Assembly: GCA_944326705.1 (NCBI GenBank)
Contig: CALVEY010000008.1
Span: 1 to 64,000 of the forward strand
Direction: 5' to 3'
DNA: 64,000 nt
DNA from: an uncultured Mucispirillum sp.
GTDB lineage: Bacteria; Chrysiogenota; Deferribacteres; Deferribacterales; Mucispirillaceae
Positions within the stretch are counted from its first letter, which is position 1. Each line of letters starts with the position of its first letter. Below the pieces are notes generated by a model that was given only the letters and a program-made list of their open reading frames with translations, was not told the origin of the DNA and made no database searches. Both the position numbers and the translations under genes were made by a program. Below are positions 1 to 64,000 of this stretch, piece after piece.

Positions 1-419
1 TTATACTTATAAAGCACTTTCTTATTTATTATTAAATAGTTATAAATATTCTTACAAAAAAATGGGGTACCCCCAGTGATAAGCATAAAAGATATTACTC
101 TGTAAAAAGTTTTTACCCGCAGTTTTACAGCAATATCTGCCCCAATCCATGCTCCAGCAATACTTCCTGCTAAAATATTAATAATTATATCCCAGTGAGA
201 AAAAACTGTGCTGTATGGAATAGAAACAGCTCTAAAAATAAAGGCAGAAATGACTACAATTAAACTCATTATTTTATTTAAAATTACTGCTTCAAGTGGT
301 GGAAACTTAAATAAGCCTATTAATACAGGAAGCCTGAATTCTGCTCCACCTAAACCTATCAGACCGCCAAGAGTGCCTATAACAGAGCCTGATATAAAAG
401 CATAAATCTTTTTTAACAT
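1..419 (-). CDS. TauE/SafE (TSUP) family membrane protein, partial
   Basis: The reading frame is open from an ATG at 419 down to the left edge of the window (about 139 codons), so the 3' end is not seen. The N-terminal half has the glycine-rich first helix and the motif GLIGLGGAEFRLPVLIG, then a loop with FPPLEAVILNK and two more hydrophobic segments, which is typical of TSUP permeases that move sulfite, sulfonates or other small anions. By about residue 117 the sequence turns hydrophilic (KNIYNYL, then several Lys), so it may be a half-size TSUP protein of about 130-140 residues instead of the usual 250. The family call is good; the substrate is unknown. Confidence 0.7.
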   Translation of the reverse strand, partial: MLKKIYAFISGSVIGTLGGLIGLGGAEFRLPVLIGLFKFPPLEAVILNKIMSLIVVISAFIFRAVSIPYSTVFSHWDIIINILAGSIAGAWIGADIAVKLRVKTFYRVISFMLITGGTPFFCKNIYNYLIINKKVLYKY

Positions 420-572
420 ATAATTACACCTGTTTAAATAATATTAATATTTCTTTAAACAGCAAATAAATATTTATCAAATATTTTTATAGATTAATAA
501 ATATAAATATGAAAAGAGATAGTTATAGTTTTGCAGAATTTAGATGTATACTTTTTTATTTAATATAATAAT

Positions 573-618
573 GGGCTTATAATTACAGTGGTGTGAAATG
601 GTTTATAATTATAAGCCC
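573..618 (-). terminator. Hairpin, likely terminator of the DUF1269 gene
   Basis: A perfect 13-bp inverted repeat (573-585 with 606-618, GGGCTTATAATTA and its complement) encloses a 20-nt loop. It lies 45 bases beyond the stop of the minus-strand gene at 664. The T run that follows on the minus strand is weak. The rest of 420-663 is AT-rich and shows no gene. Confidence 0.55.
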
Positions 619-663
619 TTGAGGCTGTGTGATTTACTAAGCACAAAATGCTTAATATTTATA

Positions 664-1164
664 TTATTTTATTTCAGTGCCAGCTTCAGAAATAGCTTTG
701 CGAAGTTTTTCTTCATCTTCACTTGCAAGAGATGTTTGAATAATTGTGCCGCCAGTGCCTTTTAATTCTGCTAAAGCTTTGTCACTTAAATCAGAATGGA
801 GAAGAATAAAAAGTGTAGATGTGCCTGGCTTCATTTGCTCTGACAGTTGTTTCATAAACTTATCATCTATACCAATATCACTTAGTGCACCGCTGACAGC
901 ACCTGCTGCTCCGCCTATTGCAAAGCCAAGCAGTGGGTTTAAAAAGATAGCTCCAATAAGCATACCCCAGAAACCGCCGCCTAATGCACCATAAGCTGTT
1001 AAGTTATTCATCTGGCGAAGTTTTACTTTGCCGTCTTGTTTTTTTACTGCAACAACTGCATCTTCTAATTCCACCAGATAGCTTTTCTGCATTTTTAGAA
1101 AGTCAAGCCTTACCTGTTCTGCTTTTAATTCATCATCATAAGAAACAACTATTAATTTGCTCAT
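664..1164 (-). CDS. DUF1269 family membrane-associated protein
   Basis: The product has 166 residues. The N-terminus (MSKLIVVSYDDE) is a ferredoxin-like alpha/beta segment, followed by a glycine-zipper hydrophobic hairpin at about residues 58-92 and a second soluble domain containing a TSTLFILL strand and a GGTIIQTSL strand. This architecture, a GGGFWGMLIG glycine-rich insertion between two soluble halves, is that of the DUF1269 (COG4803) family, whose members are often stress-associated but have no proven activity. The start is supported by GGAG about 8 bases upstream and by a well-formed promoter at 1195-1223. It is monocistronic, with a hairpin after the stop. Confidence 0.8.
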   Translation of the reverse strand: MSKLIVVSYDDELKAEQVRLDFLKMQKSYLVELEDAVVAVKKQDGKVKLRQMNNLTAYGALGGGFWGMLIGAIFLNPLLGFAIGGAAGAVSGALSDIGIDDKFMKQLSEQMKPGTSTLFILLHSDLSDKALAELKGTGGTIIQTSLASEDEEKLRKAISEAGTEIK

Positions 1165-1194
1165 GTTTTACTCCTATATTTTATGATATAATGG

Positions 1195-1223
1195 ATTTTA
1201 TAGAATATTAGACATTGAGTCAA
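1195..1223 (-). promoter_or_regulatory. Promoter of the DUF1269 gene
   Basis: On the minus strand a TTGACT -35 box (1223-1218) is followed after 17 bp by a TAAAAT -10 box (1200-1195). The predicted start lies about 25 bases before the ATG at 1164. Confidence 0.6.
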
Positions 1224-1336
1224 ATATAAAAAAGATATTTATATTATCAAATACTTGATATTTGTTAAGAATATATACAGGTTAATAACAAATCTCAAAA
1301 AATAGTGATGTACTAATCACGGTATATATTAATAAA

Positions 1337-1882
1337 TTAAAGAAACATATATTTTGAATGGGAAAGATTTTTTATCTTATTGCTTTCTTTATCAAGTATC
1401 ATAATAATGATTTTATCCTGCTCAAAAGGTATTTCCCATATAACTCTGTTTTCGTTTTTATAATAATGTAAACCTACTGCGGCAATTTTATCTTCTAAGT
1501 TTATCTTATTTTCTTTGCTGTCAGCAAGCATAGGTATCACTCTTGATGAATATATAAAATCATAGCCTGCAAAAGCAGAGCCTTCTGTAAAAATATTACC
1601 TTTCATCTGCATTTTTAATGTGGAGTTAATAACATTGCCTGTAATATTTAAATCAATAGTTACCTGGCCTTTACTGCCTGTAATAGAGTTTTTATCATCT
1701 GAATCTATAAATATTCGCTTATCTTTTAATATTACAAACCTTTCTATTTCATAAGTGCCGTTAAGGCTTACTGGGTTTTCAGTAATATTTATAGTCAGAG
1801 GGTCAGAAATATCTGCAAAAGCAAATGTATAGTTTAGAGTTATTATAAGCAGTATTAAAATAATGCGCATATTAGTCCTCAA
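1337..1882 (-). CDS. Secreted protein of unknown function, paralogue of its upstream neighbour
   Basis: The 181-residue product begins with a clear signal peptide (MRTNMRIILILLIITLNYTFAFA). The mature part is mostly predicted beta strand and carries the motif NGTYEIERFVILKD with a following DSDDKNS, then a strand ending in the motif VIWEIPFEQDKIIIMILDKE. The same order of motifs occurs in the neighbouring gene at 1872-2414, so the two are tandem paralogues with modest identity. The start overlaps the end of that gene by 11 bases, indicating translational coupling. I do not recognise a family; a periplasmic or outer-membrane-associated role is inferred only from the signal peptide. Confidence 0.6.
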   Translation of the reverse strand: MRTNMRIILILLIITLNYTFAFADISDPLTINITENPVSLNGTYEIERFVILKDKRIFIDSDDKNSITGSKGQVTIDLNITGNVINSTLKMQMKGNIFTEGSAFAGYDFIYSSRVIPMLADSKENKINLEDKIAAVGLHYYKNENRVIWEIPFEQDKIIIMILDKESNKIKNLSHSKYMFL

Positions 1883-2414
1883 TAATTATAAAAGGCTTTT
1901 TATCTATTATAGTAGATATATCATTTTTCTTTTCTAATTTTAGTATAAGAGTATATCCTTTTTCAAATGGCATTTCCCATATTAAATCTTCATGGTCATA
2001 TATTGTCATACCTATTGAAGAAAGTGCTTTTGAAAGTGACATACCTGATGGCCTTTTAGCTGTAAATGTCTGGCTGTCATATAAAAATGAATAGTTTGAA
2101 ATTTCAGGGCGTTTAAAAGCAGGACCTACCATCTGCATTTTATATATTAAATCAACAGCAACATTATTCTGGCTTATTTTCATATTAATTGTTGCTATAC
2201 CTTTATTGTCATATACATCATAGCTGTTATCAGAATCAAGGAGAGTATTATCACCATTTCTAATAATTAATCTTTCAACTTCATAAGTGCCGTTAAAGCT
2301 TAATGGGTCAGTTAATGATATAGGGACAGGAACTCCTGCATATCTGTTACTTTGTGCAAAACCTGCAGAATAAATGCTTATTATTAAAAGGCTGAATAAT
2401 ATTAATTTTTTCAT
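1872..2414 (-). CDS. Secreted protein of unknown function, first of a tandem pair
   Basis: The 180-residue product has a signal peptide (MKKLILFSLLIISIYSAGFA, cleavage probably before QSN). The mature part has NGTYEVERLIIRNG, then LDSDNSYDVYDNKG, and near the C-terminus DLIWEMPFEKGYTLILKLEK. These segments align in order with NGTYEIERFVIL, DSDDKNS and VIWEIPFEQ in the following gene. Ribosome binding site GGAGTG lies just before the ATG. No catalytic motif is visible. The pair may form a heteromeric periplasmic or surface assembly, which is speculation. Confidence 0.6.
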   Translation of the reverse strand: MKKLILFSLLIISIYSAGFAQSNRYAGVPVPISLTDPLSFNGTYEVERLIIRNGDNTLLDSDNSYDVYDNKGIATINMKISQNNVAVDLIYKMQMVGPAFKRPEISNYSFLYDSQTFTAKRPSGMSLSKALSSIGMTIYDHEDLIWEMPFEKGYTLILKLEKKNDISTIIDKKPFIIIED

Positions 2415-2467
2415 ATTTTCACTCCATTATAAAATATAGTCGTTTATAATTAAAAGAAGTTACACTA

Positions 2468-3058
2468 TTATTGTATTTTTGTAAAATATTCTTTTATTTT
2501 TTCTGCTTCATTTTTAGATACTATCCTAACAGAGCTTTCACTGTTTCTTTTCATAGCACTGTATGTAAAGTTGTGGCTGCCTGTATAAATAATATTATCA
2601 TCAATTAAGCATAATTTTGCATGAAGTTTTCTGCTTTCATTATCAAACAATACTTTTATGCCGTGTTTTTCTAAATATGTGGCAGTATTTTCATTATATT
2701 TATTTGATAAATCATTTTCATCACTTGATTTTTCAAAGATTATGGTAACATCTACGTTTTTTTCTGCAGCATTGATAAGGGCAGAAGTAATCAAAGGAAT
2801 GGGCTCTTCAAGGTTTTTAATATTATAGTTATCTATTTTATACATAAATAATGCACATGTAATGCTTTTTTCAGCACGAGCAGTATCAGCAGTAAACGAT
2901 GCAATATATTCATCATTATTTAATATTCTAAATGAGCCTTCTATATTATCTGGTTTTGAAATAATATTTGTAATAAGCACAAAAAGGGCAAAAAGAACAG
3001 GGGAAATAATTTTTAAGATAGTAATTAAATAGCTGTAATTTTTTCTATCTCTTGCCAT
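2468..3058 (-). CDS. Membrane-anchored phospholipase D-like protein with one HKD motif
   Basis: The 196-residue protein has one N-terminal membrane segment (about residues 14-33) followed by a PLD-like (PLDc_2) domain. The catalytic motif is H-x-K-x4-D in HAKLCLIDDNIIYTGSHNF near residue 146, followed by NSESSVRI. Only one HKD motif is present, as in Nuc-type endonucleases that work as homodimers, so a secreted or periplasmic nuclease or phosphodiesterase is likelier than a two-motif lipid enzyme. Its start overlaps the end of engB by 34 bases. Substrate unknown. Confidence 0.75.
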   Translation of the reverse strand: MARDRKNYSYLITILKIISPVLFALFVLITNIISKPDNIEGSFRILNNDEYIASFTADTARAEKSITCALFMYKIDNYNIKNLEEPIPLITSALINAAEKNVDVTIIFEKSSDENDLSNKYNENTATYLEKHGIKVLFDNESRKLHAKLCLIDDNIIYTGSHNFTYSAMKRNSESSVRIVSKNEAEKIKEYFTKIQ

Positions 3059-3600
3059 ATCTGCTCTTTTCCAGTGCCTGTAACAGCAGAAAAAACAATA
3101 AGATTTTCTTTTGAAATACCTGTTTTCTCAGATATTATTTTTATCTGTTTAGCTTTTTCGTTATTGGATAGTTTATCAGATTTAGTAAGCACTGCAATTA
3201 GTGGAACATTTCTTGACTGCATAGCAGCTATCATTTTCATATCATCATCGTTTGGAACGCGCCTTATATCAAGAAGCAGCATACATAATGCAAGATTTTC
3301 TCTATGGGCAAAATAATATTCTATTAATCTTCCCCATGCTGCACGCTCTGATTTAGAAACTGCTGCATAACCATAGCCTGGCAAATCTGTAAAAATATAT
3401 TTACTATCAATATTAAAAAAGTTAACAAGCCTTGTTTTCCCTGGTGTATTGCCTACTTTTACAAGATTTTTACGGTTTAGTATTTTATTAATCATTGATG
3501 ATTTACCCACATTACTTCTGCCAGCAAAGCATACTTCAGGCAAATCACTTTTTATAAACTGCTCTGGTTTTGCAGCTGATAATATAAATGATGCATTCAT
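3025..3600 (-). CDS. engB: Ribosome biogenesis GTPase EngB (YsxC/YihA)
   Basis: The product is 191 residues, normal for this GTPase, which acts in late assembly of the large ribosomal subunit. The P loop GRSNVGKSS lies at residues 27-35, the G3 motif DLPGYGYA near residue 73 and the G4 motif TKSD near residue 139. The ATG overlaps the stop of the upstream DHH gene by one base (TAATG), so the two are translationally coupled. The next gene downstream (PLD-like) starts inside its 3' end. Confidence 0.93.
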   Translation of the reverse strand: MNASFILSAAKPEQFIKSDLPEVCFAGRSNVGKSSMINKILNRKNLVKVGNTPGKTRLVNFFNIDSKYIFTDLPGYGYAAVSKSERAAWGRLIEYYFAHRENLALCMLLLDIRRVPNDDDMKMIAAMQSRNVPLIAVLTKSDKLSNNEKAKQIKIISEKTGISKENLIVFSAVTGTGKEQIWQEIEKITAI

Positions 3601-4451
3601 TATATTACACCAGTATTTTTCAGAAGATTATCTAAATCAAATGTTTCATTTTTTATAGAAAATGCTGCTGCATTTTTATGACCGCCGCCCCCATTTCTTT
3701 CTGCTATATGGCGAATATCTACATCTTTTCTTGAGCGGAGAGATATTTTTTTAGACTGGGCGTTAATAAGCATTACATAATCAGAAATATCTTCACTTAT
3801 AATATAGTTGCCAAGCTCTGAAGCATAACTTTCTGCAAAAACTACTGTAAAAGTTAAGCCGTCTTTATCTTTTATTGTTTCAATATTTCTCATTGCTTTT
3901 TTTATGTAGTTATCACGCCTTTCTTCTTCTAATGTAATAAGAAGTTTTTCTGTATCAGTGAAGCCTTTATATGCAGCAGATAAAAAGCGTTCTTCCATTC
4001 TTGTAATACCCATAAGGTTAAAAAGAACGCTCATTTTTAAGCTGTCTTCTCTTTTTAAAAACCACATATCTACATCGTTTATACAAAGGGCAAATTCTTC
4101 GTATTCTTCTACTTGAAAGCCTTCCTGCAGAAGATATTCATAAGTAAGCAGAGTGGCGCATTTGGTTATATCATGATAAGTAAAATGAAAATCCTTTAAT
4201 GCGTCACTGCTTGCATGATGGTCAATAATTAATACATCTTTCTCACCAGCCAGCATTTCAACTGTGCCATACTGAGGGGAAACATCTGTTATTATGATTT
4301 TGTCATAATAATGGTAGTTATCTTCAATATATCTATCTATATCATCATAGCCAAGATATACTGTTTTAATATTTCCAGGCATAAATTTTTTAATTAATAC
4401 TCCACAGCCTAAGCCGTCTAAATCATTGTGAGAAATATGTAATGTATGCAT
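3600..4451 (-). CDS. DHH/DHHA1 family phosphoesterase (NrnA-like)
   Basis: The 283-residue protein has the DHH-superfamily metal motifs in order: SHNDLDGLGCG (residues 7-17), ITDVSP near 53 and DHHAS near 77. The C-terminal DHHA1 glycine-rich substrate loop is GGGGHKNAAAF near 255. Relatives degrade nanoRNA or pAp, or cyclic dinucleotide products. Length is slightly below the 310-340 residues of typical NrnA. It lies in a compact minus-strand group, coupled by TAATG to engB and 9 bases after the cytochrome b5-like gene. Exact substrate cannot be read from sequence. Confidence 0.82.
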   Translation of the reverse strand: MHTLHISHNDLDGLGCGVLIKKFMPGNIKTVYLGYDDIDRYIEDNYHYYDKIIITDVSPQYGTVEMLAGEKDVLIIDHHASSDALKDFHFTYHDITKCATLLTYEYLLQEGFQVEEYEEFALCINDVDMWFLKREDSLKMSVLFNLMGITRMEERFLSAAYKGFTDTEKLLITLEEERRDNYIKKAMRNIETIKDKDGLTFTVVFAESYASELGNYIISEDISDYVMLINAQSKKISLRSRKDVDIRHIAERNGGGGHKNAAAFSIKNETFDLDNLLKNTGVI

Positions 4452-4460
4452 TTATTATCC

Positions 4461-5249
4461 TTATTTTTTATCCTGCGGCCAAGTAATTTTTCCGCCATTT
4501 GCTGCAATAAAAGTAACTACTGCCATATTAATAATAGTAAAAAGTGAATAAAGTGATGTTAATGGATTATATTTTAAAAAAGAAGCAAGTGTATCTCCAG
4601 CACCAAGTATATGACCTGCATCTGTTAATTCTATTTTACCAATTATTATAGCAATAACGCCTGTAATTAATAATATTACTGAGCCAATCATTTTTTGTTT
4701 AAGTATAGAGTTTGCAAAGCCATTATAGTTAATGTAAAAGCTTAATGCCCCAGAAGCGATTGCAGGAATTAAAAACAGAGTGCCAAAAACTGTTGCAATA
4801 AGAGATGTAGCAGTAAGGAAACTGCCTGATGCTCCACCTAAGATTGCTGCAAGAACCTGCACGAAAAATGCAAAGCCATACATACCAATAGGGAAATGAA
4901 CTACTTTTGGGTGTGGGTGGTTCTTTTTATACCACTGTCTTTTTGCTATCATTTTTTTATCCATATCAGAAAGCATATTTTCAGAATTTGGAACAACTGT
5001 TTCTGTATTTGTTTCTTGAGCTGTGCCGTCTTCTAATACATCAACTTCTGCAAAACGGAAGATATTTTTTTCGCCATGCGGGCTCATATCAATACTGTCA
5101 GTTAAATCTTCTCCAGCTTTAAATCTGCCCATATGTTCGCCAGCAGGCCAGAAATCACTTTTTGATATATCGTATACTTTACCTTTATATCCGATATATG
5201 CAGGCTTGCCATCTTTGCCATTAAATTCTTTTAATTGTTCTTTTGTCAT
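4461..5249 (-). CDS. Cytochrome b5-like heme domain fused to DUF2231 membrane domain
   Basis: Residues 1-72 form a small cytochrome b5-like domain: YKGKVYDISKSDFW, then GEHMGRF and AGEDLTDSI..SPHGE, with likely axial heme ligands His39 and His58. After a polar linker, residues from about 110 form a four-helix DUF2231 membrane domain beginning HPHPKVVHFPIGMYGFAFF. DUF2231 proteins are predicted b-type heme membrane proteins, so the fusion would be a membrane electron carrier with two heme sites. The cytoplasmic or periplasmic side of the b5 domain is uncertain because no signal peptide is visible. 262 residues in total. Confidence 0.78.
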   Translation of the reverse strand: MTKEQLKEFNGKDGKPAYIGYKGKVYDISKSDFWPAGEHMGRFKAGEDLTDSIDMSPHGEKNIFRFAEVDVLEDGTAQETNTETVVPNSENMLSDMDKKMIAKRQWYKKNHPHPKVVHFPIGMYGFAFFVQVLAAILGGASGSFLTATSLIATVFGTLFLIPAIASGALSFYINYNGFANSILKQKMIGSVILLITGVIAIIIGKIELTDAGHILGAGDTLASFLKYNPLTSLYSLFTIINMAVVTFIAANGGKITWPQDKK

Positions 5250-5338
5250 TTGATTCTCCTAATATTTGCACTATAATGTCTGCTTTATACATCATTATAT
5301 ATTATTTTGCAAGAAGAAAATAGTAATAGTTATTATTT

Positions 5339-5929
5339 TTATTTAATGCTTTCATAATAAGTATTGATTTCTTCATATTTTTTTGCATATTTTTTTGACA
5401 GCTGGTTTAAAAATCTGTCTTCTTCGCTGTATATGCAGCCGCAGTAATTCTGCCTGTATATCTCAAGCTCTTTTGAAATATCTATGCCTTGTTGCCAGCC
5501 TTCTCTAAAATCGTAATAATAAAAAGGAATATTATATTCTTTTGCGGCTTTTTCTGCCATTTCTTTAATAGATTCATGGTTTTGCATTTTACTGTATAAA
5601 AGGCTTGATGAAAAAGCGTCCATTCCTAATTCTTTTGCTTTTTCTGCTGTTTTTAAAAGCCTTCTTTCATAACAGTAGCGGCATCGTTCTTTTTCATGAT
5701 AAGCATTCTGGCGTAAAAATTCTACTAAACCATAATAGTCTTCTACTATACATTTAATGTTATAGTGTCTTGAAACAAGCACTGCACCTTCCATACGCTT
5801 ATAATATTCCTGAACAGGATGTATATTATGGTTGAAAAAATAAGTTGTAATATTATGGCCTTGAGCCTGCATAGTAATAATAGGATATATAGAGCATGGC
5901 CCGCAGCATTGATGTAATAATATATTCAT
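5339..5929 (-). CDS. queH: Epoxyqueuosine reductase QueH
   Basis: The 196-residue protein matches QueH (former DUF208), the non-cobalamin enzyme that reduces epoxyqueuosine to queuosine in tRNA. Paired cysteine motifs are present: HQCCGPC at residues 7-13, CRYC near 96, and C-G-C near 163 (NYCGCIYSEEDRF), which supply iron-sulfur and metal ligands. The ATG cannot be moved because CCGPC begins at residue 9. No purine-rich ribosome binding site precedes it, and the predicted promoter leaves a leader of only a few bases. Confidence 0.92.
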   Translation of the reverse strand: MNILLHQCCGPCSIYPIITMQAQGHNITTYFFNHNIHPVQEYYKRMEGAVLVSRHYNIKCIVEDYYGLVEFLRQNAYHEKERCRYCYERRLLKTAEKAKELGMDAFSSSLLYSKMQNHESIKEMAEKAAKEYNIPFYYYDFREGWQQGIDISKELEIYRQNYCGCIYSEEDRFLNQLSKKYAKKYEEINTYYESIK

Positions 5930-5940
5930 TGAAAGTATTT

Positions 5941-5969
5941 ACTATATAATTTTATCTATTTCAATACAA
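5941..5969 (-). promoter_or_regulatory. Candidate queH promoter
   Basis: On the minus strand TTGTAT (5969-5964) is followed after 17 bp by TATAGT (5946-5941). This places the start of transcription within about 5 bases of the queH ATG, consistent with a nearly leaderless mRNA. The region is very AT-rich, so the match is only moderately specific. Confidence 0.4.
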
Positions 5970-5996
5970 AATATTTAAAAAATTTAAATTTTTTAC

Positions 5997-6025
5997 TTGT
6001 ATTTATTTCATAAGCAATCTATTAT
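5997..6025 (+). promoter_or_regulatory. Promoter of the ABC binding-protein gene
   Basis: TTGTAT (5997-6002), a 17-bp spacer and TATTAT (6020-6025). A strong GGAGGAAT ribosome binding site follows just before the ATG at 6064, suggesting a well-expressed gene. Confidence 0.5.
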
Positions 6026-6063
6026 ACTAAGCTATTGCAGGAGAAGATAATTGGAGGAATATT

Positions 6064-7263
6064 ATGTCTTTTAAAAAACTTTTATTAATCACATCTTTAT
6101 CTATACTTGCAGTATTATCCCTTTCTGGCTGTAAAAAAGCAGGTGATAATAATGCTGCAGAAGATGCAAATGTATTAATAATCGGCGGTCAAAACCCAGA
6201 AACTGGTGCTATGGCTGACTATGGCTCTAAAACTGTTTTAGGAGCTCAAATTGCATTTGAAGAAATTAATGCTAGTGGCGGAGTAAATGGTAAACAAATT
6301 AAATTTGCTCACTATGACAGCCGTGGCGAAAAAACTGACGCTGTAAACTTAACAAGGCGTCTTTTAAAAGAAAATGCATGTGCAATTATTGGTGAAATTA
6401 CATCAGGCGGCTTTTTAGCTATGAGAGAATTAGCAAATGGCGGCGGCACAGTTGCAATCTCTACTGGTGCAACAGCAGAACATGTTACTGAAAAAAGAGT
6501 GGGCAGCGGCTATGAACATATTCCGTTTGCTTTCCGTAACACTTTACAGGATTCTGACGGTGCACCTAGCTTAACTAAATTCTTAGTGCATAACAAAGGC
6601 TTTAAAAAGTTTGCTATCATTACATCTACTAACAATGAATATTCTGTTGGTCTTTCTAACTTCTTTAGAGATGCAGTTAAAAATGCTGGCGGCACAGTTG
6701 TTATAGAACAGTCTATTAATGACGGCGATACTGATGTATCTGCACAAATCACTTCTATTAAAAACAGTGATGTTGATGCAATTATTTTCACAGGCTACTA
6801 TCAAGAAGCTGCACGCCTTCTTTTAGCTAAACAGACTCAAGGTGTAAAAGCTCCACTTGTTGGCGGTGACGGTTTCCAATCACCAGACCTTTGGAATATT
6901 GCAGGAGATGCTGCTATTGGTGCTATATTCTACTCTGGTTTCTCAGCAGAAGTTGACAGACCAAATATTCAGTCTTTTAAAGCTAAAATGCTTGAAAAAG
7001 GTAAAGAGGCAGATACTTTCTCTGCTCAAGGTTACGATGCTGCATACTTACTTGTAGAAGCAATGAAAGCTGCAAATGTAACAGACTGCTCAGATGCTTC
7101 TCAAAGAGATGCTATAAGAGCTAAACTTATGGAAATCAAAGACTTTGAAGGTATTACTGGTAAAATGTCTATTGATGCAACAGGCAGCGCTATTAAAGAG
7201 CCATTCCTTTTAGAAGTAGTTAAAAAAGCAGACGGCACTTTCGGCACACAAAGCTTAAATTAA
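6064..7263 (+). CDS. ABC transporter substrate-binding lipoprotein, branched-chain amino acid (LivJ/K) type
   Basis: The 399-residue product has a lipoprotein signal peptide ending in the lipobox LSGC (Cys at residue 23). It then has the type I periplasmic binding fold of the Peripla_BP_6 family: GGQNPETGAMADYGSKT, GVNGKQIKFAHYDSRG, and later VDAIIFTGYYQEAARLL. Such proteins bind leucine, other amino acids, urea or amides and deliver them to LivHMGF-type permeases. No permease or ATPase genes are adjacent, so it is an orphan here. Strong Shine-Dalgarno, own promoter and own terminator make it a single-gene unit. Confidence 0.87.
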   Translation: MSFKKLLLITSLSILAVLSLSGCKKAGDNNAAEDANVLIIGGQNPETGAMADYGSKTVLGAQIAFEEINASGGVNGKQIKFAHYDSRGEKTDAVNLTRRLLKENACAIIGEITSGGFLAMRELANGGGTVAISTGATAEHVTEKRVGSGYEHIPFAFRNTLQDSDGAPSLTKFLVHNKGFKKFAIITSTNNEYSVGLSNFFRDAVKNAGGTVVIEQSINDGDTDVSAQITSIKNSDVDAIIFTGYYQEAARLLLAKQTQGVKAPLVGGDGFQSPDLWNIAGDAAIGAIFYSGFSAEVDRPNIQSFKAKMLEKGKEADTFSAQGYDAAYLLVEAMKAANVTDCSDASQRDAIRAKLMEIKDFEGITGKMSIDATGSAIKEPFLLEVVKKADGTFGTQSLN

Positions 7264-7287
7264 TTTTATAAATATTTTATATTACAG

Positions 7288-7314
7288 ACCTCCGTTATAT
7301 ACGGAGGTTTTTTT
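7288..7314 (+). terminator. Rho-independent terminator after the binding-protein gene
   Basis: A perfect 8-bp stem ACCTCCGT / ACGGAGGT (7288-7295 with 7301-7308), a 5-nt loop and a run of seven T. Confidence 0.92.
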
Positions 7315-7460
7315 GTTATAACTCATTATGCCTTATATGTATAGATTGACTTAGTAAAATAATATAAAAAAAATGTTATATTTTTATTGCATAGAAATAA
7401 AAAAATTGATACTCTATAAGTGTAGTGTAGTATTTATATTTTTAATCAGGGGTTATGTTT

Positions 7461-8774
7461 ATGGCAATGATAGCAGACGAAGTATTAAAAGCTATGAAAT
7501 GTAAAGAGCTTGAAACTAAATATGGTAATGTTAGAAAAGGTTTAAGAATGTCCCTTGTTGCATTTTTAAAAGATAACCCTAACTATGAAAAACTTATAGA
7601 AGGCTTTGTAGGTATTGACCCTGCTGATAAAAAAACAGAATCAAAGCGTAATTTTCTTGATGAACTTGGCGAAATCTCTAAACTTATGGATGATGCCTTT
7701 AACAAGCTGGGAGATGCAGAAGATGGTGCTCTTGCCCATAAACTGACAACAGTATCTGCTATTTATATGGAGCGTATAGGGCAGACATGCTTAGAAGCTA
7801 AAACAAACTATTTTCCAATGCATAAAGAAAAGTTTGCAATGTATGTATCAGAAGACCAGGAAGCAAAAGCTATTGTTCCTAGAACTACATTAAAAACTAT
7901 TAAAAATTATCTTGATAAATGGTTTTTCTTAATGCAGCAGTATTCTGTTAATGCAAAAGCAAAAATTATTTATACTAAACTTAATGATTTTAGAGATAAA
8001 CTGCACCATTTTGAATATGTAATGGGTAAATCAGTTAATAAATTACAGCGCGAATATGTAAAAGAGATTATCCCTTTTATGAAAGATACAAAACTTGCTC
8101 TTTTGCGTATGCGTAAGTTTTTTGAAGCAATAGATGCTTCTGCTTTTGGTAAAATGATAAAAGCCTTAACTGATGTGGCTATGGAAAACGGCACGCGTGT
8201 ATATGTAAAATATAATGCAGTGCTTACAATAGTTGCTGGTAATGTAAGAAAAGGCAGTGTTATACCTGTGCAGACTATTGTTGATAAATATGATAATGTA
8301 ATGTTCCCTATCAGGCAGACAGTGGCAGAGCTTGATACTAAACTTGGGGGCAGTCGTGCAAAAGACCCAGCAAAAGCATTCTGGGATATTGCTTCTCAAA
8401 TTACATCATTTAGAGATGGTATGCACTCTGTTATTGATGAATTTTCAAAAGGTATCAGCCCGTCAGATGAAGATTTTAAATTTTTCACTCATACAGCACA
8501 GGCTGTGCTTATACCATATATGAACCAGACAAAAGGGGAAGTTAACGATACCTTTATTAATGGTGTTAGAAATTTAGATACTTTTTTCTGGAAAATTATG
8601 ACAAAAGCCATAGAAAACTCTCAGGAAAAAGGCGAAAAAATGGATGAAATCGTTGGGCTTGCTGTTAGAGTTACACAAAAAGAGCTTGATAATTTCTTAT
8701 CAGAAAATAAAGAACTTGCAGATGATAATTTAGCAGATGAAATTGAAAATGCTTCAAGCAGTTCTGAAAAATAG
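7461..8774 (+). CDS. Helical protein of unknown function, 437-439 residues
   Basis: Two in-frame ATGs lie at 7455 and 7461. The AGGGG ribosome binding site at 7448-7452 leaves only 2 bases before the first but 8 before the second, so 7461 is preferred. The protein is soluble, with no signal peptide or membrane segment. It appears almost wholly alpha-helical, with an acidic Ser-rich tail (DEIENASSSSEK). It has one cysteine-poor core and no nucleotide-binding or metal motif that I can see. It ends 19 bases before the DUF4910 gene, so it may be the first gene of the accessory island. No family recognised. Confidence 0.6.
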   Translation: MAMIADEVLKAMKCKELETKYGNVRKGLRMSLVAFLKDNPNYEKLIEGFVGIDPADKKTESKRNFLDELGEISKLMDDAFNKLGDAEDGALAHKLTTVSAIYMERIGQTCLEAKTNYFPMHKEKFAMYVSEDQEAKAIVPRTTLKTIKNYLDKWFFLMQQYSVNAKAKIIYTKLNDFRDKLHHFEYVMGKSVNKLQREYVKEIIPFMKDTKLALLRMRKFFEAIDASAFGKMIKALTDVAMENGTRVYVKYNAVLTIVAGNVRKGSVIPVQTIVDKYDNVMFPIRQTVAELDTKLGGSRAKDPAKAFWDIASQITSFRDGMHSVIDEFSKGISPSDEDFKFFTHTAQAVLIPYMNQTKGEVNDTFINGVRNLDTFFWKIMTKAIENSQEKGEKMDEIVGLAVRVTQKELDNFLSENKELADDNLADEIENASSSSEK

Positions 8775-8793
8775 AGTTTTTTGAGCAGTTATT

Positions 8794-10059
8794 TTGAAAG
8801 AATTAATAAAAAAGCATTTATACACATCAAGGTCACCAGTATCAGATGAAAATAATAATCTTGTGCAGGACGTTGCTTCTAAGCTTAATGCTGATATTAT
8901 AAAAAGCAAATGCGGAAGCGAAGTTCTTTCCTGGATTATTCCTTTATACTGGAAAGTTATAAAAGGTCAGTTAAAAGATATATCTGGCAATGTGCTTGTG
9001 GATTTTAAAAACAATCCCCTTCATCTTTGGACAAATTCTACAAGCTTTCAAGGCAGAATAACTAAGCAGGAATTAGAAAACCACATTCTGACAGATAAAA
9101 ACCGTCCAGATTTAATTCCATATCACTATAAATTTGGTTTCAGTACATTACCGCAAAACTGGGGATTTTGTATTTCCTATAATGATTATGTTAAAATGCA
9201 GGATAATGAATATATTGTAGATATTGAAACAGAACTGCATAATGATAATTATATGTTTACAGGCGTAAAGACTATTAAAGGTCAGGAAAATGGCAGCACT
9301 TATCTTTTTGCAGCACACACATGCCACCCAGCTATTGCAGTGGATGGTCTTACAAATGTTATAATGCTTATGGAGCTTTTTCTTGAGCTTGCAAAAAGAA
9401 ATGTAAAAAATACATATAAATTTGTATTCGGCTCAGAATATTATGCAGCAGCTGCATTTTTAAATACATTAAGTGAAAAAGAAGAAAAAAGTATAAAAGG
9501 TGCTTTTTTCTGCGACTTAATAGGGGCAGACACTAAGCCTGCATATTCTTCATCATTTCAAGGCGACAGCCTTATAGACAGTATTACCGCACATATATTT
9601 AAACATAAGGTAAAAGATTATAATGTTTATGGTTACAGACAGTTAATCGGTAATGATGAAATGTTTTATAATGGGCCATATTATAATATACCAACAGTAA
9701 CACTTGGGCAGAATGTGCCAGCATATTATCATTCAAGCGGTGATAATTATGAAAAAATAGATTTTGATATGCTTGAAAAGTATAAAGGGTATATTTTAGA
9801 TATTATAGATATTTTAGAAACAGATTATATACCATTGCTTAAATATAAAGGCCCGCTTTGCTTATCACGATATAATCTTTATATAGACTGCAGAACAAAC
9901 CCAGAAGGATACAGGCACATAGAAGCTGCACAGATATTAGCTGATGGCAATACTTCATGTTTTCAAATAGCAGAAAAAATCGGAGCAGATTATAAGTTTA
10001 TTAAAGATTTTTTTGATGAACTTATAAAAAACAGCTTGATAGATAAAATACATAATTAA
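8794..10059 (+). CDS. DUF4910 aminopeptidase-like protein with C-terminal winged helix
   Basis: A TTG at 8794 is the likely start (421 residues). The protein has the M28-like core of the DUF4910/DUF2172 family: AAHTCHPAIAVDGLTN at residues 173-188, with His175, His178 and Asp184 as likely metal ligands. FGSEYYAAAAF follows near residue 212, HSSGDNYEKID near 311, and a C-terminal winged-helix-like segment occupies the last 60 residues (QILADGNTSCFQIAEKIGADYKF). The C. jejuni homologue of this family, Cj1295, is reported to be needed for di-O-methylglyceric acid decoration of flagellin pseudaminic acid. Ten bases separate it from the next gene. Role in glycan modification is inferred. Confidence 0.75.
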   Translation: MKELIKKHLYTSRSPVSDENNNLVQDVASKLNADIIKSKCGSEVLSWIIPLYWKVIKGQLKDISGNVLVDFKNNPLHLWTNSTSFQGRITKQELENHILTDKNRPDLIPYHYKFGFSTLPQNWGFCISYNDYVKMQDNEYIVDIETELHNDNYMFTGVKTIKGQENGSTYLFAAHTCHPAIAVDGLTNVIMLMELFLELAKRNVKNTYKFVFGSEYYAAAAFLNTLSEKEEKSIKGAFFCDLIGADTKPAYSSSFQGDSLIDSITAHIFKHKVKDYNVYGYRQLIGNDEMFYNGPYYNIPTVTLGQNVPAYYHSSGDNYEKIDFDMLEKYKGYILDIIDILETDYIPLLKYKGPLCLSRYNLYIDCRTNPEGYRHIEAAQILADGNTSCFQIAEKIGADYKFIKDFFDELIKNSLIDKIHN

Positions 10060-10068
10060 TGGAGTAGA

Positions 10069-11256
10069 ATGAATATGAAATGTTTATTTTGCGGAAATGA
10101 AGATTTATCACTTATTAGAAAAACTGAAATTTTTAATAGAGAAATTTTTAAAACTGAATATAAAAAAGATATTCATAAAGAACTTTTAAATATTTATATA
10201 TGTAATCACTGTGGATATGGTTTTTATGATAACCAGTTTGATGAGGAAACTATTGAAGAATATTATAAAAATTTTGAATATACAAATCCATTTGATGGAC
10301 TTTCAATCAGCAGCTGGTTTGATAGAAATTTAAGTGTTATAAAAAATAAATTGAATAAAGATGCGATGATTGTTGAGATAGGCTGTTCTGATGGCTTTTT
10401 TATGAACAAGCTTCAAAGTGCTGGTTATACTAATATTATGGGTATTGAAGCATCAGAACATGCAAAAAAAGGCATTGAAAGAGGCTTTAATATAAAAAAT
10501 ATATTTTTTACAGAAGAAACAATAAAAGAATATTCTTTATTTGAGAAAAGTTCTGTAGATGCATTTGTTTTACTGCATACATTTGAACACTTTTTAAATC
10601 CATTTGTTATTTTTGAAACTATGTGTATGTATCTTAAAGATACAGGATTTATTTTTATAGAAACTCCAAATTTTAGTATTTTTGCTCTAGGTCATATTTC
10701 ATATTTTTCATGGTTTTTTTATGAAAAAATGGCAGAGAAATATAATATGAAAATAGTTGAAGTTATTGATGATAATGAAAATATTACTGTTGTGTTTACA
10801 AAGAAAAACAATAATCAGTATAAAGAATTATCATGCCCATATTCTATAAATCAATTAAAAGAAAGAGTTAAAAATAATATTAATTCTAAGGAGTTATTTT
10901 ATAATAATATTATTGAAGAAATAAAAAATGCTGTTTGTAAGTCAAATAAAGTTTTAATATGGGGAACAAAAATTGTAGCAGCTAATATAGTTTCTGCTAT
11001 TCCTGATATTGAGAACCTTGTTGGTAAAGAGTTGGATGCAATGGGGGGCAAAGTAATTATACCTGTTGACAGCTATAAAAGCCGCAAAGGATATATTTTG
11101 AAAAATATTACGAAACCAACAGTATGTCCAGAAGATATTAAAGACTCATATTATGATACAGTGATTGTTACAACAGAATTTATAAATGAAGTAAAGAAAA
11201 CTATGCATGAATACAATATTACATGTAATAATATTATTCATGCTGTTAATGTTTAA
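10069..11256 (+). CDS. Zinc-binding C-methyltransferase-like SAM enzyme
   Basis: The 395-residue protein has three parts. The first is an N-terminal zinc ribbon (CLFC near residue 4 and CNHC near 45). The second is a class I SAM methyltransferase core (IVEIGCSDGFFMNKL near 103 and AFVLLHTFEHFLNP near 165). The third is a C-terminal Rossmann-like domain (VLIWGTKIVAANIVSAI near 300). This order is that of NDP-sugar C-methyltransferases such as TylCIII, which methylate keto-sugars. A start at 10075 is also possible. It contains a short G6 run at 11043-11048. It converges on the minus-strand AAC(3)-like gene. Confidence 0.75.
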   Translation: MNMKCLFCGNEDLSLIRKTEIFNREIFKTEYKKDIHKELLNIYICNHCGYGFYDNQFDEETIEEYYKNFEYTNPFDGLSISSWFDRNLSVIKNKLNKDAMIVEIGCSDGFFMNKLQSAGYTNIMGIEASEHAKKGIERGFNIKNIFFTEETIKEYSLFEKSSVDAFVLLHTFEHFLNPFVIFETMCMYLKDTGFIFIETPNFSIFALGHISYFSWFFYEKMAEKYNMKIVEVIDDNENITVVFTKKNNNQYKELSCPYSINQLKERVKNNINSKELFYNNIIEEIKNAVCKSNKVLIWGTKIVAANIVSAIPDIENLVGKELDAMGGKVIIPVDSYKSRKGYILKNITKPTVCPEDIKDSYYDTVIVTTEFINEVKKTMHEYNITCNNIIHAVNV

Positions 11257-11269
11257 TTATAAATACATA

Positions 11270-12103
11270 TTATTTCTTTAATACTGGACCATCATTTGGT
11301 ATCTGACCATGAATAAAATTTGGTTTATTAGTTAGGAAAAAATATGGATTTTTATACAGCTGTTCTTTAAAATATGCAAATATATCTGATACTTTTACAA
11401 CATATATTTCAGAGTTTATATATTTATGCCTATTTACAAATTTTTCTTTTAGCCATGTTTTCTCACTCCATGATTTATTAATCTGCCATGAATATTTAAT
11501 ATCATATTCTAAATATCTGACATATCCAATAGAATATTCAAAAATTATTTTTCCATTATCTAATATTGGAACATTGTATATTTTATTATATAAATATGGA
11601 ACTCCTACTTGAAACTCGCATAGATGGCATATAGTAAAAGCAAGGTTATTTCCTATAGATATGAGTTTTGCATTAACTTTATACAGCCTGTCAAATGCTG
11701 AATTTTCTCCATATGCATGTCTGTTTACATATTCGCATATATAATCTGCATTTTTACCAACAGCACATACAGATGTTAATGGATTGCAGCTGCGTTTCGA
11801 ATTTGGTAACGATTGAATAAATTTAGGAAATAGGCCTACTTCTTTAGATATTGGTGATAGTGATATATCAAATGGTATTCCATTTCTTGCATATTCATAA
11901 AAAAAAGCTGGCACACATAATGTTCCTTCATCTCCAATTACTTCCATAATGGCTTCGTAGTACATATTAAGTGTTTCTCTTAATGATAAATGGTTTGTTC
12001 TCCCAATAGATGTTATATCGCTGTGAATGATTAATGTATCTCCACTTTCTATGCTTGATATTTTTAGCATATCTTTTAAGCCCTGTTTTGTAACATACTG
12101 CAT
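11270..12103 (-). CDS. AAC(3)-family N-acetyltransferase-like protein
   Basis: The 277-residue protein matches the aminoglycoside 3-N-acetyltransferase fold: GDTLIIHSDITSIGR near residue 20, EVIGDEGTLCVPAFFYEYARNGIPFD near 55-80, and the region NPLTSVCAVGKNADYIC near 115. In surface-glycan clusters members of this family acetylate or acylate amino sugars and are not resistance genes; C. jejuni has related genes beside Cj1295. It is the only minus-strand gene in the island and is transcribed divergently from the ACP gene from a shared 187-bp region. A resistance function cannot be excluded from sequence but context argues against it. Confidence 0.78.
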   Translation of the reverse strand: MQYVTKQGLKDMLKISSIESGDTLIIHSDITSIGRTNHLSLRETLNMYYEAIMEVIGDEGTLCVPAFFYEYARNGIPFDISLSPISKEVGLFPKFIQSLPNSKRSCNPLTSVCAVGKNADYICEYVNRHAYGENSAFDRLYKVNAKLISIGNNLAFTICHLCEFQVGVPYLYNKIYNVPILDNGKIIFEYSIGYVRYLEYDIKYSWQINKSWSEKTWLKEKFVNRHKYINSEIYVVKVSDIFAYFKEQLYKNPYFFLTNKPNFIHGQIPNDGPVLKK

Positions 12104-12190
12104 ATATCACTCCATTATAATACAGATAATGTAAATAATAAAAAATAACACATATATGTGTTGGTGTTATGAAAATAAATTAGTAATCTA

Positions 12191-12219
12191 AATATAGTAT
12201 AAAATTCAAAATAAGTCAA
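12191..12219 (-). promoter_or_regulatory. Promoter of the AAC(3)-like gene
   Basis: Minus-strand TTGACT (12219-12214), 17-bp spacer, TATATT (12196-12191). Its -35 box faces the -35 of the plus-strand promoter only 10 bp away. Confidence 0.6.
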
Positions 12220-12229
12220 AATAATAAAC

Positions 12230-12258
12230 TTGACTTTTTTTTGTATATGAGTGATAAT
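12230..12258 (+). promoter_or_regulatory. Promoter of the ACP-LuxE-LuxC-radical SAM operon
   Basis: TTGACT (12230-12235), a 17-bp spacer and GATAAT (12253-12258). The -35 box and spacer together contain a run of eight T (12235-12242), so slippage could change the spacer length. The ACP start codon follows at 12291, and no other good promoter is seen before 19 kb. Confidence 0.65.
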
Positions 12259-12290
12259 ATCATTTAATAAAAATAAAACAGGGTAACTAT

Positions 12291-12533
12291 ATGACTAATT
12301 TAGAAAAATATTGTAACATATATAGAAAAGTATTTGAATTAGATAATAATTCAGATGTTACAACTCTCTCATTTCAAGGCATTCCTTTGTGGGATTCTAT
12401 AGGACATATGAACTTAATTGCAGCATTGGAAGAAGCATTTGATGTTCAGTTTGAAATTGATGACATTATTGACCTTAGCTCATTTGAAAAAGGAAAAGAA
12501 ATACTTACAAAGTTTGGTGTTGATTTTAATTAA
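12291..12533 (+). CDS. Dedicated acyl carrier protein
   Basis: An 80-residue acidic protein with the phosphopantetheine attachment site WDSIGHMNLI (Ser36). The WDS-x-GH form is typical of stand-alone carrier proteins in glycan and natural-product clusters and differs from the DSLD motif of fatty-acid AcpP. It is the first gene of an operon that continues with an adenylating enzyme, LuxE and LuxC, so it probably carries the acyl or aminoacyl group they act on. GGGT ribosome binding site upstream. Confidence 0.88.
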   Translation: MTNLEKYCNIYRKVFELDNNSDVTTLSFQGIPLWDSIGHMNLIAALEEAFDVQFEIDDIIDLSSFEKGKEILTKFGVDFN

Positions 12534-12540
12534 TTTTAAT

Positions 12541-13944
12541 ATGATTTATGAAAGGCTGGATAAATACAGGAATAATATTGCTGTTATAGAAAAAAATAAT
12601 AATTTTTATTATAATGATATAATTGAGCATAGCATAAAACTTGGATATTATTTTGGAAGTGATATTTTATGCCTTATTGTTACAGGAAATAATACTGCAA
12701 CTATTATATCCTTACTCTCATTAATTGAAAATAATATTCCAGCACTTCTTGTAAATAAACCAAAAAATATTGCATCACTTATTAGTATAATTAAATCTTA
12801 TAAACCAAGATATATTTTGTTAAACAGTTATGACTGTTTAGATGAGAATATTAAGAATATTACTTGCAGGCAGTTATATTCTTTTTTTGATTATACTCTT
12901 ATAGAAACCATTTATGAAACAGATTATGAAATAAATAAAAGTTTATCAGTTTTATTAACAACATCAGGTTCAACAGGAACAAATAAATATGTAAGATTAT
13001 CAAAAAAAAATATATTTTCTAATGCATCTTCAATTATTGCATATTTAGATATTTTAGAAAAAGACAGAGTTATTACAACACTTCCATTTGGTTATTCTTA
13101 TGGATTGTCAATAATCAATACTCATCTTTTATCAGGTGCATCAATTATTTTATCAGAATATTCTGTTATTCAAAAAGAATTTTGGGATTTGCTCCATGAA
13201 AAAAATGCAACTACTTTTGGTGGTGTTCCATACACTTATGAGATGATGCAAAGGCTAAGGTTTGAAAGAATTAATATTCCAAATATTTCATACATAACTC
13301 AGGCTGGTGGCAGGTTAAATACTAAACTTACATCATATTTTTTAGATGAATGTGCTAAGAAAAATATTAAATTTTTTAAAATGTATGGGCAGACTGAAGC
13401 AACTGCTAGAATATCTTATTTAGAGCCAGAATATTTGTCTGAAAAAACAGACAGCATTGGTAAAGCAATACCAAATGGTGAATTATTTGTAGCAGATGAA
13501 AATAATAACTACCTTGGCAGTAATGAAACAGGTGAACTTATTTATAAAGGCGATAATGTATGTCTTGGTTATGCTGAAAGCTGTTATGATTTATATAAAG
13601 GTGATGAAAATAACGGTATACTGCATACTGGTGATATTGGATATTATGATAAAGATGGCTTTTTCTATATTACAGGCAGAAAAAAACGCTTTTTAAAAGT
13701 TTTTGGTAATAGAATAAATCTTGATGAACTTGAAAATAATTTAAATAACAGCGGCTGTTTATGTGCATGCAGTGGAGTTGACGACAAAATAAAAATATAT
13801 GTTTGTTCTGAAAATATGAAAAATCAAGCAGCATTATTACTAAAAGAAATATTAGATATTCATCCAAGCGGATACAGTATTGAAATTATAAAAGAGATAC
13901 CACGCAATTCAGCAGGGAAAATACAATACAGTTTATTAGGTTGA
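12541..13944 (+). CDS. AMP-dependent acyl- or amino-acid-activating ligase
   Basis: The protein starts at the ATG at 12541, 7 bases after the ACP stop (467 residues). The frame is open further upstream but would overlap the ACP. It is an ANL-superfamily adenylating enzyme: phosphate loop LLTTSGSTGTNKY near residue 140, MYGQTEATARISY near 281, then GDIGYYDKDGFFYITGRKKRF near 365 and the A10 lysine in IPRNSAGKIQY at the C-terminus. It probably activates a carboxylic acid and loads it on the neighbouring ACP. An A9 run at 13002-13010 lies within the gene. Substrate unknown. Confidence 0.85.
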   Translation: MIYERLDKYRNNIAVIEKNNNFYYNDIIEHSIKLGYYFGSDILCLIVTGNNTATIISLLSLIENNIPALLVNKPKNIASLISIIKSYKPRYILLNSYDCLDENIKNITCRQLYSFFDYTLIETIYETDYEINKSLSVLLTTSGSTGTNKYVRLSKKNIFSNASSIIAYLDILEKDRVITTLPFGYSYGLSIINTHLLSGASIILSEYSVIQKEFWDLLHEKNATTFGGVPYTYEMMQRLRFERINIPNISYITQAGGRLNTKLTSYFLDECAKKNIKFFKMYGQTEATARISYLEPEYLSEKTDSIGKAIPNGELFVADENNNYLGSNETGELIYKGDNVCLGYAESCYDLYKGDENNGILHTGDIGYYDKDGFFYITGRKKRFLKVFGNRINLDELENNLNNSGCLCACSGVDDKIKIYVCSENMKNQAALLLKEILDIHPSGYSIEIIKEIPRNSAGKIQYSLLG

Positions 13945-13946
13945 TT

Positions 13947-14993
13947 ATGATTAATAGAGAAGAACTTTTTAAATATAAGCCATTTCAGCTGGATAAAATA
14001 ACAAAAGAAAAAATTTTTGGCAATATTATTACAGAATTATCTCGTTATCATTATGAAAATTGTAATAAATACAAAAAAATATGCGACGCCCTTAATAATA
14101 AAAATCCATTGATTCCAGTAAGACTTTTTAAAGAGTTTGAATTAAAAAGCATAAACAGTGCAAATATTGTAAAAACAATGACATCTTCAGGAACCAGCGG
14201 TCAGAAAGTATCAAAAATATTTCTTGATAAAGAAACAGCAGCAATGCAGACAAAAGTTTTAGCTGCAATAATGTCAGATTTTACAGGCGGTAAAAGAATG
14301 CCTATGCTTATTATTGATACTAAAGCTGTTTTAAAAGACAGGAATATGTTTTCAGCAAGAGGGGCTGGTATACTAGGATTTTCTATGTTTGGAACAGATA
14401 TCACTTATGCTCTTGATGAAAATATGAATCTTGATATAGAAACTGTCCAGAAATTTTATGAAAAGCATAAAGATGAAAATATTTTTATTTTTGGTTTTAC
14501 ATATATGATATGGGAGTTCTTCTATAAAAAGCTGCTGTCATTAAATATTACTTTACCAAAAAATAATGGTTTTATTCTTCATGGCGGCGGCTGGAAAAAG
14601 CTCATACATCAGGCGGTATCAAATGATGAATTTAAGCATGGATTATCTAACACCGCAGGATTTGATAGAGTTTATAATTACTATGGAATGGTTGAACAGA
14701 CTGGCTCTATTTTTATGGAATGTGAGCATGGGCGGTTTCATACATCTATTTATTCCGATATTAATATATTAAATTACAGAGATTTTTCAGTTAATAATAT
14801 TGGCGAAGAAGGATATATTGAGCTTATATCTGTTATTCCAAAAAGTTATCCAGGGCATATATTATTAAGTGAAGATGCAGGTATTCTTCTTGGAGAAGAT
14901 GACTGTCCTTGCGGCAGGCTTGGTAAAACTTTTAAAATAATAGGCCGAATAAAAGAAGCTGAAGTGAGGGGCTGCAGTGATACATTTGAATAA
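13947..14993 (+). CDS. LuxE-type acyl-protein synthetase
   Basis: The ATG at 13947 with AGG six bases upstream is preferred over an in-frame TTG at 13941 (348 residues). It has the LuxE signature: MTSSGTSGQKVSKIFLD near residue 75, a middle region YYGMVEQTGSIFMEC near 250, and a C-terminal CPCGRLGKTFKIIGRIKEAEVRGCSD. The last cysteine (RGCS) fits the acyl-accepting Cys of LuxE. In luminous bacteria LuxE activates fatty acid as acyl-AMP and passes it to LuxC for reduction. No luciferase genes are present here. It overlaps luxC by 17 bases. Confidence 0.85.
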   Translation: MINREELFKYKPFQLDKITKEKIFGNIITELSRYHYENCNKYKKICDALNNKNPLIPVRLFKEFELKSINSANIVKTMTSSGTSGQKVSKIFLDKETAAMQTKVLAAIMSDFTGGKRMPMLIIDTKAVLKDRNMFSARGAGILGFSMFGTDITYALDENMNLDIETVQKFYEKHKDENIFIFGFTYMIWEFFYKKLLSLNITLPKNNGFILHGGGWKKLIHQAVSNDEFKHGLSNTAGFDRVYNYYGMVEQTGSIFMECEHGRFHTSIYSDINILNYRDFSVNNIGEEGYIELISVIPKSYPGHILLSEDAGILLGEDDCPCGRLGKTFKIIGRIKEAEVRGCSDTFE

Positions 14994-16140
14994 TGTTAAA
15001 TATATGGCAGGTGGGGCTGTAACAGTAAGCCCTGCACTTCCATATAATGATACAGCAGTAGAATTTTTAGAATATCTTTCAAAGTCTTTAATGAAATATA
15101 GAGAATATCCTGATATTGTATCTTTTGGCTTTTATATAAGAAAAGCAAATATATTAAAATTAAAGGAAAGCTTTGAAGATAAACGTTATAGAATAGGCAG
15201 AGGTTTAATTTTTCATATAGCACCTTCTAATGTTCCAATTAATTTTGCATACTCATTTATTTTTGGACTATTATCAGGCAATAGTAATATTGTTAAAATT
15301 TCATCAAAAGAATATGAACAGGTAAATATTGTATGCAGTGAAATAAATAAACTTTTTCAAGAAGAAAAATTTAAACATATAAAAGAAACAAATGCTTTTA
15401 TAAGATATTCTAATATTGATGAAATAACATCATATATATCATCTATTTCTGATGGCAGAGTTATATGGGGTGGAGATAAGTCAATTAATCATATCCGTTC
15501 TTTTCCAATTAAGATTAGAGGAGTAGAGGTTGTTTTTGCAGATAGATACTCTGTATGTATATTAAGCAGTGATGCAGTTCTTAATCTAAGCAGCAGCGAT
15601 TTGCAAAAATTATCTGATAAATTTTATAATGATACATATTTATTTGACCAAAATGCCTGTTCATCGCCACAAAGTATTTTTTGGTACGGCAAAAATATAG
15701 AAGAAGCAAAAAATATATTTTGGAGCAGTGTAAAGCATTCTGCAGCAAAATATGATTTAGCTCCAATCAAAGTGGTTGATAAATATACAGATATGCTTAC
15801 AAATATTATTAAATATGATATAAAAAAAGCAGAAATATATGGTAATGAAGTTTACTGCCTTGAACCAGAAGAATATCAGGAAAATCTAAATGGCAGGTTT
15901 GGTTTATTTTATGAATATTCTGTTGAAGAATTAAATGAAATTGCCGATAATATTAGAGATAAGTGCCAGACAATAACATATTTTGGTGTAGATAAAAATG
16001 AGATTATTTCGTCATTGACTGCTAAAAATATATTAGGAGTAGACAGGGTTGTCCCTGTTGGTATGGCTCTTGATATGAATGTTATATGGGACGGATATGA
16101 TATTGTTAAAGAACTTTCACGAGTAATTGATATAATTTAA
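14977..16140 (+). CDS. LuxC-type acyl reductase
   Basis: GTG start at 14977, supported by GAGGGG 5-10 bases upstream and by overlap with luxE (387 residues). The protein is an NADPH-dependent acyl reductase of the LuxC family, related to aldehyde dehydrogenases: GLIFHIAPSNVPINFAYSF near residue 77, SGNSNIVKIS near 100 and the nucleophile in FDQNACSSPQSIFW near 223 (Cys). It would reduce an acyl thioester from LuxE or the ACP to an aldehyde. Tight coupling with luxE, the ligase and the ACP points to one pathway. Confidence 0.86.
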   Translation: MIHLNNVKYMAGGAVTVSPALPYNDTAVEFLEYLSKSLMKYREYPDIVSFGFYIRKANILKLKESFEDKRYRIGRGLIFHIAPSNVPINFAYSFIFGLLSGNSNIVKISSKEYEQVNIVCSEINKLFQEEKFKHIKETNAFIRYSNIDEITSYISSISDGRVIWGGDKSINHIRSFPIKIRGVEVVFADRYSVCILSSDAVLNLSSSDLQKLSDKFYNDTYLFDQNACSSPQSIFWYGKNIEEAKNIFWSSVKHSAAKYDLAPIKVVDKYTDMLTNIIKYDIKKAEIYGNEVYCLEPEEYQENLNGRFGLFYEYSVEELNEIADNIRDKCQTITYFGVDKNEIISSLTAKNILGVDRVVPVGMALDMNVIWDGYDIVKELSRVIDII

Positions 16141-16152
16141 GAGGTAATACTT

Positions 16153-17190
16153 ATGATTTTTGGAAAAAAACCACGAATGATGGCAAAATTTAAAAAACAT
16201 TATGATAGACATAAAAATAATAACTTTATTGGGGGGGGGCAAAAAGAATTTGTGCCATGGGGCTTTACTCTAAATTATGATAACAAATGTAATTTTAAAT
16301 GTCAGCATTGTTTTACAAAATCATCTCTTGGTGATTTTGGTAAATCAACATTATCTCTTGAAGATGTAAAAAGTCTTGCAGACCAGGCAGATGAATTAGG
16401 CTGTTTTGAAGTAGATATTCAAGGTGGCGAGCCTTTAATGAATAAAGACTTATTTAACATATTAGAAGCTGTAGATACCTCAAGATTTTATACATATCTT
16501 ACTTCTAATGGCTGGTTTATGACTGAAGAAATGGCAAAAAAATTAGCTGAGGCTGGTGTTGATAGAGTATTGATTTCAATAGACAGTTTCACACCAGAAG
16601 AACATGATAAGTTCCGTGGTAAAAAAGGTGCATATGAAAGAGCTATGCAGGCTATGAAGTATATAAAAGATGCAGGTATGAGAGCATTTTTTTCTGTTAC
16701 TATTGGCAATTATAATGCACAAAGCAAAGAGCTGGAAGATTTTACAAAGTTTGCAGCAGCAAATAAATATGGTTTAATTTTCAACTGTGCTTCTCCATCT
16801 GGTGCATGGAAAGGTCATTATGATATGATGATGAGTGAAGCTGATACGAAAAAAGTTGAAGAATTAAGGGCAAATAACCCAGAAATTATAAGAGACTTAT
16901 GGAATATTTTAGATAATAATGATTTAATTGTAGGCTGTCCAGCAGTAAACTTTTTCTATGTAAATCCTTATGGTGATGTGCTGCCATGTGTATTTATGCA
17001 TACATCAATGGGAAATATAAAAGAAAAACCGTTAAAAGATATACTAATGCATGGCTTTGAATTTGAACAGTTAAATAAATTAAGTCCGAAATGCTTAACA
17101 GGTGAAAATATTGATTTTGCAAAAAAATACTTAAATCAAGAAACTTCTGTTATGCAGCCTATGATGATTGATGAATTTTTTAAGGCATAA
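16153..17190 (+). CDS. Radical SAM/SPASM-like enzyme with G9 tract, probably phase-variable
   Basis: The 345-residue protein has the radical SAM cluster motif CNFKCQHC (Cys46, 50, 53), a GGEPLMNKDLF motif near residue 95 and a shortened SPASM-like C-terminus (CPAVNFFYVNPYGDVLPC, then GNIKEKPLKDIL and a further Cys). A G9 run at 16231-16239 encodes Gly27-29, before the catalytic motif. The gene is in frame as sequenced; one G fewer meets TAA at 16271, one more meets TGA at 16278. Twelve bases separate it from luxC. Substrate unknown; a peptide or carrier-bound group is possible. Confidence 0.85.
   Translation: MIFGKKPRMMAKFKKHYDRHKNNNFIGGGQKEFVPWGFTLNYDNKCNFKCQHCFTKSSLGDFGKSTLSLEDVKSLADQADELGCFEVDIQGGEPLMNKDLFNILEAVDTSRFYTYLTSNGWFMTEEMAKKLAEAGVDRVLISIDSFTPEEHDKFRGKKGAYERAMQAMKYIKDAGMRAFFSVTIGNYNAQSKELEDFTKFAAANKYGLIFNCASPSGAWKGHYDMMMSEADTKKVEELRANNPEIIRDLWNILDNNDLIVGCPAVNFFYVNPYGDVLPCVFMHTSMGNIKEKPLKDILMHGFEFEQLNKLSPKCLTGENIDFAKKYLNQETSVMQPMMIDEFFKA
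16231..16239 (+). repeat. G9 homopolymer tract in the radical SAM gene
   Basis: Nine consecutive G in an otherwise AT-rich gene, codon-aligned as GGG GGG GGG. Only one other run of this length occurs in the window (in hsdS). Such tracts are classic sites of slipped-strand phase variation. Confidence 0.85.
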
Positions 17191-17199
17191 AGGTATATT

Positions 17200-18105
17200 A
17201 TGAATAAATATCAAAGATTAATGAAATTAAAAGAGCAGTTAAAGGCAAACCCTATGACAATAGGTATTAGTACTCAGATTGATATGCTTCAGGAAAGATA
17301 TGGTGACGAATATCTTGCTGTTTCTGAAAGTCTTCTAAAACTTATTGAAGATTTAGGGTATGATACATTTGAACAAGCAAAGCATTATATGGTTGATTAT
17401 ATAAAAGGAATGATGAAATTTCTCCAAAAAGGCTCTTACAGTAATGGCACTTATGAAGAAATTCAAGAAGCTGTATATGATAATGAAGAAAAAATGCTTA
17501 ATATTTATCTGCCAGGACTTATTTTAGCACATGCAGTTACTATACTTGTTTATACAAAATGCCATTTATTTTTTAATGGATTTTTAAATAAAATAAAACC
17601 AGGAGCAGTAGGTGTTGATGTTGGTTTTGGAGAAGGTTTTTACCTTCTTGAAATAATGGAAAATATAAAAGACAGTAAATGTTATGGATTTGACATAAGT
17701 GCCCATTCATTAAAATTTGCTCCAAGATTATTTAAGCAGGCAGGTATAGATGAAAAAAGATATACACTTTCTCTTGGTGATATAAGGAAAAATCTTCCAC
17801 TTGAAGATAACTCTATGGATTTTGCTGTTATTGCAGAAGTAATTGAACATATTACAAATCCAGAAAATGCATTAAGTGAATTATCAAGAGTTCTTAAAAA
17901 AGATGGTCTCTTATTTTTATCAACAGTTAAAGACAGCAACCATATGGACCATATAACCAATTTTCCATCATCTGAGTATGTAGAAGAAATGATTGAAAAT
18001 GCAGGCTTTAAAGTTATGGCAAAATCTATACAAAGAAATCAAGATGATTTTCCAGACTCTAAAGATATAAGTGTTGGTTTAGCTTATGTTTGTAAAAAAA
18101 TATAA
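17200..18105 (+). CDS. SAM-dependent methyltransferase, first of a tandem pair
   Basis: The 301-residue protein has about 115 residues of helical N-terminus followed by a class I methyltransferase core: VGVDVGFGEGFYLLEIM near residue 136, YGFDISAHSLKFA near 162, AVIAEVIEHITNPENAL near 210 and a post-motif strand LLFLSTV near 236. It shares its unusual helical N-terminus with the next gene (AVYDNEEKMLNIYLPGLILAHAV versus TVYDDEKYMVPYMWAAILIYAF), so the pair arose by duplication. An O- or N-methyltransferase acting on the island's product is likely. Confidence 0.8.
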   Translation: MNKYQRLMKLKEQLKANPMTIGISTQIDMLQERYGDEYLAVSESLLKLIEDLGYDTFEQAKHYMVDYIKGMMKFLQKGSYSNGTYEEIQEAVYDNEEKMLNIYLPGLILAHAVTILVYTKCHLFFNGFLNKIKPGAVGVDVGFGEGFYLLEIMENIKDSKCYGFDISAHSLKFAPRLFKQAGIDEKRYTLSLGDIRKNLPLEDNSMDFAVIAEVIEHITNPENALSELSRVLKKDGLLFLSTVKDSNHMDHITNFPSSEYVEEMIENAGFKVMAKSIQRNQDDFPDSKDISVGLAYVCKKI

Positions 18106-18123
18106 ATTTTAAGGTGTTATATA

Positions 18124-19026
18124 ATGAACGAAGGAAAGAAATTTTTAGACAGTCTTATGAACTCTGTTAAAATGGTAGGCGTTGGAGCAAAAGATGTATG
18201 TGATAAACATGATAAAGATTGTTCCTGGCTTTTAGACCCGCTTGCCAGATGGAGTGAAAAAGCATATGGAGAAGAAATTTTCTTATCAACTGCAAAAGGT
18301 TATGCAGAATACAGTATTAATGTATCAAGAGCCCAGGCAATTTATGAAAAAAATGGTAAATATATGCCAGAACTGCTTGATACTATAAAAGCTACTGTCT
18401 ATGATGATGAAAAATATATGGTACCATATATGTGGGCTGCTATTTTAATATATGCTTTCTGGCCATCTATGGTTTCTCACATTCCTTTTTTTAGAGATGA
18501 GTTTTTAAATAATGTTGCAGAAAATGGCAAGGTATTAGAACTTGCATGTGGACATGGTGTATTAGGATTATTAGCAGCTGATTATAGAAAAGATATTCAT
18601 GTTGATGGTCTTGATATTAGTGCACCAGCAATCAATATTGCAAATAAACTGTTAGCCGCTTCTGGTATGCAGGATAGAGTATCGTTTCAAGTAAAAGATG
18701 CTCTTGATTTAAGCAAGGCTTCAGAAGGTGGTTCATATAAAGGTATTATTGCGGCTATGCTGGCAGAACATTTAGAAAACCCTAAAATATTATTTAAAAT
18801 TCTTAAACATCACTTAGCAGAAGATGGTATTATTTATTTTTCTACTGCATTAGAATCTTTTCAAAAAGACCATGTATATGAGTTTAATAATGAAAGTGAA
18901 CCTATTTTAATGGCAGAAGAAGCTGGACTTCGTGTTGAAAAACTAATAAGCTGCAGCAGTAAAACAAATACAAGGCCAACAAGATTTAATCCAAGAGCGA
19001 TGGCTATGATTTTGAGACACAAATAA
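18124..19026 (+). CDS. SAM-dependent methyltransferase, second of a tandem pair
   Basis: The 300-residue protein is a paralogue of the preceding gene. The SAM motif is VLELACGHGVLGLLAADY near residue 138, then VDGLDISAPAINIANKL near 160 and IIAAMLAEHLENPKIL near 203. It ends the operon; a terminator-like hairpin follows at 19073-19105. The N-terminal 110 residues are probably a substrate-recognition domain shared with its neighbour. Two methyltransferases acting in series would fit a di-methylated acyl or sugar product. Confidence 0.8.
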   Translation: MNEGKKFLDSLMNSVKMVGVGAKDVCDKHDKDCSWLLDPLARWSEKAYGEEIFLSTAKGYAEYSINVSRAQAIYEKNGKYMPELLDTIKATVYDDEKYMVPYMWAAILIYAFWPSMVSHIPFFRDEFLNNVAENGKVLELACGHGVLGLLAADYRKDIHVDGLDISAPAINIANKLLAASGMQDRVSFQVKDALDLSKASEGGSYKGIIAAMLAEHLENPKILFKILKHHLAEDGIIYFSTALESFQKDHVYEFNNESEPILMAEEAGLRVEKLISCSSKTNTRPTRFNPRAMAMILRHK

Positions 19027-19042
19027 ATTCTAATTTTTTTAC

Positions 19043-19071
19043 TTGACAAATCAATTAAAGTTATATATAAA
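19043..19071 (+). promoter_or_regulatory. ffh promoter
   Basis: Near-consensus TTGACA (19043-19048), 17-bp spacer, TATAAA (19066-19071), 65 bases before the ffh start codon. Confidence 0.75.
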
Positions 19072-19072
19072 G

Positions 19073-19105
19073 AATATCCCTGATTATTTTTAGGGATATT
19101 TTTAT
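19073..19105 (+). terminator. Hairpin between the accessory island and ffh
   Basis: A 9-bp stem AATATCCCT / AGGGATATT (19073-19081 with 19092-19100) is followed by TTTAT. It could terminate the upstream operon. It also sits at the start point of the ffh promoter, so it may form at the very 5' end of the ffh transcript. Confidence 0.55.
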
Positions 19106-19135
19106 ACAAAAGAATAGGACGCAGGAGATTGAAAC

Positions 19136-20491
19136 TTGTTTGCGGATTTAAATGAAAAGCTTTCCGGCGTTTTTAAACGCTTAAAAGGGGAAGCCCGCAT
19201 TAGTGAAGCGAATATTGCAGAAGCTGTTAAACAGGTTCGCATGGCTTTACTTGAAGCGGATGTTAACTATAAAGTTGTGAAATCATTTGTATCAGGAGTG
19301 CAGGAAGCTGCTCTTGGTGAATCTGTTATTAAAAGTGTATCTCCAGCTCAGCAGTTTATCAAAATTGTCCATGATAATCTTGTGGAAATCCTTGGCGGTA
19401 AAGATTATGAGCCGTCACTTCCATTACAGCCTATACCACCTACAATAATAATGCTTTCAGGTTTACAAGGTTCTGGTAAAACTACAAGTGCAGGTAAGCT
19501 TGGCAGATATTTTGCCAAAGATGGTAAAAATGTATTATTAATTGCAGCAGATATTTACAGACCTGCAGCTATTGACCAGCTGGAAGTTTTAGGTAAAAAT
19601 TTAAATATAGATGTATATTCAGATAAATCTTCAAAAGATGCAGTTAAAATTGCCCGTGACGGCTTAGAGTATGCAAAAAAAGCTGCAAAAGATGTTGTGA
19701 TAGTGGATACTGCAGGCAGGCTTCATATTGATGAAGAACTTATGCAGGAAGTGGAAAATGTAAAAAAAGCAATAGCTCCACATTATACATTCTTTGTTGC
19801 TGATGCTATGACAGGTCAGGATGCAGTTAATGCTGCAACAGAATTTAATAACCGTCTTGAAGTAACTGGTGTTATTTTAACAAAAACAGATGGTGATGCA
19901 AGAGGCGGTGCAGCACTTTCAATTAGATATGCAACAGGCAAGCCTTTAATGTTTATAGGTACTGGTGAAAAGCCTGATGAATTTGAGCTTTTCCACCCAG
20001 ATAGAATGGCTTCCCGTATTTTAGGTATGGGGGATATTGTATCTCTTGTTGAGCGTGCTCAGGAAGTTATTGATATAGAAGAAGCTGAAAGTATGGCAGA
20101 CAAGATTAAAACAGGTCTTGACTATAACGACATATTAAAGCAGTTTTCTATGATGAATAAAATGGGCTCTCTTGAAAGCATATTAAAAATGATACCAGGG
20201 CTGCCAAAAATAAGCAGTGCAGATATTGACGAAAGCCGTATTAAACGCACACAGGCTATCATATACAGTATGACAAAAAGGGAGCGTACAAAACAGGATG
20301 CTTTAAATGGCAGCCGTAAAAAGCGTATCGCACGCGGTGCTGGTGTTTCTGTTAATGAAGTTAATAAGTTAATAGACCAGCTTACTAATATGAATAAGAT
20401 GATGAAAAAAGTAAGCCGCAAAGTTGGCGGCAAAACGCCAGATATGAATATGAAAGATTTGGCAAAAATAATGAAAGGTATGAAGTTCTAA
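19136..20491 (+). CDS. ffh: Signal recognition particle protein Ffh (SRP54)
   Basis: TTG start at 19136 with AGGAG 8 bases upstream (451 residues). It has the N domain, the GTPase G domain (LSGLQGSGKTTSAGKL near residue 105, DTAGR near 188, TKTDGDARGG near 246) and a methionine-rich M domain (MMNKMGSLESILKMIPG and MTKRERTKQDALNGSRKKRIARG) that binds 4.5S RNA and signal sequences. It leads the conserved group ffh-rpsP-khpA-rimM-trmD-rplS. Confidence 0.96.
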   Translation: MFADLNEKLSGVFKRLKGEARISEANIAEAVKQVRMALLEADVNYKVVKSFVSGVQEAALGESVIKSVSPAQQFIKIVHDNLVEILGGKDYEPSLPLQPIPPTIIMLSGLQGSGKTTSAGKLGRYFAKDGKNVLLIAADIYRPAAIDQLEVLGKNLNIDVYSDKSSKDAVKIARDGLEYAKKAAKDVVIVDTAGRLHIDEELMQEVENVKKAIAPHYTFFVADAMTGQDAVNAATEFNNRLEVTGVILTKTDGDARGGAALSIRYATGKPLMFIGTGEKPDEFELFHPDRMASRILGMGDIVSLVERAQEVIDIEEAESMADKIKTGLDYNDILKQFSMMNKMGSLESILKMIPGLPKISSADIDESRIKRTQAIIYSMTKRERTKQDALNGSRKKRIARGAGVSVNEVNKLIDQLTNMNKMMKKVSRKVGGKTPDMNMKDLAKIMKGMKF

Positions 20492-20531
20492 GAACTTTGT
20501 AATATAGATAAGAACGAGTGAAGTTTACGAG

Positions 20532-20575
20532 AGCTGTTTTTCCCGCCAGAGTAGGAAGGAAAAAGAAAAACAGCT
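20532..20575 (+). promoter_or_regulatory. Hairpin between ffh and rpsP
   Basis: A perfect 11-bp inverted repeat AGCTGTTTTTC / GAAAAACAGCT (20532-20542 with 20565-20575) encloses a 22-nt loop. It has only a weak T run downstream, so it could be a processing or attenuation site in the ffh-rpsP leader. A second small palindrome ATAGACT-AA-AGTCTAT lies at 20623-20638 just before the rpsP ribosome binding site. Confidence 0.45.
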
Positions 20576-20656
20576 TTGGAAAATTTTTAATAAAAATTAA
20601 ATAAATTAAATTAAAAGAAAAAATAGACTAAAGTCTATATAATTTAGGAGGCATAA

Positions 20657-20935
20657 GTGGCAACAAAAATTAGACTGATGCGTATGGGTCGTAAAAAACG
20701 TCCTTTCTACCGTATAGTAGTTGCAGATTCAAGAACAAGACGTGATGGCGCTTTTATCGAAGTTATCGGTACATATAACCCATTACCAAATGAAACTGAA
20801 TTAAAAATTGATGAAGAAAAAGCATTAAAATGGTTATCAGTAGGTGCAATTCCAACTGATACAGCTAAAAGCCTTATGAGCAAATTAGGCATCATTAAAA
20901 AATTTGCAGAAAATAAAGTAAAAGCTGGAAAATAA
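20657..20935 (+). CDS. rpsP: 30S ribosomal protein S16
   Basis: 92 residues with the S16 pattern [18 protein letters not shown] at the N-terminus, [15 protein letters not shown] near residue 28 and a hydrophobic [16 protein letters not shown] segment. GTG start at 20657 with an AGGAGG ribosome binding site. Confidence 0.97.
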
Positions 20936-20937
20936 GT

Positions 20938-21168
20938 ATGAAAGAATTAGTTAATTATATTGTTACATCAATAGTAGAATTCCCTGAACAGGTTAAAATT
21001 GAAGAAGGGGAAAATGATAAAGGTAAAGTATTAAAACTCTATGTTGCTGAAAGCGATTTAGGTAAAGTAATTGGCAAACAGGGAAGAACAGCAAAATCTA
21101 TCCGTTCTATATTAGCTGCAGCTTCTGCTCGCAAAGGCGAACGCTACGGTTTAGAGATTGTTGAATAG
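20938..21168 (+). CDS. khpA: KH-domain RNA-binding protein KhpA
   Basis: 76 residues with the single KH motif VIGKQGRTAKSIRSIL near residue 41 (GxxG loop GKQGR). KhpA forms a dimer with KhpB/Jag (here encoded at 62177-62869) and binds RNA. It starts 2 bases after rpsP. Confidence 0.93.
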   Translation: MKELVNYIVTSIVEFPEQVKIEEGENDKGKVLKLYVAESDLGKVIGKQGRTAKSIRSILAAASARKGERYGLEIVE

Positions 21169-21189
21169 TTACTTATCAGCAGGTATTAT

Positions 21190-21705
21190 ATGAAGTTTAT
21201 TTCCATAGGCAGAATAGCGGGTACTTACGGGCTTGAGGGTGAGCTTAAAATTAAGCCGAATACAAGCCATCCTGAACTTTTTGGCCAAATGGAATTTTTA
21301 TTATTAACTCAAGATAATGAGTTAAAAAGGTCTTTGAAAATTGAAGATATAAGAGAGCATAACAATCTTTTGATTGTCCGCCTTAAAGGAATTGCTTCTG
21401 AAAGTGATGCTGCAAAGCTGAAAGGCTTACATGTATCTATTACTGAAGATATGCTGCCAAAAGCAGATGATGATGAAGTTTACTGGTTTGAAATAGAAAA
21501 CCTTCCAGTAGTAACATCAGATAAAAAAGAGATTGGCAGGCTTATAGATGTTATGGAATCAGGCTCAACTGATATATTTCGCATAGCATTGCAGGATGGC
21601 AGATATGCGCTTATATCTAATAATAAAGACCATGTGCTTGAAATAAATACAGATGATAAATATGTAGTTGTATCAGAACAGGGGTTAGTATATGAAGACT
21701 TATAA
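21190..21705 (+). CDS. rimM: Ribosome maturation factor RimM
   Basis: 171 residues. The N-terminal RimM beta barrel begins ISIGRIAGTYGLEGELKIKP, and a C-terminal PRC-barrel contains YWFEIENLPVVTSDKKEIGRLIDVMESGSTDIF. It helps assemble the head of the 30S subunit around S19. The last 14 bases overlap trmD. Confidence 0.94.
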   Translation: MKFISIGRIAGTYGLEGELKIKPNTSHPELFGQMEFLLLTQDNELKRSLKIEDIREHNNLLIVRLKGIASESDAAKLKGLHVSITEDMLPKADDDEVYWFEIENLPVVTSDKKEIGRLIDVMESGSTDIFRIALQDGRYALISNNKDHVLEINTDDKYVVVSEQGLVYEDL

Positions 21706-22984
21706 TGTAATAACTATTTTTCCTGAGATGATAGAGTCTGTATTCAAGCAGGGGGTTATATCAAAGGCTGTAGAAAAAGGAATTATCAGCATTAACCCTG
21801 TTAATTTAAGGGATTATGCAGAGGGCCGCCATTTAGTTACTGATGATTATCAGTATGGTGGTGGAGCAGGGCTTGTAATGAAGCCAGAGCCTATATGTGA
21901 AGCTGTAGCTGCTCTTAAAGAAAAATCAGATACCTTTGTTGTGCTTTTAGACCCACGAGGTGTAAAATTTGACCAAAAGGCAGCTGAAAAATTTGCCACA
22001 GATTATGATAATATAACATTTATCTGCGGCAGATATGAAGGAGTAGATGAGCGTGTAAGGCAGCTTGTTGTAGATATGGAGCTGTCACTTGGTGATTTTA
22101 TACTTACCGGTGGTGAGTTTGCTGCAATCACTGCAATAGATTCCATTGCCCGTTTAGTCCCGGGGGTTCTTGGAGATGAAACAAGTGCAGATGATGAGTC
22201 ATTCACTACGGGGATGCTTGAGTATCCACACTATACACGCCCAGTTGAATATAAAGGCTTAAAAGTGCCTGAAGTGCTTACTCAGGGCAACCATGCAGAA
22301 ATTTTAAAATGGCGCAGGGAGCAGTCCTTAGAGATTACGCGCAAAAACAGGCCGGATTTATTAGATATTTCTCTGCAAGATATAGAAAGCAGAAAAAAAA
22401 TATGTGCAGAACAGAAACGAGGTTTAAGTAAAAAACTTAAACTAAATGTTGCTTTAATGCACTATCCAATGAGAGATAAACAAGGGGATATAGTTGCAAC
22501 AGCTATAACAAACTTAGATTTGCACGATATTTCCCGCAGCTGCACTACATACAGTGTTGAAAAATATTATGTAATAACACCTATTGAGGCCCAAAGGGAG
22601 ATAGCTTCAAGAGTTATAAATCACTGGATGGATGGTTTTGGCTCTACTTATAACCCTAACAGAATGGAGGCTTTTTCTCACACTGAGATAAAGGAAAGTT
22701 TTTCTGAAAGTATACTTGATATTGAAAAACGCCACAAAAAGCGTCCATTAATTGTAGCAACAACTGCTAGACCTGACAGGGCTACAATTACAGCAAAGCA
22801 TTTAGGTGTTATAGCTGAGCAGCAGCCGGTTTTATTAATATTTGGTACAGGCTGGGGCTTTGCTGATGAAGTGCTTGAAACAGCAGATTATATTGTGGAA
22901 CCTATTGAAGGGGTTGGAGAATTTAATCACTTATCAGTCCGCAGTGCTGTTGCAATACTTCTTGATAGAATTACAGAAATATAA
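21692..22984 (+). CDS. trmD: tRNA (guanine37-N1)-methyltransferase TrmD fused to a second RNA methyltransferase domain
   Basis: The 430-residue protein is far longer than TrmD (about 240). Residues 1-235 are a complete SPOUT Trm[15 protein letters not shown] near residue 51, [13 protein letters not shown] near 110 and [13 protein letters not shown] near 133. From about residue 250 follows a domain of the SAM-dependent RNA methyltransferase type PF09936: [32 protein letters not shown], then [17 protein letters not shown] and [11 protein letters not shown]. In related phyla this domain is often a separate gene between trmD and rplS. The fused reading frame has no stop at the junction. Confidence 0.92.
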
Positions 22985-23004
22985 CATATTTCAGGAGGAA
23001 TAAA

Positions 23005-23361
23005 ATGAAAAACAAAATCATCGAGGCGGTTGAGTCAGAATATATGGCAAAAGAAGTGCCATCATTCCGCTCAGGCGATACTGTTCGTGTAAACTTCCGC
23101 ATCGTAGAAGGTAACAAAGAGCGTGTTCAACCTTATGAAGGCGTTGTTATCAGAATCCATAGAGGAGGCGTAGGCAGCACTTTTACAGTTCGTAAAATTG
23201 TTGGTGATGTTGGTGTTGAAAGAACTTTCCCATTATATTCACCAAGAATAGACAGCATTGAGCTTAAAAGAACTGGTCGTGTTCGCAGGGCTAAACTTTT
23301 CTATCTCCGTGCATTACGTGGTAAAGCTACTCGTATTAGAGAAAGGAAAAAAGGTTTCTAA
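23005..23361 (+). CDS. rplS: 50S ribosomal protein L19
   Basis: 118 residues with the L19 signature: [42 protein letters not shown]-like region near residue 74 and the basic C-terminus [24 protein letters not shown] site precedes the ATG. It follows trmD, as in most bacteria. Confidence 0.96.
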
Positions 23362-23402
23362 TATTATATTAGGGAAAATAAGGGAAAATTTAATGTTTTC
23401 TC

Positions 23403-23431
23403 TTGACAATGTTTAATATTTTATTTAAAAA
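23403..23431 (+). promoter_or_regulatory. Candidate rplM-rpsI promoter
   Basis: A perfect TTGACA (23403-23408) followed after 17 bp by TAAAAA (23426-23431), 31 bases before rplM. The -10 box is poor. Confidence 0.5.
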
Positions 23432-23462
23432 AATCTAACGAATGAATGAGGATTTATAAACT

Positions 23463-23894
23463 ATGAAATCAACATGGGCTAAACCAGGTTCCTTTGAACA
23501 AAAATGGTATCTTTACGATGCAGAAAATGTTATCTTAGGTAGACTGGCTTCTAAAATTGCTATGACCCTTATGGGAAAAAACAAACCTATCTATACACCA
23601 TCTATAGATACTGGTGATTTTGTTGTTGTTGTTAATGCAGATAAAATAGCTACAACAGGTAAATTTAAATCAAGAGATAAAAAATATTACTGGCATACAG
23701 GCTATCTTGGCGGTATTAAAGAACGTTCTTATGCAGAAATGATGGATAGATGTCCTGAAGAAGTTCTTCGTCTTGCAGTAGAAAGAATGCTTCCTAAAAC
23801 TCGTCTTGGCCGTAAAATGATAAAAAAATTAAAAATCTATGCAGGTGCAGAGCATCCTCATGCAGCTCAAATGCCTGTAAAAGTAGAAATGTAG
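23463..23894 (+). CDS. rplM: 50S ribosomal protein L13
   Basis: 143 residues with [25 protein letters not shown] at the N-terminus, a [19 protein letters not shown] segment and the C-terminal [21 protein letters not shown]. It is paired with rpsI, the universal rplM-rpsI arrangement. Confidence 0.97.
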
Positions 23895-23907
23895 GAGGAG
23901 TTTGAAG

Positions 23908-24297
23908 ATGTCTAACTATAACTACGGAACAGGTAGAAGAAAAACATCAGTTTCCCGCGTTTTTATTAAACCAGGAAAAGGTGATATTAAAATCAATAAC
24001 AAAACACTTGAAGAATACTTTGAGCGTATGACACTTCGTCAAATCGTATTACAACCACTTGCATTATTAAATCAAGAAGGTAAATTCGATTTATACATCA
24101 CAGTAGCAGGCGGCGGTAAATCTGGCCAGGCTGGTGCTGTTCGTCATGGTCTTGCAAGAGCTTTAGAGCAATTCAACCCAGAATTCCGTTCTGAAATGAA
24201 AAAAGCAGGCTTCATGACAAGGGATTCTCGTATGGTTGAAAGAAAAAAATACGGGAAACCAAAAGCAAGAAAAAGCGACCAATACTCAAAACGTTAA
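23908..24297 (+). CDS. rpsI: 30S ribosomal protein S9
   Basis: 129 residues from the ATG at 23908, chosen because GGAGGAG ends 7 bases upstream; an in-frame TTG at 23902 is too close. S9 signature [19 protein letters not shown] at the N-terminus, [20 protein letters not shown] near residue 70 and the conserved C-terminal [24 protein letters not shown] pattern ending in the P-site-contacting KR. Confidence 0.97.
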
Positions 24298-24419
24298 TCG
24301 CAGCGGGTATTCGCTTTTACGATATTTCATATCCTTGCCCTATATGTTTTATTATTCCTCTTGTAAAATATACAATGGGGCGGGGCATAATAGTAAAAAT
24401 ATCACTGTTTACATATATT

Positions 24420-24450
24420 ACGCCATTTGCTTATGCAGGTGGCGTTTTTT
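24420..24450 (+). terminator. Terminator of the rplM-rpsI operon
   Basis: Stem ACGCCA / TGGCGT (24420-24425 with 24440-24445), with possible extra GC pairs in the loop, followed by six T. Confidence 0.8.
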
Positions 24451-24538
24451 ATTTATTTTGTTATTTATATTTTAAAAGTTATGTGTTCCACATTTTTTAT
24501 TATCATGTAAAAAATAAGTGTATTTTCTTATAAAATGC

Positions 24539-24567
24539 TTGCAATTTATATATATTACATATATTAA
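24539..24567 (+). promoter_or_regulatory. Promoter of the TPR protein gene
   Basis: TTGCAA (24539-24544), 17-bp spacer, TATTAA (24562-24567), then GGAG 9 bases before the ATG at 24601. Confidence 0.45.
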
Positions 24568-24600
24568 TTAAAGATTATATTACTATGTGGAGAAAAATTA

Positions 24601-26190
24601 ATGAGTCTTATTACAGATACTCTTAATAAAATGAAAAAAGAGCAGGGCAGTGAAGAAAATGATGATAAAATGATGGCACCCCCTGCTTTGCGTAATGCTG
24701 TTATTAATACTAAAAAGTATCAAGAATTTGTTAAAAATGCAGAAATTAAGGATATTAATGGTCATAAAGCCCCATTAAAAGGCTTTGTTGTGGTTAGTAT
24801 TGTTTTAGTAGCAGTTATTATTGCTGCCACACTTTATTTCATTAATCAAGAAGATGATACTCTTATTAAGCAGGCAGGTATTGTTTCAAATAATCAGCAG
24901 TCTGCACAGGCTGTAAATAATAGTAGTAATGTAAACTCACTTGGTAAACCATATAATCCTAATGCTCAAGGTGGCCAAAAAACACAGTCATCATCAAATG
25001 CGCAGGCTGCAGCTGCTAAGCCTGCACAGGCTCAAACTCAGCCAGTAGTTAATAAAGGAACATCTGCTCAGCCGCTTAATAATATGCAGGCAAGGCAGAC
25101 TCAGGCACAAATGTCATCTATGCCAGACAGCAGTAAAAGTGTAAGCTCTAAAAAAGATAACAGTAATGCTCAAATGCAGCAGGGACCTGTTGATATTATT
25201 CCTGCAAATCAGCTTTTTATAGTGACACCGCAGGCTGTACCAGTAAATAATCAGCCTGTAGAAAAACCTGTTCAAAAACCAGCACAAAATGATAATGCTG
25301 CACCAGTAGAAAATAATATGCAGAATAATAAACCTGCAGTAGAAAAACAAAATGTTTCTTCTAAAGAACAGGCAGGTAGTGAAAGCAAAAAAAGTTTTAC
25401 AGAAATCAGTCAGGAAGACCTTAAAAAAGCTAACGAATATACTCAAAAACAGGTAGATGAAGAAAAAGCCCGCGCTGTAAAAAATGCGCAGGCAATTCAG
25501 GAAAATTATTCTGTTAAAAATCAAAATCCAGCGCTTAGTAAAAACAGTGCAAATGATTATACAAATAAAACAGAAATAGCAGAAGTGAAAGCTATAAAAA
25601 CAAAAGACCCAGTAGGTACAGTATCTGCAAGTACAATTTCATTATATAATCAGTATGTAACAACTGGCAACAAAGCAAAAAACGAAGGCAGCTATGAAAG
25701 AGCTATAGAATATTACACAAATGCACTTGCATTAAATAAAAATGATGTATTATCAGCAAATATTGCAAATATGTATTTAGAGTTAAAAAATCCTAATATG
25801 GCATTTCAAGTGGTTGTAAGAAATGGTATGACTGATGCTAAATTAATCAGTGCGTTAGCTGTCCGTATGATTAATTCTAAATATTTTCTTGAAGGCAATA
25901 AATTACTTCAGTATGCAAATACATTAGAAAAGTCATCATATATTTTATTTGCAAACGGCTACTATTCTCAGTCACAAGAGCAGTATGATGCAGCTGTTAA
26001 ATATTATAAAGATGCAATGACTGCTAATCCTGCAGATGTAAGCTCAGCATATTATGCTGCACTTTGCTATGAAGAGCAGGGCAAAAATGGTGAAGCTGTA
26101 GAAATGTATCAGTATATTCTAAGTAACAGCTCATCACCTGATAATATGAAAAAACAAGCATCAGCAAGAATTGAAAAACTGGGAAATTAA
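24601..26190 (+). CDS. Membrane-anchored TPR protein with Gln/Ala/Asn-rich linker
   Basis: The 529-residue protein has a short cytoplasmic N-terminus (MSLITDTLNKMKKEQ), one membrane helix at about residues 60-82, a long low-complexity linker rich in Q, A, N, P and S (about 95-330) and a C-terminal tetratricopeptide domain (YNQYVTTGNKAKNEGSYERAIEYYTNALALNKND from about 350, then QYDAAVKYYKDAMTANPADVSSAYYAALCYEEQG). This layout resembles MshN-like or secretion-associated scaffolding proteins, but no pilus or secretion genes are adjacent. A prepilin peptidase is encoded 13 kb away. Function not assigned. Confidence 0.7.
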   Translation: MSLITDTLNKMKKEQGSEENDDKMMAPPALRNAVINTKKYQEFVKNAEIKDINGHKAPLKGFVVVSIVLVAVIIAATLYFINQEDDTLIKQAGIVSNNQQSAQAVNNSSNVNSLGKPYNPNAQGGQKTQSSSNAQAAAAKPAQAQTQPVVNKGTSAQPLNNMQARQTQAQMSSMPDSSKSVSSKKDNSNAQMQQGPVDIIPANQLFIVTPQAVPVNNQPVEKPVQKPAQNDNAAPVENNMQNNKPAVEKQNVSSKEQAGSESKKSFTEISQEDLKKANEYTQKQVDEEKARAVKNAQAIQENYSVKNQNPALSKNSANDYTNKTEIAEVKAIKTKDPVGTVSASTISLYNQYVTTGNKAKNEGSYERAIEYYTNALALNKNDVLSANIANMYLELKNPNMAFQVVVRNGMTDAKLISALAVRMINSKYFLEGNKLLQYANTLEKSSYILFANGYYSQSQEQYDAAVKYYKDAMTANPADVSSAYYAALCYEEQGKNGEAVEMYQYILSNSSSPDNMKKQASARIEKLGN

Positions 26191-26226
26191 TATATATTTT
26201 ATTTTTAACTGCTGCAAAAAAATGTC

Positions 26227-26296
26227 TTGAAATTTATAATATAGTATGATAGATATATCTACTATTTTATAAGGACTATGACGGTCAGAAACCGTC
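26227..26296 (+). promoter_or_regulatory. rpmE promoter and leader hairpin
   Basis: TTGAAA (26227-26232), 17-bp spacer and TAGATA (26250-26255). The leader contains a GACGGT / ACCGTC hairpin with a 5-nt loop (26280-26296), 23 bases before the ATG. Leader structures are known for autoregulated ribosomal protein genes; a role here is inferred. Confidence 0.45.
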
Positions 26297-26319
26297 AAAT
26301 ATAATAAGGAGCCCTAAAA

Positions 26320-26550
26320 ATGAAACAAGGAATTCATCCAGATTATCATGAAGTAGTATTTAAATGTGCTTGCGGAGCAGAGCATAAAACTCGTTCTACT
26401 ACTACTAAAACTTCTGTTGCAATTTGCTCTAACTGCCACCCATTCTACACAGGAAAACAAAAATTTGTTGATACTGCTGGTAGAGTTGAAAAATTTATGC
26501 GTAAATACGAGCAGGCGCAAAAACAAACTGATAAAAAAGGCAAAAAATAG
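26320..26550 (+). CDS. rpmE: 50S ribosomal protein L31
   Basis: 76 residues starting [19 protein letters not shown]. The zinc-type motif is partly kept: CACG near residue 16 and [24 protein letters not shown] near residue 37, giving the four-cysteine zinc-binding form of L31. AAGGAG lies just before the ATG. Confidence 0.96.
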
Positions 26551-26568
26551 TTTTTTATTGTATATAAT

Positions 26569-26595
26569 TACAGCTTATAATCATTATAAGCTGTA
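26569..26595 (+). terminator. Terminator-like palindrome after rpmE
   Basis: A perfect 12-bp palindrome TACAGCTTATAA / TTATAAGCTGTA with a 3-nt loop, followed by TTATATTATTTATTA. Confidence 0.65.
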
Positions 26596-26629
26596 TTATA
26601 TTATTTATTAGTGGTAAGCAGGAAATTAA

Positions 26630-27346
26630 ATGCAAAAAAATACAGAATTAAAAGTAGAACTTCTGCAGCATAATGCAGAGCCTGAAATGATAGCAGCACT
26701 GGCAGCTAAACTTTGCTACTCTGGAGCAGAGCTTTCTGATTTACAGGAAAAAGTATCTAATGCAGAACAGACTGATTTTATACAAAAATTAATCGGTATG
26801 GGGCATTTTTCTGTATTTGAGCATGTTTCTTTTTCCTTTGGTATAGAGGGTGTTTCTCGTGCCTTAACTCATCAGCTTGTCCGCCACAGGCTTGCAAGCT
26901 ATTCACAAAAATCTCAGCGTTATGTTAAAGCAGGTGCTGAATTTCCATATATTATACCACACACTATTAAAGATAACAGCGAAGCTCTTGAAATTTTTAA
27001 TAATGCTATGAAAGAGATTGCAGAATGTTACAATAAACTTTCTGCTTTAGATATTCCTGCAGAAGATGCAAGATATGTGCTGCCTAATGCATGTGAAACA
27101 AAAATTATTGTTACAATGAATGCAAGAGAGCTTTTACATTTTTTTGCATTAAGGTCATGCAACAGAGCTCAGTGGGAAATAAGAGAGCTTTCTGATAAAA
27201 TGCTTGCGTTATGTTATGCTGTTGCCCCTGCAATATTTGAAAAAGCTGGTCCAGGCTGTGTAAATAAAGGCTGCACTGAAGGAAAATTTACATGTGGTCA
27301 GGCTGCACTTGTCCGCAAGCGTATTGCTGCTCTTAAAAAACATTAG
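26630..27346 (+). CDS. thyX: Flavin-dependent thymidylate synthase ThyX
   Basis: The 238-residue protein makes dTMP from dUMP using FAD and methylene-tetrahydrofolate. The ThyX signature RHR-x7-S is present as RHRLASYSQKSQRYVK near residue 84. ISFSFGIEGVSRALTHQ-like sequence precedes it, and LRSCNRAQWEIREL near residue 178 closes the active site. Confidence 0.95.
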   Translation: MQKNTELKVELLQHNAEPEMIAALAAKLCYSGAELSDLQEKVSNAEQTDFIQKLIGMGHFSVFEHVSFSFGIEGVSRALTHQLVRHRLASYSQKSQRYVKAGAEFPYIIPHTIKDNSEALEIFNNAMKEIAECYNKLSALDIPAEDARYVLPNACETKIIVTMNARELLHFFALRSCNRAQWEIRELSDKMLALCYAVAPAIFEKAGPGCVNKGCTEGKFTCGQAALVRKRIAALKKH

Positions 27347-27506
27347 CGTCCCTTATCCATTTCATATTATTATTCTTGAAGAAAAAGTGTCTTTTTCTAA
27401 ATTAGGTATTTATTATTGCATTAATTCAGCTAATATTTAAAGCAAATTTTAAGAAACTGTAAAAACAGACAGTAGATTTTAATAAAATAATAAAAAGGTG
27501 AATAAA

Positions 27507-28439
27507 ATGAGTGAAGAAAAGAAAAATATAGGAGGACAGGCTGTTATTGAAGGCGTTATGATGAGAGCCCCAAGTAAGTTTGTAATAGCTGTCCGCCAGC
27601 CTAACGGCACAATTGCAGTTAAAAGAGATGATATAAAGCTTGATTCTAATAAAATATTAAAGAAGCCTATTCTTCGTGGTTTAATAGGTCTTTATGATGC
27701 GTTAGTATTAGGTATAAAAGCATTAAATTTTTCAGCAGAAAAAGCAATGCCTGATGAGTTTGAAAAAGAAGGTAAATCATCTAAACTGGAAACTTTTTTC
27801 TCAATGGCTTTAGGACTGCTTTTAGGTGTGGTATTATTTTTATACCTGCCTTTGCAGCTTACAGAATTATCTAAAAAATTATTCCCTATTGTTGAACATT
27901 CATTTTTAGTATTCAATTTGGTGGACGGCGTTTTAAGGATAATATTTTTTGTACTGTATTTATTAATTATATCACAAATGAAAGATATAAAAAGAGTATT
28001 TTCTTATCATGGAGCAGAGCATAAGTGTATATTTACTTATGAAAAGGGTCAGGATTTAACAGTTGAAAATGCAAGGAAAATGAGCAGATTTCACCCACGA
28101 TGCGGTACAAGTTTTCTGCTTATTGTATTAATTGTTTCTATTTTTGTATTTTCATTAATCCCAAAAGATTCCCACTTTTTAATAAAACTGGGCTCAAGAA
28201 TTGTATTTCTTCCACTTATTGCAGGCATAAGTTATGAAATACTAAAATTAAGCGGAAAACATGCAGATAATTTTATAGTTAAAATATTAATAGCACCAGG
28301 ACTTTGGCTGCAGAGAATTACAACAAGAGAACCAGATGATTCTATGCTTGAAGTTGCTATTGTATCTATTAAAGAGGCTTTAAGAAAAGATGATGATGAA
28401 ACATACCAAAAGCCTGAGAATGTGGAATATTGTAATTAA
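27507..28439 (+). CDS. DUF1385 (YqhQ-like) membrane protein
   Basis: The ATG at 27507, 7 bases after AAGG, is preferred over an in-frame GTG at 27498 (310 residues). The N-terminal [14 protein letters not shown] motif is diagnostic for DUF1385, and the conserved [17 protein letters not shown] and [10 protein letters not shown] motifs follow near residues 168 and 196. Three or four membrane helices lie between 95 and 260. Function is unknown. It stands directly upstream of prfA, an arrangement common for this family. Confidence 0.88.
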
Positions 28440-28456
28440 TTAGGAGATATGAGAAG

Positions 28457-29524
28457 ATGTATGATAAGTTAGAGGAAGTAGCTAAAAGATATGATGAATT
28501 AACAGCAATGCTTTCTGACCCTGAAATATTAAAAGACCAGTCTGCTTTTGCAAAATATTCAAAAGAGCACGCAGAAAAAAGACCGATTGTTGAAACCTTT
28601 TTAAAGTTAAAGGAAGTAAAACAGGCAGTAGATGATGCTCATGAAATATTAAAAGGCGATGATAAAGAGTTAAAAGAGCTTGCAGAAATGGAAATAGAGG
28701 AAGCAAAAGAAACTATTCCAGCATTAGAGCATGAATTAAAACTTCTTCTTTTACCAAAAGACCCGTATGCAGATAAAAACATATATCTTGAGATAAGGGC
28801 TGGTACAGGGGGCGATGAAGCATCACTTTTTGCTGCAAACCTTTTTAGAATGTATACAAGATATGCAGAGCTTAACAGGTGGAAATTTGAAATTGTAGAA
28901 ATGAATGAAACAGGTGTTGGCGGTTATAAAGAGATAATTGTAGCAATCCGTGGAAAATCAGTATACAGCAAATTAAAATATGAAAGCGGCGGCCACCGTG
29001 TGCAGCGTATTCCAGATACAGAATCTTCTGGCAGAATACATACTTCTGCCTGCACTGTTGCAGTTCTTCCTGAAGCAGATGATGTGGAAGTGCAGATAGA
29101 GCCAAAAGATTTGCGTATTGATGTATACCGCTCTGGTGGTGCAGGTGGTCAGCACGTAAATACTACTGACTCAGCAGTTCGCATTACTCACCTGCCTACA
29201 AATATAGTTGTTACATGTCAGGACGAAAGAAGCCAGATAAAAAATAAAGAAAAAGCTATGAGATTATTAAAATCAAGGCTTTTAGAAGAAGAAATAAGGA
29301 AAGCGGAAACTGAGCGTTCAGAAGAAAGAAGACTACAGGTTGGTTCTGGTGACCGTTCTGAAAGGATTAGAACATATAACTTTCCACAAAACAGGCTTAC
29401 AGACCACAGAATTAACTTAACAGTATACAGCCTTGATAAAGTAATGGAAGGGGAGCTGGAAGAAATTTTAGAAGCATTAGCAGCTTATGACCAGGCTGAA
29501 AGATTAAAAAGTGCCGGCTTATAA
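28457..29524 (+). CDS. prfA: Peptide chain release factor 1
   Basis: 355 residues. The catalytic GGQ is in [22 protein letters not shown] near residue 227, and the UAG/UAA-recognising loop P-x-T region lies in [22 protein letters not shown] near residue 185. It is followed by prmC, which methylates this GGQ glutamine. Confidence 0.97.
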
Positions 29525-29542
29525 TTTTATAGGATTATAAGA

Positions 29543-30367
29543 TTGACAGTAAACAGCTTTATAAAAAGGGCAGAAAAATATAACCTGCCCATTTCTCAAG
29601 TTTATGATTTAATTGCATTTATGCTTAATATTGATTATTCAGAGGCAAAATATGCCTGTGATAAAGAAATAGATGATAAAGTGGTAGAAAATGTATTATC
29701 TTTACTTGAAAATAAAGAGCCATGTGCATACATAACAGGCAGGCGCGAGTTTTACGGCAGAGAGTTTATAGTAACCCATAATACTCTTATACCGCGGGTA
29801 GAAACTGAAATATTAGTAGAAGAAGTAATAAAAAGATATAAAAATGCAGAAAATATTGAGCTTATAGATATATGTTCTGGAAGTGGAGCTATAGGACTCT
29901 CTCTTATGCAGGAGCTTAATATATCTTCTTTAACACTTTTAGATATAGATGATAATGCATTAAAAGTATCTAAACAGAATGCAGAAAAATTTAATATTAC
30001 AAAAAATATAGAATTTGTGTGCAGTGATATATTAAGCTATACTACTAATAAAAAGTATGATATAGTAGTCTGCAATCCGCCATATATAGCAGAAAATGAG
30101 TATGGTGATTTGCAGGAGGAAGTAAAAAAAGAGCCTTATCATGCATTAGTTGCAGAAGATAACGGACTTATTTTTTATAAAAAAATATTGAGTAATTTTG
30201 AAATATTGTGTAAAAGTAACGGAGTAATATTTTTTGAAATAGGAGCATATCAAGCTCACAGTGTGATTGATTATGCTGCTGCATGTAATCTTTATGGAGA
30301 ATGTGTTAAAGATTACAGTGGCAATGATAGAGTAATTATAATTAAAAACAGTAAAAGGGGTATTTAA
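29543..30367 (+). CDS. prmC: Release factor glutamine methyltransferase PrmC
   Basis: TTG start at 29543 with AGGA 8 bases upstream (274 residues). The SAM site is LIDICSGSGAIGLSL near residue 112 and the amide-methyltransferase motif NPPY is in DIVVCNPPYIAENEYG near residue 176. The N-terminal helical bundle contains EPCAYITGRREFYG. It modifies the GGQ glutamine of RF1 and RF2. Its last base overlaps the murA start codon. Confidence 0.94.
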   Translation: MTVNSFIKRAEKYNLPISQVYDLIAFMLNIDYSEAKYACDKEIDDKVVENVLSLLENKEPCAYITGRREFYGREFIVTHNTLIPRVETEILVEEVIKRYKNAENIELIDICSGSGAIGLSLMQELNISSLTLLDIDDNALKVSKQNAEKFNITKNIEFVCSDILSYTTNKKYDIVVCNPPYIAENEYGDLQEEVKKEPYHALVAEDNGLIFYKKILSNFEILCKSNGVIFFEIGAYQAHSVIDYAAACNLYGECVKDYSGNDRVIIIKNSKRGI

Positions 30368-31629
30368 TGGAAAAACTTATTATAGAAAGCTGTCCAGCAT
30401 TACATGGGGAAGTAATAATAAGCGGTGCAAAAAATTCATCACTGCCTATTTTAGCTGCAACAATTTTAGCAGCAGGCTCATACCATATAAGTAATATTCC
30501 TGCTTTAAGAGATATAAAAACAATGTTTAAGCTTCTTAAAAATGTTGGTATAGATTCTAGTTTTGAAAATAATAATGCTGTTTTAACAAATAATGATAGT
30601 AAAGAGTTTGAAGCACCTTATGAGCTTGTAAAAACTATGCGTGCATCTATTTTAGTATTAGGTCCGCTGCTTGCTAAAAAAGGTAAAGCAAAAGTATCAC
30701 TTCCTGGCGGATGTGCTATTGGAGAAAGACCTGTTGATTTGCATATTGCAGCATTACAAAAAATGGGTGCAAAAATAGAAGTAAAAGACGGCTATATTTT
30801 TGCTGAATGTGATAAATTAACTGGCACAGAAATAGTATTTGATAAAGTAACTGTTACAGGCACAGAAAATATTATGATGGCTGCTGCAATAGCAGACGGC
30901 ACTACCATATTAAAAAATGCTGCTCAAGAGCCTGAAGTGCAGGATTTGGCAGATTTTCTTCGTAAAATGGGTGCTCAGATTGAAGGCGACGGCACAAATA
31001 CTATTACTATTCATGGTGTAGAGAAACTGCACAGTGCAGACCATGAAGTTATGGCAGACAGGATTGAAGCAGGTACTTTTTTATGTGCAGTAGCAGGGGT
31101 AGGCGGCGATATTACATTAAAAAAATGTCCAGTGTATGCTCTTGATGCAGTAATAGAAAAACTTCGCCTTGCAGGTCTTGAAATTAATATTATTGATGAT
31201 GAAACAATTAATGCAAAAATGAATGGTAAAATAAAAGCGGTAAATGTGCAGACAGCACCATACCCTGCTTTTCCAACTGATATGCAGGCACAGTTTATGG
31301 CAGTAATGCTTAAAAGTGACGGTGTATCAGTAATAAATGAATCTATTTTTGAAAACAGATTTATGCATGTTCCAGAGCTTAAAAGAATGGGTGCAGATAT
31401 ATCATTAAATGATTCTAATGCTGTAGTAAAAGGCGTTACTCATTTCAGCGGTGCACCAGTTATGGCTTCTGATTTAAGAGCAAGTGCAGGGCTTGTTATT
31501 GCTGCACTTATGGCAGACCATACAAGCTCAGTACATAGAATATACCATTTAGACAGAGGCTATGAAGGTTTTGAAAAGAAACTTAATAATCTGGGTGCAA
31601 AAATAGTCAGGGCAGAAGATAATGAGTAA
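30367..31629 (+). CDS. murA: UDP-N-acetylglucosamine 1-carboxyvinyltransferase MurA
   Basis: 420 residues, full length. It catalyses the first committed step of peptidoglycan synthesis. ISGAKNSSLPILAATILA at residues 18-35 and the active-site loop LPGGCAIGERPVDLH with Cys116, the residue alkylated by fosfomycin, are present. Later motifs include DRIEAGTF near residue 236 and TAPYPAFPTDMQAQ near 298. Confidence 0.96.
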   Translation: MEKLIIESCPALHGEVIISGAKNSSLPILAATILAAGSYHISNIPALRDIKTMFKLLKNVGIDSSFENNNAVLTNNDSKEFEAPYELVKTMRASILVLGPLLAKKGKAKVSLPGGCAIGERPVDLHIAALQKMGAKIEVKDGYIFAECDKLTGTEIVFDKVTVTGTENIMMAAAIADGTTILKNAAQEPEVQDLADFLRKMGAQIEGDGTNTITIHGVEKLHSADHEVMADRIEAGTFLCAVAGVGGDITLKKCPVYALDAVIEKLRLAGLEINIIDDETINAKMNGKIKAVNVQTAPYPAFPTDMQAQFMAVMLKSDGVSVINESIFENRFMHVPELKRMGADISLNDSNAVVKGVTHFSGAPVMASDLRASAGLVIAALMADHTSSVHRIYHLDRGYEGFEKKLNNLGAKIVRAEDNE

Positions 31630-32245
31630 TACAATAAGAATTGCTTTGCCAAAAGGCAGACTTGCAGAAGAAACTCTTGATTTATTTATAAAAAAAGGCA
31701 TCTGTAGAAATGATGTAGTAGATTTTAATTCAAGAAAGCTTATTTTTACAGATGAAGAAAATAATATAAGTTTTCTTCTTATAAGAAATACAGATATTCC
31801 TGCTTATGTGGAATATGGCGCTGCAGATTTTGGCGTTGCAGGAAAAGATGTGCTTGCAGAAAGCAAAAGTCCTCTTTATGAGTTTATGGATTTAGGTTTT
31901 GGTTACTGCAGGCTTTGTTCTGCAGGTATTGCTGGCAGAGATAACTCATACAGGCAGAATATGAAAATTGCTACAAAATATCCTCATATAACTAAAGAAT
32001 ACTTTGCTAAAAAAGGTATTATGGTAGATATTATTAAACTTTATGGCTCAATAGAGATAGCACCGATTGCAGGGCTTTCTGATTTAATCGTAGATTTAGT
32101 ATCAACTGGAGAAACAATGCGTAAAAACGGCCTTTGTGAAGTGGAGACTATTATGGAATCAACTGCACGCCTTGTTGCAAATAAAAGTTTATCAAGAGCC
32201 AAGCATTTAAGAATAAAAGAGATTTTAAACTTACTGGAGCAATAA
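31622..32245 (+). CDS. hisG: ATP phosphoribosyltransferase catalytic subunit HisG, short form
   Basis: 207 residues, the short HisG form that needs the regulatory subunit HisZ, which is not in this window. N-terminal IRIALPKGRLAEETLDLF, the ADFGVAGKDVLAE motif near residue 70 and the PRPP-binding GLSDLIVDLVSTGETMRKNGL near residue 154 are present. It overlaps murA by 8 bases. The C-terminal ACT-like regulatory domain of long HisG is absent. Confidence 0.94.
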   Translation: MSNTIRIALPKGRLAEETLDLFIKKGICRNDVVDFNSRKLIFTDEENNISFLLIRNTDIPAYVEYGAADFGVAGKDVLAESKSPLYEFMDLGFGYCRLCSAGIAGRDNSYRQNMKIATKYPHITKEYFAKKGIMVDIIKLYGSIEIAPIAGLSDLIVDLVSTGETMRKNGLCEVETIMESTARLVANKSLSRAKHLRIKEILNLLEQ

Positions 32246-32250
32246 TTATA

Positions 32251-34527
32251 ATGATGAAAAGAATATGCCTTATTTTTCTTACGGCTGTTATTGCAATAAC
32301 ATCTTTTAATATAAATAATATTTACGCTGCTGTTATAGATGAAGTTCGTTTTGAAGGCAACAAGCGGATACCTGATACAAGAATTACTCCATACCTTATA
32401 AAAGCAGGTAAAGAGTTTGATATTAAAGAATTTAATGACAGTATTAAAAAGTTATACGGCACAGGTCTTTTTTTAAATATTGATGGTGATTTATCTGTTG
32501 ACGGGGATAAATTTGTTTTAACATATGTACTTGAAGAAATGCCTATTGTTGGAAGCATTATATTTAAAGGCAATAAAGAAGTAAAAAGTTCTAAATTAAA
32601 GGAAGATTTTCCATTTAAAACCGGCTCTGTCTTAAGTTTTTCAAGTCTTGAAAAAGCTCTCTCAAAAATCAAAACAGTATATGAAGAAGAAAATAGATAC
32701 GGCACTCAGGTTAATTTCAGAATCGAGCCAAGAACAGTAAACAGTGTTGATATTTATTTTGATATAGAAGAAAAACCAAAAGCAAAAATTTATAATATTT
32801 ATATATACGGCAACGATAATATTACGCGAGATGCAATAATTTCTGCTATTCCAACAAAAGAGCGTGGATTCTGGTCCTTTATTACAAGCAGTGGTAAAAT
32901 ATCACAGGAAATGATGGATGCAGACAGAGAATTAATCAGAATGTTATATCTTGAAAAAGGTTATGCAAAAGTATCTGTTGGTCACCCTGAGTTAGTTTAT
33001 GAAGAAGATGCACCGGACAGAGCAAGCCTTTATTTCAGAGTGCAGGAAAATGACCAGTATTTTGTCCGCTCTGTAGATATTATGGGTAATGAAAAGCTTT
33101 CTAAGAATGAGCTTTCAAAATATATTACATTAAAACCGAAAGATGTATTTAATATTCGTAAGTATCAGGAAGATATTGCAAAATTAACAGAAGCATATAC
33201 ATCTATTGGTTATGCTTATGCCAACGTAGAACCTGTAATTAACCTTGATGATGAAACAAAAGAGGTTGATATTACATATAAAGTGGAAGAAAGTTTTCTT
33301 GTACATATTGGCAGAATTAATATTAAAGGTAATACTGTTACAAATGACCGTGTAATTAGACGCCAGATTGACCAAATGGAAGGTGCTTTATATAACAGCC
33401 GTCTTATCCGTGAAGCAAAAGCTAACACTATGGGCACAGGTTACTTTGAAAATGTGCAGATAGCAGAAAAAAATGTTACAAAAGATGTGGTAGATTTAGA
33501 TGTAACAGTGAAAGAGCAGTCTACAGGAACATTCAGCTTAGGTGCTGCTTATTCTACAATAGATGGTCTTTTAGGTATGGTGCAGTTATCTCGTAATAAC
33601 TTTATGGGCTGGGGACATTCTCTTTCATTAAGGGCGGAAATTTCTCAGGAAAGAATGGACTTTTATTTCAGCTATACAGACCCATGGCTTTTTGACTGGC
33701 CGGTATCAGCAGGTATTGACTTGTTCTCTCTTGAAAGGGAATGGTATGAATACAGCAGGCGTTCTATTGGTGGTGCACTGCGTTTAGGTCACTCTATTAT
33801 AAAACGAAGACTTTTTATGAACTACAGATTTTCTGTATATACTGTAGACATATTTGATATACAAGATGATGCTTCTTACTATGTAAGGCAGCAGCAGGGT
33901 ATGCTTGAAACACACAGCTTTTCTCCATCTATTATGTGGAACAGCCTTGATAACCCAATGGACCCTACAAGAGGTAACAAAAGCCAGCTTTATTTTGATT
34001 TTGCGGGCAGTTTCTTAGGTGGTGATGCGCAGTTCTTTAAAATAGGTGCAGAAACTACTCAGTATTTTCCAGTTGCTTTAAATGGAGCGTTAGGCTTTAT
34101 GCTGCATGGTGAAGCTGGCTATATTACATCTATTAAAGAAGGTGTGCCGCTTCCTGTTGATGAAAGGTTCCGTCTTGGTGGTATTAACAGTGTCCGTGGT
34201 TATGATTATGGTGATATAAGCCCTATTGATAAAGACGGTCATAGATATGGCGGCGATGCATATTATCAAGTAAATGCAGAGTTTATATTCCCTATTAAAC
34301 AGGATATTAAATTAAAAGGCGTAATCTTTGTGGATATGGGGCAGGCAGTAGATACTAAAACTGAAAATTATTTTACTAAAATGCCGCTTTTTACTGCTGG
34401 TGTAGGTTTAAGATGGGTAACTCCAATGGGACCGTTTAGGATTGAATGGGGTTATAAACTTAATAGAGAAGCCCATGATACTGCACAGCCATATAAATTT
34501 GAATTTTCTATTGGCGGCACATTCTAA
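32251..34527 (+). CDS. bamA: Outer membrane assembly factor BamA
   Basis: 758 residues with a signal peptide (to about residue 26), five POTRA repeats (about 27-420) and a C-terminal beta barrel of the Omp85 family with VDERFRLGGINSVRGYDYGD near residue 645 and an aromatic C-terminus (FEFSIGGTF). It inserts beta-barrel proteins into the outer membrane. Adjacent ATGs at 32251 and 32254 are equally possible. The bamA-skp-lpxD-fabZ-lpxA order is the classic Gram-negative envelope cluster. Confidence 0.96.
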   Translation: MMKRICLIFLTAVIAITSFNINNIYAAVIDEVRFEGNKRIPDTRITPYLIKAGKEFDIKEFNDSIKKLYGTGLFLNIDGDLSVDGDKFVLTYVLEEMPIVGSIIFKGNKEVKSSKLKEDFPFKTGSVLSFSSLEKALSKIKTVYEEENRYGTQVNFRIEPRTVNSVDIYFDIEEKPKAKIYNIYIYGNDNITRDAIISAIPTKERGFWSFITSSGKISQEMMDADRELIRMLYLEKGYAKVSVGHPELVYEEDAPDRASLYFRVQENDQYFVRSVDIMGNEKLSKNELSKYITLKPKDVFNIRKYQEDIAKLTEAYTSIGYAYANVEPVINLDDETKEVDITYKVEESFLVHIGRINIKGNTVTNDRVIRRQIDQMEGALYNSRLIREAKANTMGTGYFENVQIAEKNVTKDVVDLDVTVKEQSTGTFSLGAAYSTIDGLLGMVQLSRNNFMGWGHSLSLRAEISQERMDFYFSYTDPWLFDWPVSAGIDLFSLEREWYEYSRRSIGGALRLGHSIIKRRLFMNYRFSVYTVDIFDIQDDASYYVRQQQGMLETHSFSPSIMWNSLDNPMDPTRGNKSQLYFDFAGSFLGGDAQFFKIGAETTQYFPVALNGALGFMLHGEAGYITSIKEGVPLPVDERFRLGGINSVRGYDYGDISPIDKDGHRYGGDAYYQVNAEFIFPIKQDIKLKGVIFVDMGQAVDTKTENYFTKMPLFTAGVGLRWVTPMGPFRIEWGYKLNREAHDTAQPYKFEFSIGGTF

Positions 34528-34531
34528 AAAC

Positions 34532-34560
34532 TTGCCTGTAATGAAGAATTGTGCTATAAC
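34532..34560 (+). promoter_or_regulatory. Candidate promoter of the skp-lpxD-fabZ-lpxA group
   Basis: TTGCCT (34532-34537), 17-bp spacer, TATAAC (34555-34560), 58 bases before skp. Confidence 0.45.
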
Positions 34561-34617
34561 TATTAGAAATATTTTATAAAAATAAATAAATTACAATATA
34601 AAAAATAGGAGATTACA

Positions 34618-35145
34618 ATGAAAAAATCTTTATTATTAGTAGTTTTATTCTGCTTTTTAGCAGCTAACACTGTTTTTGCTCAAGGAAAGATAGCAATTAT
34701 AGATGTTCAGGCTATTACTTTCCAGTCAAAGGCAGGTCAAAAATCAATTAACGAGCTTAAAAGTTTAGAACAGGCTTCACTTAAAAAAATAGAAGCAAAA
34801 AGAGCAGAAGTTAAAAAATTAGCAGACAGTATTAATAATCAAAAAGCTTCTCTTTCTCCATCAGCATTACAAGATAAAAACCTTGAATTAAATAGAAAAA
34901 GTGTAGAACTTGAAAGACTTGAAAAAGATTTACAGGCAGAGTTCCAAACTGCTCAGGCTAAAAAATGGGACAGCATATTAAAAGAAGTTGAACCAGTTAT
35001 CAATGACTATGCAAAAGAAAAAGGCTTTGATTTAGTATTTATTGTTCAGCCAGGTATTTTAGCTTATGCTAACCCTGCTATTGATATAACAAAAGAAATT
35101 ATTTCAAGATTTGATATTAAATGGTCAAAAAAAGGCACTAAATAA
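34618..35145 (+). CDS. skp: Periplasmic chaperone Skp/OmpH family
   Basis: 175 residues: signal peptide [21 protein letters not shown], then a beta strand [11 protein letters not shown], a long coiled coil (about residues 45-125) and a C-terminal [24 protein letters not shown] segment. This is the Skp layout, a trimeric holdase for outer-membrane proteins on their way to BamA. GGAG precedes the ATG. Confidence 0.9.
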
Positions 35146-35159
35146 AAGGTAAGCTTTTT

Positions 35160-36170
35160 ATGGCACATCATAATATAAAAGTTAAGTTATCTAATATAGC
35201 CGCTCTTTTAGGCGGCTCTTTACAAGGAAATGATATTGAGATTACTGGTTTCTGCACACCAGAAAATCAGGAAAAGGGCTCAATATGTATCATCTCAGCA
35301 AAACAGTATATTCAATATACAAAAGATGGAGAAGCTTCCGCATATATTGTTACAGAAGGATTAAATATTGAAACAGATAAACCTTTAGTAATAGTAAAAG
35401 ATGCAAGACCTGCACTTGTTAAAATATTATCTTATATTTATCCAGCAGAGCCAGTGAAAGAATATCTTTCAAAATTTGCAGCAATAGATGAAAGTGCAGT
35501 TATTGAACAGCCATGCCATATAGATAATTTTGTATCAGTTGGAAAAAATGTGCGCATTGGTAAAAATACAAAAATCTATCCTAATGTAGTTATTGGCGAT
35601 AATGTTACAATAGGCGAAAACTGTATTATATATGGCAATGTTACAATATATGAAAATATTACTGTTGGTAATAATGTAATTATTCATGCTGGGGCAGTTA
35701 TTGGTGCAGACGGCTTTGGTTTTATCCCAGGTGAAAATCCTACAAAAATACCACAAAAAGGCACAGTTATATTACATGATTTTGTAGAGATTGGAGCAAA
35801 TGCCTGTATAGACAGGGCAACAATTGGTTCAACAGAAATAGGCTTTGGAACAAAACTTGATGATTTAGTTATGGTGGGGCATAATACTCATTTAGGTAAA
35901 GCATGTTTAATTGCCAGTCAGGTTGGTTTCAGCGGCAGTATTAAGGCTGGAGATTTTATTGTTGCAGGTGGTCAGGTTGGCTTTGCAGACCATATAACAA
36001 TTGCATCAGGCTCAATGTTTGGCGGTCAAAGTGGGGTGCCAAGCAGTGTTGAGAAAAAAGGTATGTATCTTGGCTCACCATGTATGGAATTTGGCAAGTT
36101 TGCTAAATCTCATGCTGTATTTCAAGAGCTGCCTGAATTAAAACGGAGGGTTAGAGACCTTGGAAAATAG
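35160..36170 (+). CDS. lpxD: UDP-3-O-acylglucosamine N-acyltransferase LpxD
   Basis: 336 residues with an N-terminal uridine-binding domain and a left-handed beta helix of hexapeptide repeats (from about residue 105: [23 protein letters not shown]). The catalytic His is in [17 protein letters not shown] near residue 240. It adds the second acyl chain in lipid A synthesis. Confidence 0.95.
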
Positions 36171-36606
36171 AGTAATAGAAATAGATGAAATAAAACAAAT
36201 TCTTCCACACAGGTATCCTTTTTTACTTGTGGATAGAGTAACAGAAATATATGATAATAAAATAATTGGCTATAAAAATGTAACAGTTAATGAAGAATTT
36301 TTTAACGGCCATTTTCCAGATTTTCCAGTTATGCCTGGAGTATTAATAATAGAAGCTCTTGCTCAGATTTCTGGTATATTTGGAATTTTAAAAATGAAAG
36401 AAGACGGCACATATAAAGAAGGACTTAAAACATTATTTACTGGTATAAATAATGTGAAATTTGCTCACCCTGTAAGACCAGGGGACAGACTTACACTAGA
36501 AGCTGAATATATAAAGCAGAAAATGGGTATCTGGTGGTTTAACGTTTGTGCAAAAGTTGATGATAAAACAGCTGTAAAAGCAGAATTATCTGCAGCATTA
36601 AAGTAA
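36160..36606 (+). CDS. fabZ: 3-hydroxyacyl-ACP dehydratase FabZ
   Basis: TTG start at 36160 inside the end of lpxD, supported by GGAGGG 9 bases upstream (148 residues). [17 protein letters not shown] opens the hotdog fold; the catalytic His and Glu are in [22 protein letters not shown] near residues 50-66. Confidence 0.95.
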
Positions 36607-36621
36607 TATAAGGGGGAATAT

Positions 36622-37398
36622 ATGGCAATACACCCAAGTGCAGAAGTTCATAAAAGTGCAATTGTAGCAGAAAGTGCAGAGATAGGCAGAAATGCTTATG
36701 TAGGACCACACTGCGTGATAGGTGAAAATGTTAAAATAGGCATGAATGCTATTGTAGAATGTCATACAGAGATAGGTGACAGAACGATTTTAGCACCAAA
36801 TGCACATGTGGGTGGTGCGCCACAGGATTATTCCTTTAAAAATGAAGATACAAAACTGATAATAGGAACAGACTGTCTTATAAGAGAGTTTGCACCTATC
36901 CACAGGGCAACAACAAAAGAAGACTGGAAAACAGTAATAGGTAACGGCTGCTTAATTATGGCTTTATCCCATATAGGACACGACTGTAAATTTGGTAATA
37001 ATGTTACACTTGTAGCATCAATGATACCTGGCCATGTTCATGTGGATGATTATGCTTTAATTTCAGGTTATGCAGGAATACACCAGGGTGTTCATATAGG
37101 GACAATGGCTATGGTTGCAGGTATGAGCCATATTTCATTAGATGTGCCGCCATACTGCATTGCAGCAAACCCTGTAAAAGGCAGAATAGCAGGTCTTAAT
37201 GTGGTTGGACTAAAAAGGCGGGGAGTAACAAGTGAAGCAAGAAGAGAGCTTGCTCGTGCATTAAAAATATTCCTTGACAGGTCATATACATTAGATGCTG
37301 CTAAAGAAAAGTTAAAAGAATTAGAACAGTTTGATGAAGTTGTTACTTTTAGAAACTTTATAGAAGAATCTTCTCGCAGAGGCATAACAAGAGTTTAG
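36622..37398 (+). CDS. lpxA: UDP-N-acetylglucosamine O-acyltransferase LpxA
   Basis: 258 residues. Hexapeptide beta helix from the N-terminus, catalytic His in CLIMALSHIGHDCKFG near residue 120, and a helical C-terminal domain (GLNVVGLKRRGVTSEARRELARALKIF) typical of LpxA. First acylation step of lipid A. Confidence 0.96.
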   Translation: MAIHPSAEVHKSAIVAESAEIGRNAYVGPHCVIGENVKIGMNAIVECHTEIGDRTILAPNAHVGGAPQDYSFKNEDTKLIIGTDCLIREFAPIHRATTKEDWKTVIGNGCLIMALSHIGHDCKFGNNVTLVASMIPGHVHVDDYALISGYAGIHQGVHIGTMAMVAGMSHISLDVPPYCIAANPVKGRIAGLNVVGLKRRGVTSEARRELARALKIFLDRSYTLDAAKEKLKELEQFDEVVTFRNFIEESSRRGITRV

Positions 37399-37425
37399 TG
37401 TTTTAGAAAATATCTAAAACATTTT
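37399..37425 (+). terminator. Terminator-like hairpin after lpxA
   Basis: 9-bp stem TGTTTTAGA / TCTAAAACA (37399-37407 with 37413-37421) followed by TTTT, beginning at the lpxA stop codon. A further small hairpin GGCGAA / TTCGCC lies at 37471-37487. Confidence 0.6.
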
Positions 37426-37538
37426 AATGCATATAATATATGAAATATTTAGTAGATATTCTGTTTAACAGGCGAATTTATTTCGCCAGAGCGTTAGTTA
37501 TAAAAAAACAGGACGTTTTTTTATATAGAGAGGTTAAT

Positions 37539-38510
37539 ATGTTGAATGTAGGTTTAATCGGACTAGGTAAAATGGGAAAATATCACTTAAATTTATATAG
37601 TGATATAAGAGATGTAAAATTAGTGGGTATATGTGATGCAAACCCTGATGTAGTAAATGAATTATCAGAAAAAACAGGTGTGCAGGGCTATACTAACTAT
37701 AAAGAAATGTTTCCTTATGTTGATGCAATAACTATTGCTGCACCTACAAGATTTCACTATGAAATAGCCCGTGAATGTCTGCTTGCCGGTAAACATTTAC
37801 TTGTAGAAAAACCTATAACTACAGATTATGACCAGGCAAGAGAGCTTTTTGATATTGCAATATCTAAAAATTTAGTTCTTCATATTGGCCATGTGGAGCG
37901 TTTTAACGGCGCTGTGCAGGAAATTCGAAAAATTGCAGAAAACCCAAGATTTGTAGAATCAAAAAGGGTTGCTCAGTTTAACCCTAACTTTAAAGCAGAC
38001 AGCATTGTGCTTGATTTAATGATACATGACATAGATATAGTATTAAATTTAATAGGCAGCCCTGTGAAAGCTATTCAGGCTATGGGTTCAAAAGTGCATA
38101 CTGATTTAGCAGATTTTGCATCAGTAAATATTGCTTTTGAAAATAATGCGGTAGCTAATTTATATGTAAGCCGTATGAGTCAGATAAAAGAAAGGTTTAT
38201 GACAGTTTATGAAGATAATGCACTTTATAAGCTTGATTTTACTACTCAGGATATTAATATTTATCGTCAAGGTCAGACACAGCAGACTATCAGTGAAAAA
38301 GAATTAAGATATAAAAACGAATTTATACAAGAAAGACTATTTGTATATAAAGAAAATCCATTAAAAAGTGAAATAATGCACTTTATTAACTGTGTAACAG
38401 GTAAAACAAAAAGAACAGTTACAGTTGAGCATGATTTACTTTCATTAAATGTTGCTCTTAAAACAGATGAACTTTTACGCAAAGGCATATTTGGGCAAGT
38501 AGAGTTATAG
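37539..38510 (+). CDS. Gfo/Idh/MocA family oxidoreductase
   Basis: The ATG at 37539 is chosen because AGAGAGG ends 5 bases upstream and the Rossmann strand follows at once (NVGLIGLGKMGKYH); the longer frame from 37440 adds 33 unlike residues (323 residues from 37539). VEKPITTDYDQA near residue 92 is the family's EKP motif. Relatives such as GnnA oxidise the 3-OH of UDP-GlcNAc for 3-amino lipid A, and the lpxA neighbourhood suits that, but no GnnB aminotransferase is present here. An NAD-dependent UDP-sugar dehydrogenase is the best guess. Confidence 0.8.
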   Translation: MLNVGLIGLGKMGKYHLNLYSDIRDVKLVGICDANPDVVNELSEKTGVQGYTNYKEMFPYVDAITIAAPTRFHYEIARECLLAGKHLLVEKPITTDYDQARELFDIAISKNLVLHIGHVERFNGAVQEIRKIAENPRFVESKRVAQFNPNFKADSIVLDLMIHDIDIVLNLIGSPVKAIQAMGSKVHTDLADFASVNIAFENNAVANLYVSRMSQIKERFMTVYEDNALYKLDFTTQDINIYRQGQTQQTISEKELRYKNEFIQERLFVYKENPLKSEIMHFINCVTGKTKRTVTVEHDLLSLNVALKTDELLRKGIFGQVEL

Positions 38511-38519
38511 TGTAAATAT

Positions 38520-38984
38520 ATGGAGCATAATAATCAGGCGCCAATAGCTGCAGGCAGTTATTCAAAAGTAAAGCCGGATAAAAAAATATTAGCCGATGCT
38601 GCTTTTGGATATTATATCAGTAAAGAGATAGGAAGAAATGACGCAGGTCAGACTGTTGTTGTAAAAAACAACTCTATAATGGCGGTGGAAGCATTTGAAG
38701 GCAGATTAGATACTATCAGCAGAGGTTGCCATTTTGCAAACGGTAAGGCTGTAATAGTAATTTCTGGTAAACAATCTAAAAGTGATGATAGTGTTAATCC
38801 GCTAATAGATTTATCCCTTTTAAGATATGCTGTAGAATGCGGCAGTAAAGCAGTAGCTTTAGAAGCTGAAAAAGTTAATGTATTAAATCTTAAAGAATGC
38901 AAAGATTATGCAGCTAAAAGCGGGCTTGTGTTTTTTGCATTTAACGGCGCTGATTTATTAAGGTATATGAAAAAAGGCAGCTGA
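38520..38984 (+). CDS. LpxI C-terminal domain protein (UDP-2,3-diacylglucosamine pyrophosphatase-like), lacking the N-terminal domain
   Basis: 154 residues matching only the C-terminal (DUF1009) domain of LpxI: KPDKKILADAAFGYYISKEIGRNDAGQTVVVKNNSIMAVEAFEG, later VIVISGKQ and KAVALEAEKVNVL. LpxI is normally about 270 residues with an N-terminal Rossmann-like domain; here the preceding gene ends 9 bases upstream, so that domain is missing. Position after lpxA and the oxidoreductase matches lpxI in other bacteria. Whether the single domain is active is unknown. It overlaps the next gene by one base (TGATG). Confidence 0.75.
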   Translation: MEHNNQAPIAAGSYSKVKPDKKILADAAFGYYISKEIGRNDAGQTVVVKNNSIMAVEAFEGRLDTISRGCHFANGKAVIVISGKQSKSDDSVNPLIDLSLLRYAVECGSKAVALEAEKVNVLNLKECKDYAAKSGLVFFAFNGADLLRYMKKGS

Positions 38985-39775
38985 TGGATATATTATCAAT
39001 TATTTTTATTGGCATTATTGGTTTAGTTTTTGGCAGTTTTATGAATGTGTTAATAATGCGTGTACCAAAAAATATCAGCATAGTAAAACCATCATCATTC
39101 TGCCCACAGTGTATGGAAGATATAGCATGGAAAGATAACATACCAGTAATCAGCTATATTTTATTAAAAGGCAGATGCAGACACTGTAAAAAAAGTATAC
39201 CTATAATGTATCCGCTGACAGAAATTTTAACAGCACTTTTATTTGTAGTAATATATTTAAAATTTGGCTTAAATTTAATGTTTTTTAAGTATGTTATATT
39301 TGTATTTTTAGTTCTTACTGTTTCATTAACAGATATATATACATCATCTGATGATAATTTTGAAACTGGTATGATACCAACAGTTTATATTGCGCTTGGA
39401 ATACTTGCAGGGCTTATATTTGGCATAATTGAGGGCTTTTTTGCTTACTATCTTGCAGGTATTGCTGCTGGATATTTAGTGCTTTTCTTCCCAGCTTATT
39501 TTTATTCTAAAATAAGGCATAAAGAAGGTATGGGGGAAGGCGATTTTATGTTTTTTGCTATGATTGGTGCTTTTACAGGTCTTGGCTCAATACCTGCTGT
39601 TTTAACTTTTGCAGCATTTTTTGGTATAGTTGCAGGCTTAGCAGTGATTATAGTAACAAAAGATAGAAATTATCCGATACCTTTTGCACCAATGCTTGGT
39701 GTATCGGCTATTATATATGTATTTTTTGAGGAACTGCTTAACAGTTATAACTGGAGCAGTTTTATAATAAATTAA
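38984..39775 (+). CDS. Prepilin peptidase (type IV leader peptidase, A24)
   Basis: 263 residues, polytopic. GSFMNVLIMRVP near residue 17, the zinc site CPQC and CRHC at about residues 43-67, and the two catalytic aspartates in VSLTDIYTS near residue 112 and GMGEGDFMFF near residue 183 (GxGD) are all present. It cleaves and N-methylates type IV pilin-like precursors. Confidence 0.93.
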   Translation: MDILSIIFIGIIGLVFGSFMNVLIMRVPKNISIVKPSSFCPQCMEDIAWKDNIPVISYILLKGRCRHCKKSIPIMYPLTEILTALLFVVIYLKFGLNLMFFKYVIFVFLVLTVSLTDIYTSSDDNFETGMIPTVYIALGILAGLIFGIIEGFFAYYLAGIAAGYLVLFFPAYFYSKIRHKEGMGEGDFMFFAMIGAFTGLGSIPAVLTFAAFFGIVAGLAVIIVTKDRNYPIPFAPMLGVSAIIYVFFEELLNSYNWSSFIIN

Positions 39776-39792
39776 TTTAGTGAGGATTGCTC

Positions 39793-40971
39793 ATGCAGGA
39801 TATTGAAAGCCAGTTAGAGCTTATAAAACGCGGCACAGCAGAAATTATTTCAGAGGAAGATTTAATTGCAAAATTAAAACAAAATAGACCGCTTAATGTA
39901 AAAGCAGGATTTGACCCAACAGCACCAGATTTACATTTAGGTCATACAGTAGTGCTGCAGAAAATGAAACATTTTCAAGAACTTGGTCATAATGTAACAT
40001 TTTTGATTGGTGATTTTACTGGTATGATTGGTGACCCTACTGGCAAATCAGAAACAAGAAAACCGCTTACAAAAGAGCAGGTACTTGCTAATGCAGAAAC
40101 ATATAAAGAGCAGGTCTTTAAAATATTAGACCCAGAAAAAACTAAAATATGCTTTAACTCTGCATGGCTTGAGCCATTAACTATGAAAGAAACATTATCT
40201 TTAATGGCAAAATTTACAGTAGCAAGAATTATAGAAAGAGATGATTTCCAAAAAAGATATAAAGCTGGCGAACCTATTGGTATGCATGAATTTATGTATC
40301 CAATAATGCAGGGCTTTGATTCTGTAAATATGAATACAGATATAGAGCTTGGCGGCACAGACCAGAAATTTAATCTGCTTGTAGGCAGGGATTTATTAAG
40401 ACAGTATGGCAAAGAAGCTCAAGTTGCAATCACTATGCCTATTATTGAAGGCCTTGACGGTGTTCAAAAAATGAGTAAATCTCTTGGCAACTATGTGGGA
40501 ATATCTGAAAGTCCAAAAGATATGTTTGGAAAGCTTATGTCTATTACTGATGAATTAATGTTTAGATACTATACATTATTAAGTGATATGAGCTTAAAAG
40601 ACATAGAAAAAATGAAACAGGATATAGAAACTGGTGATTTCCACCCAATGACAGCTAAGAAAAACTTAGCAAGAGAGATTGTATCTCGCTACCACGGCAC
40701 AAAAGCAGGTGTAGAAGCCGAAGAAGAATTTGTGAGAGTATTCTCAAATAAAAATATTCCAACAGATATTCAGGAATATAAAATACAAGGCTGCTTTTTA
40801 GATATAATATTAGCATTAAATTTTGCATCATCAAAATCTGAAGCAAGAAGACTTGCAGAGCAGGGCGGCGTCCATTTTGAAAATGAAAAAGTATATGATT
40901 TAACTCTTACACCAGAGCATGATGGTATATTAAAAGTTGGCAAAAGAAAGTTTGCAAAATTAATAAAATAA
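39793..40971 (+). CDS. tyrS: Tyrosyl-tRNA synthetase
   Basis: The ATG at 39793 with GAGG 7 bases upstream is preferred over TTG at 39787 (392 residues). HIGH-type motif [11 protein letters not shown] near residue 43, [12 protein letters not shown] near 228, and a C-terminal S4-like RNA-binding segment ([19 protein letters not shown]). Confidence 0.95.
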
Positions 40972-41043
40972 ACGAATCTAGGCAAAATATACTTGTAATG
41001 ATTATCTTAATATGATAAAAAGACAGGTAATGTTTAGATTATA

Positions 41044-41067
41044 TAGATTAAAAGAAATCTAATTTTA
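41044..41067 (+). terminator. Weak hairpin after tyrS
   Basis: 6-bp stem TAGATT / AATCTA with a 6-nt loop, followed by a T-rich stretch, about 70 bases after the tyrS stop. Confidence 0.35.
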
Positions 41068-41097
41068 ATTTTTAGCTTTATAGCAGGAGGCAATACT

Positions 41098-42357
41098 GTG
41101 GCTATAGTTAGGCCTTTTAGAGGCGTAAGATATAATACTGAACAAGTGTTATTAAAAAATGTTATTACACCACCTTACGATGTTATTACACCAGAAATGA
41201 GAGCAGCTTATGTGGCTAAATCTCCTTACAATGTGGCATTAATTGATTTACCTGTTGGCGGAGATGACAGATATGCTGTTGCTGGTAATCTATATCGTAA
41301 ATGGAAAGATGAAGGTATCTTAGTTAAAGATAAAGAAAAATCTTTCTATCTTTATGAACAGGTGTATGAATACGGCGGTAAAACTTATGTCCGTTCTGGG
41401 TTTGTTGGAGCGTTAAAATTATCTGAATTTGGAAAAGGTCAGGTTTTCCCACATGAAAAAACACTTTCAGGTCCAAAGGCTGATAGATATGAGCTTATGA
41501 AAGCATCAAAAGCTAATTTCTCACAAATTTTTGGCTTATATCAGGATAATGAAAACAGGCTTTCAGCATTATTTAACGATGTTAAAAAAACAATGCCTTC
41601 CGCATCAGCTATTGATGAAGCTGGTGTAAAACATTCTGTATGGGCTATATCTGATGAAGAAGATATTACTAAAATAGAAAGCTTTATGAGAGATAAAGCT
41701 ATATATATAGCTGATGGTCACCATAGATATGAAACAGCCTTAAAATACAGAGATGATATGCGTGCTCAAGAAGGTTTAACAGAAGGCGAAGAACGTAACT
41801 ATGATTATGTTATGATGATGTTTGTTAACTTTATGGACGAAGGCTTAAAAGTCTTCCCTACTCACAGAGTTATAGATGTGGCAGATAATTTTGAAGATAA
41901 AGATTTTCTTGACTATGCTTCATCATTATTTGAAGTTCATAAGTTAGAAAACAGGGAAATGGCAGAAAAATTCTTAAAAGATAATGTAAATCATCCTGGC
42001 GCATGGGTATTCTATGGCAAACAGGGTATATACAGCATGAATTTATTACAGGAAGCTAGAGAAAACCAGCACCCAGTATATAGAAAAGTAAGCACTTATC
42101 TTTTAGAAGATTTAGTATTAAAAGGTTATTTTAAATACAGCGATGAAAGACTGCTTGCAAAAGCAGGAATCCACTTTCTCCAAAGCTGGGAAGAAATAGA
42201 TGACTACAGAAAAAATCATTCTGCAGTTGCATTTATATTAAACGGGGAAAATATGGAATCTATCAGAGATGTTTCTGAAAGCGGTCTTGTTATGCCTCAA
42301 AAATCAACTTATTTCTATCCAAAATTAGCAACAGGATTATTATTTAACGATTTATAA
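41098..42357 (+). CDS. DUF1015 family protein
   Basis: GTG start with GGAGG 7 bases upstream (419 residues). N-terminal VRPFRGVRYNTE, then PPYDVITPEMRAAY near residue 25, FPHEKTLSGPKADRYELMKA near 120 and IADGHHRYETALKYRD near 203: the GHHR motif is the family hallmark. Relatives include ParB/Srx-fold free-serine kinases (SerK, SbnI), so ATP-dependent phosphorylation of a small metabolite is plausible but unproven. Bidirectional terminator follows. Confidence 0.88.
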   Translation: MAIVRPFRGVRYNTEQVLLKNVITPPYDVITPEMRAAYVAKSPYNVALIDLPVGGDDRYAVAGNLYRKWKDEGILVKDKEKSFYLYEQVYEYGGKTYVRSGFVGALKLSEFGKGQVFPHEKTLSGPKADRYELMKASKANFSQIFGLYQDNENRLSALFNDVKKTMPSASAIDEAGVKHSVWAISDEEDITKIESFMRDKAIYIADGHHRYETALKYRDDMRAQEGLTEGEERNYDYVMMMFVNFMDEGLKVFPTHRVIDVADNFEDKDFLDYASSLFEVHKLENREMAEKFLKDNVNHPGAWVFYGKQGIYSMNLLQEARENQHPVYRKVSTYLLEDLVLKGYFKYSDERLLAKAGIHFLQSWEEIDDYRKNHSAVAFILNGENMESIRDVSESGLVMPQKSTYFYPKLATGLLFNDL

Positions 42358-42361
42358 AATG

Positions 42362-42393
42362 AAAACCCTGCTTATTATAGTAAGCAGGGTTTT
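42362..42393. terminator. Bidirectional rho-independent terminator
   Basis: Perfect 13-bp stem AAAACCCTGCTTA / TAAGCAGGGTTTT with a 6-nt loop, T-rich on both strands, between convergent genes ending at 42357 and 42406. Confidence 0.92.
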
Positions 42394-42405
42394 TTATTTA
42401 ATATT

Positions 42406-43218
42406 TTAGAAGTTAAAAAATACTTGATAAAATACAGTTCCTGATGAAAAAAGTATTTTTGTGCCAGTTTCTGCTTTTATTATATAAATATTAAAATTAC
42501 CGCCAGTATCTATCATTATTTTTTCTTCAGTTTTTTGTATATTTATTTTATATCTTTCATCAAATATTGGTATAGAATAGTTTGTTTTGTTATAAAAATC
42601 ACTTTTCATGATTTTTACAGCCTCAGGGTATACGGATTTATATTCGTCAGAATCTTTCATAAGATATGTAAGAAGATATAAATGTTTCATAACAAAGCTG
42701 TAAACATCATCAAGTTTTGCTTTTGGAAAAAAGTATTCATTTATTTCAACACTGTTACCTGTTTCATGAATATTATCTGTATATTTTAAAGTAATTTCTG
42801 GTCTGTATTTTTCTACCTTAATATATGTTTTATTATCAAGAACTTCATATAGATATGTTATATTTTTATTTTTAGGTTTTAAAACAATTCTATTACCTGT
42901 TGTAAAAGGGCCATATTCATCATGAAGAATTCTAAAAGAGTATATAGATTGTTTAAGGTCTTTAATACTTTCTTCTCTTAATAATAAAAGCTCTATTTTA
43001 TCTGCTAAATCTGGCATATTATTTTTTTTAGCATTAATAAGCTCTACATCTAATATATGTTTATACATATTATCATAAGCCTTTTCTGTAATACATTTTT
43101 CTGCATTAAATACTATATTACCTTTTTCATTTATATCTATTTTCATTTTTTTACATGTATCTGCATAAGCTGATTGAAAAGCTAAAAGCAGAGAAAATAA
43201 AATTATTATTTTTTTCAT
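42406..43218 (-). CDS. Secreted protein of unknown function
   Basis: 270 residues with signal peptide MKKIIILFSLLLAFQSAYA and then DTCKKMKIDINEKGNIVFNAEKC. The first mature part is helical (AYDNMYKHILDVELINAKKNNMPDLADKIELLLLREESIKDLKQSI); the rest is beta-rich with many Tyr and Lys. No motif recognised. It starts 5 bases after the ankyrin-like gene's stop, so both are one operon. Confidence 0.65.
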   Translation of the reverse strand: MKKIIILFSLLLAFQSAYADTCKKMKIDINEKGNIVFNAEKCITEKAYDNMYKHILDVELINAKKNNMPDLADKIELLLLREESIKDLKQSIYSFRILHDEYGPFTTGNRIVLKPKNKNITYLYEVLDNKTYIKVEKYRPEITLKYTDNIHETGNSVEINEYFFPKAKLDDVYSFVMKHLYLLTYLMKDSDEYKSVYPEAVKIMKSDFYNKTNYSIPIFDERYKINIQKTEEKIMIDTGGNFNIYIIKAETGTKILFSSGTVFYQVFFNF

Positions 43219-43223
43219 ATTTA

Positions 43224-44951
43224 TTATTCTCCTGTGTAAACAACTCTAACATTTTTATTATTTTGTTCCATAATTGCTTTTTTATATATTTTTTTATCCT
43301 CTTCATCAATAAGAGTAATGGCAGCTTTATTATTACTTTTCTCTATTTTTAAAGTATATAAATCAAACTCATCTATAATATTCTTAACTTTCAAATTATA
43401 TGAAGCATTTTTAATATTAGAGCATAAGTTATTATCTTTTATAATTTTATTTATTTCATTTTGAATCTCATTATTATATGTAAAATAATTTATTTCACCA
43501 CATACAGCTTCATTTAAAGTAACATCTTTATATTCATAACCCATGATAATTTTATTATTATGCTCTGTAATAACATTAGAATAAAGCCCAAATTCATGTA
43601 TATAATTAAAAGAATTAAAGTTTATTCTATATTTTGAATAATATGCACCCATGTATGGTTTAAATACTATGGTATTTCCAGCAGGTGACCAGTAAAATTC
43701 ATAATCATTTATTCCATAGCTGACATTAGTGGTAAATATAGCTGCTTTTCTTGGTATTTCAATATCAGGAAATACTTTTGGGTCTTCAAAGTAGTATTTA
43801 TTAATCTGCTTAACAAGGCTTGTATATCCATATTTTTCTGCTCTTTCTTTTTCAGCATTCATAATTTTTTCAATAAGCATTTTTTTATCTATATAATCTT
43901 TGTATTCAGTAATAGATTTAACCTGCCTTATACCATTAACTACCTGTGGTTTATTTAAAAGGTTTGCAGTATTTTTATCCTGCTGATTATATTCTTTTTT
44001 AGCGGGCAAAGGTTTATTCCAAATTCCTTTATTTTTTAATTCTACAATTACATCATAATATGTTCTATCAATATCAAATGGATAGTTTACATCAAACCCT
44101 AATTCTATAAGTTTTTCTGCCATTTCTATAAGTGGTTTTTTAGCAGTAAGAGCAGTTTTTAAAAGCATTTCTCTTGAAGATGTATATACAGACATTTTTT
44201 TATCTTTTATTAAGTATTCTGCAATTGAAATATTATTATATTTGACAGCATCAGATAAAAAATCATCATAAGTGCTTTGACTAATAGAATAATTGTTTTT
44301 TAAATTAAATCCTGCTTCATAAAGCTTAAACATTTCTTTATTTCCATATTTTAAAAGAAAATCAACAGTGCTGCATGTATCATACTTATCAATAGAAATA
44401 TATTCTATGCCAGTAGTAGCAAATTCTTTAAACATATAGTTATTACCATAAATGATAGATAATGCCGCAGGGGTAACACATTCCGTGCTTATATCTTTAC
44501 CATTATAGTGAAAAATACCATATTCCCGTTCAGTTATAGGAGTATTTATTCTTCTTCCATTTTTAACATAAGTATTAAGAAGTGTTTTAAATATTTTTTG
44601 GCTGTTATAAACAACTGTAACATGAATAGGTGTAACACTAATCTCACTATCCATAATAGTAAATGTTTCATTATATATATCATCTAGTTCATATTGATTT
44701 TTTTTAATAAGATTATCAAATTCTTTTAAATTATCTTTTTGAATAGCCTTTATAAGGTTTCTTTCGTATTCACATCTTTTGACAGCATCTTTATTATTGT
44801 AATAATCCTTATTACTTTCTAATTTTGTAAATTTGGAACAATTTGTTTTAAGCACTGAATCAAAATATTCATTCAATGTCATTGTTTTTTCTTCTGCATA
44901 TACGGTTCCAGTAACACATATAAGCATAATAAATGCTAAAAATAATTTCAT
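43224..44951 (-). CDS. Secreted protein with degenerate ankyrin-like repeats
   Basis: 575 residues with signal peptide MKLFLAFIMLICVTGTVYA. From about residue 65 to 320 there are helix-turn-helix units resembling ankyrin repeats: NLIKAIQKDNLKEFDNLI, TPIHVTVVYNSQKIFKTLL, TPAALSIIYGNNYMFKEF, TVDFLLKYGNKEMFKLY, DAVKYNNISIAEYLI and KPLIEMAEKLIELGFDVNYPFD. The C-terminal 250 residues are different and beta-rich. Secreted ankyrin proteins can act on hosts or as periplasmic scaffolds; neither can be shown here. It heads a two-gene unit with the secreted protein downstream. Confidence 0.65.
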   Translation of the reverse strand: MKLFLAFIMLICVTGTVYAEEKTMTLNEYFDSVLKTNCSKFTKLESNKDYYNNKDAVKRCEYERNLIKAIQKDNLKEFDNLIKKNQYELDDIYNETFTIMDSEISVTPIHVTVVYNSQKIFKTLLNTYVKNGRRINTPITEREYGIFHYNGKDISTECVTPAALSIIYGNNYMFKEFATTGIEYISIDKYDTCSTVDFLLKYGNKEMFKLYEAGFNLKNNYSISQSTYDDFLSDAVKYNNISIAEYLIKDKKMSVYTSSREMLLKTALTAKKPLIEMAEKLIELGFDVNYPFDIDRTYYDVIVELKNKGIWNKPLPAKKEYNQQDKNTANLLNKPQVVNGIRQVKSITEYKDYIDKKMLIEKIMNAEKERAEKYGYTSLVKQINKYYFEDPKVFPDIEIPRKAAIFTTNVSYGINDYEFYWSPAGNTIVFKPYMGAYYSKYRINFNSFNYIHEFGLYSNVITEHNNKIIMGYEYKDVTLNEAVCGEINYFTYNNEIQNEINKIIKDNNLCSNIKNASYNLKVKNIIDEFDLYTLKIEKSNNKAAITLIDEEDKKIYKKAIMEQNNKNVRVVYTGE

Positions 44952-44977
44952 TTTTCCCTCTCTTTTTATTTATTTAT

Positions 44978-45919
44978 TTATGATAACATTTGCTTTTTTA
45001 TAGATTTTCCATTTATAAATGCAGGTATTATGAATAGAGATATGGCATATACAAATATCCCTGCTAAATTATCTTTGACTATTAATACTTTTATTCCAGC
45101 TGCTAGAAGTATAATATAAGCTGTAATAATAGAAAATTTTATATAGAAGTTGTTTGTAATATCATTAAGTCGCAAAATAAATAATAGAAAAAATAAAATA
45201 ATAGTAATGGCTGCACATACAGCGAAACTTATGAATATTATTAAATATGGACCAACAACATCTAATACAAATGGACCATCGCCTGTAAATATATTTGCAG
45301 CATTTAAATTACTTCTGTAAAATATTCTTAATAATATAACTAATATATATGATAAAACAAACATGCAAATAGGCAATATAAAAGCTAATATGCAGGATGT
45401 AATATACTCTACTTTATTAATAGATGCTTTTAAATTTAAAGTAATCAAATCATTAAAAATATGTAGTAAATTTGATTTTTTATTATCTTCATTTATCTTT
45501 TCATAATTAATTTCTTTGATTTTTTTAGAAACTGGTAGAATTAACCCTGCTAAAAATAATAATGGAAAATATGCAAGAAATATAATGTTATAATACTTTT
45601 CAAGAGGTATAATCATTTCCAGGTCAGCAGTTGATACTTGAAGAACTAAAATTATATAAGGAATTATAAAAGATAATATAAAAGCAGAAATAGTAGTAAT
45701 AATAGTATTTTTTAACCTGTTAAAAGTTGCAATTAATAATAATGGAATAAATAAAACTAAAACTAAACCTGCTAATGCTGATACAAATTTTATTGGGACA
45801 AAATAAAATAATAAAGTAATAAGTGAATAAATCACTAAAACTATCAAATATTCTTTTCTTGTTACAGGTTTAGTGTCATATAAATCTACTATATGTTTAT
45901 ATAAGTTATTATTATCCAT
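44978..45919 (-). CDS. Polytopic membrane protein, possibly tandem DUF805-like
   Basis: 313 residues with about eight membrane helices. Two halves look alike: each begins with a short basic stretch plus EY (TRKEYLIVLVIYSL near residue 20 and NKVEYITSCILAF near 170) and ends a helix with R-L-x-D/N (FNRLKNTI near 66 and ILRLNDITNNF near 248). The R-L-N-D-I element recalls the RLHD motif of DUF805, so a duplicated DUF805-like protein is my tentative reading. It is the first gene of the minus-strand island, 26 bases from the ankyrin-like gene. No function known. Confidence 0.55.
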   Translation of the reverse strand: MDNNNLYKHIVDLYDTKPVTRKEYLIVLVIYSLITLLFYFVPIKFVSALAGLVLVLFIPLLLIATFNRLKNTIITTISAFILSFIIPYIILVLQVSTADLEMIIPLEKYYNIIFLAYFPLLFLAGLILPVSKKIKEINYEKINEDNKKSNLLHIFNDLITLNLKASINKVEYITSCILAFILPICMFVLSYILVILLRIFYRSNLNAANIFTGDGPFVLDVVGPYLIIFISFAVCAAITIILFFLLFILRLNDITNNFYIKFSIITAYIILLAAGIKVLIVKDNLAGIFVYAISLFIIPAFINGKSIKKQMLS

Positions 45920-46070
45920 ATTACAGCCCTGCTTTTTGATAGGATAGTATATTAAATATAATAAATTTTTTCAACTTTTAAAATAATATTATTGATTTTA
46001 ATTTCTATATAGGTTATCTTTTATAGTCTATAATTTAAAAAAGTTAAATATATAATGGAGGAATAACACT

Positions 46071-46814
46071 ATGGCAGGACATAGTAAGTGGGCGAATATT
46101 AAGCATAGAAAAGAAGCTCAGGATAATAAAAAAGGTAAAATTTTTACTAAAATAGCAAGAGAATTAACTGTTGCTGCAAAAATTGGCGGCGGCGACCCTG
46201 CGTCTAACTCTCGTCTTCGTTTAGCTTTAGATAAAGCTCGTGCTGCAAATATGCCAAAAGATAATGTGGAAAGAGCTATCAAAAAAGGTACAGGTGAAGG
46301 TAACGACCAGGTATTTGAAGATATTACTTATGAAGGATACGCTCCAGGCGGTGTTGGTATTTTAGTAAAAACTCTTACAGATAACAGAAACAGAACTATT
46401 ATGGAAGTGCGCACTGTTATTACTAAAAGAGGCGGTTCTATGGCAGAAGCTGGCTCAGTTGCATGGCAGTTTGAAAATAAAGGTATTATAGAAGTGCCAG
46501 TAACTGCATGTTCAGAAGATGATATTATGAACTATGCATTAGAAGCAGGTGCAGAAGATGTGGTAACAGACGGCGATGTTTATTCTATTACTACAGAGCC
46601 TTCTGAATTTGAAAATGTAAAAAAACATTTAGAAGATAATAATATTCAAATAGATTTTGCAGAGCTTTCTATGAAACCTAAAACTACAATAGATGTAGAA
46701 GGCGAAGCTGCTAAAAAATTAATTGCCCTTGTTGAAGCATTAGAAGATTTAGATGATGTTCAGGAAGTTTACGGCAATTATAAAATAGATGATTCTGTAT
46801 TTGATGAGCTTTAA
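46071..46814 (+). CDS. yebC: YebC/PmpR family regulator or translation factor
   Basis: 247 residues starting MAGHSKWANIKHRKEAQDNKKGKIFTK, the YebC hallmark, with GGGDPASNSRLRLALDKARAANMPKDNVERAIKKG next. Family members act as regulators or relieve ribosome stalling at proline stretches. It heads the ruv group, its usual place. GGAGG ribosome binding site. Confidence 0.95.
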   Translation: MAGHSKWANIKHRKEAQDNKKGKIFTKIARELTVAAKIGGGDPASNSRLRLALDKARAANMPKDNVERAIKKGTGEGNDQVFEDITYEGYAPGGVGILVKTLTDNRNRTIMEVRTVITKRGGSMAEAGSVAWQFENKGIIEVPVTACSEDDIMNYALEAGAEDVVTDGDVYSITTEPSEFENVKKHLEDNNIQIDFAELSMKPKTTIDVEGEAAKKLIALVEALEDLDDVQEVYGNYKIDDSVFDEL

Positions 46815-46820
46815 TATATT

Positions 46821-47309
46821 ATGATATTCATGGGTATAGACCCAGGGCTTAATAAGACAGGTGTGGGCATTGTATATGCTGATAATTCAAAGGTAGAATA
46901 TATTGCCCACCGTCTTATAAAAACAAAAGCCAGTGACCCGCTGCCATTTCGTCTTGGAGCATTAATCAGCGGTGTGGCAGAGCTTGCTTTAGAATATAAG
47001 CCTGATATGGGGGCAGTAGAAGATATTTTCCATTCAGTTAATGCAAAAAGTGCATTACTTTTAGGCCAGGCTCGCGGTGCGTTAATTGCTGCGATGATAG
47101 CCCATGATATACCAGTTAAAGAGTTTACTGCATTACAGATTAAAAAAGCTGTTACAGGATACGGCAAGGCAGAAAAAGAGCAGGTTAAAAAGCTTGTAGA
47201 ATTACAGTTAAATATTGTAGTAAAAGGCGGTGTGCCTTTAGATGTAACTGATGCTCTTGCTTGTGCTATGTGCCTTGCTTATAATGAAACAAGAAGTATT
47301 ATAATATAA
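46821..47309 (+). CDS. ruvC: Holliday junction resolvase RuvC
   Basis: 162 residues. Acidic active site: Asp in GIDPGLNKTGVGIV, Glu in AVEDIFHSVNAKSALLLGQARG near residue 67 and Asp in VTDALACAMCL near residue 146. Neither ATG (46821 or 46830) has a good ribosome binding site; coupling to yebC is likely. Confidence 0.93.
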   Translation: MIFMGIDPGLNKTGVGIVYADNSKVEYIAHRLIKTKASDPLPFRLGALISGVAELALEYKPDMGAVEDIFHSVNAKSALLLGQARGALIAAMIAHDIPVKEFTALQIKKAVTGYGKAEKEQVKKLVELQLNIVVKGGVPLDVTDALACAMCLAYNETRSIII

Positions 47310-47330
47310 AGTATAAAGGGGGTATTCCTT

Positions 47331-47903
47331 TTGATTTACAAAATAAAAGGGGTAATACTAGAAAAAGATACAAATATGATTGTTGTAGATACTGGGGGTA
47401 TAGCTTATGAAGCTATGTGCTCACTTGCTACATATTCATCTGTTGGAAATATTGGTGAAATATGTGAGCTTTATACATATATGGCTGTTAGAGAAGACGG
47501 CGTATATTTATATGGATTTGCAACAAAAGAAGAAAAGCGTTTATTTTTAATGCTTACATCAGTTTCTAGTATTGGTCCTAAAATGGCAGTAAAAATATTA
47601 GGTGGCATAGGCTGTGAAAGCCTTATTTCTGCCATATCTTCAAAAGATTATCAAATGCTTGCCACAATTCCAGGCATAGGCAAAAAAACTGCTGAACGAA
47701 TAGTTGTAGAGTTAAAAGATAAATTTGACAGCCAGCAGATAGTATATGCACCGCAGGATGTTCGTGAAGAAGTAGTTGGTGCATTAGTAAACTTAGGCTA
47801 CAAAGTGATAGATAGCAGAAAAGCAGTAGAAAAATCAAGCCCTAATGATGATTTTGAAACAGTTTTAAAAAATGCTCTGCAGCTTTTATCAGGTAAAAAA
47901 TAA
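47331..47903 (+). CDS. ruvA: Holliday junction DNA helicase subunit RuvA
   Basis: TTG start with GGGGG 8 bases upstream (190 residues). OB fold at the N-terminus ([26 protein letters not shown]), two helix-hairpin-helix motifs ([16 protein letters not shown] and [20 protein letters not shown]) and the RuvB-binding C-terminal domain. Stop overlaps the ruvB start. Confidence 0.95.
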
Positions 47904-48931
47904 TGAAAGAAACAGATATATACAGTATTTCAGAAACAACTGAAGATAAACTTGGTGCACTTCGCCCTGAATCTTTTGATGATTATACAGGTCAGAAAAA
48001 AGTTATAGAAAACTTAAAAGTCTATGTAAAAGCAGCAAGAGAGCGTGGGGACAGCCTTGACCACTGTCTTTTTTATGGACCTCCAGGGCTTGGAAAGACT
48101 ACTCTTGCAAATATTATTGCTCATGAGCTTGGCGTAAATATAACTGTCACAAGCGGGCCTGCAATAGAAAAATCTGGGGATTTAGCAGCACTTTTAACTA
48201 ACCTTTCACCTAGGCAGGTGTTATTTATAGATGAAATCCACAGGCTTCATTCTAGTGTAGAAGAAATATTATATCCTGCTATGGAAGATTTTAAGCTTGA
48301 TTTATTAATAGGTCAGGGACCAGGTGCAAGAAGTATGCGAATAGATTTGCCAAAGTTTACTCTTGTGGGTGCCACTACTCGTGCAGGGCTTTTAACTTCC
48401 CCACTCAGAGACAGATTTGGCATGATTATCCGCCTTGAATTTTACAGCGATGAGGAACTTGCTCAGATTATTACACGCGGTGCAGGGCTTTTAAATACAC
48501 CTATTGAAGAAGAAGCAGCTTTAGAAATAGCTAAATGCAGCAGGGGCACTCCACGTATAGCCCATAGAATACTTAGAAGAATGAGAGATTTTGCCCATGT
48601 ATTTAATAATGGAGTAATCTCTTTAGATATTGCAAAAGACGGCCTTAAACGCCTTGAAATAGATAATGCAGGGCTTGATGCAAACGACAGGCGCTTACTT
48701 GAAACTATAATAGAAAAATATGACGGCGGCCCTGTTGGTTTAGAAACATTAGCTGCTGCAACAAGTGAAGAAAAAGACACTATAGAAGATGTTATAGAGC
48801 CATTTTTAATATATAAAGGCTTTATTAAAAAAACTCCAAGGGGCAGAGTTGCTTCTAAAATGACTTATGACCATTTAGGTATAAGATATAATCATAAAAC
48901 ATCTATTGAAGAATTTTTGGAAGATGAATAA
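47903..48931 (+). CDS. ruvB: Holliday junction branch-migration ATPase RuvB
   Basis: 342 residues. [19 protein letters not shown] at the N-terminus, Walker [17 protein letters not shown] near residue 55, Walker [10 protein letters not shown] near 108, sensor GATTRAGLL near 155 and a winged-helix C-terminus. TAATG overlaps link it to ruvA and radA. Confidence 0.97.
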
Positions 48932-50274
48932 TGGCAAAATTAAAAACAACTTATGTATGCCAAAACTGTGGGGCAGTCCAGTCTAAATGGATGGGTAAAT
49001 GCCCGGAATGTAATTCATGGAATACTTTAGTAGAAGAAGTTATTGAAAAACAGTCATCATCAAAATCCACATATACTCAAAACTATATCCCTAAAAATAC
49101 ACCTGTTGCATTATCAAATGTGGCAGGCATAGAAACTTACCGTTTTGAAACAGGTATAAAAGAATTAGACCAGGTATTAGGGGGCGGAATAGTTAAAGGC
49201 TCAGTAGTTTTAATCGGCGGTGAGCCAGGGATTGGGAAATCTACTGTAATATTACAGGTAGCTGGAATATTAAATAAGCAGAATAAAAAAGTGCTTTATG
49301 TATCTGGAGAAGAATCGCCCTCACAAATTCGCATGCGGGCAGACAGACTTAATGTAAAAGCTGAAAATTTAGAGCTGCTTGCAACAACTTCTTTTGAAGA
49401 TGTGCTATCAGCAACAGCCTTAAAGCAGTATGATTATTTAATAATAGATTCTATCCAGACAATAACAAGTGAAGAAATTATATCAGGCGGCGGAGCAGTT
49501 GGTCAGATTCGCCATGTAACATACAGACTTGTTGAGCTTGCAAAAAGCACTGGTCTTACAGTTTTTATTATAGGACAGGTTACAAAAGACGGCAATATTG
49601 CAGGTCCAAAAGTATTAGAGCATTTAGTAGATACTGTTCTTTATTTTGAAGGTGATTATTCAAGGGGTGTGCGTATTCTGCGTTCAGTTAAAAACAGGTT
49701 TGGCTCAACTGATGAAGTAGGTATTTTTGAAATGAGCCAGTCTGGCTTAATAGAAGCAGGGGACAGGGCATTTTTTGATAAAGACAGCAGTCAGGCAAGC
49801 GGCAAAGTAATCTGCCCAGTATTAGAAGGTACAAGGCCCTTTTTAATAGAGATACAGGCTCTTGTTGCTCCAACATTTTTCCAATACCCTAAAAGAAATG
49901 CAACTGGTTATGATAATAACAGGCTTGCAATGCTTATAGCTATTTTAGAAAAAAAAGGCGGCTTAAATTTATCTGGAGCAGATGTTTATTTAAATATTGC
50001 AGGCGGTATTAAAATCAATGAGCCAAGTGCAGATTTAGCAGTATGTGCTGCACTTATTTCTTCTTTTAGAGATAAACCAGTGCCATATACAATGGCTTTT
50101 GCTGGAGAAGTGGGCTTAACTGGAGAAATCCGTGCAGTTTCTAATTTACAAGGCAGAATAAATGAGTGTTCCAGATTTGGTGTTGAAACTTTATATGCTA
50201 ATATAAAAGATGAAAAAAGTAAAAATATAAAGCTGGTTAATGTAAAAAATATTGCAGATTTATTAAAGCATTAA
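48931..50274 (+). CDS. radA: DNA repair protein RadA
   Basis: 447 residues. N-terminal zinc finger YVCQNCGAVQSKWMGKCPEC, Walker A GGEPGIGKSTVILQV near residue 97, the RadA-specific KNRFGSTDEVGIFEM near 252 and a Lon-like C-terminal domain. It promotes branch migration in recombination. The restriction-modification locus begins 10 bases after its stop. Confidence 0.96.
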   Translation: MAKLKTTYVCQNCGAVQSKWMGKCPECNSWNTLVEEVIEKQSSSKSTYTQNYIPKNTPVALSNVAGIETYRFETGIKELDQVLGGGIVKGSVVLIGGEPGIGKSTVILQVAGILNKQNKKVLYVSGEESPSQIRMRADRLNVKAENLELLATTSFEDVLSATALKQYDYLIIDSIQTITSEEIISGGGAVGQIRHVTYRLVELAKSTGLTVFIIGQVTKDGNIAGPKVLEHLVDTVLYFEGDYSRGVRILRSVKNRFGSTDEVGIFEMSQSGLIEAGDRAFFDKDSSQASGKVICPVLEGTRPFLIEIQALVAPTFFQYPKRNATGYDNNRLAMLIAILEKKGGLNLSGADVYLNIAGGIKINEPSADLAVCAALISSFRDKPVPYTMAFAGEVGLTGEIRAVSNLQGRINECSRFGVETLYANIKDEKSKNIKLVNVKNIADLLKH

Positions 50275-50284
50275 GGGGTAATAA

Positions 50285-51850
50285 ATGGATATTAAAAAAG
50301 AGCAGGAACGAGCAGAACTACATAAAATAATATGGAATATTGCCGATGATTTGCGAGGCACTGTTGATGGCTGGGATTTTAAGCAGTATGTATTAGGAAT
50401 GCTTTTTTATAGATATATATCTGAAAATATTACAGACTATATCAATGACAATGAACATAAAAGTGGCGATAAAGATTTTGATTATGCAAAACTTGATGAT
50501 AATGAGATAAATGATGATATTATAGATGAAATAGTAAGCACAAAAGGATATTTTATATATCCAAGCCAGCTTTTTAGTAATGTATGTAAAAAGTCAGTTA
50601 GTGATGAAGATTTAAATGAAACTCTTAGCAATATTTTTAGAAATATAGAAAATTCTGCCATAGGTAAACAGAGTGAAGATAATTTTAAGGGTTTATTTGA
50701 TGATTTTGATGTAAACAGTAAAAAATTAGGTTCATCAGTAGTAGAAAGAGTAGAAAAATTAAGAAAATTAATAAGCGGTATAGCTTCTATGAATTTAGGT
50801 AGCTATGGAGAAAATACAATAGATATTTTTGGTGATGCTTATGAATTTTTAATGGGTATGTATGCATCAAATGCTGGTAAAAGTGGTGGTGAGTATTACA
50901 CACCACAGGAAGTATCAGAGCTTTTAACAAGATTAACTTTGATAGGTAAAAAAGAAGTAAATAAAGTATATGACCCAGCTTGTGGTAGTGGTTCTTTATT
51001 ATTAAAATATGCAAAAATTTTAGGACATGGAAATGTGCGAATAGGTTTTTTTGGACAGGAAACCAATATAACAACATATAACTTATGCCGTATTAATATG
51101 TTTTTGCATAATATTCCTTATGATAAATTTAATATAGCCCATGGGGATACATTAACTAACCCGCAGCATGATGATTTTGAGCCTTTTGAAGCAATAGTTT
51201 CTAACCCGCCTTATTCTACAAAATGGAAAGGTGATGATGACCCTGTCTTGATTAATGACCCTAGGTATTCACCAGCTGGTGTGTTAGCCCCTAAATCAAA
51301 AGCAGATTTTGCTTTTATAATGCACTGCCTTTCTTGGCTTGCAGGCAGTGGCACAGCAGCAATAGTGTGTTTTCCGGGTATTTTTTACCGTGGCGGAGCA
51401 GAACAAAAAATACGAAAATATTTAGTTGATAATAACTTTATTGATTGCGTTATACAGATGCCAGAAAATCTTTTTTACGGCACTTCTATTGCAACCTGTG
51501 TAATGGTGCTAAAAAAGAATAAACAAGATAGTAGTATATTTTTTATAAATGCATCAAAAGAATTTGTAAAAGTTACAAATAATAATAAATTAACACAGAA
51601 TAATATTAACAATATTTTAAAATACTATGAAGAAAGAAGAGATGTAGAATATATTTCATCACTTGTAAAGTATGAGAAAGTTGTAGAAGAAAATTATAAT
51701 TTATCAGTAAATACTTATGTGGAAATAGAAGATACGAGAGAAAAAATAGATATAAATATATTAAATAAAGAGATAGACGAAATAGTAAAAAAACAACAGG
51801 TGTTAAGGGATAATATTGATAAAATAGTTGTAGAACTTGGAGATATTTAA
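50285..51850 (+). CDS. hsdM: Type I restriction-modification DNA methyltransferase subunit HsdM
   Basis: 521 residues, usual for HsdM. N-terminal helical HsdM_N domain (ELHKIIWNIADDLRGTVDGWDFKQYVLGMLFYRYIS), SAM motif VYDPACGSGSLLLKYAK near residue 229 and the N6-adenine catalytic motif SNPPYS near residue 305. ASNAGKSGGEYYTPQEVSELL near residue 197 is the conserved GEFYTP-type region. Stop overlaps the next start (TAATG). Confidence 0.96.
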   Translation: MDIKKEQERAELHKIIWNIADDLRGTVDGWDFKQYVLGMLFYRYISENITDYINDNEHKSGDKDFDYAKLDDNEINDDIIDEIVSTKGYFIYPSQLFSNVCKKSVSDEDLNETLSNIFRNIENSAIGKQSEDNFKGLFDDFDVNSKKLGSSVVERVEKLRKLISGIASMNLGSYGENTIDIFGDAYEFLMGMYASNAGKSGGEYYTPQEVSELLTRLTLIGKKEVNKVYDPACGSGSLLLKYAKILGHGNVRIGFFGQETNITTYNLCRINMFLHNIPYDKFNIAHGDTLTNPQHDDFEPFEAIVSNPPYSTKWKGDDDPVLINDPRYSPAGVLAPKSKADFAFIMHCLSWLAGSGTAAIVCFPGIFYRGGAEQKIRKYLVDNNFIDCVIQMPENLFYGTSIATCVMVLKKNKQDSSIFFINASKEFVKVTNNNKLTQNNINNILKYYEERRDVEYISSLVKYEKVVEENYNLSVNTYVEIEDTREKIDINILNKEIDEIVKKQQVLRDNIDKIVVELGDI

Positions 51851-52842
51851 TGACACCAGTGGAATTTATATTATATAAAGATATATCAGAAAGTATATCG
51901 GTAGATGTAGTTATAAAAGATGAAACGCTATGGCTTACCCAAAAATCTATGGCGGAATTATTTGGATGTTCTGCAGATAATATATCACTGCATTTAAAAA
52001 ATATATTTAATAGTGGAGAGTTAGATAAACAGTCAGTTACCGAGAAAATCTCGGTAACTGCAACAGATGGAAAAAATTATTTAGTAAATTTTTATAATCT
52101 TGATGCAGTTATATCTGTAGGTTATCGTGTAAATTCATCAAAAGCCACTAAATTTAGAATATGGGCAACTGGTGTTCTAAAAGAGTTTATACAGAAAGGT
52201 TTTGTTTTAGATGATGAAAGATTAAAGCAGGGTAAAACTGTTTTTGGTAAAGATTATTTTAAAGAACTTTTAGAAAGAGTTCGCTCAATAAGAGCAAGTG
52301 AAAGAAGAATATGGCAGCAGATAACAGATATTTTTGCAGAATGCTCAATAGATTATAATAAAAATTCTAATATAACAAAAGAATTTTTTGCAACTATTCA
52401 AAATAAATTTCACTATGCAATTACTCATCAAACAGCTGCAGAAATAATATATAATAATGCTGACAGCAAAAAAGAACATATGGGGCTTACAACTTGGAAA
52501 AATGCACCTTCGGGGAGAATATTAAAATCAGATGTGTTGATTGCTAAAAATTATTTATCAGAAAAAGAAATAAGACAGCTGGAAAGAGCAGTAACTGGTT
52601 ATTTTGATTATATTGAAGATTTAATAGAGCGGGAAAATACTTTTACAATGGAAGAATTTTCTGCAAGTGTATCAGAATTTTTAAATTTTAGAAGATATGA
52701 AATATTGCATGATAAGGGAAGTATATCAATGGATAAGGCAAAAGATAAAGCAGAGCAGGAATATAATGTTTTTAATAAGCATCAGAAAATTAATTCTGAT
52801 TTTGATAAATTCAGCCAGAAACTGCTGAAAGATAAGGATTAA
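51850..52842 (+). CDS. rhuM: RhuM family protein inserted between hsdM and hsdS
   Basis: 330 residues. WLTQKSMAELFGCSADNISLHLKNIF near residue 28 is a helix-turn-helix-like region, and FYNLDAVISVGYRVNSSKATKFRIWATGVLKEFIQKGFVLDDERLKQG near residue 80 is the RhuM hallmark. RhuM was first named from Salmonella SPI-3; members are often lodged inside type I restriction operons, with no proven role. Overlap with hsdM and a 3-base gap to hsdS keep it in the operon. An intragenic perfect palindrome lies at 52034-52060. Confidence 0.9.
   Translation: MTPVEFILYKDISESISVDVVIKDETLWLTQKSMAELFGCSADNISLHLKNIFNSGELDKQSVTEKISVTATDGKNYLVNFYNLDAVISVGYRVNSSKATKFRIWATGVLKEFIQKGFVLDDERLKQGKTVFGKDYFKELLERVRSIRASERRIWQQITDIFAECSIDYNKNSNITKEFFATIQNKFHYAITHQTAAEIIYNNADSKKEHMGLTTWKNAPSGRILKSDVLIAKNYLSEKEIRQLERAVTGYFDYIEDLIERENTFTMEEFSASVSEFLNFRRYEILHDKGSISMDKAKDKAEQEYNVFNKHQKINSDFDKFSQKLLKDKD
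52034..52060. repeat. Perfect palindrome within rhuM
   Basis: Arms CAGTTACCGAGA and TCTCGGTAACTG (12 bp each) separated by AAA. No T run follows, so it is not a standard terminator. Confidence 0.7.
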
Positions 52843-52845
52843 ACA

Positions 52846-54006
52846 ATGAATAAAATAGAAAAAATGATAAAAGAATTATGCCCTAACGGAGTAGAGTGGA
52901 AGAAATTAGGGGAAGTGTTACAGTATGAACAGCCAACAAAATATATTGTAAAAAATACTGATTATATAGACAATGGAATACCAGTTTTAACAGCAGGTAA
53001 AACTTTTATATTAGGTTATACAAATGAAAATAATTATTATCCAGCCACAAAAGATAATCCTGTTATTTTATTTGATGACTTTACAACAGCATTTAAATGG
53101 ATAGATTTTAATTTTAAAGTGAAATCATCAGCAGTAAAATTATTAACATTAATTGATAATAAAAATTATATATTTAAATATATTTATTATGCTATGCAAT
53201 CTATACATTATGCAACATTGGAACATTCAAGACAATGGATAGAAAAATATAGTAATATTCAAATCCCTATTCCACCGCTTGCGGTGCAAGCGGAAATTGT
53301 CAAGATACTTGACAATTTTACCGAGCTAACCGCCGAGCTAACCGCCGAGCTAACCGCCGAGCTAACCGCTAGAAAAAAACAGTATGAATATTACAGAGAT
53401 AAACTTTTGTCATTTGACAATATTCTAAAACGGGGGGGGGTAATTAAAAAATTAGGGGAAATTGGTAGAATATCAATGTGCAAAAGAATTTTTAAAAATG
53501 AAACACAAGATAGCGGTGAGATACCTTTTTATAAAATAGGCACATTTGGCAAAAAAGCAGATGCATTTATATCAAAAAAGTTATTTGAAGAATATAAAAT
53601 AAAATATCCATACCCTAAAAAAGGATATGTTCTTTTATCAGCTTCTGGGACTATTGGTAGATGTATTATTTTTAATGGTGAAGATTCATATTATCAAGAC
53701 TCCAATATTGTTTGGTTGGAACATGATGAAAATATTGTTATGAATAAATATTTATATCACTTTTATAAAGTAGCTAAATGGAAAATTGATAGTGGTGGCA
53801 CTGTTTCAAGGCTTTATAATAGCAACATTCTAAATACAGAAATCCCTATTCCACCCCTTGAAGTGCAGCAAGAGATAGTAGATATATTAGATAAATTTGA
53901 AAGTATGTGTAATAGTTTAACAGAAGGCTTGCCAGCAGAGATTGAAGCAAGAAAAAAGCAGTATGAGTATTATAGAGATAAGCTATTAAGTTTTGAACAC
54001 AATTAA
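52846..54006 (+). CDS. hsdS: Type I restriction-modification specificity subunit HsdS, with two slippage-prone tracts
   Basis: 386 residues with the two-fold layout of HsdS: target-recognition domain 1 (about 1-140), central conserved helix with four ELTA repeats (residues 160-175) and ARKKQYEYYRDKLLSF, target-recognition domain 2 (about 200-345) and a second conserved helix ending ARKKQYEYYRDKLLSF. IPIPPL precedes each helix. A G9 run at 53432-53440 encodes Arg-Gly-Gly-Val between the halves; as sequenced it is in frame. One G fewer gives TAA at 53441, one more gives TAA at 53445, leaving a 198- to 200-residue half-subunit. Confidence 0.95.
   Translation: MNKIEKMIKELCPNGVEWKKLGEVLQYEQPTKYIVKNTDYIDNGIPVLTAGKTFILGYTNENNYYPATKDNPVILFDDFTTAFKWIDFNFKVKSSAVKLLTLIDNKNYIFKYIYYAMQSIHYATLEHSRQWIEKYSNIQIPIPPLAVQAEIVKILDNFTELTAELTAELTAELTARKKQYEYYRDKLLSFDNILKRGGVIKKLGEIGRISMCKRIFKNETQDSGEIPFYKIGTFGKKADAFISKKLFEEYKIKYPYPKKGYVLLSASGTIGRCIIFNGEDSYYQDSNIVWLEHDENIVMNKYLYHFYKVAKWKIDSGGTVSRLYNSNILNTEIPIPPLEVQQEIVDILDKFESMCNSLTEGLPAEIEARKKQYEYYRDKLLSFEHN
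53323..53370 (+). repeat. Four tandem 12-bp repeats in hsdS (ELTA)
   Basis: The unit GAGCTAACCGCC occurs three times perfectly and a fourth time with one change (final T), all in frame as Glu-Leu-Thr-Ala. The repeats are GC-rich against an AT-rich gene. EcoR124I and EcoR124II differ by two versus three copies of the equivalent TAEL repeat, which changes the spacer of their recognition site. Confidence 0.95.
53371..53404 (+). repeat. Direct repeat, copy 1, in hsdS central conserved region
   Basis: 34-bp segment encoding ARKKQYEYYRDK-type helix, 30 of 34 bases identical to 53950-53983. Such copies can recombine and swap recognition domains. Confidence 0.7.
53432..53440 (+). repeat. G9 homopolymer tract in hsdS
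   Basis: Nine consecutive G preceded by C, with TAATTAA immediately after. Both single-base indel frames stop within three codons of the tract. Confidence 0.9.
53950..53983 (+). repeat. Direct repeat, copy 2, at the hsdS 3' end
   Basis: Second copy of the 34-bp conserved-helix segment seen at 53371-53404 (four differences). Confidence 0.7.
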
Positions 54007-54011
54007 ACATA

Positions 54012-54109
54012 TGTCACTCAGAGGGAGCTTGCGACCGAAGAGTCTATAAATTTCACTAACTAGAGTGTTATAAGATTCTTCGCCTGCTTACAACAGGCTC
54101 TGAATGACA
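54012..54109. mobile_element. Palindromic intergenic repeat element (MITE- or REP-like)
   Basis: Imperfect inverted repeat of about 35 bp arms: TGTCACTCAGAG...GAAGAGTCT at 54012-54045 and its near complement AGATTCTTC...CTCTGAATGACA at 54073-54109. The outermost 12 bases of the arms match at 11 positions. The sequence type (GTCATTCTGAG-like ends, GAAGAATCT inside) recurs between genes in many bacterial genomes. It separates hsdS from hsdR and is more GC-rich than its flanks. The rest of 54110-54175 shows nothing. Confidence 0.65.
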
Positions 54110-54175
54110 AAAGTAGAAAGATAGGGCTACTTAGAATAACAAAAGTATTTATTACCAATATTTAAGGATTTATTT

Positions 54176-57100
54176 ATGGATTACGATATTTTATATGAAA
54201 CAGATTATGAAACAGTTGTTGCAAAATATGAAGATAAAAGAACAGGCAATAAATCTTATCAGTCTGAAAAAGAGCTTGAAATAGAATTAATAGAAAATTT
54301 AAAAAAACTGGGCTATGAATATATTAATATAAAAAATGAAAAAGAGCTTATTGATAATTTTAAAAACCAGCTTGAAAGACTGAATAATTATAAATTTGAG
54401 AATGATGAATGGAATATATTTTTTAAAAAAGAGATACAAAAAGAAGGTGTTTTAGAAAAAGCAAAAATAATACATAATGATGACTGTATAACAACAACTA
54501 TTAATAATAAAGGAATATCCAAAAATATTAAACTAATAGACAAAAGTAATATTCATGAAAATAAATTACAGGTTATAAACCAATACAGAGAAGAGAAAGG
54601 GACATATAAATCACGATACGATGTAACAATTTTAATTAATGGGCTTCCACTTATACATATTGAACTTAAAAGGAGAGGGGTTGCATTAGAGCAGGCTTTT
54701 AATCAGATTACTAGATATCAGAGAAATAGTTTTTGGGCGGGAAGCTCATTATTTGAATTTGTGCAGATATTTGTTATATCAAATGGAACTCATACAAAAT
54801 ATTATTCAAATACCACAAGGCTTAATAGTGCAAATCATCATAAAAAAACAAATAATACTTTTGAGTTTACTATATTTTTTGCAGATGCAGAAAATAGGCG
54901 GATAACTGATTTAGTAAATTTTACAAATTACTTTTTTGCCCGTCATACTATATTAAATATTCTAACTAAATATTGTGTATTAACTGAAGATAATAATCTT
55001 TTAGTAATGCGACCTTATCAAATTGTAGCTTGTGAAAGAATATTAAATAAAATAAAATATGCAGAAAATAAAAATATATATGGTAAAATAGAAGCAGGGG
55101 GATATATTTGGCATACAACAGGAAGTGGAAAAACTTTAACTTCTTTTAAAACATCACTGCTAGCTTCAAAAACAGATTATATTGATAAAGTGCTTTTTGT
55201 AGTAGATAGAAAAGATTTAGATTATCAGACAATAAAAGAATATGAAAAATATAAAAAGGGCTGTGTATCATCTAATAAAAGCACTAAGATTTTGCAAGAA
55301 CAAATAGAAAATGATAATAAAATTATAGTTACAACTATTCAAAAGCTTTCTACATTTATTAAAAAAAATAAAGTTCATAATATTTATAATAAAAAAGTAG
55401 TTATTATATTTGATGAATGCCACAGGTCTCAGTTTGGAGAAATGCATACAAATATAACTAAACATTTTAAAAAATACGCTATATTTGGCTTTACTGGCAC
55501 TCCTATTTTTAAAGAAAATGCGTCAAATATTAATAAACTTCAAGGAAAAACCACACCACAGGTATTTGGTAATAAGCTGCATACTTATACAATAGTAGAT
55601 GCAATACATGATGAAACTGTTCTTCCTTTTAAAGTAGAATATCATAATACTTTTAAAAATAAAGATGAAATAGAAGATAAAAAAGTGCCAGCTATTAATA
55701 AAGAAGAAGTTTTTTTATATGAAAAAAGGCTTACTAATATAGCAGCTTATATATTGCAAAATTTTGATATTAAAACAAAAAGAAATAGTTTGTATAACTT
55801 ATCTGGAAAAAGAGTAAATGGGTTTAATTCAATATTAGCAGTAAGCAGTATTGAAGCAGCCATAAAGTATTATAATATTTTTAAAAAATTAAATACAGGT
55901 AGTGAACTTTTAAGAATTGCTACAATATTTAGCTTTAACCCTAATGAAGAAGAAAATGGATATATTGATGATGAAAGCATAGATACAGAAAATCTTGATG
56001 TAGGCAGTAGAGAGTTTTTAGATAGTGCAATAGCTGATTATAATAATATATTTAATACATCTTTTGACACAAGCAGCGAAAAATTTGAAAATTATTATAA
56101 AGATATTTCTCAAAGAATGAAAAATAAAGAGATTGATTTATTAATAGTTGTAAATATGTTTTTAACTGGGTTTGATGCTAAAACATTAAATACCTTATGG
56201 GTAGATAAAAATTTAAAATATCATTCATTGATTCAGGCTTTTTCAAGAACTAATAGAATATTAAATTCAGTAAAAACTTTTGGAAATATAATATGTTTTA
56301 GAAATCTTGTAAAAGATGTAGAAAATGCCATTGCTTTATTTGGTAATAAAGATGCTGAAAATATTGTATTATTAAAAAGTTTTAACAGCTATTTTTATGG
56401 ATATGATGAAAATGGGGAACATATTTTTGGATATATTGATTATATAAATAAACTTTATGATAAATACCCACTAAATAGTGAAATTATAACAGAACAAGAT
56501 ATAAAAGAATTTATTAAATTATTTGGTGTAATTTTAAAATTTAGAAATATATTATCAACTTTTGAAGAATTTATAGTAAATGACCCATTTATAAAAGAAA
56601 ATAAAGAACGAGATTTACAAGATTATCAAAGTATATATATTGATTTATATAGTACATTTGTAAAAAAAGAAGAAAGTGAGAAAGAAAGTATATTAGATGA
56701 TATAGTATTTGAAATAGAGCTTATTAAACAGGTGGAAGTAAATATTGATTATATTTTAAAACTTGTTATGCAGTATTTATTAAATAATAAAAAAGATGAA
56801 GAGCTTTCTGTAAAAATTTATAAAACAATAGATTCTACTATACAATTAAGAAACAAAAAGGAGCTGATAGAACAGTTTATTAATTCTACACATATTGAAA
56901 GTGAAGAAGATGGCTATATCCGTTGGCAAAACTATATAGAAAATGAAAAAGAGAAAGAAATTACAAATATAATAAATGAAGAAAAACTAAAAGAAGAAGA
57001 AACTAAAACTTTTATTAATAATGCTTTTAGAGATGGAGAAATAAAAACAAGTGGTGTTGATTTTGATAAACTGCTACCACCAATTTCAAGGTTTAGTAAA

Positions 57101-57181
57101 ACAGAAAATCGGCAGGAAAAGAAAAATAAAATTGCTGAAAAATTAACATCATTTTTTGAAAAGTTTTTCAATATCAGTTAA
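54176..57181 (+). CDS. hsdR: Type I restriction enzyme R subunit HsdR
   Basis: 1001 residues, full length. N-terminal nuclease domain with PLIHIELKRRG near residue 160 (E-x-K) and a preceding DVTILINGLP; helicase motor with Walker A GYIWHTTGSGKTLTSF near residue 315, DEAD-box variant IIFDECHRSQFG near 412, FTGTPIF near 441 and motif VI region ALIQAFSRTNRIL near 690. It translocates and cuts unmethylated DNA as part of the HsdR2M2S complex. Very AT-rich coding, suggesting either acquisition or relaxed codon use. It follows the palindromic repeat, so it may depend on read-through from hsdS. Confidence 0.95.
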   Translation: MDYDILYETDYETVVAKYEDKRTGNKSYQSEKELEIELIENLKKLGYEYINIKNEKELIDNFKNQLERLNNYKFENDEWNIFFKKEIQKEGVLEKAKIIHNDDCITTTINNKGISKNIKLIDKSNIHENKLQVINQYREEKGTYKSRYDVTILINGLPLIHIELKRRGVALEQAFNQITRYQRNSFWAGSSLFEFVQIFVISNGTHTKYYSNTTRLNSANHHKKTNNTFEFTIFFADAENRRITDLVNFTNYFFARHTILNILTKYCVLTEDNNLLVMRPYQIVACERILNKIKYAENKNIYGKIEAGGYIWHTTGSGKTLTSFKTSLLASKTDYIDKVLFVVDRKDLDYQTIKEYEKYKKGCVSSNKSTKILQEQIENDNKIIVTTIQKLSTFIKKNKVHNIYNKKVVIIFDECHRSQFGEMHTNITKHFKKYAIFGFTGTPIFKENASNINKLQGKTTPQVFGNKLHTYTIVDAIHDETVLPFKVEYHNTFKNKDEIEDKKVPAINKEEVFLYEKRLTNIAAYILQNFDIKTKRNSLYNLSGKRVNGFNSILAVSSIEAAIKYYNIFKKLNTGSELLRIATIFSFNPNEEENGYIDDESIDTENLDVGSREFLDSAIADYNNIFNTSFDTSSEKFENYYKDISQRMKNKEIDLLIVVNMFLTGFDAKTLNTLWVDKNLKYHSLIQAFSRTNRILNSVKTFGNIICFRNLVKDVENAIALFGNKDAENIVLLKSFNSYFYGYDENGEHIFGYIDYINKLYDKYPLNSEIITEQDIKEFIKLFGVILKFRNILSTFEEFIVNDPFIKENKERDLQDYQSIYIDLYSTFVKKEESEKESILDDIVFEIELIKQVEVNIDYILKLVMQYLLNNKKDEELSVKIYKTIDSTIQLRNKKELIEQFINSTHIESEEDGYIRWQNYIENEKEKEITNIINEEKLKEEETKTFINNAFRDGEIKTSGVDFDKLLPPISRFSKTENRQEKKNKIAEKLTSFFEKFFNIS

Positions 57182-57206
57182 ATAGTGCATTTACTTAAAA
57201 AAACTC

Positions 57207-57234
57207 TTGCTATTTTGCAGATTAGGGGTATATT
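57207..57234 (+). promoter_or_regulatory. Candidate fabI promoter
   Basis: TTGCTA (57207-57212), 16-bp spacer, TATATT (57229-57234), about 40 bases before the start codon. Confidence 0.45.
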
Positions 57235-57273
57235 GCTAGTAATAATTTAATTTAAAACATAAAGGTGCGTTCT

Positions 57274-58038
57274 ATGGGTATTTTAGAAGGTAAAAAAGCT
57301 TTAGTTTTCGGTGTTGCAAGTAACTTAAGTATTGCTTACGGTATTGCAAAACAGTTAAAGGCAGAAGGTGCAGATGTTGCATTATCTTATGCTGCAGTTC
57401 ATGAAAAACGAGTAAAACCTATTGCAGAAGAATTAGGTGCTGCATTTGTTGAAGAATGTGACTTATCAAGTGATGAGGCAATAGAAAGCCTTGTAAATAA
57501 ATATGAAGAAAAATTCGGTAAAATTGATATTATAGTTCACTCTGTTGCATTTGCTTCAAGAGAAGCTCTTTCTGGCAGATTTATGGAAGTTACAAGAGAT
57601 GATTTTCTTGTTGCTATGAATATCAGTGTATATACATTAATTGCAGTTGTGAAAAAATTTGAAAGAATTATGAGTGATGATGCAAGTGTTATCACTTTAA
57701 CATACTATGGCAGTGAAAAAGTTGTGCCTAACTATAATGTTATGGGTGTTGCAAAAGCAGCACTTGAAGCAACTGTTCGTTACTTAGCTGTAGATTTAGG
57801 TAAAACTGGTAAAAGAATTAATGCTGTATCAGCAGGTCCTATCAAAACATTATCTGCTGCTGGTATTTCCGGCTTTAAATCTATGCTTTCATCAAATGAG
57901 CCGCGTATACCACTTGGCAGAAATGTAGATATTGATGACTGCGGTAATTTAGCAGCCTTTCTTTTAAGCCCAAAAGCTAAAAATATTACAGGCTCGGTTG
58001 TCTATGTAGACGGCGGCTTTAATATTACTGCAATGTAA
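57274..58038 (+). CDS. fabI: Enoyl-ACP reductase FabI
   Basis: The ATG at 57274 with AAGGTG upstream is preferred over GTG at 57265 (254 residues). MGILEGKKALVFGVASNLSIAYGIA is the FabI nucleotide-binding start, and the catalytic Tyr-x6-Lys is YNVMGVAK near residue 157. NITGSVVYVDGGFNITAM closes the protein. Last step of fatty-acid elongation; target of triclosan-type inhibitors. Confidence 0.95.
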   Translation: MGILEGKKALVFGVASNLSIAYGIAKQLKAEGADVALSYAAVHEKRVKPIAEELGAAFVEECDLSSDEAIESLVNKYEEKFGKIDIIVHSVAFASREALSGRFMEVTRDDFLVAMNISVYTLIAVVKKFERIMSDDASVITLTYYGSEKVVPNYNVMGVAKAALEATVRYLAVDLGKTGKRINAVSAGPIKTLSAAGISGFKSMLSSNEPRIPLGRNVDIDDCGNLAAFLLSPKAKNITGSVVYVDGGFNITAM

Positions 58039-58054
58039 AATTAATCAGCATTTT

Positions 58055-58082
58055 AAGGCGATTATTTAAATCGCCTTTTTTA
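58055..58082 (+). terminator. Rho-independent terminator after fabI
   Basis: 9-bp stem AAGGCGATT / AATCGCCTT (58055-58063 with 58069-58077), 5-nt loop, T run. Confidence 0.92.
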
Positions 58083-58110
58083 ATATTATTTAAAAAAAGG
58101 ATTATATCAT

Positions 58111-59748
58111 ATGGTAAATAACTGGCTGTCTGCAATACAAAAAGCATTTCCAGCATTAAAAAAAGAAAATATAAATAAAGCTAATTTAAAATTTAATATT
58201 ATAGAAAATATTGATGATACAGATATAACTATTGAAGCTGCAGCAGAAAATGGTATCTGTTTTTCATGGGTGGATAATGCAAGCCATTATCTGCTGTCTG
58301 TTATGGAAGCAGAAGGCTGCACTCCCTATGAAATACAGGACAAACTGGAAGTTGTATTTGATAATCTTTTTGATAATTCATCATCTGAGCTTTATGCTGC
58401 AAGAAATGTTATTATAGATGATATGTATGGTCTTGAAGTGCTTGGCGGTAATGAAATCAGTGATAATAAATATGATATTTTTTATGGTTTATATCTAAGT
58501 GACGGCAAAGATGGTTATGTAATTACAGGCTTTGGTGATGATGAAGTAGAGTTTGTATTTGAAAAATTAACTGGAGCTACCAGGCTTTTTAACAGAAAAG
58601 AAGAGCCTGCACTAATAAATAAAGGTAAAACTCAGGATAAAGAAATTACTGCTTTAAGAAAATTAGCAGCAAAATTAATGGTAGATTATGATATAAGCTG
58701 GCAGATATTAAACTGCACATTTGCGGTCATTGATGGCAGGCTTGATATGAATGAGCCTTCATCATTTTTAATGCTTTCTAAAAATGGTATTGAAGAAATG
58801 GATTTTTCTGAAATATATAGAGAAGATAAATCTTTTATAAATGAAATTAATGAGCTTTTATCCAGCATTTCAGCTTATGATATATCAGGCTTTACAGTTA
58901 CTCTTTTTAAAGACGGAAGATACGGCATAACATATTATCCTGTAGAAGAAGATGAATTTGATGAGGAACATGAGCATATTCACGATGAAAGCTGCCAGCA
59001 TGAGCATTATTATGATGATGAAGATAATGACTATTTTCCAGAGCATGGCAATGAAAAAGAATATGCTTTAAATTATATGAATAATCTGCACTCTGAAATA
59101 TTAAGCCCTGTAGAAAAATGGGATAATGGAATGGTGCTTATTCAAAATACAGAAAATTTTACAATGGTTTATCCATATTATAATACTGCTGAAAACCCAT
59201 TTATAGAAGTAAATATTATAGAAGATACAGATATAAATGATGAAAGCTGCATAGAAGAATTAGGCTCTCAGTATGGTAAATATTATCCTGCAATGTATGA
59301 TTATTTTGGAGAAAAAGTAGATGAGCTTAATTTATTTTCAGTATTATTTTATTTTAAAAACAATGGTGAAAATAAAGTAGATTCATCATCTCTTACATAT
59401 AAAGAGTTTGTTTTTGATGTTTTTTGTGCAGTAGAAGACGGAGATGAAAGTGCAGAAGCTGTTAATTTAATAGCAGCTGCAGATGCCTTTGAAAAAGAAT
59501 TTACTGCTAAGCCATTAATGTATATAACTTTTGATATATCTAGTGATAATGATACACTATCACTATGCAGTAAAATTACTGGCTTATCTGTAAATGGAGA
59601 AGAAGTGCTTGATAACTGTAATGACATAATTAAAAATATACTAAATAATTTACAGATGGTTTTTGATAATACAAAATACAGCTCTAACAGTAAAACAGGC
59701 AGATTTACAATATTTCCAAATGGAAAAATTGGTGTGCAGTTTATATAA
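58111..59748 (+). CDS. Large acidic protein of unknown function with repeated modules
   Basis: 545 residues, strongly acidic, without signal peptide or membrane helix. A His/Asp/Glu-rich stretch near residues 288-315 (HEHIHDESCQHEHYYDDED) could bind metal. The end of the middle module (SGFTVTLFKDGRYGITYYPVEED near 262) and the protein's end (KTGRFTIFPNGKIGVQF) share a GR-x-T/G-I-x-P-x-G-like hairpin, suggesting internal duplication. That hairpin loosely recalls the YezG-type (DUF600) immunity fold, which I cannot confirm. No family recognised. It sits between fabI and rpmH with terminators or promoters on each side. Confidence 0.6.
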   Translation: MVNNWLSAIQKAFPALKKENINKANLKFNIIENIDDTDITIEAAAENGICFSWVDNASHYLLSVMEAEGCTPYEIQDKLEVVFDNLFDNSSSELYAARNVIIDDMYGLEVLGGNEISDNKYDIFYGLYLSDGKDGYVITGFGDDEVEFVFEKLTGATRLFNRKEEPALINKGKTQDKEITALRKLAAKLMVDYDISWQILNCTFAVIDGRLDMNEPSSFLMLSKNGIEEMDFSEIYREDKSFINEINELLSSISAYDISGFTVTLFKDGRYGITYYPVEEDEFDEEHEHIHDESCQHEHYYDDEDNDYFPEHGNEKEYALNYMNNLHSEILSPVEKWDNGMVLIQNTENFTMVYPYYNTAENPFIEVNIIEDTDINDESCIEELGSQYGKYYPAMYDYFGEKVDELNLFSVLFYFKNNGENKVDSSSLTYKEFVFDVFCAVEDGDESAEAVNLIAAADAFEKEFTAKPLMYITFDISSDNDTLSLCSKITGLSVNGEEVLDNCNDIIKNILNNLQMVFDNTKYSSNSKTGRFTIFPNGKIGVQFI

Positions 59749-59794
59749 AAAAGGAATAATTTAATAGAAATTTTAAAAACATTTAAAATTTTAT

Positions 59795-59823
59795 TTGACA
59801 ATTTTATATAAAATTCTTATTAT
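59795..59823 (+). promoter_or_regulatory. rpmH operon promoter
   Basis: Perfect TTGACA (59795-59800), 17-bp spacer, TATTAT (59818-59823). A small hairpin GTCTGA-AATA-TCAGAC (59848-59863) follows in the leader, before the GGAGG site. Confidence 0.75.
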
Positions 59824-59892
59824 CATTTTTCATTATATAAAAAGTGGGTCTGAAATATCAGACATTCTCTTATAAATTTATGGAGGCAAAAG

Positions 59893-60033
59893 ATGGCACA
59901 GCTTACTCTGGCAAAGCGTACCAACTTAAAAAAAGTTCGCAAACAAGGTTTTCGTGCAAGAATGGCTACTAAAGGTGGCAGACTTGTTATCAAAAGAAGA
60001 CGCGCAAAAGGTCGTAAACGCCTTGCAATTTAA
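59893..60033 (+). CDS. rpmH: 50S ribosomal protein L34
   Basis: A 46-residue basic protein read directly from the sequence: it begins [20 protein letters not shown] and continues with [10 protein letters not shown] and [12 protein letters not shown], the L34 pattern. GGAGG lies 7-11 bases before the ATG. Too short to be noticed in long-frame scans, and overlapped by the rnpA frame. Confidence 0.96.
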
Positions 60034-60394
60034 ACCTGAATGTTTTCCCCGTAGCCTGCATATATGTAAATCAAAAGAATTTACTGCAATATATACGGGG
60101 AAACGAGTTTCAGGCTCAATGTTTATAATATATTATAATATATTGGGCAGTATAGGCAAAGCAGGTTTTACAGTCAGTAAAAAAGTTAGTAAATCAGCAG
60201 TTGAGCGTAACAAGCTTAAACGAAGATTAAGGGAAGTATACAGGCGAAATAGAAATTTACTGCCTGCGAATGTATCTATAATTATACGAGTGCTGCCGCA
60301 AGCCGCAGGAGCTGATTTTAATGAAATTAAAAATGAAGTTCTTTCGCTTTTTAAAGTTATTACATCCAAAGAACATAGCAGTAATACTAATTAA
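60023..60394 (+). CDS. rnpA: Ribonuclease P protein component RnpA
   Basis: The frame is open from 59954, but a TTG at 60023 gives a normal 123-residue protein starting just before [13 protein letters not shown]. The RNR motif [18 protein letters not shown] lies near residue 66, and [13 protein letters not shown] precedes it. It binds the RNase P RNA for tRNA 5' maturation. It overlaps rpmH by 11 bases and yidD by 74. Start codon is the main uncertainty. Confidence 0.9.
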
Positions 60395-60575
60395 ATGCTA
60401 TAAATACTGTATTTCTCCCTATCTTGGCAACCACTGCCGTTTTTATCCAAGCTGCTCAAGTTATGCTATAGAGGCTTTTCAAAAAAAGGGTTTTATTAAA
60501 GGATTTATCTTAACTGTATGGCGTATTCTGCGTTGCAACCCATTCTGTAAGGGTGGTTATGACCCTGTTAAATAG
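60321..60575 (+). CDS. yidD: Membrane protein insertion efficiency factor YidD
   Basis: 84 residues. [32 protein letters not shown] and the C-terminal [16 protein letters not shown] are the conserved Cys-rich YidD motifs. AGGAG 9 bases upstream supports the ATG at 60321, which lies inside rnpA. Works beside YidC, encoded next. Confidence 0.94.
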
Positions 60576-60606
60576 GGAATATTAAATAATTAAGGAATTT
60601 TTATAT

Positions 60607-62139
60607 ATGGATAAAAGGACCGTTATAGCATTTGTACTTAGTTTTGTAGTATTAATAGGCTGGACTTACTTTATTGCACCTATGTTTGCACCAGTTGAGC
60701 CTGTTCAAGATAATACAACAGTTTCAAAAATGCCACAGGCACCAGCCCAAAGTGCGGCAGTTGATAATGTAACACCAGTTAAAATTAATCAAGGACTGCA
60801 GGCTTCAGCTCCAGAAGAATTAACTATTGAAAAATCTAAATTAATGGAAGTAACTTTTAACACAGCAACAGGTGATATTAGAAGTGTTGCTTTACCTGCA
60901 TGGGCAGATACAGAAGGTGGATTTGTTACTTTTAATAAAAACGGCACATCAGATTATGCAAAAATTTTAACACCAGTAACTACTGGCTATACAAAAAAAG
61001 TAATGCATTTGCAGGATAGTAAAGTTGTTACTTTCACAGCTCAAAGCGGAACTTTAATTATTAATAAATCATATCAGTTATATGATGATTCATATTTAAT
61101 TAAATCTACAATTGATGTTACTAATACAGGCACTAACTCATTAAATGTTCCTGTTCAAATAAATATAGGTCCAAAACTAGGCTCTGGTTTTGAAGATGCT
61201 ACTTATGTATTTGAAGGTGCTGTTATATCTAACGGTGGCAAAACATACAGAGTAAAAATGAATGATACAGACAGCGAAGTTTTAGATAAAGCAGTATGGG
61301 CAGGTTATACATCTAAATATTTCTTATTTGCAGCAGCAAGTAATGAATTATTTAAAAAAGCAGAAATTTTCCCAGAAAATAAATCTGCAGTTGCCTCAAT
61401 CAATACTGATTTTATAGTAAACCCTGGCAGCAGACATCAGGCTTCTTTTGATTTTTATGTAGGTCCTAAATATTATGACCAGTTAAAAGATTTAGGACTT
61501 TCTCTGCAAAAAAGTATGGATTATGGCTGGTTTTATTTTATAGCTATTCCAATGCTTTATATTTTAAATTTCTTAAATGGTATATTCCATAACTATGGTA
61601 TAGCTATCATTATTCTTACTATTATTGTAAAAGTATTAACATTACCTCTTACATTAAAAAGTATGGTATCAATGAAAGAAATGACTAAAATACAGCCAAA
61701 AGTTTTAGAATTAAGGGAAAAATTTAAAAACGACCCTGCAAAACTTAATCAAGCTACAATGGATTTATATAGAGAACATAAAGTAAACCCATTAAGCGGC
61801 TGTTTTCCACTGCTTTTACAAATACCAATATTTTTTGCATTATATAAAGCCCTGCTTTTATCTTTAGAATTAAAAGGTGCACCTTTCTTTGGCTGGATTG
61901 TAGACTTATCTGCAAAAGACCCATATTATATTACACCTATTGTTATGGGTATAACTATGTTTATTCAGCAGAAAATGACACCAACAACAGCAGACCCTAT
62001 GCAGCAGAAAATATTTTTAGCTATGCCTGTTATATTTACATTTTTATTTATAAACTTCCAGTCAGGTCTTGTGCTTTACTGGCTTACAAACAACGTGCTG
62101 TCTATTATTCAGCAGTATATAATTAACAAGCGAAAATAG
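60607..62139 (+). CDS. yidC: Membrane protein insertase YidC
   Basis: 510 residues in the Gram-negative form: N-terminal membrane helix (VIAFVLSFVVLIGWTYF), Pro/Ala/Val linker, large periplasmic domain (about 70-300) and the conserved insertase helices from about residue 325 (DYGWFYFIAIPMLYIL, then GIAIIILTIIVKVLTLPLTLKSMVSM and NPLSGCFPLLLQIPIFFALYKALL). Confidence 0.96.
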   Translation: MDKRTVIAFVLSFVVLIGWTYFIAPMFAPVEPVQDNTTVSKMPQAPAQSAAVDNVTPVKINQGLQASAPEELTIEKSKLMEVTFNTATGDIRSVALPAWADTEGGFVTFNKNGTSDYAKILTPVTTGYTKKVMHLQDSKVVTFTAQSGTLIINKSYQLYDDSYLIKSTIDVTNTGTNSLNVPVQINIGPKLGSGFEDATYVFEGAVISNGGKTYRVKMNDTDSEVLDKAVWAGYTSKYFLFAAASNELFKKAEIFPENKSAVASINTDFIVNPGSRHQASFDFYVGPKYYDQLKDLGLSLQKSMDYGWFYFIAIPMLYILNFLNGIFHNYGIAIIILTIIVKVLTLPLTLKSMVSMKEMTKIQPKVLELREKFKNDPAKLNQATMDLYREHKVNPLSGCFPLLLQIPIFFALYKALLLSLELKGAPFFGWIVDLSAKDPYYITPIVMGITMFIQQKMTPTTADPMQQKIFLAMPVIFTFLFINFQSGLVLYWLTNNVLSIIQQYIINKRK

Positions 62140-62176
62140 TGTACGAACAAACTAGTATTTAATACGAGGTTATATT

Positions 62177-62869
62177 ATGAGAATTTTTGAAGTGGAAGGA
62201 GATAGTGTAGAAGAGATTATCTCTCAGTTTACAAAACAGCAGAATATTCCTGCAGATTACATCAGCTATGAAGTGATTGAACAAGGCTCTAAAGGGCTTT
62301 TTGGTATTGGCAAAAAAAATGCAAAATTAAAAATTACATATAATGAAGCAGAATATGTTAAGAAAAAAGCAAAACTTATGCTTAATGAACTTTTAGAAAA
62401 AGCGGGCTTTGCAGATGCTCATGTTAGTGCAGAAGAAAATGATAACAGACTTTTATTAAATATAGAAACAGAAACACCAGAATTATTAATAGGTAAATCA
62501 GCCCAGACTCTTGATGCTCTGCAGTATGTATTTGATAAAATGATAAACTTATCAGAAGACAGTGAAATAAGCCTTATTGTAGATGTAGGCTTTTACAGAA
62601 AACGCAGAGTAGAAGAAAATGTTGCAAAAGCACTTGCAATGGCAGAAAAAGTTAAAAAATCAGGCAGACCGTTTAAACTTGCTCCAATGAGCAGTATATT
62701 AAGAAAAGAAATACATATTGCTTTAAAAAATGTGCCTGGTGTAACAACTATTTCTACAGGTGAAGGCCCATTAAAACAAGTATCTATTGTGCCTGATAAA
62801 CCAAGAAACAGTAAAGGCAGATTTAATAATAGAAGAAATCATAGATATAATAATAGAGAAGAAAACTAA
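62177..62869 (+). CDS. khpB: RNA-binding protein KhpB (Jag/EloR)
   Basis: 230 residues: Jag_N domain (FEVEGDSVEEIISQF and KGLFGIGKKNAKLKI), a KH domain (LLIGKSAQTLDALQYVFDKM) and an R3H domain (GRPFKLAPMSSILRKEIHIAL). Basic tail RFNNRRNHRYNNR. Partner of KhpA encoded at 20938-21168. Confidence 0.94.
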   Translation: MRIFEVEGDSVEEIISQFTKQQNIPADYISYEVIEQGSKGLFGIGKKNAKLKITYNEAEYVKKKAKLMLNELLEKAGFADAHVSAEENDNRLLLNIETETPELLIGKSAQTLDALQYVFDKMINLSEDSEISLIVDVGFYRKRRVEENVAKALAMAEKVKKSGRPFKLAPMSSILRKEIHIALKNVPGVTTISTGEGPLKQVSIVPDKPRNSKGRFNNRRNHRYNNREEN

Positions 62870-63129
62870 TGGTTATGAAAGTTTTTGTGCTGGCATTAAT
62901 ACTTGCAGGCATTTATTTCTTTTTTAAAATAAAAGATAAAAAACAGGATGAGCAGAAGTATGCTGATAATAATGAAGAAGTAAAAGCTGTTGAAATGAAA
63001 CAGGATGCTGTCTGCGGCTCTTATGTGGAAGAAACTACTAAATATAAAGTAAGGCTGCATGATAAAATATATTATTTCTGCTCAGAAGAATGTAAAAATA
63101 AATTTATAGACGAAAATACAAATCATTAG
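62869..63129 (+). CDS. Small membrane-anchored YHS-domain protein
   Basis: 86 residues: one N-terminal membrane helix (residues 3-20), a charged linker and a YHS-like domain DAVCGSYVEETTKYKVRLHDKIYYFCSEECKNKF near residue 45-78, with three Cys likely to bind metal. TAATG overlap with khpB. YHS modules are found in copper and heavy-metal handling proteins; the membrane anchor suggests metal sensing or delivery at the envelope, which is inference. Confidence 0.8.
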   Translation: MVMKVFVLALILAGIYFFFKIKDKKQDEQKYADNNEEVKAVEMKQDAVCGSYVEETTKYKVRLHDKIYYFCSEECKNKFIDENTNH

Positions 63130-63144
63130 GATTTAGGAGATATA

Positions 63145-63864
63145 ATGTATACATTATTGATAGGTTTATTAGTTGGTATAGTTACTGGTTATTTAGGTTT
63201 TTTAATATATCCAAGTTATGTACTTGCAAGTTTAACATTTGTTGCAGGTGTATTAGTGTTTAATTTTTTCATGGGACGCCATTTTATGAAAAAATTAACA
63301 GAAATCTTTAACTCTACTGAAAAAGATATAAAATCAGGCAAAACAGATATTGCTATAGAAAAATTAAAAACAGGCTACAAATATTCTAAATGGCAGTTTT
63401 TAGTGAAAGAGCAGATAGATTCTCAAATAGGTATAATATTATATGCTAACAAAAGGTTTGAAGAAGCTCTGCCATATCTTAAAAAAGCTATGAAAAGCAA
63501 CTGGATGGCAATGAGTATGCTTGCTGCATATTATTATCGCCAGAAAGACTATGCAAATATGAAAGCTGTTATGGAAAAATCTTCAAAAGCTAATAAAAAA
63601 GACAGCTTTACTCAATGTCTTTATGCTTATTTCTTATCAGAAACTGGCGATGTTGATGGTGCTATTGCTGTGCTTGCAAAAGCTATGAAAAAACTGCCGT
63701 CAGATGAAAGACTGCAAAATGCAAGTGATGCACTTAAAAATAGAAAGAAAATTAAAATGCAGGCTTATAATACTTTATGGCTGCAGCTTCATTTAGCTAA
63801 AATGCCTGAGGGTATAAAACAGTATCAAACATTAATAGGTAGACAAAAAATAACTAGAAGATAA
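63145..63864 (+). CDS. Membrane protein with tetratricopeptide-like repeats
   Basis: 239 residues: two membrane helices at about residues 3-20 and 26-47, then helical TPR-like repeats (DIAIEKLKTGYKYSKWQFLVKEQIDSQIGIILYANKRFEEALPYLKKAM, then AAYYYRQKDYANMKAVMEKSSK and GDVDGAIAVLAKAMKKLPSDERL). Probably a scaffolding protein facing the cytoplasm. Starts 15 bases after the YHS gene. Confidence 0.75.
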   Translation: MYTLLIGLLVGIVTGYLGFLIYPSYVLASLTFVAGVLVFNFFMGRHFMKKLTEIFNSTEKDIKSGKTDIAIEKLKTGYKYSKWQFLVKEQIDSQIGIILYANKRFEEALPYLKKAMKSNWMAMSMLAAYYYRQKDYANMKAVMEKSSKANKKDSFTQCLYAYFLSETGDVDGAIAVLAKAMKKLPSDERLQNASDALKNRKKIKMQAYNTLWLQLHLAKMPEGIKQYQTLIGRQKITRR

Positions 63865-63873
63865 GTAGAATTT

Positions 63874-64000
63874 ATGCTTGAAGATATACAAAGCTCAAAA
63901 GATACAAGAAATATAGATATAGACCAGGTAGGCATAAAAGATATTGTCTACCCTATATCTTTAAAAGACAGAAATAAAGGTATTCAAAACACTACTGCAA
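63874..64000 (+). CDS. folE2: GTP cyclohydrolase FolE2, partial (5' end)
   Basis: 42 codons to the window edge. The start resembles FolE2 closely: DTRNIDIDQVGIKDIVYPISLKDRNKGIQ. FolE2 (type IB) is the metal-flexible first enzyme of folate and queuosine precursor synthesis, which agrees with queH and thyX elsewhere in the window. The active site lies beyond the edge. Confidence 0.85.
   Translation, partial: MLEDIQSSKDTRNIDIDQVGIKDIVYPISLKDRNKGIQNTTA

What the first reader, a model, noticed from the sequence alone, without database searches (positions are those of the whole stretch)
53431..53447. G9 tract in hsdS built as a switch: both shifted frames stop at once
The tract CGGGGGGGGGTAATTAA lies between the two halves of HsdS. 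With G9 the protein is full length; with G8 a TAA follows the tract directly; with G10 a TAA comes two codons later. Slippage would toggle between full HsdS and a 198-200 residue half-subunit with one recognition domain. A poly-G frameshift in hsdS is known to change specificity of NgoAV in Neisseria gonorrhoeae, where half-subunits dimerise. Here the same could switch the whole-genome methylation pattern.
Basis: partly seen in the sequence, partly recalled or inferred. Interest (0 to 1): 0.85.

Follow-up and report, generated by a model that had tools for sequence, protein, structure and literature searches.

The report
Slippery G-run switches DNA-methylation specificity
In a mouse-gut-type bacterium (Mucispirillum), a run of nine Gs in the middle of a DNA-methylation specificity gene is placed so that gaining or losing one G makes a half-length protein, which from well-studied relatives should mark different DNA sites; the same switch is kept in two sister species, one of them caught in the half-length state.

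Summary
G9 at 53432-53440 joins the two halves of a 386-aa HsdS. G6/G9/G12 are open; G7/G8/G10/G11 stop at 198-200 aa, just after the first target-recognition domain (TRD) and its helix. The genome (Mucispirillum, 31% GC) has 35 G-runs of 9 or more against fewer than 1 expected, so this is one member of a genome-wide set of slippage loci. At the same chromosomal slot two sister species carry hsdS with different TRDs but the same junction: one at G9 (full length), one, in a single-contig genome, at G8, a natural half-subunit. The stops in both shifted frames are kept in all three. The system is Type IC (EcoR124 family): S matches the EcoR124 S chain (E 3e-83), with a GAA-type TRD1. Engineered EcoR124 and EcoDXXI half-subunits, and natural NgoAV, methylate palindromes. 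Best reading: an NgoAV-like specificity switch. Predicted: full length GAA-N7-[TRD2], half form GAA-N8-TTC. Slippage within a strain and the methylomes are unproven. New member of a known kind, in a phylum where I found no report of it.

The parts
50285..51850 (+). hsdM, N6-adenine methyltransferase subunit, 521 aa
   Evidence: Pfam N6_Mtase E 7.6e-116 and HsdM_N; 91% and 86% identical orthologues in G003 and G006
51850..52842 (+). RhuM-family gene between hsdM and hsdS, 330 aa
   Evidence: Pfam Virulence_RhuM E 8e-105; same place in L031 and L088
52846..54006 (+). hsdS, specificity subunit, 386 aa at G9
   Evidence: Pfam Methylase_S, two stretches; EcoR124 S chain 7bst E 3e-83
52885..53271 (+). 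TRD1 (aa 14-142, boundary approximate), EcoR124 N-TRD type, predicted half-site GAA
   Evidence: 59% identity to the TRD1 of an E. coli plasmid S whose TRD1 follows the EcoR124 chain
53272..53424 (+). first conserved helix (D1, aa 143-193)
   Evidence: 98% identical in G003 although the TRDs differ; predicted helix 145-187
53321..53369 (+). perfect tandem repeat, 12 bp x 4.1 (CCGAGCTAACCG), encoding three TAEL units: spacer-length module
   Evidence: one 4-aa unit more than the 7bst chain
53432..53440 (+). G9 slippage tract at the D1/TRD2 linker (Arg-Gly-Gly-Val)
53441..53443 (+). TAA stop reached at G8/G11
53445..53447 (+). TAA stop reached at G10/G7
53443..53835 (+). TRD2 (aa 200-330, boundary approximate); half-site unknown
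   Evidence: 65% identical to TRD2 of E. coli p88COLEC-2 HsdS
53836..54003 (+). second conserved helix (D2, aa 331-386)
   Evidence: 93% identical in G003; predicted helix 338-381
54176..57181 (+). hsdR, 1001 aa, apparently intact
   Evidence: Pfam HSDR_N, SWI2_SNF2, T1R_D3-like, EcoR124_C

Best explanation
The G9 run is a contingency tract in a Type IC restriction-modification specificity gene. Slippage at replication changes its length. At G9 (or G6, G12) a two-TRD HsdS is made and, with two HsdM, methylates an asymmetric split site, predicted GAA-N7-[TRD2 half-site]. At G8 or G10 translation stops at once and a clean one-TRD half-subunit is made; two of them should pair through the D1 helix and methylate the palindrome of the first half-site, predicted GAA-N8-TTC. 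Whole-genome methylation would thus toggle between two patterns. The 12-bp TAEL repeat in D1 is a second potential slippage site that would change the gap by one base per unit. Shown here: tract, frames, conservation, the half-subunit state in a sister species, genome-wide enrichment, family membership. Inferred: slippage in living cells, dimerisation, motifs, effect on gene expression.
For: Frame table. G003 (91% identical HsdM): same locus, G9, three TAEL units, linker 100% and D1 98% identical while TRD1 and TRD2 are 27% and 32% identical. G006 (single contig, 86% identical HsdM): G8, 206-aa half-subunit ending ...DNILKRGG, then the second half in another frame with no start codon for 66 codons. 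Post-tract stops kept in three species: TAATTAA, TAACTAA, TAGTTAA. 35 G-runs of 9 or more against fewer than 1 expected; 4 of 17 orthologous tracts with both flanks matched differ in length between G000 and G003, one with flanks 96-99% identical. EcoR124 S match E 3e-83. An order-level relative, G020, has a stand-alone 196-aa HsdS whose TRD1 is 60% identical, with its own hsdM and hsdR. EcoR124I delta-50 gives GAAN7TTC and EcoDXXI delta-C gives TCAN8TGA (PMC3874165). NgoAV poly-G switches GCAN8TGC to GCAN7STCA (PMC9577141), and NgoAV has LEAT repeats plus poly-G (PMC6789123).
Against: No read-level or same-species length polymorphism could be seen (one genome per species). MutS is present, so slippage is not helped by loss of mismatch repair. 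hsdR looks intact, so a sudden specificity change would expose unmodified sites; some restriction control is needed. The GAA assignment rests on about 59% TRD identity. The G020 half-size gene could be a relic.
Confidence: 0.74

Rival explanations
1. The tract is an ON/OFF switch: the truncated HsdS is inactive and G8/G10 simply turn the system off.
For: Most phase-variable methyltransferases switch ON/OFF (PMC7394358). Many NgoAV alleles are predicted inactive (PMC9577141).
Against: Type IC half-subunits of EcoR124I, EcoDXXI and NgoAV are active. The stop falls just after D1 in both frames. A stand-alone half-size S with a 60% identical TRD1 exists beside hsdM and hsdR in G020.
Confidence: 0.14
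2. Split halves reassemble: at G8 both halves are translated, pair up and keep the original specificity, so the tract has no phenotype.
For: Co-expressed EcoDXXI halves regenerate wild-type specificity (PMC3874165). In the window an in-frame ATG lies about 11 codons past the tract.
Against: Starting there removes the first residues of TRD2. In G006 (G8) no start codon occurs for 66 codons. In NgoAV hsdS2 makes no active protein (PMC9577141).
Confidence: 0.05
3. Programmed transcriptional or ribosomal slippage on the G run makes full and half subunits in the same cell, rather than a heritable DNA switch.
For: Long G runs can slip during transcription (general knowledge).
Against: Orthologous tracts in the genus differ in DNA length, and the paralogous oxidoreductases show mixed open and shut frames: the mark of DNA-level slippage.
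Confidence: 0.04
4. Coincidence or assembly artefact: the tract is a chance homopolymer or its length is miscalled.
For: Consensus assembly; homopolymers are error-prone.
Against: Same tract at the same codon in three species; 35 runs of 9 or more against fewer than 1 expected.
Confidence: 0.03

Closest known systems
NgoAV, Type IC system of Neisseria gonorrhoeae (PMC9577141, PMC6789123)
   Same: Poly-G run between the two halves of hsdS; frame change yields a one-TRD subunit of about 200 aa or a full one of about 400; a tetrapeptide spacer repeat (LEAT there, TAEL here) in the same gene.
   Different: Different phylum; here both shifted frames stop immediately after the tract and the deposited state is full length; no methylome yet; whether the two tracts are related by descent was not tested.
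EcoR124I / EcoR124II and the engineered EcoR124I delta-50 (PMC3874165)
   Same: Highly similar S subunit (E 3e-83), TAEL units in D1, EcoR124_C-type HsdR, GAA-type TRD1.
   Different: No poly-G tract reported; half-subunits arose as laboratory mutants; different TRD2; RhuM gene between hsdM and hsdS here.
E. coli plasmid p88COLEC-2 Type I system (NZ_CP070908.1)
   Same: Both TRDs alike (59% and 65%), three TAEL units.
   Different: Linker shorter (KEGEV) and without the Gly-Gly pair coded by the tract; hsdS overlaps hsdM directly, without RhuM.
Inverting hsdS loci (e.g. Streptococcus pneumoniae; PMC7394358)
   Same: Changes Type I specificity at random.
   Different: Works by recombination between hsdS copies, not by a homopolymer.

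Membership tests
Type I R-M system | adjacent hsdM, hsdS, hsdR with their domains | tested here: met
Type IC (EcoR124) family | S subunit close to EcoR124 S, D1/D2 repeats alike, EcoR124_C in HsdR | tested here: met
   7bst E 3e-83; EcoR124_C E 1.1e-56; both helices end in RKKQYEYYRDKLLSF
Type IC (EcoR124) family | complementation by known IC subunits | not testable with these tools
   needs genetics
NgoAV-like phase-variable hsdS | poly-G between S halves; frame change gives a one-TRD subunit | tested here: met
NgoAV-like phase-variable hsdS | both states found in nature | tested here: met
   across species only: G9 in G000 and G003, G8 in G006
NgoAV-like phase-variable hsdS | tract length varies within one species | not testable with these tools
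   one genome per species, no reads
NgoAV-like phase-variable hsdS | the two states methylate different motifs | not testable with these tools
   needs a methylome
Phasevarion | switching alters expression of a gene set | not testable with these tools
   needs RNA-seq of tract-length variants
TAEL-repeat spacer variation (EcoR124I/II) | whole 12-bp units coding TAEL in D1 | tested here: met
TAEL-repeat spacer variation (EcoR124I/II) | unit number differs among relatives | tested here: inconclusive
   three units in G000 and G003; G006 has a shorter, degenerate STNLQAEL stretch

The most novel reading that the evidence does not exclude
A combinatorial epigenetic switch in a gut commensal: poly-G sets one or two TRDs, TAEL copy number sets the gap, and TRDs are swapped between species around a conserved switch cassette, so one locus can cycle through several methylomes; it sits in a genome that also appears to phase-vary at least seven molybdopterin oxidoreductases and a set of lipoprotein and outer-membrane promoters.
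Probability: 0.35. Interest if true: 0.78.

Novelty: new member of a known kind. Interest (0 to 1): 0.6.

Why it matters
A 2013 review lists NgoAV, in a pathogen, as the one natural Type I system with palindromic specificity (PMC3874165). A second system, conserved in three species of a commensal from another phylum, with one species caught in the half-subunit state, would show that toggling between full and half S subunits is a recurring strategy. The motifs can be predicted before they are measured (GAA-N7-[TRD2] against GAA-N8-TTC), so a single methylome run tests the idea. It also points to a large, seemingly unreported phasome in Mucispirillum, an organism used in gnotobiotic mice.

Tried and rejected
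Loss of mismatch repair as the cause of the G runs: MutS_I is found in the window's genome and most relatives. Relatives in IMG/VR: three pattern hits whose flanks do not match hsdS. Conserved-junction pattern in the remaining genus genomes: the G004 and G007 hits, with two mismatches, lie in unrelated genes, and those genomes have no close HsdM. AlphaFold with a three-row alignment gave pLDDT 46; only the helix positions (145-187, 338-381) are used and no fold search was run. Reports of phase variation in Mucispirillum: none found.

Full report
What was checked. The sequence CGGGGGGGGGTAATTAA is at 53431-53447 with exactly nine Gs, inside a 386-aa hsdS (52846-54006). Rebuilding the frame with 6 to 12 Gs gives 385, 199, 198, 386, 200, 199 and 387 aa. 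The half product ends ...KKQYEYYRDKLLSFDNILKRGG(N), directly after the first conserved helix. Stops within two codons in both shifted frames occur at 1.4% of codon positions in window CDSs.

The locus. It lies between radA and fabI: hsdM, a RhuM-family gene, hsdS, hsdR, all with full domain matches. HsdR carries EcoR124_C. HsdS matches the EcoR124 specificity chain (7bst) at E 3e-83. The G run encodes the linker between the first helix (D1) and TRD2, where the aligned EcoR124 chain has four residues fewer.

A second repeat. The same hsdS has a perfect 12-bp repeat, 4.1 copies at 53321-53369, coding TAEL. [quoted passage not shown] Counting against the 7bst chain, which has two (LTAELTAELNMRKKQ), the window has three, as EcoR124II and EcoDXXI are described to have.

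Genome context. The window lies in G000 (2.39 Mb, 79 contigs); its close relative G003 holds the contig titled 'uncultured Mucispirillum sp.'. G000 has 37 G-runs of 8 or more: 32 G9, 3 G10, 2 G8. Markov models trained on the window with the long runs masked predict 0.01-0.8 runs of 9 or more; 35 are seen. Most congeners are likewise rich in such runs, while most genomes from other families of the order have few or none, with exceptions. Of 17 orthologous tracts with both flanks matched, 4 differ in length between G000 and G003, one of them with flanks 96-99% identical. MutS is present.

The switch in sister species. G003 and G006 have the same locus at the same place (HsdM 91% and 86% identical); the other genus genomes searched have no close HsdM. 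In G003 the TRDs are barely alike (27%, 32%), but D1 is 98% and the linker 100% identical, with the tract at G9. In G006 the tract is G8 and hsdS is split: a 206-aa first half ending DNILKRGG and a second half in another frame with no start codon for 66 codons. The sequence after the tract is TAATTAA, TAACTAA and TAGTTAA: the substitutions keep a stop in both shifted frames. G003 also has remnants of hsdS 3' ends between hsdS and hsdR, consistent with TRD turnover by recombination (inference).

Does a half-subunit work? Not testable here, but precedent is direct. EcoR124I truncated in S recognises GAAN7TTC, EcoDXXI truncated in S recognises TCAN8TGA, and NgoAV is naturally truncated and palindromic; all three are Type IC (PMC3874165). 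[quoted passage not shown] A relative at order level, G020, has a stand-alone 196-aa HsdS whose TRD1 is 60% identical to the window's, with hsdM and hsdR.

Prediction. TRD1 is about 59% identical to the EcoR124-type TRD1, which reads GAA. With three TAEL units the full enzyme should read GAA-N7-[unknown TRD2 site], and the half-subunit dimer GAA-N8-TTC, by analogy with EcoDXXI delta-C. These are inferences from homology.

What is not shown. No reads, no second strain of the same species, no methylome. HsdR appears intact, so switching must be tolerated by some control of restriction. ON/OFF switching is the main rival.

Verdict. A real, conserved contingency-type tract in a Type IC hsdS, most likely working like NgoAV; a new member of a known kind, in a phylum where I found no earlier report (only open-licence papers were searched).

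Noticed in passing
L068, L069, L070, L072, L075, L077, L087 (contigs C10, C10, C12, C16, C22, C33, C79 of G000): Seven molybdopterin oxidoreductase genes (Pfam PF00384), several with a recognised twin-arginine signal, carry a G8-G10 run near the start, often after TCAGAAATTATCTAC; some are in frame and others out of frame in this genome. Possible phase-variable respiration.
   Followed up: partly
L064, L071 (two), L078, L079, L080, L084, L086: C8-C9 runs sit between a TTGAC(A)-like -35 and a TATAAT-like -10 (e.g. CTTGACATTCCCCCCCCCATGATATAAT), mostly 35-60 bases before genes, several for putative lipoproteins or outer-membrane proteins; a possible promoter-spacing switch.
   Followed up: partly
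window 16231-16239: A second G9 run, in frame near the start of a 345-aa putative radical-SAM-type gene; the orthologue in G003 has G10.
   Followed up: partly
L062, L066, L067, L063: G9 runs in or at genes for MBOAT acyltransferases, a glycosyltransferase family 9 protein, a sulfatase-domain protein and an Asp/Glu racemase: likely surface-polysaccharide variation.
   Followed up: partly
window 51850-52842; L031, L088: A RhuM-family gene lies between hsdM and hsdS in all three species; part of its N-terminal region differs between species.
   Followed up: no
L135 (G003:C14, downstream of hsdS): Remnants of hsdS 3' ends (GLPAEIEARKKQYEYYRDKLLSF and decayed copies) between hsdS and hsdR, as if earlier specificity genes had been replaced.
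   Followed up: partly
G024 and G013 (relatives): Some relatives have very long G runs, e.g. about 20 in G024:C167 and 30 in G013:C87 near a contig end, perhaps real or a sequencing artefact.
   Followed up: no
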